Below are positions 1 through 43,996 of a stretch of 43,996 nucleotides of DNA, in pieces. The stretch lies in the IMG/VR virus record IMGVR_UViG_3300021127_000600, positions 1-43,996 of that record, one strand, 5' to 3'. The first letter of the stretch is position 1, and the number at the start of each line of letters is the position of its first letter. The notes under the pieces are model-generated. The model did no database searches. It was not told the DNA's origin and saw nothing but the letters and a program-made list of their open reading frames with translations. The position numbers and the translations under genes were made by a program. This DNA is from a virus.

Positions 1-174
1 CATAGTAAAAAACAGGCTATTGATAGTGTTTATTGTCAAAAACGTGATATCCAAATGATACAAGAATATAATCAACAGGTTGTCGAATATCCTGAAATCC
101 CAGCGGTGCCGTCGAGCACTGCTATTACTGAACTTGCAAGCAAGCTAAACGAATTTGTAAGCAAACGAGCATAA
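1..174 (+). CDS. C-terminal end of an unidentified protein (partial)
   Basis: An open frame enters from the left edge in frame 1 and stops with TAA at 172-174, giving the last 57 residues of a protein. The tail is hydrophilic and helical in character, ends in SKRA, and contains a Pro-Glu-Ile-Pro linker. I do not recognise a family. It is followed at once by a perfect 12-bp hairpin, as expected for the end of a transcription unit. The start lies outside the window, so length and function cannot be judged. Confidence 0.6.
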   Translation, partial: HSKKQAIDSVYCQKRDIQMIQEYNQQVVEYPEIPAVPSSTAITELASKLNEFVSKRA

Positions 175-180
175 ATAGCA

Positions 181-212
181 TTATGCACAGGACAATAAAA
201 TCCTGTGCATAA
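181..212 (+). terminator. Perfect 12-bp hairpin after the first gene
   Basis: Bases 181-192 pair perfectly with 201-212 around an 8-base loop (caataaaa). It begins 6 bases after a stop codon. There is no U-tract behind it, so it may be an RNA-stabilising or processing hairpin rather than a true intrinsic terminator. Confidence 0.45.
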
Positions 213-379
213 AACTACAACACCAATAAATAATACGATAACTATTTTAACTAAACACTAAATATATTTTTATAAAAACCTAGTATTTTATTTCTAACGG
301 CCAGGATCAACACACTGGTGCTAGAATCTCTGGTTGTAAAGCATTGTTAAAAGCGTATAATTATATCAAAAAACTAACA
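213..379. other. AT-rich intergenic stretch, no gene seen
   Basis: Between the two hairpins I see no ORF with a credible start and no tRNA cloverleaf. A short CCAG/CTGG pairing occurs near 300-320 but does not extend into a tRNA-like fold. An AATAAATA octamer at 225-232 resembles the T4 late promoter core but has no gene at a matching distance. Confidence 0.4.
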
Positions 380-410
380 AACAGGGGGTCAGAACCCCCT
401 GTTTACATTT
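380..410 (+). terminator. Rho-independent-like terminator before the topoisomerase operon
   Basis: A perfect 10-bp stem (380-389 with 394-403, core AGGGGGT/ACCCCCT) closes a CAGA tetraloop and is followed by a T-rich tail (ttacattt). It ends immediately upstream of the promoter at 415, insulating the topoisomerase genes from upstream transcription. Confidence 0.7.
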
Positions 411-414
411 ATAA

Positions 415-442
415 TTGACTGCAAAATGTATTCAGTTATGCT
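415..442 (+). promoter_or_regulatory. Sigma70-type promoter for the topoisomerase operon
   Basis: TTGACT (415-420), 16-base spacer, TATGCT (437-442). The 10-mer ataattgact around the -35 box is repeated exactly at 4621-4630. Predicted transcription start is about 449, leaving a leader of roughly 26 bases before the ATG at 475. Confidence 0.6.
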
Positions 443-474
443 TATTCTTATACAACGCTATCACGGAATTTACA

Positions 475-2292
475 ATGGTTAAAAAAACAACAGACGAAAT
501 TGTTAAATTAAGCGATTACGCTCATCATCGTTTACGAACAGAAATGTATCTAGGCAGTCGTAATCTACATACACAAACTGTAATTAACTGGAAAAATAAT
601 CAATTAATAGCCGAAGAAATTTCTTGGACACCTGCAGTTTACTGTGCCTTACGAGAAATTTTTGACAATAGTTTGGATGAAGTTATAGGACACGGGCACG
701 GAAGCAAGATTGATGTTACATACGATCCAAAAACTCTTACCTTTAGTGTTGCTGACGATGGAAGAGGTATTCCCATCGATTGGGACGAAAATGAGCGCAT
801 GCATAAAGCGACCATTGCACTTACGCAGGCTCGTGCAGGGAGAAACTTCGGCGAACGACAGGAAGTTAGAGGTACCAATGGCATTGGCGCTTCTGTAGTA
901 GTAAGTTGTTCAAAAGAATTTTCAATTGATATCAAGAGAGATGGTAAAAGATTTCAACAGACTTTTAAAGAAGGGACAGATCTATTACCAGACTTAGATA
1001 TCAGCGAACCTAGAATTTTTAAAAGTTCTATGAAATCTGGAACTGAAACTGCTTTTACGCTTAGTTCTACTGTCTTTCCAAAAGCTCACTTGCCGATCGA
1101 TTTTGTATATGCAAGAGTTTACGAGGTAGCAGCTAACCATCCCAATATCAAATTTACATTTAATGGACAAAAAATCACTGTTGCAAAATCAGTTGATAAA
1201 ACATTTTTTTCTCAGAAGAAGCCCATTATTGTTTCAATCAATCAAGAAAAATTTGTTAGCAATTATTATCTAATACCTAATTTTGCAGACGAAGGAGAGT
1301 TTTTACACAGTACAGTAAACGACATTCCTGCATTTAATGGTGGTCAACATATTGATACTTTCAAGAGACTTTTTTTCAGCGGTATTTTAAAAGCTCTAGA
1401 ACGAGAAAGCTCTAAACGAGGTTTAACTCCTAATCGAAGCGATATTGCCGAAGGACTGTTAATTTACAATACCACGGTAATGCATGCTCCTAATTTTGAT
1501 AGCCAAAGCAAGACAAGGTTGATTAATGACGAAGTAGACAAATATATTAAGAATACACTTGAAAATGACATTACTTTCAAAGACATAATAAAGCATAATA
1601 AAGAATGGATAGACACAGTATATGCTAGATGTGCAGCACGTACTCAAAAGAAGGATGACGCTGACGTTGCCAAGGCCAACAGAAAACTACTTAGAAACAA
1701 AGTTCCTAAGTTATTAGATGCAACATCAAAAGAACGAACCAAATGCATCCTGTTAATTTGTGAAGGTGACTGTGTAGCAGAAGATACAGAAATCGCAATA
1801 TTCGAAGATGGAAAATTTAGTAGAAAAAAAATTAAAGACATCCAACTAGGTGATTTAGTTTTAACGCATAAAGGCAGAATTAAACCAGTATGTAATAAAC
1901 AGGCAAAAATAACAGATGGAATTACCATTACAACGTCATCTGGAAAAATATTAAAAATAAGTCTTGAGCATAAAATACCTGTTTATAACATACAACTAAA
2001 CCAATATGAAATTGTAAAAGGAAAAGATTTAGACAAGTCTAAACATAAACTGTTTTCCTCTATAATTAATATGGATTCTACATTTTTTGAGATCATTTCT
2101 GTTAATGATTTTGATGATAAAAAATTTAATAAATCAATTTCTTTTACAAATGGTGTAATTAATCAAACATGTATAACGTCCGAGAATCATTTATTCTCTG
2201 TTTTAAATATATGCACTGCTACTATTGAAAAGGTCGCTGCTAAAAATCTAGACATTGATATCCATTTATTAATGGCACATAATTTACAGTAA
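475..2292 (+). CDS. DNA topoisomerase II large subunit, N-terminal part fused to an N-intein
   Basis: Homolog of T4 gp39 (GyrB-like ATPase subunit). I start at ATG 475 because it follows the 415 promoter by a short leader and begins with the family-typical MVKKTTDEIVKLSD; upstream TTG at 415 is the -35 box itself. GHKL ATPase motifs are visible: REIFDNSLDE (Asn/Glu metal site), DDGRGIP, and GTNGIGAS. The extein runs to codon 1768-1770 and ends ...LLICEGD, the first half of the TOPRIM motif EGDSA. At 1771 an intein begins with Cys (CVAEDTEIAIFEDGK, block A) followed by a block B-like GKILKISLEHKIPVY. The frame then stops at 2290-2292, so this polypeptide (432 extein plus 173 intein residues) should be joined in trans to the product of 3635-4357. 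The N-intein is longer than the usual ~100 residues, carrying an extra tail. Confidence 0.93.
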   Translation: MVKKTTDEIVKLSDYAHHRLRTEMYLGSRNLHTQTVINWKNNQLIAEEISWTPAVYCALREIFDNSLDEVIGHGHGSKIDVTYDPKTLTFSVADDGRGIPIDWDENERMHKATIALTQARAGRNFGERQEVRGTNGIGASVVVSCSKEFSIDIKRDGKRFQQTFKEGTDLLPDLDISEPRIFKSSMKSGTETAFTLSSTVFPKAHLPIDFVYARVYEVAANHPNIKFTFNGQKITVAKSVDKTFFSQKKPIIVSINQEKFVSNYYLIPNFADEGEFLHSTVNDIPAFNGGQHIDTFKRLFFSGILKALERESSKRGLTPNRSDIAEGLLIYNTTVMHAPNFDSQSKTRLINDEVDKYIKNTLENDITFKDIIKHNKEWIDTVYARCAARTQKKDDADVAKANRKLLRNKVPKLLDATSKERTKCILLICEGDCVAEDTEIAIFEDGKFSRKKIKDIQLGDLVLTHKGRIKPVCNKQAKITDGITITTSSGKILKISLEHKIPVYNIQLNQYEIVKGKDLDKSKHKLFSSIINMDSTFFEIISVNDFDDKKFNKSISFTNGVINQTCITSENHLFSVLNICTATIEKVAAKNLDIDIHLLMAHNLQ

Positions 2293-2293
2293 G

Positions 2294-2337
2294 TATCGCC
2301 CTCTATGATAAATAAATATATCTTACAGAAGGTGATA
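2294..2337 (+). promoter_or_regulatory. Hairpin covering the endonuclease SD, late promoter in its loop
   Basis: TATCGCC (2294-2300) can pair with GGTGATA (2331-2337, one G-U), hiding the AAGGTG ribosome site of the gene starting at 2340. A GATAAATA octamer (2307-2314), like the T4 late promoter core, sits in the loop; RNA starting near 2320 would lack the 5' arm and expose the site. This mirrors the design at 34308-34360. Confidence 0.5.
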
Positions 2338-2339
2338 TC

Positions 2340-3638
2340 GTGCTAAAAGAATTTAAATGTGAAAAAACTGGTATTAAGTTTCGATCAAAAGATACAGACC
2401 ATGACAGAAGTTTTCGTTTGAGAGCAACCTTAACCAAAAACAAAATATCAATATTCAAATACCTTGAATTATGGAATATCGAACACAATAAATTGCGATG
2501 CGCATGGTGTGGCGATTATAACCACGATATATGTGGTATAGAACATACAGTCAATGATACCAATATTATTCCAACAGGTGTTCGTAGGCGACATACCGCA
2601 TTATACCTGTGTTTTTCAAAACATCAGTGCTTGGGAAAAAAACTCAACAAAAACAGTGTAGAATTTATCAGCAAAGCATATGGATTAAGCGAATCGGAGG
2701 CTTTAAAGAAAATACACACAAGAAACAGCAGCCCATTTTATAAAATTAATCATCAGTCAATAGAGGATTATAAGCTATCTCAAAGTAGATCACCTGACTG
2801 GTTTAAAAAAAATAAGAAAGATCGCCAGGAATGGATAAGGAAAGCCAATCATTCTAGAAGTTATCAAGGGTATGTAGAAAAAAACAGGGGAGATGAATGG
2901 AAAGACATACAAAAACGTAAAGCGATTACATTATCTGCCCTTATAGACAAATACGGTGTAGAAATTGGTACAGCAAAATATAATCAATGGAAAGAGAATA
3001 CTAATTTAAGTCTGGCAACATTTATCAAAAAATTTGGTAAGATACAGGGAACAACAAATTATCTTAAGGTGCATATCAACCATGTAGAAAATACAGATTC
3101 AAATGATTTGATTTCTGGTTTTATAAAAAAAGTTACCAACATTGTCCAGCGTAATCCGCTATATCAATATCATATGTATAATTTAGAAAAAGAATTGAGA
3201 TTTTATAAATTTTATGATGTTGCAAAAGAGTTTTTTGAGTTATCGCTTTACGATATCGAAGAATATATTGCAAAAATATTACCTAATTATAGGACAAATA
3301 AAAGGAAAATATTTCGCAATAATTATAGTTGTTATTCTTACACAGACTGCGGAACTATTTTGAAGAGTTTCTATGAAATTTGGATATACGATTACTTGTG
3401 TAAAATTGGCTTAAAGGAGACAGAAGATTTTGTCTTCAACCAGAGATATCCCAATAGTGAATTATTTTATGATATATGGTTTATTCATCAAAATATATAT
3501 GTTGAAATTGCCGGCGGTGATTCTCATACTTATAAAGAACATATGCTAAAAAAAGAACACTTATTTGGATCCATTATAATGGATCCAAATGATTATAAGA
3601 CTACAATATCTAATATATTAAGTAAGGCACAACAATGA
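2340..3638 (+). CDS. Free-standing homing endonuclease inside the split topoisomerase intein
   Basis: A 432-residue protein starting at GTG 2340 with an AGAAGGTG ribosome site. Near residues 56-66 it has CAWCGDYNHDIC, which resembles a zinc-knuckle or HNH-like cysteine pair, then a lysine/arginine-rich repeat region (IDKYGVEIGTAKYNQWKE and a relative, LIKKFGK-like) that is probably DNA-binding. The C-terminal third (SFYEIWIYDYLCKIG ... FYDIWF ... YVEIAGGD) has the spacing of a Vsr-like/PD-(D/E)XK nuclease core, the type described for endonucleases of fractured split-intein genes (I-Bth0305I/EDxHD group). Its stop overlaps the next start (ATGA). Role: homing of the intein cassette into endonuclease-free topoisomerase alleles. 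Position is the strongest evidence; the exact nuclease family is inferred. Confidence 0.75.
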   Translation: MLKEFKCEKTGIKFRSKDTDHDRSFRLRATLTKNKISIFKYLELWNIEHNKLRCAWCGDYNHDICGIEHTVNDTNIIPTGVRRRHTALYLCFSKHQCLGKKLNKNSVEFISKAYGLSESEALKKIHTRNSSPFYKINHQSIEDYKLSQSRSPDWFKKNKKDRQEWIRKANHSRSYQGYVEKNRGDEWKDIQKRKAITLSALIDKYGVEIGTAKYNQWKENTNLSLATFIKKFGKIQGTTNYLKVHINHVENTDSNDLISGFIKKVTNIVQRNPLYQYHMYNLEKELRFYKFYDVAKEFFELSLYDIEEYIAKILPNYRTNKRKIFRNNYSCYSYTDCGTILKSFYEIWIYDYLCKIGLKETEDFVFNQRYPNSELFYDIWFIHQNIYVEIAGGDSHTYKEHMLKKEHLFGSIIMDPNDYKTTISNILSKAQQ

Positions 3639-4357
3639 ATATAAATGAAAGTTTGTTTTTAATGGAAGAGATAATAGATATCTCTCCTATAGGAAAAACA
3701 AACATGTATGATATACAAGTTTTGGATGACGAAACATTTGTGTTATCAAACGGACTGCTCAGTCATAATAGCGCAAAAAGCATGGTAGCAGCTGTACGCA
3801 ATCCTGAAATACACGGAGCGTTGCCTCTCAGAGGTAAGATTATGAATGTTAGAGGCGAAGCAGCCAAAACTATTATTGAAAACCAAACTATAGCAGATAT
3901 TATGACAGCATTAGGCATTGGACTAGGACAAAAAGCTGTAAGATCTAATATGAGATACGGAAAAGTTTACTTGGCAGCAGATCAAGATCCTGACGGTGCT
4001 AATATTACTGCTTTATTGGTCAATTTTTTCTATCTACATTGGCCTGAGTTGTTTGATCCAAAACTGGCGCCAGTATTTTATGTGTTTCAAACTCCTTTTA
4101 TTATACAGGAAAAAGGCAAAAAACGTTTTTACTGGTATGCCGATGACTATAAAAATTATAATGCAGAAGATTGGAAAGGAGCTCCAAAGCCAACTAGAGC
4201 AAAAGGGTTAGGCAGTTTAGAAGAGGCAGATTGGACTCATAGTCTTTCTAATCCAAAACTTGTACCACTTTTAGATGATGGTAAATTATCTGAAGCACTG
4301 GATCTTATTTTTAATAGTTCCCGAGCAGACGATCGCAAAGCGTGGGTAGCCTTATAA
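3635..4357 (+). CDS. C-intein plus C-terminal part of topoisomerase II large subunit
   Basis: The first 45 codons are a C-intein: block F MYDIQVLDDETFVLSNG and block G LLSHN, ending at Asn 3767-3769. The C-extein starts with Ser at 3770 (SAKSMV), which completes the EGD|SA TOPRIM motif broken at 1770. The extein also has the second TOPRIM acid cluster DQDPDGAN and an AKGLGSLEEADW segment typical of T4 gp39-family C-termini. Spliced length would be 432 + 195 = 627 residues, suited to a fused gp39/gp60-type subunit. Without splicing the TOPRIM catalytic centre is divided between two polypeptides, so activity should depend on trans-splicing. Confidence 0.92.
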   Translation: MNINESLFLMEEIIDISPIGKTNMYDIQVLDDETFVLSNGLLSHNSAKSMVAAVRNPEIHGALPLRGKIMNVRGEAAKTIIENQTIADIMTALGIGLGQKAVRSNMRYGKVYLAADQDPDGANITALLVNFFYLHWPELFDPKLAPVFYVFQTPFIIQEKGKKRFYWYADDYKNYNAEDWKGAPKPTRAKGLGSLEEADWTHSLSNPKLVPLLDDGKLSEALDLIFNSSRADDRKAWVAL

Positions 4358-4358
4358 G

Positions 4359-4586
4359 ATGCAAAAGCGAATAGTAATTGGTGCTCGAACTTTCAATTTA
4401 GATTATGAAAACCGATTTAACTTATTGAAGTGCTATTGGATTGGTGCCAATATAGAATTGGTCAATTGGTGTAAAAATAATCTTAGCGATTGGGACGAAC
4501 ACAGAATCATAGCAGATATAACCCATATTGGACCCACATGCTTCGAAGTTGAATTCTCATTTTTAACATATGATGAATTTTCATAG
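4359..4586 (+). CDS. Small hypothetical protein in the topoisomerase operon
   Basis: A 75-residue protein starting one base after the topoisomerase stop. It is Trp- and Asp-rich (LSDWDEHRI, CYWIGANIE) with no motif I recognise, and shares a general style with the 4660-4941 product. It ends in TAG; the frame then runs 13 more codons to TGA, ending across the next promoter. Function unknown. Confidence 0.6.
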   Translation: MQKRIVIGARTFNLDYENRFNLLKCYWIGANIELVNWCKNNLSDWDEHRIIADITHIGPTCFEVEFSFLTYDEFS

Positions 4587-4624
4587 GTCCTGTGGCAACT
4601 TGGTCCTTGGTTTGTATATGATAA

Positions 4625-4654
4625 TTGACTTCTTTTTTTGGCATAATGTAAGTT
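4625..4654 (+). promoter_or_regulatory. Possible promoter ahead of 4660
   Basis: TTGACT (4625-4630) in the same ataattgact 10-mer found at 411-420. The -10 is weak: TAAGTT at 4649-4654 with an 18-base spacer, ending 5 bases before the ATG at 4660. Confidence 0.35.
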
Positions 4655-4659
4655 AGCTC

Positions 4660-4941
4660 ATGCAAAATGACATTACACTACCTAACTTCTCTGTGAAAAT
4701 TGGTCAAACTAAAATGTCTCTTGATGCCGATCTGAGAGATCTTATAGAAGATATTCTTTTCCAAAAACACTGTGGAATAATTGTGGAATGGTGTACAAAT
4801 ACATATTCAAACACAGTAAAATATTACAAATATTACGATATAGAAGATAGCTACAGAACCGTGACCTGGTATGCATCATTTTGTTCACAAAATGATTATT
4901 GCCATTTTATACTCAGTCAATACGAAAATAAAGGTGATTAA
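4660..4941 (+). CDS. Small hypothetical protein before the topoisomerase medium subunit
   Basis: A 93-residue protein, MQNDITLPNFSVKIGQ at the start, with a Tyr-rich middle (YSNTVKYYKYYDIED). There is no convincing ribosome site; TTGACT lies at 4625-4630 and the ATG is about 30 bases after it. The stop overlaps the next start by one base (TAATG), so it is translated with the medium subunit. No family recognised. Confidence 0.6.
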   Translation: MQNDITLPNFSVKIGQTKMSLDADLRDLIEDILFQKHCGIIVEWCTNTYSNTVKYYKYYDIEDSYRTVTWYASFCSQNDYCHFILSQYENKGD

Positions 4942-6290
4942 TGGTGGATACAACTACATTTATTAAAGATTCAAGCAGGGAATACTCAATCTACGTTTGC
5001 CAAAGCCGAGGCATTCCGTCTGTTAGCGATGGTCTAAAAGATGCACAACGTAAGGCACTATTTGTCATGAAGACACAAAATGAAAAAATCAAAACAATTT
5101 CATTGGCTGGTAGACTTATTAGTGAAAACATTTATTTGCATGGTGATGCTGCTGCATGCGACACGATATCTCTAATGGCTGCACCATATTGCAACAACAT
5201 TCCATTGTTATCCGGTATAGGCGCATTTGGAACAAGGGTAGGTCCTACTGACTGGGGTGCTCCGCGATATACCTATGTTAAAAAAAATACCTATACCGAA
5301 TCATTAATATATGAAGATTATGATATAATTCCTCTTAAGGAAAATTATGACGGATCTGTTCATGAACCTAGGCACTTCCTTCCATTAATTCCGTTAGTTC
5401 TGTTAAATGGTGTTTCCGGAATCGCTGTAGGGTGGAGCACAGAGATTTTACCGCGCAATTTTGATGATATTATTTCTGCAACACTTGCTGCCATAGACAA
5501 AAAGAAGTTGCCCGAACTTTTACCTAGATATGATTTTTTAGACTGTCATGTTGTACATCTTGGAAATAACAGCTATGAGTTCACCGGCAAGGTCAAGATT
5601 GATGGTAGTAGTATTTTTGTAAAGGAACTACCGCCAGATTTATCATTGGAAAAATTCAAAGCAAGATTGAATAAGATGGAGGATGATGAACTAATCCAAA
5701 CCTACATAGATCGCAGCACCAAAGATATCAATTTAGAAATAAGATTTAAACGCGGATCGATTGCCAGCTGGACTGAAACCAAAGCCATTGATTTTTTGAA
5801 ACTTAAAAGCAAAACCACTGAACGATTGGTAGTGTTAGATTACGACGGAAATAACATCAAACAATACGATACAGCTGAAAATCTTATAAAAGACTTCGTA
5901 GAATGGCGATTGAAATTTTATGCTATTAGATATCAAAAACTAATAGACGACACAACTTATCAACTAAATTGGAACGAAGCTCTTAAAATCTGTTACGAAA
6001 AAAAATTACCTACCTTTCTAACACAAGCGCAGGACAAATCCAGTATAGTTGACAAGATAAAAACTATTACCGCAGCAATTCCGTTAGACAATGAGCAGCT
6101 TGATAGACTAGCATCCTTACCTTCGTACAGATGGGCTAAAGATGCTTATGATGATGTTGTTGATCGTATAGCAGAACTCAAAAAAGCCATTGCAAATTTC
6201 ACCCAAATACTAGCAGATCCAGCACGTATTCGTGCAATATACAGGCAAGAAGTTACAGCTCTCAAAAAATTACCAAAAATTGAACGATAA
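4941..6290 (+). CDS. DNA topoisomerase II medium subunit (T4 gp52 type)
   Basis: A 449-residue GyrA/ParC-like breakage-rejoining subunit, close to T4 gp52 in length (442). The N-terminus has the winged-helix motif SREYSIYVCQSRGIPSVSDG and KDAQRKALFVM, the LHGDAAACDTI segment, and the catalytic tyrosine region WGAPRYTYVKK. The GVSGIAVGWSTEILPRNF segment is the conserved GyrA tower-side motif. It lacks the GyrA C-terminal beta-pinwheel, as in T4. It works with the spliced large subunit to relax DNA during replication. Intact, in contrast to its interrupted partner. Confidence 0.95.
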   Translation: MVDTTTFIKDSSREYSIYVCQSRGIPSVSDGLKDAQRKALFVMKTQNEKIKTISLAGRLISENIYLHGDAAACDTISLMAAPYCNNIPLLSGIGAFGTRVGPTDWGAPRYTYVKKNTYTESLIYEDYDIIPLKENYDGSVHEPRHFLPLIPLVLLNGVSGIAVGWSTEILPRNFDDIISATLAAIDKKKLPELLPRYDFLDCHVVHLGNNSYEFTGKVKIDGSSIFVKELPPDLSLEKFKARLNKMEDDELIQTYIDRSTKDINLEIRFKRGSIASWTETKAIDFLKLKSKTTERLVVLDYDGNNIKQYDTAENLIKDFVEWRLKFYAIRYQKLIDDTTYQLNWNEALKICYEKKLPTFLTQAQDKSSIVDKIKTITAAIPLDNEQLDRLASLPSYRWAKDAYDDVVDRIAELKKAIANFTQILADPARIRAIYRQEVTALKKLPKIER

Positions 6291-6297
6291 ATATTCC

Positions 6298-6759
6298 ATG
6301 AAAGTAAAAGATTTACAAGCAAAAGCTAAGCTAGGCGCAGGTTGCCTTATTTACAGCTTAGATACAAATAAATTTTTAATGATACAACGCAGTGAATATG
6401 TTCCTTTACCTCTAACATGGAGTTTGCCAGGCGGTGTGGTTGACAAAGATGAAACTCCTGCCGATGCTGCTATAAGAGAGGCTATGGAAGAAATTGGTCA
6501 TCATCTTAACGAACAGAATCTAAAATTAATCTACACAAATGAATCTCATGCCCCGCGCTTTAAATATTACACCTTTGCATCCATTGTAAAAAATGAGTTT
6601 AAACCAGCTCTTAATTATGAATGCTCGAATTATACATGGTGTGATCTTGATAATTTACCATCTCCATTGCACTGGGGCGTTCAGCAGATGCTTAATCATG
6701 ACAAGTCTGCCGAACTATTAAAAGAATTTGTAGATGCAGCCAAAGCCAAGTTACTGTGA
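6298..6759 (+). CDS. Nudix hydrolase
   Basis: A 153-residue protein with a complete Nudix box, G-x5-E-x7-REAMEEIG, beginning GGVVDKDETPADAAI around residues 46-60. I choose ATG 6298 over upstream starts that overlap the topoisomerase; it lies 4 bases after a GATAAATA late-type octamer (6286-6293). The Nudix box binds Mg2+ and cleaves a nucleoside diphosphate linked to another group. Substrate (dNTP, ADP-ribose, NAD derivatives, capped RNA) cannot be read from sequence; a link to the NAD genes at the right end is possible but unproven. Confidence 0.88.
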   Translation: MKVKDLQAKAKLGAGCLIYSLDTNKFLMIQRSEYVPLPLTWSLPGGVVDKDETPADAAIREAMEEIGHHLNEQNLKLIYTNESHAPRFKYYTFASIVKNEFKPALNYECSNYTWCDLDNLPSPLHWGVQQMLNHDKSAELLKEFVDAAKAKLL

Positions 6760-6775
6760 ACTAAATCTAGTTTAC
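6756..6775 (+). terminator. Weak hairpin at the end of the Nudix gene
   Basis: GTGAACTA (6756-6763) pairs with TAGTTTAC (6768-6775) around AATC, with one G-U. It overlaps the stop codon and precedes the tilS promoter. There is no clear U-tract, so termination is uncertain. Confidence 0.3.
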
Positions 6776-6791
6776 ATTAGTCTATAAAGTA

Positions 6792-6820
6792 TTGACTATG
6801 TTCTAGTTGCATGCTATGCT
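6792..6820 (+). promoter_or_regulatory. Strong sigma70-type promoter giving a leaderless mRNA
   Basis: TTGACT (6792-6797), exactly 17 bases, TATGCT (6815-6820). The ATG at 6826 begins 5 bases later, where transcription should start. Confidence 0.65.
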
Positions 6821-6825
6821 CAAAC

Positions 6826-7788
6826 ATGGAGAACGAAATGGATCTACTTGATGTTCAACGAGTATCGCAGATTCTTACAGGGTTCAAAAAACCTATTGTA
6901 GGAGTTAGCGGCGGAGTTGATAGCATGGTACTATTGCATTGGCTGGCAACCAATAAAAAAGCCTGGCCTTGTGAAATTTCGGTAGTGCATGTTAACCATA
7001 ACATTCAAAGCGATAGCCTTGCATGGCATGAGTTTGTTAAATCGCAGTGTCACGAATATAACCTGCCATTTATTGGTGTTTCTGTGTGTTTAGACGGCCT
7101 TGGAAACAATCTAGAATACGCAGCACGCAAAGCACGTTACAAAGCATTTTGTGATACAGGAGCAGATTGCATTCTACTTGCACATCATGCCAACGATCAG
7201 TGTGAGAATTTCCTCCTAAAATTGTTTAGAGGCAGCGGACTTCGAGGTCTAAAAAGCATGAATGCAATCAGTCCTTGTTGGTACAACGCTAGCGTTTCAA
7301 TTATTCGCCCTATGTTAAATATTACTAGGACAGATATTGAAATCTATGCCGAGCATCATAGCGTGCCTTTTGTGCTGGATTCTAGTAACAGCGATAACAA
7401 ATATGACAGAAACTACATTAGGAATGTAGTATGGCCAAAAATTGATGAAAGATTTGGCATCGCGGATGTAAATGTTCTTAAGAGCATCAATCATCTTGAT
7501 GAAGCTTGGCAGTTAACTAATCAATTGGCAGAAATTGATCTTAAAAAAGTTACCTTATCAGATGGTGTTTTAGACTGGCATAGTCTTCAAGAAATTGGAT
7601 ACTTGCGTATTAAAAATCTGCTGCTCTATTTGCTAAGTTTGGAAAATACCTACAGTTTTAGCATTGGTCAAATTGAACAATTTGCAGCAGGGCTAATGTC
7701 TGCCGATTTAGACAATAGAAATCAATTGGTCGTCAAAGGAATGACATTTAATAAAATTGGTAGACGTGTGCTAATTCAAAAAACCTAA
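6826..7788 (+). CDS. tilS: TilS-like tRNA(Ile)-lysidine synthase
   Basis: A 320-residue PP-loop ATPase. The P-loop SGGVDS is at residues 28-33, followed by HVNHNIQ, the LEYAARKARY helix, and LLAHHANDQCENFLLKLFRGSGLRGL, all characteristic of TilS. A second signature, DSSNSDNKYDRNYIRNVVWP, is the tRNA-binding N-type segment. The cellular enzyme (about 430 residues) attaches lysine to C34 of the CAU-anticodon tRNA-Ile so that it reads AUA; this version lacks the C-terminal domain. AUA is common in this AT-rich DNA, so the enzyme would support phage translation. I start at ATG 6826 rather than 6811 because 6811 lies upstream of the predicted transcription start. Confidence 0.85.
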   Translation: MENEMDLLDVQRVSQILTGFKKPIVGVSGGVDSMVLLHWLATNKKAWPCEISVVHVNHNIQSDSLAWHEFVKSQCHEYNLPFIGVSVCLDGLGNNLEYAARKARYKAFCDTGADCILLAHHANDQCENFLLKLFRGSGLRGLKSMNAISPCWYNASVSIIRPMLNITRTDIEIYAEHHSVPFVLDSSNSDNKYDRNYIRNVVWPKIDERFGIADVNVLKSINHLDEAWQLTNQLAEIDLKKVTLSDGVLDWHSLQEIGYLRIKNLLLYLLSLENTYSFSIGQIEQFAAGLMSADLDNRNQLVVKGMTFNKIGRRVLIQKT

Positions 7789-7798
7789 AATTGTATTT

Positions 7799-7827
7799 TT
7801 GATTAATTCTGTAATGCTCTTTACAAT
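7799..7827 (+). promoter_or_regulatory. Promoter abutting the glycosyltransferase start
   Basis: TTGATT (7799-7804), 17-base spacer, TACAAT (7822-7827), then 5 bases to the ATG at 7833. Same leaderless geometry as at 6792. Confidence 0.55.
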
Positions 7828-7832
7828 ATGGT

Positions 7833-8549
7833 ATGAATAACAAGTCTGCAGTAATTGTCATACCTACTACCGGTGCCCATACATTAGCTGATGCATGTAA
7901 TAGCGCTATAAATCAAACTTATGAAAATTGCGAAGTATGGGCGGTAATAGATGGCCCGCAATTTTCAGCAGCAGCTACAACAATCTTGTCAAAATTTCCT
8001 ACGATAAAAGTCTTACAATTACCAGCTAACACAGGCGCTAATGGCTGGTATGGACATAGAATATATGCAGCAGTAAGTTATCTAATTAACCACGATTACA
8101 TTTTATACCTAGACCAAGACAACTGGTACGAACCTACGCATGTTGAATACATGCTGGACACCTGTGAATCTAGTAAACTACAATGGTGCTACAGTTTACG
8201 TAAAATTCATGACCTAAATGGCACATACATTTGCGATGATAACTGTGAAAGTTTAGGAAAATGGCCACTCTATTTGAGTGATCAACACTTTTTAGTTGAT
8301 ACTTCTACGTATTGTATCAGTCGTGATGTTATAGTTCAAATTGCACCAGCGTGGTACAGTGGTTGGGGCGGCGACCGTAGATTTTATTCAGCGATTTCAA
8401 AACATTTTCCAGTGTTTGAGTGCACAGGGCATTCAACTGTATGTTACAGACTCGACGGCAATACAAATTCTGTAAATGCAGAATTTTTCGTAAATGGCAA
8501 CAAAATCATGAATGAAAGATATAACGGAAAGTTTCCATGGAGAAAATAA
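7833..8549 (+). CDS. GT-A (family 2-like) glycosyltransferase
   Basis: A 238-residue protein. The N-terminus SAVIVIPTTGAH starts a Rossmann-like nucleotide-sugar fold, followed by INQTYENCEVWAVIDG (family 2 signature region) and LYLDQDNWY around residue 92, whose DQD takes the place of the DxD metal/nucleotide site. WSGWGGDRRFY-like sequence near the C-terminus resembles the acceptor-side D/ED motif. It should transfer a sugar to phage DNA, a virion protein or host envelope; the acceptor is not evident. It precedes and overlaps a small unknown gene. Confidence 0.8.
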   Translation: MNNKSAVIVIPTTGAHTLADACNSAINQTYENCEVWAVIDGPQFSAAATTILSKFPTIKVLQLPANTGANGWYGHRIYAAVSYLINHDYILYLDQDNWYEPTHVEYMLDTCESSKLQWCYSLRKIHDLNGTYICDDNCESLGKWPLYLSDQHFLVDTSTYCISRDVIVQIAPAWYSGWGGDRRFYSAISKHFPVFECTGHSTVCYRLDGNTNSVNAEFFVNGNKIMNERYNGKFPWRK

Positions 8550-8755
8550 ATGATAATTGGTATTCTGCGTCTATACGTAAGGGAGTATATTGTTACGACC
8601 TTAAATTAAATCCAATGTCTGCTGAATTCAAAGAATGGTGGTCACATAGACTAGGTCAGTTAAAAATATACAACGGCGGCCTTTATTTTGAAAATCAACA
8701 AGATCTTGTAGAGTATCTGCTTACGTTCGATGAAATGTCTGACAAAGACTGGTAG
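8537..8755 (+). CDS. Small hypothetical protein
   Basis: A 72-residue protein whose ATG lies inside the end of the glycosyltransferase (13-base overlap), with GGAAAG a few bases upstream as ribosome site. Tyr/Trp-rich (WYSASIRKGVYCYDL, EWWSHRLGQ) and acidic at the C-terminus. No family recognised; coupled translation with the glycosyltransferase is likely. Confidence 0.6.
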   Translation: MEKINDNWYSASIRKGVYCYDLKLNPMSAEFKEWWSHRLGQLKIYNGGLYFENQQDLVEYLLTFDEMSDKDW

Positions 8756-8757
8756 AT

Positions 8758-9009
8758 TTAAAGAACACCTGCTACGGTTATAGCTGCCGAAATGCATTGT
8801 TCTAACAATATTTTGTTATTCAGATCGTCCTCTGCTTCTGCAACACGGACCATAGCAGCAAGATCCTGCATTAAATCCAAATATTCAAACTGTGATATTT
8901 GCTGTTGTTCTAATGCCTGCTGATACTGGAGAGCTTGCATAGCGTTTCTTGCAACAATTTGAGAAGCATTTGTAGCTAGAAAATTTAAATTGTTCATTAT
9001 CTGACTCAT
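8758..9009 (-). CDS. Small Gln/Ala-rich helical protein
   Basis: An 83-residue protein, ATGA-overlapped with the lipoprotein gene upstream of it. It is almost entirely predicted helix, with a stretch of Gln (MQALQYQQALEQQQ) and an amphipathic acidic segment (AEAEDDLNNK). No homology recognised. Co-translation with a lipoprotein suggests a shared envelope or virion role, but that is inference. Confidence 0.55.
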   Translation of the reverse strand: MSQIMNNLNFLATNASQIVARNAMQALQYQQALEQQQISQFEYLDLMQDLAAMVRVAEAEDDLNNKILLEQCISAAITVAGVL

Positions 9010-9389
9010 AGTATTTTCAACTTATTCCCTTCAGCTCTGGTAATAATTTTAGCAGTTTCGTAGATATTTTTCGTTTTTAATTTACAATAAAATGGACTCG
9101 GTGTCTGCTTTTTCAACATGTCTAAAAATCTATCTATTTCGTCCAGTTGATTTTTCATCATTTGTGCTACATCAGTGTCGCTACGACCTTCAGAGTCTTC
9201 TATAGCATATATCGCTTCTCTGCGTAATATGCCAAAACTTTTTAGCATGGAATCTCTATTTTGGCATACACTATCCGAATCTCGAGAAATAACTGCAATG
9301 TTTACCATTCTGTCATAATTATATTGATTGAATTTAGGAGCACATCCTGCAAGACTACTTATCAAAATAATAAACATTGCTGCTCTCAT
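9006..9389 (-). CDS. Small outer-membrane-type lipoprotein
   Basis: About 127 residues from ATG 9389. The start MRAAMFIILISSLAGC is a textbook lipoprotein signal with lipobox LAGC; the mature protein begins at Cys. The mature part is soluble with an acidic helix (DTDVAQMMKNQLDEIDRF). I choose 9389 over 9395 because a TATAAATA late-promoter octamer (9402 down to 9395) overlaps the earlier ATG and would start transcription at 9389. Possible roles are lysis (Rz1-like spanin component) or superinfection exclusion. It is larger than typical Rz1, so neither is assured. Confidence 0.65.
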   Translation of the reverse strand: MRAAMFIILISSLAGCAPKFNQYNYDRMVNIAVISRDSDSVCQNRDSMLKSFGILRREAIYAIEDSEGRSDTDVAQMMKNQLDEIDRFLDMLKKQTPSPFYCKLKTKNIYETAKIITRAEGNKLKIL

Positions 9390-9394
9390 TATCA

Positions 9395-9402
9395 TATTTA
9401 TA
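9395..9402 (-). promoter_or_regulatory. T4-late-type promoter core at a start codon
   Basis: TATAAATA read on the minus strand, 5 bases before the ATG at 9389. In T4 late promoters the octamer spans -13 to -6, which would put +1 on the A of this ATG. Confidence 0.5.
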
Positions 9403-9448
9403 TCTAATGGAAAGTCGCTGTTATTACAATTTTTAGCTATTATTGATT

Positions 9449-10342
9449 ATGGTCAAAACATTTATGCATTCAAGATGGGATAATAAAATTGTACAGGTAT
9501 CTTGGGATCTAGGCAACGAGTGTAATCAAAACTGTTCATACTGTCCAGATGTTTTTAAAAATGGCCATTTTTCTAATGGCAACTGGGATCAAGTAGAAAT
9601 TTTTGCCGATAGAATGTGTGATTATTACGATTTAATCGGCAAAAGTTTATATATAGGATTTGGAGGTTCAGGAGAACCAACACTGGTTCCGTGGTTTGGA
9701 AACTTATTGCGTTTGCTAAACAACAGAATAGCAGGGTGTACAGTTAGTACCAATCTCACAGCTCCACTTGAATGGTTCGAAGAGCATGGTAATGTTATAA
9801 AGCATATTTCCGGCACTGTTCATTACGAGTACACATCGCTTCCGGAACTAGCGGACAAAATTTGCGCAATACGAGACGTTGTGCGGGATATCAATATTAC
9901 AGTCCCAATGCTACCAGATCGTTATGATGAACAAATAAAAGATATTGAGTGGTTTTCCAAAAAAACCAACATCAATGTTGGTCAACAGGTTGTTTTCTCA
10001 AACCCCGTAGAACCTGTAAAACTGAAAAAAGAATATACTGAAGAAATTAAAGAAAACTTGCGTTCAACGCATGACAACACTGCATATCTTATAACAACTA
10101 AGGATGAGAATAATGTTATTCAAGCAGTTGATCAGATCAAATACGCTGATATTAATCTAAGTGAGAACGACAGCTTAAGAGAATTTACCAACTGGGATTG
10201 TTATGCAGGCATTGATACGTTGGTAATTGACAGTAGAGGCTTTGTAAGACGGGGCTGGTGTGCACAACTATCAATGCACCAACACCATATGACCTCTTGG
10301 TCTTGGAACCTTAATCCTATTACATGCAATATGAAATGGTGA
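9449..10342 (+). CDS. Radical SAM enzyme
   Basis: A 297-residue protein from ATG 9449. The [4Fe-4S] motif CNQNCSYC has cysteines at 25, 29 and 32, and GFGGSGEPTL is the SAM-binding GGE-like segment. C-terminal cysteines (WDCYAG, RGWCAQL) could hold an auxiliary cluster or zinc, as in SPASM/twitch enzymes. The start uses TATTAT (9438-9443) 5 bases upstream as possible -10, again leaderless. Next to glycosyltransferase-like genes, it may modify a sugar or peptide; the substrate cannot be told. One of four radical SAM enzymes in this window. Confidence 0.85.
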   Translation: MVKTFMHSRWDNKIVQVSWDLGNECNQNCSYCPDVFKNGHFSNGNWDQVEIFADRMCDYYDLIGKSLYIGFGGSGEPTLVPWFGNLLRLLNNRIAGCTVSTNLTAPLEWFEEHGNVIKHISGTVHYEYTSLPELADKICAIRDVVRDINITVPMLPDRYDEQIKDIEWFSKKTNINVGQQVVFSNPVEPVKLKKEYTEEIKENLRSTHDNTAYLITTKDENNVIQAVDQIKYADINLSENDSLREFTNWDCYAGIDTLVIDSRGFVRRGWCAQLSMHQHHMTSWSWNLNPITCNMKW

Positions 10343-10389
10343 AGACACGAACACGATTTAATGGCTAGAAAAAAATTAGGATAAAGTAT

Positions 10390-11037
10390 ATGAAAATCGT
10401 TTTTTGCCTACCAGGAAAAAATTTTAGTAGCAATTTTTTCAATTCCTGGAATCAAACCATAGCATTACTACAACAAAATCAAATTCAATACGCATATTCT
10501 ATTGCATATGATCCTGTGGTATACTATACAAGAAATAAAATACTAGGAGGAGACAACCGAAATGGCAGATACCAAAAACCGTGGCAAGGGCAAATTCCCT
10601 ATGATAAAATTATATGGATAGATAACGATATTGTCTGGCAGCCGCATAATGTTCTTTCGTTGATAGCAAGCGACAAACCAATTATAGCTGGTACATATCT
10701 AATGGAATCAACTACGCAATATCCCATAGTGGAACATTTAGACTTCAAACATCTAGCTACTAACGGCGTATTCCAGTTTCTTACCAAAGAAGATTTAGCA
10801 GGAAAAAATCAAATTTTTCCTGTAAGCTACACCGGTTTTGGATTTTTATGCATGCAGCACGGCATACTAGAAAGTATGGAATATCCATGGTTTCAGCCAA
10901 AATGGGTAACAAGCAATAATTTTCACGATTTCTGCGCAGAAGACGTCGGTTTTTGTTGGACTGCACAAGAACTAGGTCACAAGATTTGGATTGATCCAAC
11001 AATCACAGTTGGACACGAAAAAACAATTATCTTATAA
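10390..11037 (+). CDS. Glycosyltransferase-like GT-A protein
   Basis: A 215-residue protein with ribosome site AGGAT. IIWIDNDIVW (about residues 73-82) is a DxD-type metal site in a GT-A fold, and SYTGFGFLCM and CAEDVGFCW near the C-terminus resemble the ED catalytic-base region of such enzymes. GRYQKPWQG precedes the DND. It sits 47 bases after the radical SAM gene and 11 before a small unknown, so it is probably in one unit with both. Acceptor unknown. Confidence 0.7.
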   Translation: MKIVFCLPGKNFSSNFFNSWNQTIALLQQNQIQYAYSIAYDPVVYYTRNKILGGDNRNGRYQKPWQGQIPYDKIIWIDNDIVWQPHNVLSLIASDKPIIAGTYLMESTTQYPIVEHLDFKHLATNGVFQFLTKEDLAGKNQIFPVSYTGFGFLCMQHGILESMEYPWFQPKWVTSNNFHDFCAEDVGFCWTAQELGHKIWIDPTITVGHEKTIIL

Positions 11038-11048
11038 GGAACAGCAAA

Positions 11049-11363
11049 ATGTTACATTTTACACTAAGGGTCGAAAATCCTTGGGCTAAATCGCGTTCAG
11101 AACAAATGGATTTTTTCTGTAAGGATTGGTCCGTTTCCAAAAACAAAAATTGCGAGGTACAACTGACATGGTTTGATTGGCAAACTATATTTGAACTACA
11201 CGTTCAAACTCACTGGCGCGGACATGACCATGCAGGCCCTAGATTTGAAATCACTATATTAGGATTATTTTTCAATATCCAATTGTATGACGGACGGCAT
11301 TGGAATCATGAAAAAAATCGTTGGTACCTACCCGGCGAGGAAGAAGAAGAATACGGTACCTAG
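11049..11363 (+). CDS. Hypothetical protein, Trp/His-rich
   Basis: A 104-residue protein with a good ribosome site (AAGGA). It has many aromatic residues and histidines (VQTHWRGHDHAG, YDGRHWNHEKNRW) and an acidic tail (EEEEEYG). It resembles the small beta-rich unknowns at 4660 and 32085 in style, but I see no shared motif. A bidirectional terminator follows. Confidence 0.6.
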   Translation: MLHFTLRVENPWAKSRSEQMDFFCKDWSVSKNKNCEVQLTWFDWQTIFELHVQTHWRGHDHAGPRFEITILGLFFNIQLYDGRHWNHEKNRWYLPGEEEEEYGT

Positions 11364-11386
11364 TTTAAAAGTTAATTTTAGTCAGA

Positions 11387-11427
11387 AAAATAGGGTTAAC
11401 AACAGTGCGTTAACCCTATTTTATTTT
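11387..11427. terminator. Bidirectional intrinsic terminator
   Basis: A perfect stem (11387-11400 with 11409-11422, core ATAGGGTTAAC/GTTAACCCTAT) with loop aacagtgc, flanked by A-runs and T-runs. It provides a U-tract for both the + strand gene ending at 11363 and the - strand gene ending at 11427. Confidence 0.85.
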
Positions 11428-11618
11428 TACTTCTTTGATAGTTGAGAAGTAAACACATTGGCCCATTCTTTAGCTGGGCTGAGGTCCATTAGTTTCTTGT
11501 TCAAAGCTACAAAGTCTTTGAAAAGAGCTGTTTGCAGCTCAATTGTTTGACGAGTAGCAGTGGTAGCATAATCAAAAACAGCCTGATTTGCGTCCTTAAT
11601 CATTGTGTTGTCGTACAT
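11427..11618 (-). CDS. Short phasin-like protein
   Basis: A 63-residue protein with ribosome site GGAG. It is one amphipathic helix with the phasin-type pattern FDYATTATRQTIELQTALF and a following LNKKLMDLSP. Phasins coat polyhydroxyalkanoate granules in proteobacteria and are normally 100-190 residues, so this would be a minimal version. It is paired with a DUF3563-like gene, also a host-type small protein. Phage benefit is unclear; granule or membrane surface binding is a guess. Confidence 0.55.
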   Translation of the reverse strand: MYDNTMIKDANQAVFDYATTATRQTIELQTALFKDFVALNKKLMDLSPAKEWANVFTSQLSKK

Positions 11619-11645
11619 TTTGGTTTCTCCTTTTGTAGTTTAAAA

Positions 11646-11804
11646 TTAGTAAGTAAATTTTTGATTACTGTAGCCCCAAAGTTGTCGAAGTCTGCTCTCT
11701 AACTCGACGACATCGCTGCTTTGACTTAACCAACGTTCAGTTGGACTCATAGTAAATCTTTGCCACCACGATCTAAGTAAATTAACTATTCTGTTAAAAC
11801 ACAT
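11646..11804 (-). CDS. DUF3563-like small protein
   Basis: A 52-residue protein on the minus strand with a strong ribosome site (AAGGAGACCAGAA before ATG 11804). The C-terminal part TERWLSQSSDVVELESRLRQL matches the pattern of DUF3563 proteins, where a conserved Y/W-L-x-x-S-x-D-x-x-x-L-E-x-R-x-R-x-L helix is the hallmark. These are small proteobacterial proteins of unknown function. Its neighbour is the phasin-like gene, in the same direction. The match is by pattern memory, not a search. Confidence 0.55.
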   Translation of the reverse strand: MCFNRIVNLLRSWWQRFTMSPTERWLSQSSDVVELESRLRQLWGYSNQKFTY

Positions 11805-11888
11805 TTCTGGTCTCCTTATATCTTAAATATAAAGTATTTATGCTGCACTGCAACATAAAATTCCGCATACCAGCTATGCAAAAAGAAA

Positions 11889-12269
11889 TTATTTTCTGTA
11901 AAAGGTGATCTTATACGCGCCGTGGGTTCCAGATGTATCAGTTAATGGTATACATGATTTTACAAATCCTAAATTGTCAATCCAAAACTTGAACTCATCT
12001 GCTATTTTACCGCTTTTGCCTGTAATTATAATTGCATATTTTGATCCTACTGCCCAATGTTCTTCTAGAAAATTTCTAGTTTTTACAAAAGCTTGTTGTA
12101 CAGTGCAACCGTGTAAATCAAGTTTATAGCGTAGACTCTGATCAAGCCCTTTGTCAGGAATATAGAATCTGCTAGAACTTTTCAAACTCTGTTGCACAAA
12201 TGTACTCCAAACTTCCTTATCTTCGTTTGATAGCTCAAAATTCTCAGTATGATTTGCTTTTGTTGTCAT
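11889..12269 (-). CDS. Smr-domain protein
   Basis: A 126-residue protein. KLDLHGCTVQQAF (about residues 49-61) carries the Smr DLHG motif; AIIITGKSGK is the second conserved strand-loop (HGKG-like), and TSGTHGAYKITF matches the terminal G-G-x-G-A segment. Smr domains nick or cleave DNA or RNA. Stand-alone Smr proteins act in mRNA or ribosome rescue (SmrB) in bacteria. It follows the radical SAM gene by 12 bases and is likely co-transcribed with it. Confidence 0.82.
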   Translation of the reverse strand: MTTKANHTENFELSNEDKEVWSTFVQQSLKSSSRFYIPDKGLDQSLRYKLDLHGCTVQQAFVKTRNFLEEHWAVGSKYAIIITGKSGKIADEFKFWIDNLGFVKSCIPLTDTSGTHGAYKITFYRK

Positions 12270-12281
12270 GTTTGGCTCTTT

Positions 12282-13796
12282 TTATAATAGCATTAGTTTA
12301 TTAAAGTATACATCAAATGATGTCAATGTTGATGCTTTTATATCATCCCATGAAAGCTGCTCTTGAGGTGTGGTCATAAGATAAGTTAAGTCATATCCTT
12401 GCCATAATAGAGCGAGTATAGACCACATTCTGGTTTTTGAAAATTCTCTAGTCATTTTTGTAGCCAATTGTGTTACCCGATAGGCCTCGCCTACTGTCCA
12501 TGTACAATTTTTCCAGTTCATAGTTGTACCATTGAAATTTATTGGATCAGCCTCAAAACTGAAACCATATTTTTGTGGATTCTTATCAAATTCACTAAAA
12601 ATACTATTTGGACTTGCGCTGTTATCTACTCCATACAAGCCAAGAAGATCAAATCCTATAGAATGTAAATTATTTTCTATAAACCAATTAACTGTACCGT
12701 ATACATCAGTTTCTTTTTCATACGGTAGACCTACAATAAAATTGCAATGTTGCGCAACACTTTTATTCCATATATTGTGGAAAAGGTAAGGTATATATTC
12801 CCTTGCATAATTTCCATTCCAGCCTTTTCCAATTATTTTACTTGCGTCTTTATGCAAGCTTTCCAAACCGTGGTATGCGCCTACTAAGCCAGATTCTTTT
12901 AAAATGTAAGGGGTTTCATCAAAATGATTTAATAAGTCTGCTCTCAAATATGCACTAAAACGGATCTTAAATGGTAATTTTGAAACAGCACTATGGAATG
13001 ACCTGAGTTTCCATTCTGTGTCATTAAAAGTATCATCTATAATATAATAAGAAGTAGATCCAAAAGTAGCAAAGTTGTAAGATAATTCTGCAGAAATATG
13101 TTCCATAGCCCTAACATAATCAAGTTTATGCTTGCCAAGGTGCGGGTATTGACAAAAACGACAGGTAAAAATGCAGCCGCGACTTACATCTAATGGCAAT
13201 GGTTCGTTTGGCAGAATGACATCAGTCGGTATAAACTTAAAATCATCTGTTTCTATATTGTATTTTGGATTTCTAGCAGCAGAATAGATAATTTTATCCT
13301 CAAAACCTGTTCCTATACTGTTTCGCTTTTTCTCAAATACAGGCTCTGTCCCTCTGCCTGATAACCAATCTAGATATTCTAGAAAAATTTCTTCAGGCGC
13401 TGACAGATAACTCATTATAGTAACATCAAACACATCCCAGTTTGGAAGCCGATCACTTATATATCCGCCCATAACAAAACGTATTGACGGATGTTCTAAC
13501 TTAATTTGAGACAATACATTCAATACAAATTCTGGAATTCGTTTGATGCGCCCGTCGGAGTGCTTATATGCATTGTTGCAAATAAATGTAGTGCTTAAAC
13601 CAATGATTTTAGTATCAGGTGTAATAAACTTTTTGAGTGTTGTATATAACTGATCTGCATTGAAATACAGCACATGATCAATCACCTGACACTGATACCC
13701 ATATTTTCGTAACCAATGTGCAATTTTATACGGACCAATTGAGCGCATTAGAATTGGCCTATAAGCTATTCCACCATTTAATAAGATTACATCCAT
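12282..13796 (-). CDS. Cobalamin-binding-type radical SAM enzyme
   Basis: A 504-residue protein. The N-terminal ~150 residues have the Rossmann-like layout of B12-binding radical SAM enzymes (VILLNGGIAYRP, IIGLSTTF, RFVMGGYISDR), though no DxHxxG cobalamin motif is obvious. The core cluster motif RGCIFTCRFC has cysteines at 208, 212 and 215. GLESLHKDASKIIGKGWN and FIVGLPYEKETD are classic late core motifs of this class. Products include methylated or rearranged peptides, lipids and sugars. Promoter TATAAT lies 6 bases before the ATG. Confidence 0.85.
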   Translation of the reverse strand: MDVILLNGGIAYRPILMRSIGPYKIAHWLRKYGYQCQVIDHVLYFNADQLYTTLKKFITPDTKIIGLSTTFICNNAYKHSDGRIKRIPEFVLNVLSQIKLEHPSIRFVMGGYISDRLPNWDVFDVTIMSYLSAPEEIFLEYLDWLSGRGTEPVFEKKRNSIGTGFEDKIIYSAARNPKYNIETDDFKFIPTDVILPNEPLPLDVSRGCIFTCRFCQYPHLGKHKLDYVRAMEHISAELSYNFATFGSTSYYIIDDTFNDTEWKLRSFHSAVSKLPFKIRFSAYLRADLLNHFDETPYILKESGLVGAYHGLESLHKDASKIIGKGWNGNYAREYIPYLFHNIWNKSVAQHCNFIVGLPYEKETDVYGTVNWFIENNLHSIGFDLLGLYGVDNSASPNSIFSEFDKNPQKYGFSFEADPINFNGTTMNWKNCTWTVGEAYRVTQLATKMTREFSKTRMWSILALLWQGYDLTYLMTTPQEQLSWDDIKASTLTSFDVYFNKLMLL

Positions 13797-13802
13797 AGAT
13801 AT

Positions 13803-13831
13803 ATTATAGATTTAGGTTTTAGCAAAAACAA
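13803..13831 (-). promoter_or_regulatory. Promoter abutting the radical SAM start
   Basis: On the minus strand TTGTTT (13831-13826), 17-base spacer, TATAAT (13808-13803), then 6 bases to ATG 13796. The perfect -10 predicts a leaderless mRNA. The -35 lies in the end of the frameshifted gene upstream. Confidence 0.5.
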
Positions 13832-14028
13832 CATTATAAGAAGCTTGATTTAGAATAAAGGAAGGTATATTCTTATTATCAACTATTTTTTCTGTTTTTG
13901 AAATTTGGACATACATGCCAAATTTGGCAGCTTCTTCACAATGTAAGTTAAGTTCTGCTAGTATGTTGTTCTATTTGCTGTGTTAAAATTTCACAGGCTT
14001 CAAGCGTTGAAACTATATTATCTTCCAT
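13812..14028 (-). pseudogene. Small helical protein gene split by a +1 frameshift
   Basis: From ATG 14028 the frame reads MEDNIVSTLEACEILTQQ and stops at TAA 13948-13950 after 26 codons. In the frame one base ahead, an open stretch continues from about 13970 to TAA 13812-13814 (ELNLHCEEAAKFGMYVQ ... NVVFAKT). The two join smoothly as one helix, giving a protein of about 71 residues. The second part has no start codon of its own near its beginning. Either one base has been gained (mutation or assembly error) or a +1 frameshift is used. The shift must lie within about 25 bases. Confidence 0.55.
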
Positions 14029-14034
14029 ATTGTA

Positions 14035-14094
14035 TTATATCTTTGGCTCAAAATCATCGTCTATAAAAACTTGCATTTTCTTTCGTCGTGTCAT
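14035..14094 (-). CDS. Possible 19-residue peptide
   Basis: MTRRKKMQVFIDDDFEPKI, ATG 14094 to TAA 14035-14037, 6 bases before the start of the frameshifted gene. Basic head and acidic tail. There is no good ribosome site, so it may be chance or an upstream leader peptide. Confidence 0.25.
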   Translation of the reverse strand: MTRRKKMQVFIDDDFEPKI

Positions 14095-14126
14095 ATATAG
14101 TATAAGCTGGAAGGAAAGATCTAGCA

Positions 14127-14146
14127 TATGGGGAATTCTCCCCATA
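14127..14146. repeat. Near-perfect palindrome with GAATTC centre
   Basis: TATGGGGA (14127-14134) and TCCCCATA (14139-14146) around ATTC. There is no U-tract in either direction, so it may be an operator or RNA hairpin between divergent genes. Confidence 0.4.
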
Positions 14147-14313
14147 CATATAGTGTGTTTATATTACGTTTAGTACACTTAAATATTTTTAGCAGCAACA
14201 GCTGTGTGACATAATGTCCGATAGATTCTTACTTGTTATCTATCAATGGTTTGAGATTCTTTCACTTATCTTTCTCAACCCATCTTAACATAATTATAGG
14301 AGAACTGAGCTTG

Positions 14314-15078
14314 ATGCCACGACGACCAATCGCCATGTGTTTACTATTGTTTTTTACTTTTACGCAATATGAAAGCAATAATTGGCTTTATTCAACAAGG
14401 GAAACAGCAGTGTCTAACACACCTGCTTCGCCTGTACCTCAAACTGCAAACTTAGAACTTGCGGTATATCATCCACCTGAACAAAATGACCTATATATTG
14501 TAAATCTCAAAGAACAAAAAGTTGAATTCTCAGATGAATCTCATTCTAAAGATATTAGGTTAACAGATTTAACTATTGGTAATACCGCAAATCAAAAAAT
14601 CAAAACTGACTTCAGTAGTATTCCAACATTACGAAAACATTTGCCCCTCTCTATTCCTGACGTAGAAAATCTTAATATACACAAAAGGCAAGAAGTTGAA
14701 TGCCTAGCCTGGACTTTATATTTTGAGGCACGAGGCGGAACATCTAAAGAACAGGTAGCAGTTGCATATGTACCAATAAACCGAATTGGACAACAGGATT
14801 TTGGTGACGACATTTGTAGCAATGTCTTTCAATATGATTGGCATAATGGCAGAAAAAGGCACCAATTCAGTTGGGTGGGCTATAGGTTTGGCTCTAGATG
14901 GGAACGTGAAGACGATGCCTGGCAAAAAATGCAACAGATTGCTGTTGCAGTATACAAAGGTAGATTGTCAGATCCTGCTAAGGGAGCTATCTATTTCAGC
15001 AGCACATCAGTATCTGAAGTTTGGGCTATTAGGCATAGAAAGATCAAATTAGGTCAAACCCTCTTTTGGATAGGTTGA
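14314..15078 (+). CDS. SleB-like cell wall hydrolase (Hydrolase_2) with N-terminal signal anchor
   Basis: A 254-residue protein from ATG 14314, preceded by AGGAGA. The start MPRRPIAMCLLLFFTFTQ is a signal or signal-anchor. After a linker of ~120 residues, the catalytic domain begins at about residue 128: CLAWTLYFEARGG (catalytic Glu in EARG), EQVAVAYVPINRI, and later YFSSTSVSEVW. This is the SleB/CwlJ-type muramidase fold, which cuts peptidoglycan glycan strands. Its export signal suggests a role in periplasm, as a lysin or in wall penetration. TTG 14311 is an alternative start. Confidence 0.83.
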   Translation: MPRRPIAMCLLLFFTFTQYESNNWLYSTRETAVSNTPASPVPQTANLELAVYHPPEQNDLYIVNLKEQKVEFSDESHSKDIRLTDLTIGNTANQKIKTDFSSIPTLRKHLPLSIPDVENLNIHKRQEVECLAWTLYFEARGGTSKEQVAVAYVPINRIGQQDFGDDICSNVFQYDWHNGRKRHQFSWVGYRFGSRWEREDDAWQKMQQIAVAVYKGRLSDPAKGAIYFSSTSVSEVWAIRHRKIKLGQTLFWIG

Positions 15079-15149
15079 TTCTAAATCAATAATTATCAAT
15101 CAACGGTATGTATAATAAATAAAGTACATTTGTATACAGAGGATAATTC

Positions 15150-16316
15150 ATGGCCAATTACTCATTCAATCCAACTTATTACCAAATAACGTGGAACAAC
15201 ACAACTCCTACCGATTACTCAAGCCTCTCAGGTAATAGAGGCGGTGGATTAGACAGTGAAACCAGCTGGCAAATCCAAAGTTGGATCAGAACCACAGGAG
15301 GATCACCTGTCACTGGAAGTCCTTTTACAGATGGATCTACAATAATAATTAACAACTATACTGTTACATTTTCTTCCACTGATACGTTGTCAACAGCAAT
15401 TGACAAAATAAATCTGTTGACAAAGTTTACAGGAGTTTATGCTGGCCAGAGTGTAGCTTCAGACTACATTACTTTACAAAATGCGCCGGGTTATGAAGGT
15501 ACTCCATTTTATATTGAAGAAGGTAACGCTACAGCACTTGCAACGCTTGGATTGAATAATCCAGGTTATTATCCTGCTGGACAATTCAAGAATGCCTTTA
15601 GCCAAGTTGCACCGTCTGCATTTTCTGATGTAACAACTCATTCAACACTGTCTATCAACAACGTTACTATTACCTTTACTGCAGGTAACATTCAAAGTGC
15701 TGTAAGCCAAATTAATAATTACACTCCTTCAACAGGTGTAGCAGCTGAAATTGCTGGTCCATATATTCAATTGGAAAGCGCGGGCTGGACACAACCATGG
15801 GTAATAAATGGTGGAAATGCTGCAACAAATATTGGTTTTACACCAGGCGTTTATACAGGCTACCCAAGCAACATTGCTCTGAGCGAAGAAAAAGAAAGAG
15901 CAAACATGAGATGGTTCCAGGTAGTAAATCAGCTGGAAAGCACAGCTACTCCGAACAAATATGATAACATTGTTAGAGTTGGAAATATCGCTAATGCTGC
16001 GTTAAATTCTATAACGTGGACAGTTGGCTATGAATGTTACAGTCAGTTATACACAGCCGCCTTACCAACTGAACCAGATTACGGTGCAACTTTTACAGGC
16101 ACTGCTGCTATACAACGTTGGGTAGCCAGAGGTATGACAAACACTTGGTCAAGCAATAGAAAAGTTTTTAATCCAAGTGTTTTTCAATATAGCGGACAAG
16201 CCACATTCTGCAATCCTGCAATAATTGAAAATGTTACAGCGCAAGGCATAGATGTAGTTGCAAACATTCTAATTGTCAGTAATAATATAACTGTTACACA
16301 GATACCTGGTATTTGA
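15150..16316 (+). CDS. Virion structural protein with flagellin/hook-like beta repeats
   Basis: A 388-residue protein with ribosome site AGAGGA. It is rich in Thr, Ser, Asn and Gly with no Lys clusters, like fibre or decoration proteins. Two internal repeats share the plan of a short strand, INNYTVTF or INNVTITF, then an S/T-rich turn and an AIDKIN or AVSQIN helix (about residues 68-90 and 168-190). This strand-strand-helix unit is typical of surface adhesion or hook-like modules. The C-terminal 150 residues look globular. Specific virion location is not evident. Confidence 0.6.
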   Translation: MANYSFNPTYYQITWNNTTPTDYSSLSGNRGGGLDSETSWQIQSWIRTTGGSPVTGSPFTDGSTIIINNYTVTFSSTDTLSTAIDKINLLTKFTGVYAGQSVASDYITLQNAPGYEGTPFYIEEGNATALATLGLNNPGYYPAGQFKNAFSQVAPSAFSDVTTHSTLSINNVTITFTAGNIQSAVSQINNYTPSTGVAAEIAGPYIQLESAGWTQPWVINGGNAATNIGFTPGVYTGYPSNIALSEEKERANMRWFQVVNQLESTATPNKYDNIVRVGNIANAALNSITWTVGYECYSQLYTAALPTEPDYGATFTGTAAIQRWVARGMTNTWSSNRKVFNPSVFQYSGQATFCNPAIIENVTAQGIDVVANILIVSNNITVTQIPGI

Positions 16317-16334
16317 TAAGGAGAATTTCAAACA

Positions 16335-16748
16335 TTGAAACCATCTGCGCATCTGCACTTATTAATTAGAGCAGAGATTAACAACCCACCTGACCCCAAT
16401 GATTGCGATAAGGTAAATGAAATCATGCGAGGCATGGTTGAACATGTTAGAATGAAAGTTATGCTTGACCCTGTTAGTGCATACTGTTATGATGAAGGCA
16501 ATGAAGGGATAACAAGTACTGTCATTTTGACAACAAGTCATTGTGCAATGCACATATGGAATATGCCAGCGCCATATCCAAGCATTATGCAGTTTGATTT
16601 ATATAGCTGTGCTCCGTTTCAAGTAATGGAAGTAATTGATTACTTGGCTGAAAATTTCGAAATTTCAAACGCACAATTCAAATTTTTAGATAGAGAGACT
16701 GCGTTTACGGAGATTGATACCGGCACATACAGAAAGGTATTGCCTTGA
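16335..16748 (+). CDS. S-adenosylmethionine decarboxylase (SpeD) family protein
   Basis: A 137-residue protein starting at TTG 16335, with AAGGAG upstream. The pyruvoyl-enzyme signature is visible: TTSHCAMHIW gives Ser68, His69 and His73 in the exact S-H-x3-H spacing of bacterial SpeD (Ser63, His68 in Thermotoga), and YSCA gives Cys92 for the catalytic Cys83. The residue before the self-cleaved Ser is Thr instead of Glu. SpeD makes decarboxylated AdoMet for spermidine; some phage and other SpeD relatives are reported to act on ornithine or arginine instead. So polyamine synthesis is likely, exact substrate open. First gene of the takeover operon. Confidence 0.75.
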   Translation: MKPSAHLHLLIRAEINNPPDPNDCDKVNEIMRGMVEHVRMKVMLDPVSAYCYDEGNEGITSTVILTTSHCAMHIWNMPAPYPSIMQFDLYSCAPFQVMEVIDYLAENFEISNAQFKFLDRETAFTEIDTGTYRKVLP

Positions 16749-17956
16749 AAATATCCACTATTCTGCTAGGTTGTGCATTGTGTCTGAGTACTACCGCTGC
16801 GTATTATAGTATTGCAGGTCTAGCAGCAATTTTTGCAAGCAGCTTTTGGCCTGTTGTTGCCATGGCTACCATTTTAGAAATATCAAAATTAGTTGTTGCT
16901 AGTTGGTTGTATCAAAAATGGAATATTATTCCGCCATTGTTAAAAATTTACTTAACTACGGCGGTAGTTGTGCTAATGATAATAACAAGTTTAGGTATTT
17001 TTGGATTTTTAACACGAGCGCATGTGGAAGCTGGACTTGCCAACACTGAGCTTTCTTTGAAATTAGAACAAATCACCGGACAAATTGATCAGCACAAGAC
17101 TGCTATAACTAGATATCAAACGCAATTATCCCAACTTGATAAATCCATTAACATTCAACTTGATGCCAATAGAGCGACACAAGCGCTAGCATCTAGAAAA
17201 TCACAAGAATCAGAACGTAATGATATCAAGACAAAATTAGAGATAGAGTCAAAGACCATACAAGATCTTACGGATCAACAGTTGAAAATTAAGCAAGATA
17301 TTTCAATTGTTGAAACCAAAATTGGTCCAATTAAATATATTGCCGAATTCTTTGCAAATGGTTCTAATGTTGATACTGATCAAGCGGTGCGATATGTGAT
17401 CATTGTATTAGTATTGGTATTCGATCCGTTAGCAGTTTTAATGTTAATTGCTGCAAACATAAGCATAAAAAATGAAACTAGCAGAGTTGACACGGTAGAA
17501 TCTAAACCTAGGCAAGAAACTGTGAAAGACACACAAAATGAACCTGTGTTAGGGCAAACTATGGTAATTGGACACTCCGGCCAAACAGTTTGGTGGACGG
17601 GCCAGGCGTGGGAACTGATACCTTCTCAGATGGATACTTCACATATAGCAACAAATGATGTTGTTGACGCTAACGTAATTAAGGAGATTGTCACAGACAG
17701 TTTGGACAAATGGTTGGCTAAAACTCTTAGCGAACCAACTTCGCAAAACGAGCCTAAACCGACAACTATTTCAACAGACATTTCAATTGACAAACCAACT
17801 GCAGACACACATACAGTAGTTGATAACACAGCAGAAGTTAATAACACACAAGAGCCGGTTAACGATGCAGTTACACAAACCGCATCAACAACTGACACGT
17901 ATCATGTTCTTGACCACTTCAAGCCAACACATATCAATTACAGCAGTAGGAAATGA
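16745..17956 (+). CDS. Coiled-coil membrane protein with four membrane segments
   Basis: A 403-residue protein, TTG start overlapping the previous stop (TTGA). Three membrane helices at about 5-31, 34-55 and 66-90 are followed by a long coiled coil (about 95-205, rich in Gln, Lys, Glu: [15 protein letters not shown] ...), a fourth helix at about 217-240, and a soluble Thr/Asp-rich tail. The layout recalls DUF4407-type membrane proteins, but I cannot confirm it. It overlaps clpX by ATGA, so it is translated with the proteostasis genes. A membrane anchor or sensor for that set is a guess. Confidence 0.65.
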
Positions 17957-19194
17957 CAAACAAAAATTATCATAATTGCAGTTTTTGTGACAAAAGTCAA
18001 AAACAAGTTAAAAAACTAATCGCAGGTAATGATGTATATATTTGCGATGAGTGTGTAATCTTATGCTTCGATATTCTTAAGCAAGATCATATCCCACCTA
18101 CAACAGAAATATCATTGATTCCCACTATAATCAAAGATAAACTTGACGATTATGTTATAGGGCAAGATAACGCCAAAAGAATTTTGGCCGTAGCCGTTTA
18201 TAATCATATGAAGCGTATTGGGAATCCGGTAATAGATGGCATAGAAATAGATAAAAGTAATATGCTGTTGATCGGCGGCTCAGGCACTGGCAAAACCTAT
18301 ACAATACAAAATATTGCCAAAATATTAGATGTACCGATGACAATAGTCGATGCAACTTCTTTGACAGAAAGCGGATATGTAGGGCTTGATGTAGAGGATG
18401 CAATTATAAAACTATATCATGCCGCAGATAACGATGTTGCGAAAACAGAACGAGGCATTGTGTACATTGACGAAATTGACAAAAAAGGTCGTAAAGGTGA
18501 AAATACTTCTATTACCAGAGACGTTAGCGGCGAAGGAGTTCAACAAGCACTTCTTAAAATGATCGAAGGTTGCGAAGTAAAAATACCTCCACAGGGAGGA
18601 AGAAAAAATCCAAATAGCGAATTTGTAACAATTAATACAAAGAACATTCTTTTTATTGTTGGCGGAGCCTTCGAAGGTTTGGATAAAATTATTGAACAGA
18701 GACAATCGGTTGATTCGATTGCTATTGGTTTTAACGCTCAAATCAAACAAGTTGACACAGTACGCAGTCATTACAATCTTATCAAGCAAGTCAGAAGTGA
18801 AGATTTAATTAAGTTTGGTATAATACCTGAGCTAATTGGTAGGTTACCTATTGTGGTGCCATTTGAAGATTTAGATGAAGAGGCCTTAATCAAAATCCTA
18901 ACTAAGCCAAAAAATGCTATCATTAAACAGTTTCAAAAAATGTTTGAAATGGATAAAATTCAGCTGGAATTTACTAAAGATAGCTTGAAAACAATCGCAA
19001 ATGAGGCTATAACTAGAAAAACTGGAGCTAGAGGGCTCAGAAGTATTATAGAAAACATTTTACTCTCTACACAGTTTGAGCTACCATTATTGCATAAAAC
19101 AGGAGTCAAAAAAGTATGCATAACCAAGGAAACAGTAGAAAACATGTCCGAACCTCTTAAGTTATATGATACAGAACAGGATGTTGTAAATTGA
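17953..19194 (+). CDS. clpX: ClpX, ATP-dependent unfoldase of ClpP
   Basis: A 413-residue ClpX of full length. The N-terminal zinc-binding domain has CSFC (C9, C12) and CDEC (C31, C34). AAA+ motifs: Walker A GGSGTGKT (108-115), pore loop GYVG (141-144), Walker B YIDEID (171-176), sensor and arginine-finger segment LIGRLPIVV, and C-terminal [11 protein letters not shown]. The IGF loop needed to dock on ClpP is usually between Walker B and the sensor; here GIGF-like sequence appears as SIAIGFNAQ. It therefore can probably work with host ClpP to redirect proteolysis. No clpP gene is visible in the window. Confidence 0.95.
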
Positions 19195-19772
19195 ACGAAG
19201 TTTATTCTAGAGGAAATAATAGACAACGTCCTCGTCCAGAAGATCCAATTAAGGCTAATCTGGTTTACAATGAACGCATCCGCCATGACTCAGTTCGATT
19301 AGTTGGTAAAGACGACGAGCAGTTAGGTGTAATGCCATTTAAACAGGCACTATGGCAAGCTAGAAACGAAGGGCTTGATATAGTGGAAGTTACAGCTAAT
19401 GCTACGCCACCTGTATGCAAACTTACTGAATTAAACAAATATATCTACAACCTCAGGCGTCAAAAGAAAGAAAAAGACAAAAAAATTCGAGAAAATGCAA
19501 TTGTTATCAAAGAGATACATTTGCGGCCAGTGACTGACAAGCACGACATTGAAGTCAAGCAATCTCATGCGAGAAAGTTTCTTGATGACAATGCCAAAGT
19601 TAAGATCATGATTAAATTTAAAGGCAGAGAACTCAGCTTTAGAGAAAAAGGTTTTGAACTCATGCAAAACTTTATTACCGGTCTGGAACCGTGTAAAATT
19701 GAAAAAAGTCCTGAATTAAACGGCAAAGCAATTATTTCTATTATTGCTCCTGCAAACGAAAAACGTAATTGA
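19191..19772 (+). CDS. infC: Translation initiation factor IF-3
   Basis: A 193-residue protein with a TTG start overlapping the clpX stop (TTGA). It has both IF-3 domains: N-terminal [20 protein letters not shown] and [15 protein letters not shown] with PPVCKL, the Lys/Arg-rich linker helix ([12 protein letters not shown]), and the C-terminal [18 protein letters not shown] ... [14 protein letters not shown]. Cellular IF-3 is ~180 residues, so this is complete. It binds the 30S subunit, checks start codons and prevents 70S association. In a phage next to bS21 it is expected to bias initiation toward phage mRNAs. A non-AUG start recalls host infC autocontrol, though TTG is common in this phage. 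Confidence 0.93.
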
Positions 19773-19814
19773 CGTTTAGAAAATATCATAGCACACTAAC
19801 AAAAGGGAAAACAA

Positions 19815-20117
19815 ATGGATTCTGATGATTTTATCCTTAACAAAAAGGGTATGACTATTAAGGTGTACAATAACAATATCGAGTCAGCTATTGTACAGTT
19901 GAAACGTCGCATGAACAGTGAAGGAATTAACAAGGAACTACGCAAACGCAAGCATTATACTCCACCGAGCATTCTACGTAGGCAGAAATTAGCCGAAGCA
20001 AAGCTGCGTTGGAAAAAGAAATATGCTCAAATTATGGAGATTGACCCTCCTAAGAAGAAGGTTAAAAAGTTTACTAAAGTTGTGAATAAACCAGTCATTC
20101 AAAATAATGAAGGTTGA
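19815..20117 (+). CDS. rpsU: Ribosomal protein bS21
   Basis: A 100-residue protein; bS21 is normally 58-75. The conserved core is MTIKVYNNNIESAIVQLKR, INKELRKRKHY, PPSILRRQKLAEAKLR (about residues 13-68), followed by a basic tail with a lysine cluster (PPKKKVKKFTK) absent from host bS21. bS21 sits at the mRNA exit of the 30S, near the anti-SD, and is loosely exchangeable. Phage-encoded bS21 has been described in marine phages and can enter host ribosomes. The 12-residue N-terminal extension is also non-standard; ATG 19851 (MTIKVY) is an alternative start. Confidence 0.88.
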   Translation: MDSDDFILNKKGMTIKVYNNNIESAIVQLKRRMNSEGINKELRKRKHYTPPSILRRQKLAEAKLRWKKKYAQIMEIDPPKKKVKKFTKVVNKPVIQNNEG

Positions 20118-20121
20118 GTAG

Positions 20122-20150
20122 TTGACTTTGTTAGGTAAGTTTATTATAAA
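20122..20150 (+). promoter_or_regulatory. Promoter of hsp20
   Basis: TTGACT (20122-20127), 17-base spacer, TATAAA (20145-20150), which also forms a TATAAATA late-type octamer (20145-20152). Predicted start about 20157, giving a 72-base leader. Confidence 0.65.
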
Positions 20151-20155
20151 TACAT

Positions 20156-20223
20156 TGTCAGATATAACTGACAGAAGATGCCTAATAGGGTCTTCAACAT
20201 AAAACTTTGCTCAAAGAGGAGGT
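20156..20223 (+). promoter_or_regulatory. ROSE-like RNA thermosensor in the hsp20 leader
   Basis: The leader folds into a 5' hairpin (TGTCAG 20156-20161 with CTGACA 20168-20173) and a terminal hairpin over the ribosome site: C20212, U20211, C20210 pair with G20216, A20217, G20218, G20209 faces G20219, and U20208, U20207, U20206 pair with A20220, G20221, G20222. UUGCU opposite AGGAG with a G-G pair is the hallmark of ROSE elements controlling proteobacterial small heat-shock genes. Confidence 0.6.
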
Positions 20224-20228
20224 ATAAA

Positions 20229-20702
20229 ATGAGAAACTTAACTTTAACATCACAACTAGACGACATGTTTCGCGACCTTAACCGTTTTGCAGTAGGTTTT
20301 GAGCCTACCTTACGGATGTTAGATCAGGTGCGCACGAGTCAAAATTCTGGCTATCCGCCATATGATCTAGAATCAACGGGTGAAAATACATATCGTCTTA
20401 GTATGGCTGTAGCTGGCTTTACAGTAGATGACATTGATATTACTCTTACCGACGGTGTTCTCACTATTGAGGGCAGAGTCAAACAGGACGAAAACCGTCA
20501 GTACCTGCACAAGGGGATAGCAGGCCGATCTTTCCGTAGGACTTTTTATCTGAATACTTGGGTACAAGTTACAGGAAGCAACCTTGCTGATGGTATTCTT
20601 ACGGTTGATTTTACTCAGGAAATTCCAGAAAGTATGAAACCGCGTAAAATTGCCATTACCCAGAATCAAACTGCTGCAATAGTTGATGCAAAAAATTCTT
20701 AA
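20229..20702 (+). CDS. Small heat-shock protein Hsp20
   Basis: A 157-residue alpha-crystallin-family chaperone starting at ATG 20229 after AGAGGAGGT. The N-terminus MRNLTLTSQLDDMFRDLNRFAVGFE is the IbpA-like oligomerisation arm. The crystallin domain begins near residue 40 (YPPYDLESTGENTYRLSMAVAGF), then GVLTIEGRVKQ, GIAGRSFRRTFYL and LADGILTVDF (the conserved A-x-x-x-n-G-V-L motif variant). C-terminal IAITQ stands where I-x-I is expected. It holds unfolding proteins in solution. Heat control through the leader is indicated. Confidence 0.9.
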   Translation: MRNLTLTSQLDDMFRDLNRFAVGFEPTLRMLDQVRTSQNSGYPPYDLESTGENTYRLSMAVAGFTVDDIDITLTDGVLTIEGRVKQDENRQYLHKGIAGRSFRRTFYLNTWVQVTGSNLADGILTVDFTQEIPESMKPRKIAITQNQTAAIVDAKNS

Positions 20703-20710
20703 ATCAACTG

Positions 20711-20739
20711 TTGACAGTGTAGATTGATTAGGGTAAACT
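20711..20739 (+). promoter_or_regulatory. Promoter of clpS
   Basis: TTGACA (20711-20716), 17 bases, TAAACT (20734-20739). Start near 20746, directly before the AAGAGG ribosome site. Confidence 0.6.
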
Positions 20740-20760
20740 AGAACTAAGAGGTACAAAAGC

Positions 20761-21069
20761 ATGGCAATCGCCGAGACAGTTACAGACGTTGTTACGGCAT
20801 CAAAGGTTGCCATGCGTCCCCCGCAACAGTTCAATGTTATTTTGTTTAATGATGACAAAACAACAATGGAGTTTGTAATCTTAATTTTAATGACAATATT
20901 TTACAAATCATTTGAAGAAGCAAGTGATTTAACACTCTATATACATCAAAACGGATCTGGTATAGCAGGCACTTACACTTATGAGATTTCATCACAGAAA
21001 CAAGAGGACGCTTTAAACGCTGCTAGACTCAACGGATTTCCATTAAAATGTATTGTAAAGCCAGCATAA
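20761..21069 (+). CDS. clpS: ClpS adaptor (N-end rule recognition)
   Basis: A 102-residue ClpS. PPQQFNVILFNDDKTTMEFVILIL matches the ClpS binding pocket (the NDD-x-T-x-M-E-F-V core), with LTLYIHQNGSGIAGTYTYEI and NAARLNGFPLKCIVKPA following. It delivers proteins with bulky N-terminal residues to ClpAP. The window encodes ClpX but not ClpA, so ClpS would work with the host ClpA. Presence of both a ClpP unfoldase and an N-end adaptor shows that the phage reshapes host protein turnover. Confidence 0.93.
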   Translation: MAIAETVTDVVTASKVAMRPPQQFNVILFNDDKTTMEFVILILMTIFYKSFEEASDLTLYIHQNGSGIAGTYTYEISSQKQEDALNAARLNGFPLKCIVKPA

Positions 21070-21072
21070 CAA

Positions 21073-21936
21073 TCAGTTTTGTTGTTGACTTTTCATAGCT
21101 TTATAAAATGGACGTTTGCTTAAAATTTCAAAGAAGCACTTTTCATTGCTGCTGTTTAATTTATCATAATCAAATTTAATGCCGCTGCATAATGGGCGAT
21201 AGTATAATGTGTACTGGCTTGGTACAAGTGCTATTTGTCCTGTGGTTTTCATGTATCCATTTCGGCCGTCCTGACGACATGGATTCAGCTGAGGATTTGG
21301 ATCACTCTGATCTAATATAGATTCCATACATTCGTCAAGAGTGTTGGATTTATGCAATCCTAACTCTGCTTTGATTTTCCGAAACTCTGAACTGACCCTT
21401 TTCCTACTATGTGTTGGGTCGCCATCGACTCTTTGATATCCTGCCCATGGAAGTAATATTCCATGGTTTGTTCGTACGCATATGTTAGGCTTCAAAATTT
21501 CTTCAACTTTAAAAACAAAATCACGATTCCTAAATCCTGATTCTAATAAAAAACATCGATCTTTATTGAATACCAAGGTGTGCCCTGTTAATTCGTTCTC
21601 TACCAAATTCTCTACAGTAGCTTTGCAATTGTTTTCAAGCAGCGCTGTTCTTATTTTTTTGCCATCGGGACTCAGATAATCCCCTCTCGAGCCTTCGTGC
21701 GTGGTTGTACCTTGGCCTTTTTCGTCTGATATAGTTGCCATACTAGCACTTATTATACCAATTCCGTGTTCATTTAATCCTTCGGTGTAGCCAGTAGTTT
21801 CGTCCCAAATATAAAGACGCTCCAGTCCATTCTTCTGGCTTTTACGAATATTAATTATAGGATAATATCCTCTGTCTCTATTTTTTACACCAACCCAACC
21901 TAAATTGGGCAAATATTTTGCCATAATGATACACAT
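21073..21936 (-). CDS. Ntn-hydrolase, choloylglycine hydrolase/C45-like amidase
   Basis: A 287-residue protein from ATG 21936. It starts Met-Cys (MCIIMAKYLPNLGWVGVKNRDRGY): removal of Met would expose Cys as the N-terminal nucleophile, and the N-R-D after it is the conserved polar pair of linear-amide C-N hydrolases. GLNEHGIGIISASM and CVRTNHGILLP (T-N-H) are further family signatures. These enzymes cleave non-peptide amides such as bile salts, penicillins and acyl-homoserine lactones. In a phage a role in cutting an acylated small molecule or peptide is possible. It follows the radical SAM gene by 22 bases. Confidence 0.72.
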   Translation of the reverse strand: MCIIMAKYLPNLGWVGVKNRDRGYYPIINIRKSQKNGLERLYIWDETTGYTEGLNEHGIGIISASMATISDEKGQGTTTHEGSRGDYLSPDGKKIRTALLENNCKATVENLVENELTGHTLVFNKDRCFLLESGFRNRDFVFKVEEILKPNICVRTNHGILLPWAGYQRVDGDPTHSRKRVSSEFRKIKAELGLHKSNTLDECMESILDQSDPNPQLNPCRQDGRNGYMKTTGQIALVPSQYTLYYRPLCSGIKFDYDKLNSSNEKCFFEILSKRPFYKAMKSQQQN

Positions 21937-21958
21937 GATCAATTATTTATTCTAGCTA

Positions 21959-22999
21959 CTAGTCTGTTAAATAATGACTGATAAACTGCGCTAAATTATA
22001 AGGGCTGGTCCTTAATTTGGGTATGCTCTCAATACTTGAGATACAATTTTGCCATTCTAAAGTTCTAGGTTGATCAAGTAGGTCAATAGCAGTTCTTATC
22101 AAATCCCGCGAGGATGGGTTGGGCATAAATGACAATAATTTTTTCCGAGTAGCTATTTTTAGGTTATCTGCCATTTGTTTTACCGAGTGGGTTTCTGGAA
22201 AAATAACAGGACTTGGAGTTATATGCCTGGTACCAAGCAACGAATCTAGGTATGACACAGTTTCGGGCAGTGCGAATACGTTGTATGATCCAATTGTTAC
22301 CTGCCAACAAAGGCGAAATTTGTAACGCTTCAGTAACTCCAAATTGTCTAGCCATACTTTTTCATCGCAACCACGAATGTAGGCATTAAGAGGCCACGGA
22401 CCGTTAATGCTTATTCTACAAACAACCGGAACATTTAAATTTGCTAACGCGGTGATATTCCGCATGTGAAGTTTATAACAACTTGTAGGAACAGTAATAA
22501 TTTTCAAATTCTTGCACAAACGTGAAATTTTCTCACATAAGGCAACAAAACGATAAGATTGTAAAGGCTCGCCGCCACTTACGGTTAAAAACTCTAGATC
22601 TGGTAAGTAATCGTCAAGCATATCTAGATTCCATGAATATGATTCTTTTTGCCCGTGTAAATATGCTATAGTAGAACTGTTTGAAGCACTGCATTGCAAG
22701 CAGGAGTTACTGCAAATATTGTCAATTGATAAATTTAAACTTTTCAATTTTGGCGACGTAGGTGCGGGCCAAAACTTAGAAAAATGGGCAGTTCTCATTG
22801 TTCTATATGACCATATGTCGTCAGATACCTTGCATGGCAAACATGCATCTGGCAGATCATTTTCTAAAAAGTCTTGCCTATTTTTATTTGTGTAATCAGC
22901 TATCGAATCTATCCATTCAGCAGTATATTTACAACAGGGTCTAACCGAGCCATTTGTTTGTATCTCTGCGTGATAATATGGTAACCAACAATTTGTCAT
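21959..22999 (-). CDS. Radical SAM enzyme with N-terminal auxiliary cysteines
   Basis: A 346-residue protein with ribosome site AAGGATC. The cluster motif NICSNSCLQC has cysteines at 96, 100 and 103; LTVSGGEPL is the SAM-binding GGEP. Before the core there are CW (C4), VRPCCKY (C22, C23) and CLPC (C53, C56), which look like an SPASM/twitch-type auxiliary cluster at the N-terminus rather than the usual C-terminus. Ends in double TAG TAG. It precedes the Ntn hydrolase, so both may make or process the same peptide or amide. Substrate unknown. Confidence 0.85.
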   Translation of the reverse strand: MTNCWLPYYHAEIQTNGSVRPCCKYTAEWIDSIADYTNKNRQDFLENDLPDACLPCKVSDDIWSYRTMRTAHFSKFWPAPTSPKLKSLNLSIDNICSNSCLQCSASNSSTIAYLHGQKESYSWNLDMLDDYLPDLEFLTVSGGEPLQSYRFVALCEKISRLCKNLKIITVPTSCYKLHMRNITALANLNVPVVCRISINGPWPLNAYIRGCDEKVWLDNLELLKRYKFRLCWQVTIGSYNVFALPETVSYLDSLLGTRHITPSPVIFPETHSVKQMADNLKIATRKKLLSFMPNPSSRDLIRTAIDLLDQPRTLEWQNCISSIESIPKLRTSPYNLAQFISHYLTD

Positions 23000-23072
23000 C
23001 AGATCCTTATTATTGTATAAAATATTTATTTGGTATATTTTTAGTCATTAATTGCTGCTATTAAATAGGCAT

Positions 23073-23297
23073 ATGTCTACAGCAAAATCTGAAAAATGGT
23101 CATCTTTTTGTCAAAAAGAGCCTGGCCCTGTTATGGTTTATATACACGACATAGACTGGTGGGATGATCAAAGAACTCAAATTTGTGATTGGTTTGACAA
23201 ATATTGTCCAATAGCTAAACCAGATAAACATGACACAATAATTTATTTCCCTAATATTGTTCAGTTTAATATGTGGCGTAATAACTGGTCGGCTTAA
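23073..23297 (+). CDS. Small hypothetical protein
   Basis: A 74-residue acidic protein, Trp-rich (HDIDWWDDQRTQICDWF), from ATG 23073. A TATTAA lies 8 bases ahead as possible -10. The end overlaps the convergent acetyltransferase-like gene by 4 bases. Not recognised. Confidence 0.5.
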   Translation: MSTAKSEKWSSFCQKEPGPVMVYIHDIDWWDDQRTQICDWFDKYCPIAKPDKHDTIIYFPNIVQFNMWRNNWSA

Positions 23298-24089
23298 ATT
23301 AACCACTTGTACATTCGAACATAGCAAAATTTCATACCGTCTCTGGCAGCAGTTTTTTTAGATGTCTCATTATCAACCATAATCGTTGATGATATTTTGT
23401 TACCTCCTCTGTTCATTGTAACAATTTGGTGCCATTTTCTTGATATTGTGCTAATTCGTCCTCCTCTGAACATGGGATTGGTAAAATTCAAATGTTGGAA
23501 ACTTTCTCTGCCTTCGGCTCTGTATTCTATAACCATTCCACCTAAAATATTATCATGTTCGTCAGTGGAATAGATAACATTACAATTTTGCCAATCATCG
23601 AGGTTAGCAAAAGATCCTGCAAACCCTTTGGCAATAAGTTCGCTATAAACTTTCAGAATAAGAGATATTGCTTTTGATGAATTAACGGATTCGCTATACC
23701 ATATTTGCAGTTCTCTACCATCGTTTGTGGTATCCTGGCCAATTTTTTTATCACTATGTCTATTGCTACTCAACCATTTGTTGACTCTTTTGTATACAAG
23801 ATGGGCGCTATTTTTAGCCACATGATTACGAACGTTGATGTTATGTTCCCCTACAATCGAAACCACCTTGTTTGCTCCTCGCTTACGAGTATATTCAGTT
23901 AAATGTTTTCTAACAATGGTTCCTATTAGTCTACCTCTGTAAACAGGGTCTACGAAAATTAAATCAATAAATGTTTCTCTTCCGGCTGTCCTATAAGTGA
24001 AAAGTATACCACCTACCGGTTCTACTGCTAACGAACAATACGCCTTCGTTGGTATAATCTACAAGTAAACATTTCATCGTGCCGTTCAT
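23294..24089 (-). pseudogene. Tandem GNAT acetyltransferase with frameshifted N-terminus
   Basis: Two GNAT domains are repeated: GGILFTYRTAGRETF ... FVDPVYRGRLIGTIVRK and GGMVIEYRAEGRESF ... FTNPMFRGGRISTISRK, both with a motif-A acetyl-CoA loop (RGRLIG in domain 1, degenerate RGGRIS in domain 2) and both ending in a KWL-type strand. In the main frame the first domain is open back to a TAG at about 24060 but has no ATG, GTG or TTG until GTG 23866, which lies inside motif A. A short frame from ATG 24077 or 24089 (MNGTMKCLLV) is one base out. Deleting one base near 24062 joins them (MKCLLV to AYCSLAVEP). Likely a recent +1 frameshift or assembly error. Annotated from 24089. Confidence 0.6.
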
Positions 24090-24157
24090 CTTAAATGATT
24101 ATATTTTTGCAACAAGCAAGTCAATATCTGGTAAGACCACAGTCGCTAAATAAATTC

Positions 24158-26212
24158 ATGTACAAAAAGTTCATATTATCGCCATGGCTAGCCCTGTTAA
24201 CACTGGCATTAATTTGCTTCATACGTGTAATAGATCCAACGTTTGTAGAAAGCGTTCGGCTGAGATACTTTGATAGTATGATTCTCAACAGCAAACAACA
24301 TGAGAACAATATTGTAGTTGCGAATATTGACGAACAGACGTTAGACAGGTACGGACAATGGCCATTTAAAAGAGATACTTATGCTGAAATAATTCAAAGA
24401 CTATATGAACATAATGCAGGTCTTGTTGTATGGGACATACTGATGCCTGAAAAGGATAGACTAGGCGGCGATGATAGTCTACAAAAAACTTTAGAGAAAT
24501 ACCCAGTTGTTTTAGTAAACACTCCCTCTATGATAGGAAAAAATCAAGTTAGATCAGCCGGCGTTAGTGTTATCAATGCTCAGTATACCGATAAAATTTT
24601 ATCATACCCTGGCATAATTGCAAATATCGACGAATTAGAAAAATCAGCCGTAGGCGTAGGTTCAACACACACATTACCTGAAATAGATGGAGTCAATAGA
24701 CGTTTACCACTGTTAGTTTCCAGCGGAGGCAAAATTTATCCAAGTTTACCTATAGAAATTCTAAGGGTTTTAGCAGGTGATAAAAGTTTTCAAGTTAAAT
24801 TGAACAATATTGGTGTTGATAAATTACGAATACCAGACTTTGGTGCAATTTCAACAGATCAGCTGGGTAGAGTATGGATAGATATAAATCAAAAACCACA
24901 AACTATCAGCGTACTAGAAATTCCAAATGATTTACATAAGGCTGTTGTGATAGTAGGTACCAGTGCAGCAGGCATTGCAAATCCGGTAGCCACTGCAAAA
25001 GGTCCAATATTACCTCAACAACTACAGGCATCTATTTTAGGAACACTGATAAGTAAAATCAACATTTCTAGACCCAACTATGCAGATAGTCTTGAACTTT
25101 TTACCCTTATAATTGGCGGCGTTTTGGCTATAGCTATATCTAGATATACATGGGGCTTTATACCCGTACTTGCAGTCAGCGTAGGTAGTTATTTCATTGC
25201 TGAATGGATATATGTAAGCTACCATTATCTATTTGATATTACAGCAATAATAGTTGGCATTGGTTTAGTATATATTCATTCTTACACTGTGAAATTTCTA
25301 AGTGAATTTTTCCAAAAACAACAGATAAAAAAACAGTTTGAACAGTACCTTGCACCTACTATGATTAAAAAATTGCAAGAAAATCCAGGTTTATTGAAAC
25401 TTGGAGGTGATACCCGTCAACTTACGTTGCTTTTTTGCGATATCAGAGGATTTACAACTATAAGCGAACAGTATAAGTCTAATCCGCAAGGTTTAGTCAA
25501 ACTAATCAATCGTTTTTTAACTCCTATGACTGATATAATAATGAGACACCAAGGTACTATAGACAAATACATAGGAGATTGTATAATGGCGTTTTGGAAC
25601 GCACCCATTGATGTTCAAGAGCAACAATCTCTAGCGGTACAGTCGGCAGTAGAAATGCTCGTTCATTTGAACAAACTGAACGAAAGTCTAAAAAAAGAAA
25701 ATTCACTGCCAATTAATATAGGCATTGGAATCAATACCGGAAATGTCGTTGTAGGTAACATGGGCAGTAATCAGCGTTTTGATTATAGTTGCCTAGGAGA
25801 TGCTGTAAATCTAGCATCAAGACTAGAAGGACAAACCAAAGACTATGGAGTAAAAATAATCATTGGGCATGAAACAGTGATAGGATTACCAGACAAGTGG
25901 TTGACCATAGAGCTTGATACTATAGCCGTTAAAGGCAAATCAGAAGCTGTAAAAATTTACACATTATCCAGTTATGTAGGATTTTCAAAGCCAGATAGTT
26001 TAAAAATTGCTATTGCTCAACATGATAAATTTCTTGACGCTTATAGGACACAAAGATGGGAAAGAGCAATTATAATAGGAAAAAGTCTAGTTACAGCTTG
26101 GAATTTTGAACTCAAAGACTATTATAAGATGATGATAGAACGTTGCTATTTTTTGCAACAAAACCCGCCTGGACCTAATTGGGACGGTGTATTTAGAGCC
26201 ACAAACAAATAA
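24158..26212 (+). CDS. CHASE2-domain class III nucleotide cyclase
   Basis: A 684-residue protein from ATG 24158 (an in-frame ATG at 24095 adds 21 residues; 24158 fits the family start and has TAAATA 5 bases ahead). A membrane helix at about 7-24 is followed by a CHASE2 sensor (IDEQTLDRYGQWPFKRD, DILMPEKDRLG), then membrane helices around 310-395, a coiled linker, and a class III catalytic domain. Both metal aspartates are present, LLFCDIRGF (D428) and YIGDCIMAF (D474), with the SRLEGQ region and NLASRLE Asn/Arg pair. It should make cAMP or cGMP in response to a periplasmic signal. I know of no such enzyme in characterised T4-like phages. Confidence 0.88.
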   Translation: MYKKFILSPWLALLTLALICFIRVIDPTFVESVRLRYFDSMILNSKQHENNIVVANIDEQTLDRYGQWPFKRDTYAEIIQRLYEHNAGLVVWDILMPEKDRLGGDDSLQKTLEKYPVVLVNTPSMIGKNQVRSAGVSVINAQYTDKILSYPGIIANIDELEKSAVGVGSTHTLPEIDGVNRRLPLLVSSGGKIYPSLPIEILRVLAGDKSFQVKLNNIGVDKLRIPDFGAISTDQLGRVWIDINQKPQTISVLEIPNDLHKAVVIVGTSAAGIANPVATAKGPILPQQLQASILGTLISKINISRPNYADSLELFTLIIGGVLAIAISRYTWGFIPVLAVSVGSYFIAEWIYVSYHYLFDITAIIVGIGLVYIHSYTVKFLSEFFQKQQIKKQFEQYLAPTMIKKLQENPGLLKLGGDTRQLTLLFCDIRGFTTISEQYKSNPQGLVKLINRFLTPMTDIIMRHQGTIDKYIGDCIMAFWNAPIDVQEQQSLAVQSAVEMLVHLNKLNESLKKENSLPINIGIGINTGNVVVGNMGSNQRFDYSCLGDAVNLASRLEGQTKDYGVKIIIGHETVIGLPDKWLTIELDTIAVKGKSEAVKIYTLSSYVGFSKPDSLKIAIAQHDKFLDAYRTQRWERAIIIGKSLVTAWNFELKDYYKMMIERCYFLQQNPPGPNWDGVFRATNK

Positions 26213-26542
26213 TCAACTGCTACCGGATGCTGCTTCATGATCTTCTGCTGTGCCTGTTTTGTTGTGACGATTGATTAATTTTTCAGCATCTACTCGTTCA
26301 TGATCAATAGTTTTTCCACGCAGGTGTAACACTGTGTTGACTTTTTGATTCAATCGTATCAAATCGTTATCAAGCATTCTTATTCTATCTATAAGCGCAA
26401 TCAAAACAGCATTTGCATCGCCTAAAACAGGTTTAACTTCTTTAGTGCACCATTCCCATACATAATGTATCACAAATCCCATCCCAACTGCCATTACAAT
26501 TGGAAAACCATATTTTGCTATTAGATCGCTTATTTCCCCCAT
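26213..26542 (-). CDS. Small membrane protein A (paralogous pair)
   Basis: A 109-residue protein with one N-terminal membrane helix (YGFPIVMAVGMGFVIHYVW) and a helical soluble tail (LIALIDRIRMLDNDLIRLNQKV). It parallels the 26727-27014 product residue for residue through GFPIV ... ALDNR-type segments, so the two came from duplication. GFPIV-x-A is also the pattern of YvrJ/BhlA-like holin-type proteins. A holin or membrane role in late infection is possible. The stop abuts the convergent cyclase stop. Confidence 0.6.
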   Translation of the reverse strand: MGEISDLIAKYGFPIVMAVGMGFVIHYVWEWCTKEVKPVLGDANAVLIALIDRIRMLDNDLIRLNQKVNTVLHLRGKTIDHERVDAEKLINRHNKTGTAEDHEAASGSS

Positions 26543-26686
26543 AATTTAATTACCTGCTCCATTTTCACTTTTGATTCTTACAAACACCAACTTGATATTT
26601 TCCCTTATTAGTGTAACACAATTGTCGCATTCTTAGCTTTGTTATACAAAAAGCATAGGTGAGCTCTTCTTGTTACAATGTACCAA

Positions 26687-26694
26687 TATTTATA
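26687..26694 (-). promoter_or_regulatory. T4-late-type promoter core
   Basis: TATAAATA on the minus strand, 145 bases upstream of the ATG at 26542. The intergenic stretch 26543-26726 holds no other feature I can support. Confidence 0.45.
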
Positions 26695-26726
26695 GGGTGC
26701 TAAAAGTTACAATATTGCTAGTTAAA

Positions 26727-27014
26727 TTAGTCTCGTCTAGCGTCAGATTTACCATCTGCGCGGGCAATTCTTTCAACATCAGGTCTTAGGCCAAGAGCAT
26801 TACTGATTTGCAAATCTACTCTTACAACTTCGTGATTGATAGTCTTCACTCTGTTATCAAGTGCTGTGATAATGCCGGCCATACTTTTAATGCTGCCAAG
26901 AACTCCTGTTAGTAAAAGTCTGATGGTCAGATATACAAAATAAATTCCAGCAAGAGCCGCAACTATTGGAAAACCGAGATCACCTATTATTTTGAATACA
27001 TCTTGCATGGCCAT
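26727..27014 (-). CDS. Small membrane protein B (paralogous pair)
   Basis: A 95-residue protein from ATG 27014 (ATG 27008 and TTG 27035 are alternatives). A membrane helix LGFPIVAALAGIYFVYLTIRL is followed by IITALDNRVKTINHEVVRVDLQI, aligning with LIALIDRIRMLDNDLIRLNQKV of protein A. Same orientation and order as the neighbour. Function as for A: holin-like or virion membrane protein, unproven. Confidence 0.55.
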   Translation of the reverse strand: MAMQDVFKIIGDLGFPIVAALAGIYFVYLTIRLLLTGVLGSIKSMAGIITALDNRVKTINHEVVRVDLQISNALGLRPDVERIARADGKSDARRD

Positions 27015-27065
27015 AATCGCATTTGCGTATGCCAATATTTAAATGTACATTTATCTCAAATAAAA

Positions 27066-27545
27066 CTATAGATAAACCCATCCTGGGTGTAGAAGCCAGG
27101 TGTCATTTGCTGGTTTGGCAGCTGGATCACCTATAAATGCATCAACACTCATACCGGGAATAACACACAGATCAAAATATTGTTCTCCCTATGTTTGAGA
27201 AACAATATCTGCTTTAAAACTTTCAAACTCGCTGTCAGTCATTTCATTTAAGGTTTCGGTAAACTGAATATTTTTGGCTGAATTATAGGTAGGTAAACCT
27301 GATTCTCTTACAGCATTATTTGCATCATTTTTCCAGGTATCATACGTGGTTTGGTTGTCAAAATCATACAGAGCGTATTTTGTTAGTATATCCTGCGTAT
27401 AACGAGGTTCGTATATGTTCATATTAGATCGCAACGAAGTATGTAATTGGTACAAATCCCATGGTCTAGGATCAGTTATCAACTGCGTATAAAACGGAAT
27501 TTGTATAGAAGAGCGAACGTGTTTGCGCAAAAGCACTAGTACCAT
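27066..27545 (-). CDS. Unknown protein with in-frame TAG and downstream extension
   Basis: From ATG 27545 an open frame of 118 codons stops at TAG (27189-27191) after ...ADIVSQT. The same frame stays open for 40 more codons to TAG 27066-27068 (GEQYFDLCVIPGMSVDAF ... HPGWVYL), and that part is not covered by any other gene and looks coding in composition. The gene has a late-type promoter (27572-27579). Either TAG is read through, or it is a nonsense mutation, or the 40 codons are a remnant. The first 118 residues look like a small structural protein but are not recognised. Confidence 0.5.
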
Positions 27546-27571
27546 ATGATTTACCTGTTGAGTTGCAAAAT

Positions 27572-27579
27572 TATTTATA
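27572..27579 (-). promoter_or_regulatory. T4-late-type promoter core
   Basis: TATAAATA on the minus strand; predicted start near 27566, giving a leader of about 21 bases to ATG 27545. Confidence 0.5.
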
Positions 27580-27612
27580 GAGAATATTTAAAAAAACCAA
27601 AGAAACGCAATT

Positions 27613-28236
27613 TTAACTGCTCGTAACAAGTGTTTTGAATCGTACCCGACTAGTTGAATCAGATTTAATTATAAACTGACAGAGTTTTTCTAAACATTCC
27701 TCAAATGAAGGATTTCCTTTAAATCTCAAACTAATGCACCATCTGTCTTGTGTATGTAAATTTTCAACATTGTGAGGTATGCCGGTTCTTACTAATGTAG
27801 GGTTAGTTATGTATTGACGATTAAGCAATTGAAAATTTTGTAAATTTTCTGTGGTTGAATTTTGTCTAATGCCGTAATGTATGCCGTTCAGTCGCAGTGT
27901 TGGTTGTTCTGGATAGATAGCAGTATCTTTTATATCATACCAATTCATAAATGATGGAGTTTTAAAGAGGTTAATGTTCACACTACATTCCCATTTTACC
28001 CATTCATTTATAATAGGATTATACACAATATCTGTGTGTATGACTCCGATATTTTTGGGCGGTTTACAAAACAATTCAGCATCTTTTACAATTAGTCCAG
28101 TAGAATATAACAGATCTAAAACAACAGGATTAAAATCTTTAACCGTGAGATTCTAATACCTGTATTCAGGTGCAGGCATAACATAACTGCTGCTGATTAT
28201 ATTAGTTGGAAATTTAGGTAATTCTACAAAATTCAT
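27613..28236 (-). CDS. Unknown protein interrupted by an amber codon
   Basis: From ATG 28236 the frame reads MNFVELPKFPTNIISSSYV ... PEYRY, meets TAG at 28153-28155, and then continues uninterrupted (NLTVKDFNPVVLDLLYSTG ...) to TAA 27613-27615, a total of 207 codons. After the amber codon the next usable start is TTG 28074, which would drop 27 more residues of sensible sequence. GVIHTDIVYNP contains an H-x-D pair like that of 2-oxoglutarate oxygenases, but the second His and Arg are not obvious. Second amber-interrupted gene in a row. Confidence 0.5.
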
Positions 28237-28311
28237 TTGAGATACTTACAATTTTACTATTCTTTTATTGTAAAAATCTATGAGCCTAAATGCTATATCG
28301 AAAAACTTTGA

Positions 28312-28340
28312 TTGACATTCTTCAAGTTAAATTATATTCT
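28312..28340 (+). promoter_or_regulatory. Promoter of the PRPP synthetase gene
   Basis: TTGACA (28312-28317), 17 bases, TATTCT (28335-28340). Start about 28347 leaves a 28-base leader with a CGGAAAG ribosome site before ATG 28375. Confidence 0.65.
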
Positions 28341-28374
28341 AGCATTGTACCGCTTAAACGGAAAGTTGACTGTT

Positions 28375-29307
28375 ATGAAAATTGTTTCTGGTAACTCAAA
28401 TCAAACTCTTAGTAATGCAGTAGCAGATCATCTCAAAACTAAATTGGTAAAAGCATCTATCAAACGATTTGCTGATATGGAAATTTCTGTAGAAATACAG
28501 GAAAATATTAGAGGTGAAGATGTTTTTGTAATTCAAAGCACTAATTATCCAGCAAATGATAATTTAATGGAACTACTACTCATTTTGGATGCATTAAAAC
28601 GTAGTAGTGCGAAGCGTGTTACAGCAGTTATTCCATACTTTGGCTATGCTAGGCAGGATAGAAAAAGTGGTCCACGGACACCAATCTCGGCTAAATTGGT
28701 TGCTAACTTAATTACCAACGCAGGAGCAAATCGCATTCTAACCTTGGATCTGCATGCTGGACAAATTCAAGGATTTTTTGATATTCCAGTAGATAATCTA
28801 TATGCAGCACCGTTGTTTGCCAAAAACATTAATGAGCGTTTTCCAACGGGAGATGCAATGGTAGTATCACCTGATGTAGGCGGTGTGGTTAGAGCAAGAA
28901 CGCTAGCTACACGTCTAAACACCGACTTGGCAATTATCGATAAACGACGTGAGCGAGCTGGAATTTCAGAGGTAATGAACGTAATCGGCGACGTTGCGGG
29001 AAGAAATTGCATTCTAATTGACGATCTAGTAGACAGCGGCGGAACACTTGTAAATGCTTCTAATGCGTTGTTCAATAAAGGTGCGTTATCAGTCAGTGTC
29101 TATGTTACTCATGGGGTTTTAAGCGGACAAGCTGTTACAAGATTAGCAAATAGTTCTATCAATTCAATTACTATTACAGATAGCATTTGTCCCACAGCTG
29201 AAATAGCATCTTCGACACAAATAAATCAACTTACAGTTGCACCATTAATAGCTGATGCAATGGATAGAATCCATAACGAAAAAAGCGTCAGCAGTCTTTT
29301 TGATTAA
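28375..29307 (+). CDS. prs: Ribose-phosphate pyrophosphokinase (PRPP synthetase)
   Basis: A 310-residue enzyme of full family length. [24 protein letters not shown], the ATP-binding [50 protein letters not shown] and the PRPP-binding [12 protein letters not shown] are all present. It makes PRPP from ribose-5-phosphate and ATP. PRPP is the co-substrate of NadV, encoded 12 kb away, so the two likely work together in NAD+ salvage, as in phage KVP40-like genomes. It also feeds nucleotide synthesis. Own sigma70-type promoter. Confidence 0.95.
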
Positions 29308-29936
29308 CAATTGATAACAGGAATACCTTTTGGTCTATTAAAAGGTATTCCTGTGTCTATATAAAATTTAATCTTTTTGGCCCATTCTGTGTTGGTAATT
29401 TGACCGGGGTGTGAACCATCTGCTGCGTAATCTTGACCAGATTTAAACCATATATTTGTTTCAGCGTCGGTTATTAGATCTTTTGCTGCTGTGATTTGAA
29501 TATTTGAAAGAAACAGCCAAGCTAAATTTTTATTAGCTAACCATAGCGCCGCATGCTCAATAGTAAGAATAGAACGTCTGGTGATATCTAAATCGCTATG
29601 TGCTTTATAGTAGTTTTTTGCTTCCAAATTAGTCATCCAGTTTCCGATATGCCTAACGCTTTCATCAGACATTAATAGAAAATCTCTGTCAACGAAACTC
29701 CATTGGACTATTACCAAATCGTTTGCTTGAAATTCAGTTTCTCTAATTACCTTGAAAATATATTGATTACTACACCCAGGTTTTGATAGGTTCACATGTA
29801 CAGTTCCAAACATATCTGCCAGTTGTGCAGCCCATCCTAATTGTGACGGACAGTTTCCTGGTTTATTTTCGGAACAGAGACAATCATCTAAACCATGTCC
29901 GTATGTGAAACTGTCTCCAAAAAAGACCAATCTCAA
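29304..29936 (-). CDS. SGNH/GDSL-type hydrolase
   Basis: About 210 residues from TTG 29936, which overlaps the upstream stop as TTGA, as elsewhere in this phage. Block [12 protein letters not shown], provides the nucleophilic Ser; [11 protein letters not shown] holds the block II Gly and block III Asn; DGSHPG near the C-terminus supplies Asp and His of block V. SGNH enzymes remove acyl groups from sugars or lipids and occur in phage tail fibres and O-antigen-modifying sets. An upstream GTG at 30008 would overlap the neighbour by 76 bases and is less likely. Confidence 0.78.
29317..29354. terminator. Perfect 15-bp inverted repeat between convergent genes
   Basis: ACAGGAATACCTTTT (29317-29331) pairs perfectly with 29340-29354 around an 8-base loop. 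It lies just after the prs stop and within the last codons of the SGNH gene. No long U-tract is present, but its placement fits a bidirectional terminator or RNA end-protecting hairpin. Confidence 0.55.
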
Positions 29937-30568
29937 TCGCTGACCTTTGAAGTAGAATGAAGCGGTGCGTAAGGTTTTGTTGTCGACGGTACAACCGGTT
30001 CCCACCAATGAATTTTAGATGACATATGTGGAATACCCGATGGAGAATGAGCATGTGCATGACGCTTTGTTGCATATTCGATGTATCTCAATTTATTTTG
30101 TTTTTGATTGTACGACCACCAACGCACTTCTACTGTAATATGACTTTCTGCCATCCAATAATCTAATCGATATCGTGGATTAAATTCAGACCACAATTCC
30201 CACCCAATGCTTACAACAGGTTTTTTAACCTCCTGTCTAATTTTATCTAAATCTGTTAATGCTAGTTGATGCATTATCCACCATGCAACTTGGCAAACAA
30301 TTTTGTAAACAAATTGTGACGTTTTGCCTATGCTTTTAAGAATGAGTTGTGCAGTTCCTGTTGGATTATTATTTTTACAAATAGTTCTTCGAATACACCT
30401 GATAGGGAATAAAATTAAAAATCTTGGAAACTTGAATAAGGCTATAACAAAGATAAAGGAAATAGCCTTATACACAAATGTCACGGCCCAGGCAAATAGT
30501 TTTAGGCTCTTGACTAGTAAATTTCTTCCAAAACGTTTTAGTTTGCTAGGTTGTTTAACTGTGTTCAT
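29933..30568 (-). CDS. Membrane-associated hypothetical protein
   Basis: A 211-residue protein. The N-terminal 70 residues are basic and hydrophobic (LFAWAVTFVYKAISFIFVIALF, then RFLILFPI) with one or two membrane helices; the rest is soluble and Trp-rich (AWWIMHQL, VEVRWWSYNQ). No family recognised. GATAAATA lies 5 bases before its ATG. It is followed by, and overlaps, the SGNH hydrolase, so a shared envelope-modifying role is plausible. Confidence 0.55.
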   Translation of the reverse strand: MNTVKQPSKLKRFGRNLLVKSLKLFAWAVTFVYKAISFIFVIALFKFPRFLILFPIRCIRRTICKNNNPTGTAQLILKSIGKTSQFVYKIVCQVAWWIMHQLALTDLDKIRQEVKKPVVSIGWELWSEFNPRYRLDYWMAESHITVEVRWWSYNQKQNKLRYIEYATKRHAHAHSPSGIPHMSSKIHWWEPVVPSTTKPYAPLHSTSKVSD

Positions 30569-30573
30569 ACGTA

Positions 30574-30581
30574 TATTTATC
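30574..30581 (-). promoter_or_regulatory. Late-type octamer at a start codon
   Basis: GATAAATA read on the minus strand, exactly 5 bases before ATG 30568, the same spacing as at 9395-9402. Predicts transcription from the A of the ATG. Confidence 0.4.
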
Positions 30582-30680
30582 TTGAATTTTTATTATGCAG
30601 GCAAATGACAGCTTGTACTGTACATATTGATAATCATTAAAATAAATAACATTCAACAATCTAAATTTAGGAAAATTCTT

Positions 30681-31289
30681 ATGCCATATACGCATGCAGA
30701 GATTATGAAAAATTATATGGAACTATTAGAAACTTCTGTCGGAATGAACCCTCTTCATGCTGTAGACGACAAAGAACTTTCAAAGTTTCAACAAATGTCG
30801 CCAGAAAAACGAAAAATTGCCACCCAAGATCAGCAGGCAGCACTTGATATAGAGCAGTCCAATAGAGAGCACGGTGATGATGAAGCATACGAAGGCAATC
30901 AATTTAGTGGTGCACGGAAGGCAGCTATACAAGCAGGCAAAGATTCATTTACTGTAGATGGAAAAACCTATAGTGTAACCGGCGATACCAACCTACCTGA
31001 AGATAGTGTTCATAATCAATTTGAAAATCCAAAGCGTACCGCTTCAAATCAGAAACCAAACTGGTCAACACAAGGCACAACGAGTCAAAATTATTCATCA
31101 AGTGCTAGAAAAAACTGGGATGATTATATAAGTAATGAATCTGATATAGAAGGTACAACAGATCAAAACTATACAGCAGATGAACAACACGATTGGGACA
31201 AAAAAGGCGCTAACGAATCAGCAGATTGGGATAATGTGCTAGACGAGACTACAAATGACTTCATTAACAAATGGGATGCTGCAAACTAA
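30681..31289 (+). CDS. Acidic, Asn/Gln-rich protein, possible capsid-internal protein
   Basis: A 202-residue protein from ATG 30681 with ribosome site TAGGAAAA. Strongly acidic and disordered: the last 100 residues are built of loosely repeated WDD/TDQNYT/DWDKKG units (NWDDYISNESD, DWDKKGANE, DWDNVLDE). The start MPYTHAEIMKNYMELLE ends in L-L-E, matching the (L/I)-x-E cleavage site of the T4 prohead protease, so it could be a core or internal protein. That reading is weak. No homolog recognised. Confidence 0.55.
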   Translation: MPYTHAEIMKNYMELLETSVGMNPLHAVDDKELSKFQQMSPEKRKIATQDQQAALDIEQSNREHGDDEAYEGNQFSGARKAAIQAGKDSFTVDGKTYSVTGDTNLPEDSVHNQFENPKRTASNQKPNWSTQGTTSQNYSSSARKNWDDYISNESDIEGTTDQNYTADEQHDWDKKGANESADWDNVLDETTNDFINKWDAAN

Positions 31290-31385
31290 GCGCAGACTGT
31301 ATTAAAACTTGCAATTATACTTTGACGATAGGAACCATCAGCTATTTTTAATTTGATTATTTGATACTAACAAAAAGGGAAAAAT

Positions 31386-32033
31386 GTGCGACGTTTGATT
31401 TTAGTAGTTCTTACAATTTTAACTATCGCACATTTTTACAGTGCTGAGTTTGGAAAAAAAATCTACTGTTTTATAGAAACATCACTAGGTTACACCTGCA
31501 ACAAGTGCAGAGATTTTAAATCCGTTACGCAAATACATATTGTCATACCCTTGGAAACCTTCAACTGGCAACCGATAAACATACCAGAACCAAATTATGT
31601 AGATATGTCTCAATTTAAAAATTCATATTGTGGAACTTTCTTGGTACCTCTTCTTGAATACGAACACATGAGTAGAGGATTTACATTAAATGCCAACAAT
31701 CCTCATACAGGAGTAGACTTAGTAGCACCCTTTAACAGCCCTGTATTAGCAGCAAATGATGGAACAATTGAATTTATCGGCTGGCTTGGCGATTATGGAA
31801 GACTAATTGATATTAGACATAAAAATGGATTAGTTACCAGATATGCGCATCTAAATTCTTTTGCAGTTGGACTTAAACTACAGGCCTCTGTATTAAGAGG
31901 ACACACAATTGGATATGTTGGCACAAGTGGTCACACAACAGGTCCTCACCTACATTTCGAAATTATTTCACATGAAACACCAATAAATCCAGCTCCTTAT
32001 CTAGGTTTATCTGCTTGCAAAAATTATAATTAG
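31386..32033 (+). CDS. M23-family peptidoglycan endopeptidase
   Basis: A 215-residue protein starting at GTG 31386 with AAAAAGGGA. A signal or anchor (RRLILVVLTILTIAHFYSA) precedes an M23 LytM domain at about 110-205: NPHTGVDLVAP (first zinc His and Asp), GYVGTSGHTTGPHLHFEI (HxH pair). VLRGHTIG matches the conserved K/R-G-Q-x-I-G element. It cuts peptide cross-links of peptidoglycan. With the SleB-like enzyme it gives two different wall hydrolases. N-terminal anchoring suggests action on the periplasmic face. Confidence 0.88.
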   Translation: MRRLILVVLTILTIAHFYSAEFGKKIYCFIETSLGYTCNKCRDFKSVTQIHIVIPLETFNWQPINIPEPNYVDMSQFKNSYCGTFLVPLLEYEHMSRGFTLNANNPHTGVDLVAPFNSPVLAANDGTIEFIGWLGDYGRLIDIRHKNGLVTRYAHLNSFAVGLKLQASVLRGHTIGYVGTSGHTTGPHLHFEIISHETPINPAPYLGLSACKNYN

Positions 32034-32034
32034 A

Positions 32035-32062
32035 TTGACAGCTACAGTGTTCGCTGTGTAAT
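32035..32062 (+). promoter_or_regulatory. Promoter before 32085
   Basis: TTGACA (32035-32040), 16 bases, TGTAAT (32057-32062), then a GAGAAAGG ribosome site. It begins 2 bases after the M23 stop. Confidence 0.5.
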
Positions 32063-32084
32063 TTACTAGAGAAAGGTTAATTTT

Positions 32085-32513
32085 ATGAAAATTCTAAATG
32101 AATCTTCTATATACAAGCCAGCAGGCATTAAGATTGTAGAAGATAAGATGAATGCAAAATACGTTTGCGAGAGTTGCCTTAGAAATCGTGACGGTGGCTG
32201 GGCAAACGTCCCTGTAGCTATTTTTTATACAGAACTAGCACACCCTGAAGGTAGCAATTATTTTGGCATTTATAATAATATTGACGGCCGCACTACGATT
32301 ACAAATGCGATTTCTGCCACTGAACCTTTTAGCGGACTGTTAATTGATAATGAGGTAGTTTACAGCAGATATCGTCATGACTTTAGAGGACATAATGGAA
32401 TTTTTGTCGATGGTGGTAGAGATTATCTTAGGTTTGGCGGCGAACGCATAGACCAAGCAGAGATAGTTAAAATTCAAATTGTAAAGGACCATTTGGAAAT
32501 TGTTACTAATTAA
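32085..32513 (+). CDS. Hypothetical beta-rich protein
   Basis: A 142-residue protein; ATG 32148 (MNAKYVCESCLRNR) is an alternative start. A CESC pair and then a glycine- and tyrosine-rich stretch (SNYFGIYNNIDGRT, YSRYRHDFRGHNG, YLRFGGERID) suggest a beta sandwich. Own promoter. Not recognised. Confidence 0.6.
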   Translation: MKILNESSIYKPAGIKIVEDKMNAKYVCESCLRNRDGGWANVPVAIFYTELAHPEGSNYFGIYNNIDGRTTITNAISATEPFSGLLIDNEVVYSRYRHDFRGHNGIFVDGGRDYLRFGGERIDQAEIVKIQIVKDHLEIVTN

Positions 32514-32524
32514 TAAAAATCAAA

Positions 32525-32737
32525 ATGGCCTTTTTATTTTATAGCAAAATTGAAAGAAAAATCATAGACTGGCCATATACTGTTTTAATCCAAAATCATA
32601 ATTGGCGTTGGACGGATGTTTCGTTATGGTTAGAAAACAATATTGGGCACGAAGGGGGACCTTGGGTTATAGGTAGATATAATATTGGGTTCCTATATCA
32701 TGAACACTATGTAATGTTTCAAATGGTTTGGTGTTGA
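32525..32737 (+). CDS. Small hypothetical protein
   Basis: A 70-residue, aromatic protein (HNWRWTDVSLWLENN, HEGGPWVIGRYNIGF). It starts 11 bases after the previous stop with no clear ribosome site. Similar in style to the 8537 and 4359 products; may be one family of small phage proteins. Confidence 0.5.
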   Translation: MAFLFYSKIERKIIDWPYTVLIQNHNWRWTDVSLWLENNIGHEGGPWVIGRYNIGFLYHEHYVMFQMVWC

Positions 32738-32762
32738 CAGACAATTTGTATAACTGTGGAAT
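32734..32762 (+). promoter_or_regulatory. Possible promoter before 32784
   Basis: TTGACA (32734-32739) with TGGAAT (32757-32762) at 17 bases. A consensus -35 but a weak -10. Confidence 0.4.
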
Positions 32763-32783
32763 AATTTTCTAATCTTATCAGCA

Positions 32784-32999
32784 ATGGAGAAATCTCAAGT
32801 GTATCTAGTGTCATCATACTGGCGCGGTTCAATGAATATCGCTCAAATGCGAACATTCAACCGTTTGTCCGATGCCACTGCTTATGCACTGCAACTACGG
32901 CCGGCAAGTGATGATGATGGCGGATATTTTTCAACATTCGTCAGGGTTTATCAGACCTTTGATGACAAACCACCGGTACAAATTAAAAAATATCGTTGA
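32784..32999 (+). CDS. Small hypothetical protein
   Basis: A 71-residue protein (MEKSQVYLVSSYWRGSM ... DATAYALQLRPASDDDGGYF). The layout of strand, helix and acidic loop is compatible with a small alpha-beta fold. Its stop overlaps the next TTGACA. Not recognised. Confidence 0.5.
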   Translation: MEKSQVYLVSSYWRGSMNIAQMRTFNRLSDATAYALQLRPASDDDGGYFSTFVRVYQTFDDKPPVQIKKYR

Positions 33000-33023
33000 C
33001 ATCGACTGTAACTATGCTATTAA
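32996..33023 (+). promoter_or_regulatory. Promoter before 33049
   Basis: TTGACA (32996-33001), 16 bases, TATTAA (33018-33023). Leader about 20 bases with a GGAAG ribosome site. Confidence 0.5.
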
Positions 33024-33048
33024 GTGTGTAGAAAAGGAAGCCAAATCA

Positions 33049-33291
33049 ATGATCGCTAACACATCATTCTTTAACACTAATGCTGAAGCAATCCTTGCTA
33101 TCTTACGAGGAGTTATAAATGACCCAATGCCGTATGACACAGCCGCAGCAATTCTTAATTCGTTGCAAAGGCGGTTCGTTAAAGAATATGAGTTGTTGAA
33201 CTCTATAAAGAGTGAAAACACTGTTTATGGTGATGAAATCACCGGTCAACAAATTTTTGATTGGGCAGTAAGTGTACTTCCTGGACCGTAA
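33049..33291 (+). CDS. Small helical hypothetical protein
   Basis: An 80-residue protein from ATG 33049 after GGAAG; the frame is open further upstream but that part overlaps the previous gene and the promoter. Helical, with AEAILAILRGVINDP and AAAILNSLQRRF. Not recognised. Confidence 0.5.
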   Translation: MIANTSFFNTNAEAILAILRGVINDPMPYDTAAAILNSLQRRFVKEYELLNSIKSENTVYGDEITGQQIFDWAVSVLPGP

Positions 33292-33393
33292 GTTACTACC
33301 TACACACATGGTTTTCGTCGAATCAACAATTCTCAAAGCAGAATAGTATATTATATTTCTATTCTAATAAAAATTCACAAAAGGATTAATAAA

Positions 33394-34296
33394 ATGAGCT
33401 CATTTTCCTGTCCAGTAGTTCGAGTTTCAGAAGTCATTGAGCATCCGAATGCTGATCGTCTTTCAATTGTAAAACTCGAAGGATTGGGTTTTACATGCAT
33501 TTCTGGAAAACTTGAGGATGGCTCTCCGCGCTACAAGGCAGGAGATTTTGTTGTTTACATTCCTAGTGCTGCATTGTTGCCAGAATGGCTGCTCAAGGCG
33601 ATGGATTTCTGGGATGATATCAACAACAAAGGCACGCTGGCGGGCAGTGATGGCAACCGCGTGAAACCTCTGAAGCTGCGCGGAATTTTTTCTGAAGGTG
33701 TTTTGTTTCCTGTTGAATGGGATAACAACCTTGCTAATCTAGGCAGCGGCAGCGTGGTTTCAACACCAAGTGAAACACCCGGTATTAACAGCTTGTGGCA
33801 GGTAGAGCTTGGTCAAGATGTGGCAGAGTTGCTTGGTATTACGAAATATTCTCCTCCCATCCCAGTGGGCATGTCTGGAGAAGTTGCCAACATGTTTGGC
33901 CACACTGTGAAGTTCGATTTTGATCGTTGGGAGCAGAACACTGAATTGTTTGATCCAGGTGAACCAGTTGTTGCAACAGAAAAGTTGCATGGTTGCGCAG
34001 ATTATAATACGATAGTAGAAACTCTAGAATTTGGTCCGATTAAGATTGGAGATTTGATTACCCAGAAGCCTGCTGTATGCTATGTTAAATCGTATGACAT
34101 AGCATCGAACGAACTCGTCTATGAACGTGTAGAAGGATACAGCGTCCAACCCAATAATGACGATTGGTATGAGATCGAAGTTGAAGATGGCCGTGTTATC
34201 AAATTGACAGGAAATCATCCAGTCTGGCTTCCTAAATTGAATTGCTACCGTCAGGTAAGTGATCTTATCGGAGACGAAATAGTTTTGATTGATTGA
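33394..34296 (+). CDS. RNA ligase N-terminal part fused to an N-intein
   Basis: Ribosome site AAAGGA. The first ~100 residues are an N-terminal OB-fold (VVRVSEVIEHPNADRLSIVKL, CISGKLED, YKAGDFVVYIP), which with the later ligase motifs resembles Rnl5-type RNA ligases such as that of Naegleria. The nucleotidyltransferase motif I, TEKLHG (K-x-x-G with the lysine that carries AMP), ends the 200-residue extein at 33993. At 33994 an intein starts with Cys (CADYNTIVETLEFGPIKIGD), with block B VIKLTGNHPVWL (T-x-N-H). It stops at 34294-34296, giving a 100-residue N-intein. Trans-splicing with 35226-35945 would restore EKLHG|SF. Confidence 0.9.
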   Translation: MSSFSCPVVRVSEVIEHPNADRLSIVKLEGLGFTCISGKLEDGSPRYKAGDFVVYIPSAALLPEWLLKAMDFWDDINNKGTLAGSDGNRVKPLKLRGIFSEGVLFPVEWDNNLANLGSGSVVSTPSETPGINSLWQVELGQDVAELLGITKYSPPIPVGMSGEVANMFGHTVKFDFDRWEQNTELFDPGEPVVATEKLHGCADYNTIVETLEFGPIKIGDLITQKPAVCYVKSYDIASNELVYERVEGYSVQPNNDDWYEIEVEDGRVIKLTGNHPVWLPKLNCYRQVSDLIGDEIVLID

Positions 34297-34307
34297 CGGA
34301 AAAATTG

Positions 34308-34360
34308 CATATGTATCTTCTCAGTGCATAAATAAAAATGCAACAAGGAGAATACATATG
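34308..34360 (+). promoter_or_regulatory. Hairpin sequestering SD and start codon, late promoter in the loop
   Basis: CATATGTAT (34308-34316) pairs with the sequence ending in the ATG at 34358-34360 (34352-34360), and TCTC (34319-34322) pairs with GAGA (34348-34351), leaving a 2-base bulge. The 13-bp stem buries both the AAGGAG ribosome site and the start codon. CATAAATA (34327-34334), a late-type octamer, lies in the 25-base loop; RNA starting near 34340 would lack the 5' arm and be translatable. Confidence 0.7.
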
Positions 34361-35284
34361 CAGAAAGAATGCCAATATTGCCATAAACTGGTAGAAATTA
34401 AAAACCCAGATCCTTCGAGAGGATCGTTACATAATCATATTGCTAGATGTAAATCTTACAAGACATATATAGATGATCTATTGTCAAAGGATCTACTCGA
34501 ACGAGAATATGTTCTATTACGAAAATCGGCATATGAGATGTCTATTGATCTTGGTATAGGAGTATCTCCTATTCTACGAAAGCTAATAGATTATGGGATA
34601 CCAACACGAAGTATTTCAGAATCTAAAAAAGAACCAAGATGCAAAGAACGAGCTGCAAAAACAAACCTAGAACGGCACGGTGCCGAACATAACTTTAGTC
34701 GAAATCATCCAAGCAGAATTATATGGCAGAAGAGATTGTTTGACAATGAAGGAATAAACAATGTCTTTCAACGACAGTCTGTAATTGATAAAATTGCTGA
34801 GTCGATTGCATCTAATCCAGAATCTAGGAAAGCGAGATACGGCAGTAGAATATCAGGTCCACATAAAAAAGTTTATAACTATATTAGGGAACTTGGTATT
34901 GATAATGTTGTAATGGAATACGGAATGTCTATAGGAACCAAAAAGAAATATTTTGATTTATACATTCCGTCCTATAATCTAATAATTGAAGTAAATGGTA
35001 ATCTATGGCACGCTAATCCAGAAATATATAAACCGAATGATTTGATACGATATTTTCAACAAAATATAACTGTACCAGCGCATGAAGTCTGGAAAAACGA
35101 TTATGAGAAGATAAAAATCGCTTTACAAGCCAATTATAATGTGTTAATAGTATGGGAGAAAGATATCAACCAACGGTGGAACGATATCAAATCTAAGATT
35201 GATACTATAGTCAAAGGGAATGATAATGCGTCAGCTACGACTCAAATCTGTGAAGAAAGTATCCAATACCTCCAACAGGTATGA
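34358..35284 (+). CDS. Homing endonuclease inside the split RNA ligase intein
   Basis: A 308-residue protein; start ATG 34358 has AAGGAG and the controlled hairpin. The N-terminus MQKECQYCHKLVEI plus HNHIARC looks like a zinc finger (C-x2-C ... H-x3-H-x3-C). A middle segment with paired basic helices (AKTNLERHGAEHNFS, FQRQSVIDKIAESI) is of the kind found before Vsr-type domains in homing enzymes. The C-terminus carries the nuclease core: KKKYFDLYIPSYNLIIEVNG (D and E of a PD-(D/E)XK-like/Vsr centre), LWHANPEIY, VLIVWEKDINQRW. It overlaps the C-half gene by 59 bases in another frame. The role is homing of the cassette. Confidence 0.82.
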   Translation: MQKECQYCHKLVEIKNPDPSRGSLHNHIARCKSYKTYIDDLLSKDLLEREYVLLRKSAYEMSIDLGIGVSPILRKLIDYGIPTRSISESKKEPRCKERAAKTNLERHGAEHNFSRNHPSRIIWQKRLFDNEGINNVFQRQSVIDKIAESIASNPESRKARYGSRISGPHKKVYNYIRELGIDNVVMEYGMSIGTKKKYFDLYIPSYNLIIEVNGNLWHANPEIYKPNDLIRYFQQNITVPAHEVWKNDYEKIKIALQANYNVLIVWEKDINQRWNDIKSKIDTIVKGNDNASATTQICEESIQYLQQV

Positions 35285-35945
35285 TATTCAAGTTCGAGGA
35301 ACCCACAATTTTTTTGCTGATGGCATGCTGGTACACAATTCCTTCTGCGCCATTGTGGTCGAACCTGGTCTGAGCCATCCTGAGATGTTTGGCAGCCATG
35401 GTGAGTTCCTGGTCCACAGCAAAGGTCTCGGAGCACAGGGCTTGGCCTTCAAGAACAACGATGCCAACACCGGAAACCTCTATGTTCGCACGCTGAAGTC
35501 GCTGCTGGATGCCGGACTGGAAGATCGTCTCAAGGCGTCCTTTGACTTCAACGCTGTCAAGAACATCGCTTTGATCGGTGAAGTTTTTGGACGAGGAGTT
35601 CAAGATCTGCACTACGGACTTGACAAGCCAGGGTTCCGAGTGTTTGACATCCGAGTACACCATGTGTTCGGTGAGACATATCTTGCTCAATCCAGGGTTG
35701 CAGAACTACTGGCCAAGCTTGAGATCGACATGGTGCCCACGGTCTACGAAGGTCCGTTTGACATTGCTGCCCTAGAGGCAGTACGAGACGGCCGGACCAT
35801 GCTGGGTGGTACCAACATCCGAGAGGGGATTGTGGTGCGCAGTGCAACCGAAGCACGCCATGAGATACACGGTCGCAAAATCTGCAAGATGATTTCGCCC
35901 GATTATCTTACTCGCAAGAGCAAAGACGCAACGGAGTACACCTGA
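35226..35945 (+). CDS. C-intein plus C-terminal part of RNA ligase
   Basis: I start at ATG 35226, 7 bases after AAAGGGA. Residues 1-38 are a C-intein (NRYDIQVRGTHNFFADGMLVHN, with block F D-x-x-x-x-x-x-H-N-F and terminal HN). The extein begins with Ser at 35340 (SFCAIVVEPG). Ligase motifs III FRVFDIRV, IV REGIVVR and V ICKMIS are present, and the end is DYLTRKSKDATEYT. Extein total would be 401 residues. This half is G+C rich: 34 of 60 bases from 35401, far above the surrounding DNA and above the intein and endonuclease. That fits a recently acquired gene. A copy of its last codons reappears at 36424. Confidence 0.9.
   Translation: MRQLRLKSVKKVSNTSNRYDIQVRGTHNFFADGMLVHNSFCAIVVEPGLSHPEMFGSHGEFLVHSKGLGAQGLAFKNNDANTGNLYVRTLKSLLDAGLEDRLKASFDFNAVKNIALIGEVFGRGVQDLHYGLDKPGFRVFDIRVHHVFGETYLAQSRVAELLAKLEIDMVPTVYEGPFDIAALEAVRDGRTMLGGTNIREGIVVRSATEARHEIHGRKICKMISPDYLTRKSKDATEYT
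35913..35938 (+). repeat. 26-base direct repeat, copy 1 (end of RNA ligase)
   Basis: Identical to 36435-36460; both copies read K-S-K-D-A-T-E-Y in frame with the ligase ending. They flank the nucleotidyltransferase gene. Confidence 0.9.
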
Positions 35946-35973
35946 TAATATATTACCTGGTAATAAATATCAT

Positions 35974-36414
35974 ATGAGAATATTTGAAATCATAACTGAA
36001 TCCGGCAATCCATATGACCCAACCAGTCCTAATGGAAAATGGTGGATACAACAGGCTGAGAAAGTTGCACGTCTCCCAACTTATCAAAAAGAGCTTTTGG
36101 ACAAAGAAAGTGCATTTTTTGACAAAGTAGCCAAAACGATCTTGGATATTGTTCCTGATGCTGTTGAGATATGGCTGCACGGCAGCCGAGCAGTTGGAGA
36201 ACACAAACGAACAAGTGATTGGGATTTTGTTGTGTTTCTCCCTGCAATGACGCCAGAGAGAAATATTCAACTTCACTCAAGGGGGAGTGGCGGACTTGGG
36301 GACATTGAGAGGATTGCTGGTAGAAAGGTCGATGTGCAAGGTGATGCAATAACAGATAATAGTCATTTCTGCCGCACAGTTCGGAATGAAGGTATCCTTA
36401 TCTGGAAAGTCTAA
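35974..36414 (+). CDS. Nucleotidyltransferase-fold protein with capsid-targeting-like N-terminus
   Basis: A 146-residue protein. IWLHGSRAVGEHKRTSDWDFVVF (about residues 68-90) is a complete MNT motif: GS-R-A, then D-x-D in SDWDF. A later acid (KVDVQGD) may be the third metal ligand. The first 9 residues, MRIFEIITE|SG, resemble the T4 capsid-targeting sequences that gp21 cuts after (L/I)-x-E, so it may be packaged and injected. AATAAATA 4 bases before the ATG is a late-type octamer. MNT proteins modify proteins, RNAs or small molecules by AMP transfer; the target is unknown. Confidence 0.68.
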   Translation: MRIFEIITESGNPYDPTSPNGKWWIQQAEKVARLPTYQKELLDKESAFFDKVAKTILDIVPDAVEIWLHGSRAVGEHKRTSDWDFVVFLPAMTPERNIQLHSRGSGGLGDIERIAGRKVDVQGDAITDNSHFCRTVRNEGILIWKV

Positions 36415-36423
36415 TCTGTCTTG

Positions 36424-36468
36424 ACTACCTGATCCGCAAGAGCAAAGACGCAACGGAGTATCAGTAAT
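36424..36468 (+). pseudogene. Displaced copy of the RNA ligase 3' end
   Basis: Codons read DYLIRKSKDATEYQ then TAA, against DYLTRKSKDATEYT at the end of the ligase gene. No start codon or ribosome site, so it is a remnant. It suggests that a segment holding the nucleotidyltransferase gene was inserted at the ligase 3' end and brought a replacement tail. Confidence 0.75.
36435..36460 (+). repeat. 26-base direct repeat, copy 2
   Basis: Same 26 bases as 35913-35938, 522 bases downstream. Confidence 0.9.
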
Positions 36469-36533
36469 GGACGAAGAACGTTGTACATCATTTAAGTATG
36501 AATGAAATAAAATGGTTGAAAGTGTGATAAAAC

Positions 36534-36605
36534 ATGTCAAAAAGAATCGATATCGATGGCAAAAGTTATAGGATTCGCCGAGGAAAGATGGGGGAAATAG
36601 GTTAG
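36534..36605 (+). CDS. Possible truncated small phage protein
   Basis: A 23-codon frame, MSKRIDIDGKSYRIRRGKM, ending at TAG. The IDGKSYRIRRGKM style is typical of small conserved phage proteins that usually continue further, so this may be a fragment within a decaying intergenic region. No ribosome site. Confidence 0.35.
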   Translation: MSKRIDIDGKSYRIRRGKMGEIG

Positions 36606-36690
36606 TATCTAACGTTACAAGAGAGTTTCTTGTATTAAACATTCGCGAACTCAAATGTATACTAGTAGATCTTGAAAGAATTTGCTCACC

Positions 36691-36934
36691 ATGACAAAAA
36701 CCCTTATTAGAAAAATTCTAAAATGGACAGTTCTAACAGCAGTAGGTCTGTTGCTTTTCACCTGTTATAAAATGCCCGCAACCTACAGCCAACGACAGCG
36801 ACAGCGACGAATATGTTTATGCTTTCTTGCTGGTTAGAATTTACGCCTTTTGCGCTATATCTATTTTGTTTTGTTTCATCATTGCTAACTTTCCAACTAA
36901 AATTATGAACTGGTGGACAAAATTACCTGATTAA
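36691..36934 (+). pseudogene. Two-helix membrane protein split by a +1 frameshift
   Basis: Frame 1 from ATG 36691 gives MTKTLIRKILKWTVLTAVG with a first membrane helix and stops at TAG 36835. Frame 2 (one base ahead) is open from after TAG at about 36742 to TAA 36932-36934 and encodes NDSDSDEYVYAF then a second membrane helix (VRIYAFCAISILFCFIIA) and KIMNWWTKLPD. Joining them gives an ~80-residue two-helix protein. Third gene here broken by a +1 shift. As the second part has no start, a separate gene is unlikely. Confidence 0.5.
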
Positions 36935-36962
36935 GTCTTGGTGAGTTTTAGAGAACTTGATT

Positions 36963-37187
36963 ATGATATCTGCTTCTTATATTAAATTTTGCTGCTCAGA
37001 TATGCAACAACACAGTACACTGCGTTGTAATGTTCATAGTGATGTATCAGATTGCCCAGATGTCCTAATAGTATGGTCAAAGTCATGGGGACCCGGACTC
37101 CCGATACGAGATGGCGGCAGTAGTTTCATAACAATACGCTTTTGTCCATGGTGCGGCAGCCATATTGACAACAATGAGTTGAGATAA
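36963..37187 (+). CDS. Small zinc-ribbon protein (DUF6980-like)
   Basis: A 74-residue protein from ATG 36963. KFCCSDM near the start and RFCPWCGSHI near the end form a two-pair zinc site, with a DGGSS-F-I-I strand in between, the pattern of DUF6980-type proteins. Function of the family is unknown to me. It precedes the radical SAM gene by 11 bases. Confidence 0.6.
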   Translation: MISASYIKFCCSDMQQHSTLRCNVHSDVSDCPDVLIVWSKSWGPGLPIRDGGSSFITIRFCPWCGSHIDNNELR

Positions 37188-37198
37188 TAAGTTATAAT

Positions 37199-39127
37199 GT
37201 GCCAAAGAAAAAATTAGTAAGTTTTATACAACCAAATTTCCAACAGGGCCCAAAGGAATTTAACGCCTACTATTTGCCATATAGTGCTGGCGTTATTTTG
37301 GCCTATGCCTTTGACTTTGCACATATACAAGAGAACTGGCACATAGACTCTATTGTTTGGCGTAGAGAAGACATAGAAATCCTAGCAAATAAGCTCTGTC
37401 ATAACCATATCTTAGCTATAAGTACATATGTATGGAATAGGCAGTATAACTATGCGCTAGGTAGACGTGTTAAAGAACTTAATCCTAAATGTCTGATAAT
37501 TGTTGGCGGACCAGAGCCGGCTATTACCGATCCGCTAATTTTTGAGAAGCAACCTTGGATTGATATTTTGGTTAAACTAGAAGGTGAAATCAGTTTCAAA
37601 CGTATATTGGAGCAATACCCTGGTCCATATGAAAACATACCCGGATTATTGTTGAATAAAAATCAAAAATCTATTGACACGGGCAATGCAGAACGCATCC
37701 AAGATCTAGATAAAATTCAAAGTCCATATCTCGCAGGTATCTTTGATAAAATAATAGCTGCTAATCCGCATGTTACATGGAACGCAACCTTAGAAACCAA
37801 TAGAGGTTGTCCTTATCAATGTACATTTTGTGATTGGGGTAGTCTTACGTACAACAAAGTAAAAAAATTTGGAATAAACAGAGTTTTTGACGAGCTCGAG
37901 TGGATTGGACAAAACTGTGGCTTTGTAACCATAACAGATGCAAATTTTGGAATGTTTGTTGAAAGAGACAATTTAATAGTTGATAAACTGATTGAGGTGC
38001 AAACTAAGTATAAAAAACTTTCTAGTTTCAGTATGACTTGGGCTAAGAATCAACGCAACGAAGTAGTTGATATTGTTAAAAAATTAATAGATAAAAGTAC
38101 AAATTTTGGTCAAGGCTTGACTGTAAGTGTTCAAAGCATGGAACACTCGGTGCTAGAAAACATAAAACGTAAAAATCTTGACCAGCACAAAATAGATGAG
38201 ATATTCAAAATATGTGATCAAAACAATATCCCAGTTTACACAGAACTTATACTAGGTTTACCAGGAGAAACAGAAGAATCTTGGAAATCTGCATTTTGGA
38301 AAATTTTCGAAGCTGGTAATCATACTGGTATCAATATTTTACAAGCCCAATTGCTTGAAAATGCTGAAATGAATTTGTCACAAAAAGCAGACTGGTCACT
38401 GGAAAGTGTGGCTGTATACGATTATATGAGCGGCAGTTATGGCGACATGGATGTAGCCGAATCAGTAGAAGTAGTCATAGCAACACGTGACATTTCTCGT
38501 GAAAGCATGTTAGATTTGTTTGTGTGGAACACGTTTATTCAAACTTTTCATATAAATGGCTTAACCACTTATATTGCTAGATATTTACATAAAGCACACT
38601 CTGTAAGTTATCAGGTTTTTTATGATTCACTTTACAAATACATAAAAGCAGATGAATGGTTCTGTGAAAATTTAGAGAGTGTACGGAAATACTATTACAA
38701 CTGGACAATTTCGGGAAAAATTAATCATCCTCCTATCGGTAATGTAGAAATTTTCGGATGGAATCTTGTTCACTCTCTTACTTTAAAGATGCAAAAGCAG
38801 AAAAGAGTTGATTACACATTTAGTTTGATTCAAAATTGGTTATTGGAATCATTCAAAATAGACAAAAATATGCTTGAACAAATAGTCAAATTTCAACAAA
38901 ACTATTTTATAACGTATGACGAACTAAAATTATTGCCTAAAACAATAGATTTTGATTTTGATTTTTTAGGATTTTTAGTAGACGGCTTGACTCTTGAAAA
39001 TCAGTCTAGCTATACATTTGATACAGTAGAAGACAATAATATGAGTATTGATAGATTTTTAGAGAACATATACTTTGCGCGTAAACGAAATTTTGGCAAA
39101 GCTCTAATTAAAAAAATACAAGGTTAA
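37199..39127 (+). CDS. Large B12-binding-type radical SAM enzyme
   Basis: A 642-residue protein from GTG 37199. The N-terminal ~150 residues form the Rossmann-like cobalamin-domain region (VSFIQPNFQQGP, LAISTYVWNRQ, IIVGGPEPAI); the DxHxxG ligand is not visible. The core motif RGCPYQCTFCDWG has cysteines at 204, 208 and 211, followed by FVTITDANFGM, LTVSVQSMEHSVLENIKR and TELILGLPGETEESW. A ~200-residue C-terminal extension is helical. It resembles the methyl- or thioether-forming class E type. Ribosome site is weak. Fourth radical SAM gene of the window. Confidence 0.85.
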   Translation: MPKKKLVSFIQPNFQQGPKEFNAYYLPYSAGVILAYAFDFAHIQENWHIDSIVWRREDIEILANKLCHNHILAISTYVWNRQYNYALGRRVKELNPKCLIIVGGPEPAITDPLIFEKQPWIDILVKLEGEISFKRILEQYPGPYENIPGLLLNKNQKSIDTGNAERIQDLDKIQSPYLAGIFDKIIAANPHVTWNATLETNRGCPYQCTFCDWGSLTYNKVKKFGINRVFDELEWIGQNCGFVTITDANFGMFVERDNLIVDKLIEVQTKYKKLSSFSMTWAKNQRNEVVDIVKKLIDKSTNFGQGLTVSVQSMEHSVLENIKRKNLDQHKIDEIFKICDQNNIPVYTELILGLPGETEESWKSAFWKIFEAGNHTGINILQAQLLENAEMNLSQKADWSLESVAVYDYMSGSYGDMDVAESVEVVIATRDISRESMLDLFVWNTFIQTFHINGLTTYIARYLHKAHSVSYQVFYDSLYKYIKADEWFCENLESVRKYYYNWTISGKINHPPIGNVEIFGWNLVHSLTLKMQKQKRVDYTFSLIQNWLLESFKIDKNMLEQIVKFQQNYFITYDELKLLPKTIDFDFDFLGFLVDGLTLENQSSYTFDTVEDNNMSIDRFLENIYFARKRNFGKALIKKIQG

Positions 39128-39131
39128 GACA

Positions 39132-39308
39132 ATGACACAAAAAATTAAGCTGAACACAGATAGATTTAAGGAATTGAAAGATGACCATGGTGTATGGACA
39201 GCTAGAAAAATATGTCTTAAAGAAGCACTAATACGTTCAGTTAATGATGCAACTTCAGTCGAAGATCTAAAAAAAGTTCTAATAACAATAATTGACGAAC
39301 AATTTTAA
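39132..39308 (+). CDS. Small helical protein after the radical SAM gene
   Basis: A 58-residue protein beginning 4 bases after the radical SAM stop, MTQKIKLNTDRFKELKDDHG. Helical and charged, with WTARKICLKEALIRS and DLKKVLITIIDEQF. Its closeness to a large radical SAM enzyme makes it a candidate partner or substrate peptide, but no Cys/Pro-rich core is present. Not recognised. Confidence 0.6.
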   Translation: MTQKIKLNTDRFKELKDDHGVWTARKICLKEALIRSVNDATSVEDLKKVLITIIDEQF

Positions 39309-39341
39309 AAGTCTAACAGTTATATATGAAAGGAGACAACT

Positions 39342-39431
39342 ATGAATGTAATCAAAAATATGCGCTGGTACTGTTGGATCGGTACAGTAGTTATTCTCGC
39401 AATTGTTCTTAATTTCCTAGCGAAAATTTAA
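39342..39431 (+). CDS. 29-residue single-pass membrane peptide
   Basis: MNVIKNMRWYCWIGTVV ... NFLAKI, with a strong AAAGGAGAC ribosome site 5 bases upstream. One membrane helix with short basic ends. Such peptides can act as small phage toxins, lysis aids or membrane decoys; none is supported further. Too short to be found by usual cut-offs. Confidence 0.55.
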   Translation: MNVIKNMRWYCWIGTVVILAIVLNFLAKI

Positions 39432-39491
39432 ACTTAATTGCGACACCTAGACAATTTGTCTTGCTTATTCAAAAAAGATTAGCAGGCGTTT

Positions 39492-39674
39492 TTATAATGT
39501 ACTGCTTTCTGTATAACCGGCCTTACTCGTATAACAACAGGCAAATATTCTAAACATTTCTGTCAATGTAAAGTGTGCATGGTTGACATACACACTTTCT
39601 TGTTTTTTAAATACACATGCACACAGGGATAGACCCAAAAGTGCTAAAACACATAGCCGGATAGGAGTTATCAA
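39492..39674 (-). CDS. Possible small lipoprotein
   Basis: A 60-residue frame with TTG start at 39674, MITPIRLCVLALLGLSLCAC, a good signal with lipobox LCAC. The rest (FKKQESVYVNHAHFTLTEM) is not recognised. It shares start-codon bases with nadM on the other strand and has no ribosome site, and it crosses the nadM promoter. The signal may be chance. Confidence 0.3.
   Translation of the reverse strand: MITPIRLCVLALLGLSLCACVFKKQESVYVNHAHFTLTEMFRIFACCYTSKAGYTESSTL
39570..39611 (+). promoter_or_regulatory. nadM promoter with inverted-repeat operator
   Basis: TTGACA (39583-39588) with TTTAAA (39606-39611) at 17 bases. AAAGTGTG and CACACTTT, perfect inverted halves around 13 bases, straddle the -35 box at about 39570-39598. 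This has the size of a dimeric repressor site. Confidence 0.5.
39625..39669 (+). promoter_or_regulatory. NAD-salvage leader element, copy 1 (nadM)
   Basis: AGGGATAGACCCA (39625-39637), a GGG/CCC mini-hairpin, followed after 20 bases by GATA-GGAGT-TATC, with the nadM ribosome site in the loop. Same sequence and order as before nadV. Confidence 0.6.
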
Positions 39675-40717
39675 TGGCGCACCAATATGATATTGCCGTA
39701 TTCATCGGCAGATTTCAGCCAATTCACGAAGGTCACCTCAAGGTGATCCTTACAGCCCTAGAAAATGCCAAGCAACTTGTGATCCTTGTAGGAAGCTCTG
39801 GTGCTCCTAGATCATATAGAGATCCATGGACGTTTAACGAACGCTACCAAATGATCTACACAAGTATCCCAGGCCATTTAAGAGATCGCGTTCGTATTAA
39901 ATCTCTTGAAAATGCAGCCTATAATGACAGTAAGTGGATTCATAGTGTTCAAAGTCATGTGACTCGAGCAGCTTGGGAATTTGGCTATCTCAAAGATCCT
40001 AAAATTGCTCTAATCGGACACAGCAAAGACAATTCTAGCTATTATCTTAAACTGTTTCCGCAATGGGCTAGTATTGAAGTTCCAAATCATGCTGGGTTCA
40101 ACAGCACTGATATTCGTAACGCTTATTTCGTTCCAGACTTCGTACAATTACCCGATGCCTTCAACACAGTCATGCCAGACGGCGTGACAAAGTTCCTAAT
40201 CTCTTTTGCTAGCAGCTCAGATTATGCTTACATTCTCAATGAGTATGAACACATTAAGCTCTATAAAAAATCATGGGAATCTGCACCATATCCGCCTATT
40301 TTTGTTACTGTTGACGCAGTTGTAGTACAAAGCGGACATGTGTTGCTTGTACGCAGACGGGCAGCACCGGGCAAGGGGCTATGGGCTATGCCAGGAGGTT
40401 TTGTCAATCAAGACGAGCGTATACGCGATGCAGTAATACGCGAACTGCGCGAGGAGACTGGCATTAAGGTACCTGATCCGGTGCTGCGTGGTTCAATTAT
40501 TGCACAGGACGTGTTTGACGACCCTAATCGCTCGGCTCGGGGACGTACTATCACGCATGCTTTCTTGGTCAAGCTAAAAGATGACACTGCGCTGCCAAAG
40601 GTCAAAGGTCAGGACGACGCTGACAAAGCTCGCTGGGTGCCAATTGCTGATCTCAAGCGTGAAAACTTCTTCGAAGATCACTTTGACATAATTCAGAACA
40701 TGATTGGAAGAATTTAA
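39674..40717 (+). CDS. Bifunctional NMN adenylyltransferase / Nudix hydrolase (NadM-Nudix)
   Basis: A 347-residue two-domain enzyme. The N-terminal nucleotidyltransferase has [11 protein letters not shown] with the catalytic H18-x-x-H21 and the later STDIR; it makes NAD+ from NMN and ATP. The C-terminal Nudix domain (about residues 208-347) has [23 protein letters not shown], a full Nudix box that typically removes ADP-ribose. This architecture is known as NatV in vibriophage KVP40 and in cyanobacteria. With NadV it forms the NAD+ salvage pathway that can refill NAD+ drained by host defence. Start is ATG with AGGAG in the leader hairpin. Confidence 0.94.
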
Positions 40718-40720
40718 ATC

Positions 40721-40912
40721 ATGGCAACTATTATTGGCAAGGAACCTAGAGAAATTAGACGTTGTAGTTGTCGCAACTGTGCCAGCATAATCGAGTATAC
40801 CTTGAGCGAGACTACTACACGTTGGGTATCAGATTATAGCGGTGATAGAGAAACCATTCGTGAATTGCGGTGTCCAGGCTGTGGCAACAACGTAGAAGTC
40901 AAATATTATTGA
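40721..40912 (+). CDS. Small zinc-ribbon protein between the NAD genes
   Basis: A 63-residue protein 4 bases after nadM. RRCSCRNC (C-x-C-x2-C) and LRCPGCGNN (C-x2-C) form a zinc ribbon, with a TRWVSDYSGDRET strand pair between. No known enzyme family. In-operon placement hints at a link with NAD metabolism, but not more. Confidence 0.65.
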   Translation: MATIIGKEPREIRRCSCRNCASIIEYTLSETTTRWVSDYSGDRETIRELRCPGCGNNVEVKYY

Positions 40913-40926
40913 AAAGGGTAAACATT

Positions 40927-41007
40927 ATGTGGAATGATATCAAGCGTATTGACGATGCTGAACAAAATGTTGCCAAGTTCGTCTTCAACAAATCGGAATT
41001 TCGTTGA
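40927..41007 (+). CDS. 26-residue peptide
   Basis: MWNDIKRIDDAEQNVAKFV-type helix ending at TGA inside the nadV -35 box, with AAAAGGG upstream as ribosome site. May be a genuine micro-protein or leader; not recognised. Confidence 0.4.
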   Translation: MWNDIKRIDDAEQNVAKFVFNKSEFR

Positions 41008-41032
41008 CAGCTCAAAGATTTTTTGCTATAAA
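41004..41032 (+). promoter_or_regulatory. Strong promoter of nadV
   Basis: TTGACA (41004-41009), exactly 17 bases, TATAAA (41027-41032), which is also TATAAATA (41027-41034). Start near 41039, leaving a leader of about 50 bases. Confidence 0.7.
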
Positions 41033-41043
41033 TAGGCATTGGA

Positions 41044-41088
41044 AGGGATAGACCCAGCCAACTACATAACTAACAAGGGAGTCTTGTT
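41044..41088 (+). promoter_or_regulatory. NAD-salvage leader element, copy 2 (nadV)
   Basis: AGGGATAGACCCA (41044-41056), then TAACAAG-GGAGT-CTTGTTA, a 7-bp stem with the ribosome site GGAGT in the loop and the ATG just outside. The loop is the same as in copy 1 while the stem sequences differ. Confidence 0.65.
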
Positions 41089-42501
41089 ATGACAAACAAT
41101 ATTTTATCCAACATTCTGTTGGATGTTGATTCTTACAAATCGTGCCACGCATTTTGCTATCCGCCAGGTACTGAATACGTTTTCAGCTATATTGAAAGCC
41201 GCGGTGGTCGTTTCGATCAAACCGTGATGTTTGGTCTACAAATGTTTCTTAAGCGCTACATGAGCATGCCTATTACCCAGGAGATGGTGGATGAGGCAGC
41301 AGAATTTTGGGCTGCACATGGTGAACCCTTCTATCGGGAAGGATGGGATTACATTGTTAACAAACATAACGGAAAATTACCAGTAATTATCAAAGCCGTT
41401 CCGGAAGGTACCGTTGTTCCTACACACAATGTATTTCTTACTATTGAAAACACAGATCCAAATTGTTTTTGGCTTACAAGTTTTCTTGAAACTGCTCTGC
41501 TGCGTGCCGTTTGGTATCCAACTACTGTTGCCACAGTTAGCTGGCATGCCAAGCAAATCATTCGCGCAGCTCTTGAGATAAGCAGCGAAGACGCTGAAGG
41601 ACAAATTAATTTCAAGCTGCATGATTTTGGTGCTAGAGGAGTCAGCTCAAAAGAAAGTGCAGGAATCGGAGGTGCAGCGCATCTTGTCAATTTCATGGGG
41701 TCTGATACTGTTACCGGTGTGCTATATGCTAATAAGTTTTACGGTGCATCTATGGCAGGCTTCTCTATTCCTGCTGCAGAACATAGCACAATTACAAGTT
41801 GGGGTCGTAGCAGAGAAGCTGATGCGTATGCAAACATGATTAAAACATTTGGTAAACCTGGTTCACTTGTAGCGGTTGTAAGTGATAGCTACGATATCAT
41901 GAATGCAGCCCGTGAAATTTGGGGTAAAGACCTAAAACAACTTGTAACAGAGAGTGGTACAACACTTGTTGTTCGTCCAGATTCAGGCGATCCGCTGGTT
42001 GTTCCAATTGATGTTATTGAAGCGTTAGGAGAACGTTTTGGCTACACTGTGAACTCAAAGGGCTATAAGGTACTACCTAGCTCTGTGCGTGTCATCCAAG
42101 GTGACGGCATCACAATTGAGAGTTTACCACAAATTCTCTCTAATTTGCTAGATCGCGGATGGAGTGCAGATAACATTGCGTTTGGCATGGGCGGCGGCCT
42201 GCTGCAAATGGTCAACCGCGATACTTTGAAATTTGCTATGAAATGTTCAGCTGCCAAAGTCGACGGCAACTGGATTGACGTGTATAAAGATCCTATTACC
42301 GATCCTGGTAAGAAGAGCAAACGAGGTAAAGTTACGCTATACAAAAGTGGCAGCGAATACGAAACTGCGGTAAATCGTCCTACCCGTTGGACAGATCGCG
42401 GGATTGGCTGGCAAGACGCACTTGACACAGTATGGTGTGATGGTAATTTAATCAAGGAAACTACCTTTGAACAAGTCAGAGGACTTGCCAACAGTAGGTG
42501 A
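41089..42501 (+). CDS. nadV: Nicotinamide phosphoribosyltransferase (NadV)
   Basis: A 470-residue NAMPT-family enzyme of full length. LLDVDSYKSCHAFCYP at the start, KLHDFGARGVSSKESAGIGGAAHLVNFMGSDT, and AAEHSTITSWGR with catalytic His232 are all family markers, as are VVRPDSGDPL and GMGGGLLQMVNRDT. It converts nicotinamide and PRPP to NMN, which NadM turns into NAD+. NadV with NadM is the NARP2-type pathway described for phages that restore NAD+ against depletion defences. PRPP comes from host or phage Prs. Confidence 0.96.
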   Translation: MTNNILSNILLDVDSYKSCHAFCYPPGTEYVFSYIESRGGRFDQTVMFGLQMFLKRYMSMPITQEMVDEAAEFWAAHGEPFYREGWDYIVNKHNGKLPVIIKAVPEGTVVPTHNVFLTIENTDPNCFWLTSFLETALLRAVWYPTTVATVSWHAKQIIRAALEISSEDAEGQINFKLHDFGARGVSSKESAGIGGAAHLVNFMGSDTVTGVLYANKFYGASMAGFSIPAAEHSTITSWGRSREADAYANMIKTFGKPGSLVAVVSDSYDIMNAAREIWGKDLKQLVTESGTTLVVRPDSGDPLVVPIDVIEALGERFGYTVNSKGYKVLPSSVRVIQGDGITIESLPQILSNLLDRGWSADNIAFGMGGGLLQMVNRDTLKFAMKCSAAKVDGNWIDVYKDPITDPGKKSKRGKVTLYKSGSEYETAVNRPTRWTDRGIGWQDALDTVWCDGNLIKETTFEQVRGLANSR

Positions 42502-42691
42502 TGCTAAAATCTCGGGCAGGACTTTTACATTCAAAGCTCCTGCTCGAGATGATGTTTATTACTGGTGTTGTTATAATCTTCCAGGAGAACACTGGCTGGC
42601 TACACCTGGCTCAAACAATACTATCATTTTTAGAATATTTGATGATTGTGCTTGGATCAAATTTTGGATGAAATGGGGTGCTGAATCATAA
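42467..42691 (+). CDS. Small hypothetical protein overlapping the nadV end
   Basis: A 74-residue protein starting at TTG 42467 with AAGGAA 8 bases before it, and overlapping nadV by 35 bases. Aromatic and beta-rich (DDVYYWCCYNLPGEHWL, FWMKWG). Another member of the style of small Trp/Tyr-rich proteins seen in this phage. Function unknown. Confidence 0.5.
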   Translation: MNKSEDLPTVGDAKISGRTFTFKAPARDDVYYWCCYNLPGEHWLATPGSNNTIIFRIFDDCAWIKFWMKWGAES

Positions 42692-42696
42692 TTCCT

Positions 42697-42725
42697 TAGA
42701 CAATTTCTTAGCTTTCATATATAAT
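42697..42725 (+). promoter_or_regulatory. Promoter abutting the sirtuin start
   Basis: TAGACA (42697-42702), 17 bases, perfect TATAAT (42720-42725), then 6 bases to ATG 42732. The transcript should begin at the start codon. Confidence 0.6.
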
Positions 42726-42731
42726 AAAAAC

Positions 42732-43445
42732 ATGAAAAATCTAATTATCCTTTCAGGTGCAGGGTTAAGTGCCGACAGCAGTGTTCCTACTTTTCGTTCT
42801 CAAAACGGATTGTGGATGAATCACGATATTAATGTAGTTTGTAATTATTCTACGTGGAAAGATAACTTTGATCAAGTACACACATTTTATAATAATCTTC
42901 GTACACTGCTAACAACGGTTGAACCAAATCCGGCTCATTATCTTATAGCCGAATGGGAAAAACGTTACGGCGAACGAGTAATTTCTTTAACAGCAAATGT
43001 TGACGATCTTCTAGAGAGGGCTGGCTGTCAAAATACTTTGCATTTACATGGTTTTTTGCCTAACATGCAATGCACAGCTTGTGGTAATATATGGAACGTT
43101 GCCTATAAAGCATGGGATTGTGTTAATGATAGATGTCCTAAATGCAATAGTCGACGAGGTGTAAAACCCGGTGTGGTTTTTTTCAACGAAGGTGCCAAAG
43201 AGTACATTCGCCTTAATAAGGTATTCCGCGAACTCGCGCCCGCTGACACAGTTCTGGTAATTGGAACCAGTGGTCAGGTAATTAATGCAGATGCTTTATT
43301 ATTTGATAAAACCTGTTACAAAATTTTGAATAATCTCAATCAAGAACAATTTGTAGACGATACGCTATACGATTTTGTTCATTACGGTCGTGCTGCAGAA
43401 TCAGTTGGTATATTGGATAAAAAAATCAAAGAAAAAATGGAATAA
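42732..43445 (+). CDS. Sirtuin (Sir2-type NAD+-dependent deacylase)
   Basis: A 237-residue class III/U-type sirtuin. NAD+-binding GAGLSADSSVPTFR (residues 9-22), TANVDDL with Asn89/Asp91, catalytic His in HLHG (H106), zinc cysteines C114, C117, C135 and C138, and VIGTSGQV are all visible. It removes acyl groups from lysine with NAD+, giving nicotinamide, the substrate of NadV. In a phage it could alter host protein acylation, or consume NAD+ as a signal. I choose ATG 42732 because its promoter ends 6 bases before. It lacks the long helical regions of defence Sir2 proteins, so it looks like a deacylase rather than an NADase effector. Confidence 0.93.
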   Translation: MKNLIILSGAGLSADSSVPTFRSQNGLWMNHDINVVCNYSTWKDNFDQVHTFYNNLRTLLTTVEPNPAHYLIAEWEKRYGERVISLTANVDDLLERAGCQNTLHLHGFLPNMQCTACGNIWNVAYKAWDCVNDRCPKCNSRRGVKPGVVFFNEGAKEYIRLNKVFRELAPADTVLVIGTSGQVINADALLFDKTCYKILNNLNQEQFVDDTLYDFVHYGRAAESVGILDKKIKEKME

Positions 43446-43458
43446 TAAAATTTTGCTA

Positions 43459-43486
43459 TTGACATTGATTAGTTTTCAAGTATACT
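43459..43486 (+). promoter_or_regulatory. Promoter of the long RNA
   Basis: TTGACA (43459-43464), 16 bases, TATACT (43481-43486). Expected start near 43493. No ORF with a credible start follows. Confidence 0.65.
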
Positions 43487-43492
43487 TCAGAC

Positions 43493-43996
43493 AAGGGAAA
43501 CGTACAGCAAACTAAAAACTTTGCATTATGTAGCAAACAAAAGCTTTCCCGCTTTATTACCGTTAAGCTTGTAGGCAAGCAAAATTTTTGTTCTTTTAAA
43601 TTTTATCATAGGGATCGGTGCAGCAGCACTTTTAAATCCAGCAACGCTGGGGTTACCCGGCAACAACAGGAGCACAGCCTGTATAAACAAGGGCAAAACG
43701 ATCCCGTATTTTATAGGATGGGTACAGCATAAAACACAGATGAAACTTGTTGTGTTGCTATCTCGAGTAATGCAACACAACAAACTTGCCTAGAGTTAAC
43801 TAGGAACGTGCTTGTACGATGCAAGATATTGTTGATAGAAATCAACTAGGGCAGGAAGCGGTACTGTTACAGCGGTTCATAGTTTCGACTGTGACGACGA
43901 GGACAGGTTCAGAAACCCTGCAAGAAAAAATTAAAACGCATCCGCTAACCATCCAGTTTTTCATTTGTATATCAGAGTTCAAAGGATTAGTTCAGC
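43493..43996 (+). ncRNA. Long structured non-coding RNA, incomplete at the right edge
   Basis: More than 500 bases after a strong promoter with no credible ORF on this strand but many helices: GGGAAA/TTTCCC (43495-43500 with 43545-43550) enclosing TTTGC/GCAAA (43520-43524, 43533-43537); GCTTG/CAAGC (43567-43571, 43576-43580); GGGATCG/CGATCCC (43611-43617 with 43699-43705) enclosing smaller stems; a perfect 12-bp stem (43747-43758 with 43772-43783); GTTGAT/ATCAAC around AGAA (43831-43846). Length and multi-stem domains recall the large ornate RNAs GOLLD and ROOL found in phages, but I cannot place it in a family. Confidence 0.6.

What the first reader, a model, noticed from the sequence alone, without database searches (positions are those of the whole stretch)
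33394..35945. RNA ligase fractured by a second split intein at motif I (EKLHG|SF)
Same architecture, different gene, different intein and endonuclease. The cut lies directly after the AMP-accepting K-x-x-G motif. Two independent fractured genes in one 44-kb stretch suggest a phage lineage rich in this kind of mobile element, and possible conditional control of nucleic-acid enzymes by trans-splicing.
Basis: partly seen in the sequence, partly recalled or inferred. Interest (0 to 1): 0.82.

Follow-up and report, generated by a model that had tools for sequence, protein, structure and literature searches.

The report
Phage RNA ligase fractured by split intein
A phage RNA-repair enzyme is encoded in two separate halves that carry the matching ends of a self-splicing protein element, with a DNA-cutting enzyme gene wedged between them; this is a new case of a known selfish arrangement, and related elements sit in the same active-site motif of several kinds of ligase.

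Summary
Confirmed. At 33394-35945 an Rnl5/DRB0094-type RNA ligase is split into two ORFs. The break lies directly after motif I (E-K197-L-H-G200). ORF 1 ends in a 100-aa IntN (Cys1, TGNH). ORF 3 starts with a 38-aa IntC (…HNFFADGMLVHN|S). Between them is an independent 308-aa gene whose predicted fold matches Vsr and the EDxHD homing endonuclease I-Bth0305I. Joining the exteins restores a full-length ligase (TIGR02306 177 bits, cut-off 151). It aligns gap-free at the junction with intein-free orthologues (best L121, 63%, EKLHG|TFCAIV). The joined intein matches NrdJ-1. This is the 'fractured gene' arrangement of Dassa et al. 2009, in an RNA ligase. In other phages the same split-intein family sits at motif I of Rnl5, T4-Rnl1-type and ATP DNA ligases, always split in the copies found. 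Endonuclease states: intact, on the opposite strand, or decayed to a C-terminal tail. Among Rnl5 ligases the occupied genes are scattered on the tree while their inteins cluster by site, the signature of homing. A frameshift artefact is very unlikely. Splicing, cleavage and ligation are inferred, not shown; nothing found supports 'conditional control'. New member of a known kind; the cross-family motif-I hotspot is the interesting part.

The parts
33394..33993 (+). N-extein: Rnl5/DRB0094-type RNA ligase residues 1-200 (PHA02142 OB domain + start of nucleotidyltransferase domain)
   Evidence: TIGR02306 E 2.2e-26, PF21189 E 2.2e-6; alignment to intein-free orthologues without a gap at the junction
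33979..33993 (+). Motif I E-K-L-H-G; K197 is the predicted AMP-accepting lysine
   Evidence: invariant T-E-K-x-H-G in the Rnl5 alignment
33994..34293 (+). IntN, 100 aa: Cys1, TGNH (block B), ends ...LIGDEIVLID
   Evidence: TIGR01445 31.1 bits, cut-off 24.5; conserved end point in relatives
34294..34296 (+). Stop codon (TGA) of the first half
34345..34350 (+). AAGGAG Shine-Dalgarno-like site, 7 nt before the endonuclease ATG
   Evidence: sequence
34358..35284 (+). Free-standing homing endonuclease gene, 308 aa: N-terminal C-x2-C...H (zinc-finger-like) region, helical middle, C-terminal EDxHD/Vsr-like nuclease (E178, D200, H218, D248)
   Evidence: AlphaFold2 model pLDDT 87; Foldseek 1cw0 and 3r3p prob 1.00; profile vs 3r3p E 2e-6
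34856..35182 (+). Nuclease domain (residues about 167-275)
35213..35219 (+). AAAGGGA ribosome-binding-like site 6 nt before ATG 35226, inside the endonuclease 3' end (possible translational coupling)
   Evidence: sequence
35226..35339 (+). IntC, 38 aa: MRQLRLKSVKKVSNTSNRYDIQVRGTHNFFADGMLVHN (upstream in-frame ATG at 35220 also possible)
   Evidence: TIGR01443 29.3 bits, cut-off 15.6; NrdJ-1-like
35340..35945 (+). C-extein: ligase residues 201-401 (+1 Ser; motifs GEVFG, FDIRV, REGIVV, ICKMIS) and stop
   Evidence: TIGR02306 E 1.8e-22, PF09414 E 1.5e-17

Best explanation
This is a fractured gene: a phage Rnl5-type RNA ligase invaded at motif I by a split-intein mobile element. Shown from sequence: the two halves, intact splicing residues, an independent EDxHD-type endonuclease gene, intein-free orthologues, and relatives at the same site. 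Inferred: the two halves are translated separately, IntN and IntC associate, and class-1 trans-splicing (Cys1 thioester, transfer to Ser+1, Asn cyclisation) joins ...EKLHG to SFCAIV... Only the joined protein brings K197 together with motifs III-V in one ligase. The endonuclease cuts intein-free ligase genes at the motif-I codons in co-infecting phages, and recombination copies the IntN-endonuclease-IntC block into the break. Insertion inside an essential, conserved motif makes imprecise loss harmful to the ligase, so the element persists.
For: Domain matches for both halves, both intein ends and the joins. Endonuclease fold: Vsr 1cw0 and I-Bth0305I 3r3p as top matches with probability 1.00, TM to target 0.58 and 0.71. 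Clean empty sites, best L121 EKLHG|TFCAIVYEPGLNHAEMFG. Same site split again in L007, L016, L040; also in T4-Rnl1-type ligases and one ATP DNA ligase. Mobility: window ligase in a 100/100 clade with four intein-free ligases; occupied genes need 5 label changes, at least 4 forced by well-supported branches, while the inteins sort by site (4 changes, minimum 3). Endonuclease tails only in L007, L009 and L016, and an endonuclease fragment in L021. dN/dS 0.06-0.2 for IntN and endonuclease in relatives.
Against: No splicing, cleavage or ligase assay. The exact locus was not found in a second assembly: the only near-identical long contig, G001, is 100% identical to the start of the tested stretch but ends at window position 32516, before the ligase. 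Foldseek E-values for the endonuclease are modest (3e-3), as expected for a remote relative. The clade of Rnl5 motif-I inteins itself is weakly supported (57/32).
Confidence: 0.9

Rival explanations
1. A contiguous intein with an internal endonuclease, broken in the assembly by two frameshift errors (or read through by programmed frameshifting).
For: The three ORFs lie in three frames and overlap slightly: the endonuclease frame is open from 34289, and IntC starts inside its end.
Against: The break point and the IntC start are at the same place in independent lineages. The endonuclease start matches that of L040. In L012 and L035 the endonuclease lies on the opposite strand. In L007, L009, L016 and L021 only an endonuclease remnant remains yet the halves are still separate ORFs. 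All motif-I copies found are split.
Confidence: 0.03
2. The element is decayed: the halves no longer splice and the ligase is lost.
For: Splicing was not tested; endonuclease decay is seen in relatives.
Against: In the window all splicing residues (Cys1, TGNH, VHN, Ser+1) and the ligase motifs are intact, with no internal stops. Relatives show purifying selection on IntN and endonuclease.
Confidence: 0.05
3. The split is kept as a control: trans-splicing makes ligase activity depend on an infection stage or stress signal.
For: Neither half alone carries the complete active site; a second replication-related gene in the window is also fractured.
Against: Close ligases do without the element; endonuclease decay and occurrence in several ligase families fit a selfish element; no regulatory signal was found.
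Confidence: 0.06
4. The halves work as non-covalent subunits without splicing.
For: Two-part enzymes exist in phages (general knowledge; no tool result here).
Against: Complete class-1 splicing residues and conserved intein ends would be unnecessary; K197 lies only three residues before the break.
Confidence: 0.01

Closest known systems
Fractured genes with split inteins and Vsr-like homing endonucleases (Dassa et al. 2009, doi 10.1093/nar/gkp095; gp41-1, NrdJ-1, IMPDH-1 inteins). Paper not held here; its details rest on own knowledge and on citing papers
   Same: Gene in two ORFs with IntN and IntC at the break; separate endonuclease ORF between; Vsr/EDxHD-like nuclease; joined intein closest in the PDB to NrdJ-1
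   Different: Host gene is an RNA ligase and the site is motif I; no published RNA-ligase case was found in the held library
AceL NrdHF fractured gene (PMC7891396)
   Same: Phage-like metagenomic contig; 98-aa IntN and 48-aa IntC; endonuclease gene between the halves
   Different: Class 3 intein with a GIY-YIG endonuclease in a ribonucleotide reductase; here class 1 with EDxHD
Pseudomonas phage MIJ3 split DNA polymerase B (PMC6892783)
   Same: Split intein with an endonuclease gene between two halves of a phage enzyme
   Different: HNH endonuclease, different gene and site
I-Bth0305I (EDxHD, PDB 3r3p) and Vsr (1cw0)
   Same: Nuclease fold and catalytic positions
   Different: I-Bth0305I is intron-encoded and Vsr is a mismatch-repair enzyme; this one has its own N-terminal DNA-binding part
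Rnl5/DRB0094-type RNA ligases (TIGR02306), e.g. Caulobacter phage CcrColossus
   Same: Full-length match after joining
   Different: CcrColossus and the other annotated phage homologues examined are contiguous and intein-free

Membership tests
Fractured gene (Dassa type) | Host gene in two ORFs, each fused to one half of the same intein | tested here: met
Fractured gene (Dassa type) | Free-standing homing endonuclease ORF between the halves | tested here: met
   34358-35284 with its own start and ribosome-binding-like site
Fractured gene (Dassa type) | Endonuclease of the Vsr-like/EDxHD type | tested here: met
   Foldseek top hits 1cw0 and 3r3p; profile E 2e-6 to 3r3p
Fractured gene (Dassa type) | Trans-splicing of the two products | not testable with these tools
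   residues intact; assay needed
Class 1 intein | Cys1, block B TxxH, C-terminal His-Asn, +1 Cys/Ser/Thr | tested here: met
   C201, TGNH, VHN|S
Mobile (homing) intein | Intein-free alleles at the exact site and patchy distribution on the host-gene tree | tested here: met
EDxHD homing endonuclease | Catalytic E, D, H, D positions | tested here: met
   E178, D200, H218, D248 invariant among eight homologues; aligned to 3r3p and 1cw0
EDxHD homing endonuclease | Cleavage of the intein-free target | not testable with these tools
   needs biochemistry
Rnl5/DRB0094 RNA ligase (TIGR02306) | Joined protein above the curated cut-off | tested here: met
   177.4 vs 151.15 bits
Rnl5/DRB0094 RNA ligase (TIGR02306) | RNA ligase activity | not testable with these tools
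   needs assay of the spliced product

The most novel reading that the evidence does not exclude
Motif I of the covalent nucleotidyltransferase superfamily is a shared homing target. Split inteins with EDxHD endonucleases recognise the few codons around K-x-x-G-S and have jumped between non-orthologous phage ligases (Rnl5, T4-Rnl1 type, ATP DNA ligase), always in split form. Evidence: related inteins at the same position in all three (Rnl5 and Rnl1 IntN regions 37-64% identical to the window's); DNA identity between Rnl5 and Rnl1 sites peaks at 0.49-0.69 over positions -18 to +5 against about 0.18-0.42 around it. The alternative is that separate events converged on the same conserved motif.
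Probability: 0.5. Interest if true: 0.6.

Novelty: new member of a known kind. Interest (0 to 1): 0.48.

Why it matters
It adds RNA ligases (and one DNA ligase) to the genes that split inteins fracture, and places the break three residues after the catalytic lysine. One family shows several stages side by side: intact endonuclease, inverted endonuclease, tail remnant. It supplies new candidate split inteins resembling NrdJ-1. The cross-family motif-I pattern makes a question testable: can a homing endonuclease move an intein between non-orthologous genes through a shared active-site motif?

Tried and rejected
Frameshift or assembly artefact: rejected on conserved break points, an inverted endonuclease and remnant endonucleases. 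Contiguous intein at the same site: none found in viral contigs or genome contigs, although contiguous inteins in other genes (L038, L039) were picked up by the same scan. Same element in isolated phages: none in INPHARED nor in plasmids; apparent overlaps (Tunturi_5, CcrColossus) are contiguous intein-free ligases. Second copy of the exact locus: 36-bp exact scan gave none, and contig G001 ends just before it. AlphaFold with 8 endonuclease sequences was poor (pLDDT 64.5); 24 sequences gave 87.2. Pfam and NCBIfam gave only weak Vsr hits, so the fold was used. Composition: ligase halves are GC-richer (GC3 0.41 and 0.59) than most window genes tested (mostly 0.24-0.40), suggesting a recent import, but identity to relatives along the gene showed no clear conversion tract.

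Full report
Observation. The window holds three consecutive ORFs in three frames at 33394-35945. The first encodes ligase residues 1-200, ending VATEKLHG, followed by a 100-aa intein N half and a stop. The second (34358-35284) encodes a 308-aa protein with its own AAGGAG site. The third begins with a 38-aa intein C half at 35226, inside the end of the second ORF, and continues as ligase residues 201-401. Both ligase halves match TIGR02306 over profile positions 8-171 and 180-341, and both intein ends pass NCBIfam cut-offs. The extein join scores 177.4 bits against a cut-off of 151.15, and the joined intein's best PDB match is NrdJ-1.

The endonuclease. Pfam and NCBIfam give only weak Vsr hits. 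A 24-sequence alignment gave a good model (pLDDT 87.2). Its top PDB matches are Vsr (1cw0) and the EDxHD homing endonuclease I-Bth0305I (3r3p), both with probability 1.00. A profile search gives 3r3p at E 2e-6. E178, D200, H218 and D248 are invariant among eight homologues and fall at the catalytic positions of those enzymes as far as the alignments reach. The N terminus has a C-x2-C...H pattern that matches zinc fingers weakly.

Relatives. Intein-free orthologues are common; 52 of 68 distinct empty sites have Thr after K-x-H-G, 8 Ser, 5 Cys. The nearest, L121, reads EKLHG|TFCAIVYEPGLNHAEMFG against EKLHG|SFCAIVVEPGLSHPEMFG in the window. The occupied Rnl5 ligases at K-x-H-G (window, L007, L016, L040) all have Ser, and L041 (K-F-E-G) has Cys, so the +1 residue may have come with the element. 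L040, from an uncultured-bacterium assembly, has the same ligase, site and endonuclease. L007 and L016 keep only the last part of the endonuclease gene. T4-Rnl1-type ligases are split at the same motif in L009, L011, L012, L021, L022, L030, L032, L035, L046, L064 and L074 (family model matched directly for L009, L011, L012 and L046; the others by sequence likeness to them; L055 probably), and an ATP DNA ligase in L047. In L012 and L035 the endonuclease lies on the opposite strand. A second Rnl5 site upstream of motif I (TDEER|CQNL) is used in L028, L031, L071, L075 and L108. No contiguous intein was found at motif I.

Mobility. On a 68-ligase tree the window gene lies with four intein-free genes (100/100). 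Occupancy needs five changes, at least four forced by well-supported branches, no better than shuffled labels. The inteins, in contrast, sort by host gene and site (four changes against a minimum of three and a shuffled mean of ten). Related inteins in unrelated branches of the host gene are the mark of homing. dN/dS of 0.06-0.2 in related elements shows both parts are under selection. In L012/L035 the endonuclease (80% identical) is more alike than the ligase N half (69%).

Cross-family site. DNA identity between Rnl5 and Rnl1 junctions rises to 0.49-0.69 over positions -18 to +5 and is about 0.18-0.42 elsewhere. The motif-I codons themselves could therefore serve as a common target. Convergence on the same motif is the alternative.

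How it works. Most likely the two halves are made separately, trans-splice, and only then form a ligase with a complete active site; the endonuclease spreads the block to intein-free ligases. The arrangement, the empty sites and the patchy distribution are shown; splicing, cleavage and ligation are inferred. A regulatory role is possible but nothing found supports it.

Known or new. The arrangement is that of Dassa et al. 2009 (not held; cited in PMC7090010, PMC6892783 and PMC7891396). Comparable published cases are AceL NrdHF and MIJ3 PolB. No RNA-ligase case was found in the held library, which does not cover all literature. Filed as a new member of a known kind.

Noticed in passing
window 415-4357: Second fractured gene: T4-like topoisomerase II large subunit split at CEGD|C...HN|SAKS with a different, unclassified endonuclease ORF (2340-3638). 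The endonuclease gene is 100% identical in three other IMG/VR contigs (L204-L206), and the same site is occupied in uncultured phage LR756500.1 (L202).
   Followed up: partly
L202 2770-5492 (LR756500.1): The topoisomerase subunit next to the fractured large subunit is also fractured, with an endonuclease of the family found here between its halves.
   Followed up: partly
window 36423-36465: A 14-codon remnant of the ligase 3' end (DYLIRKSKDATEYQ*), 87% identical over 38 bp to the ligase tail, lies just after a Polbeta-type nucleotidyltransferase ORF (35974-36414). A similar ligase-tail duplicate follows the ligase in L124.
   Followed up: partly
window 33394-33993 and 35340-35942: Ligase halves have GC3 of 0.41 and 0.59 while many other window genes tested and the endonuclease are near 0.26 (range 0.24-0.40), suggesting the ligase gene is a recent import.
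   Followed up: partly
L047 3168-5630: An ATP-dependent DNA ligase is split at motif I (KFNG|S) by a related split intein with the same endonuclease family.
   Followed up: partly
L028, L031, L071, L075, L108: A second split-intein site in Rnl5-type ligases, just upstream of motif I (KTDEER|CQNL).
   Followed up: partly
window 39674-43445: NMNAT-Nudix-like, NAMPT-like and SIR2-like genes in a row, which look like NAD salvage functions (by sequence reading only).
   Followed up: no
window 17953-19772: ClpX-like gene followed by a translation initiation factor IF-3-like ORF, unusual for a phage (by sequence reading only).
   Followed up: no
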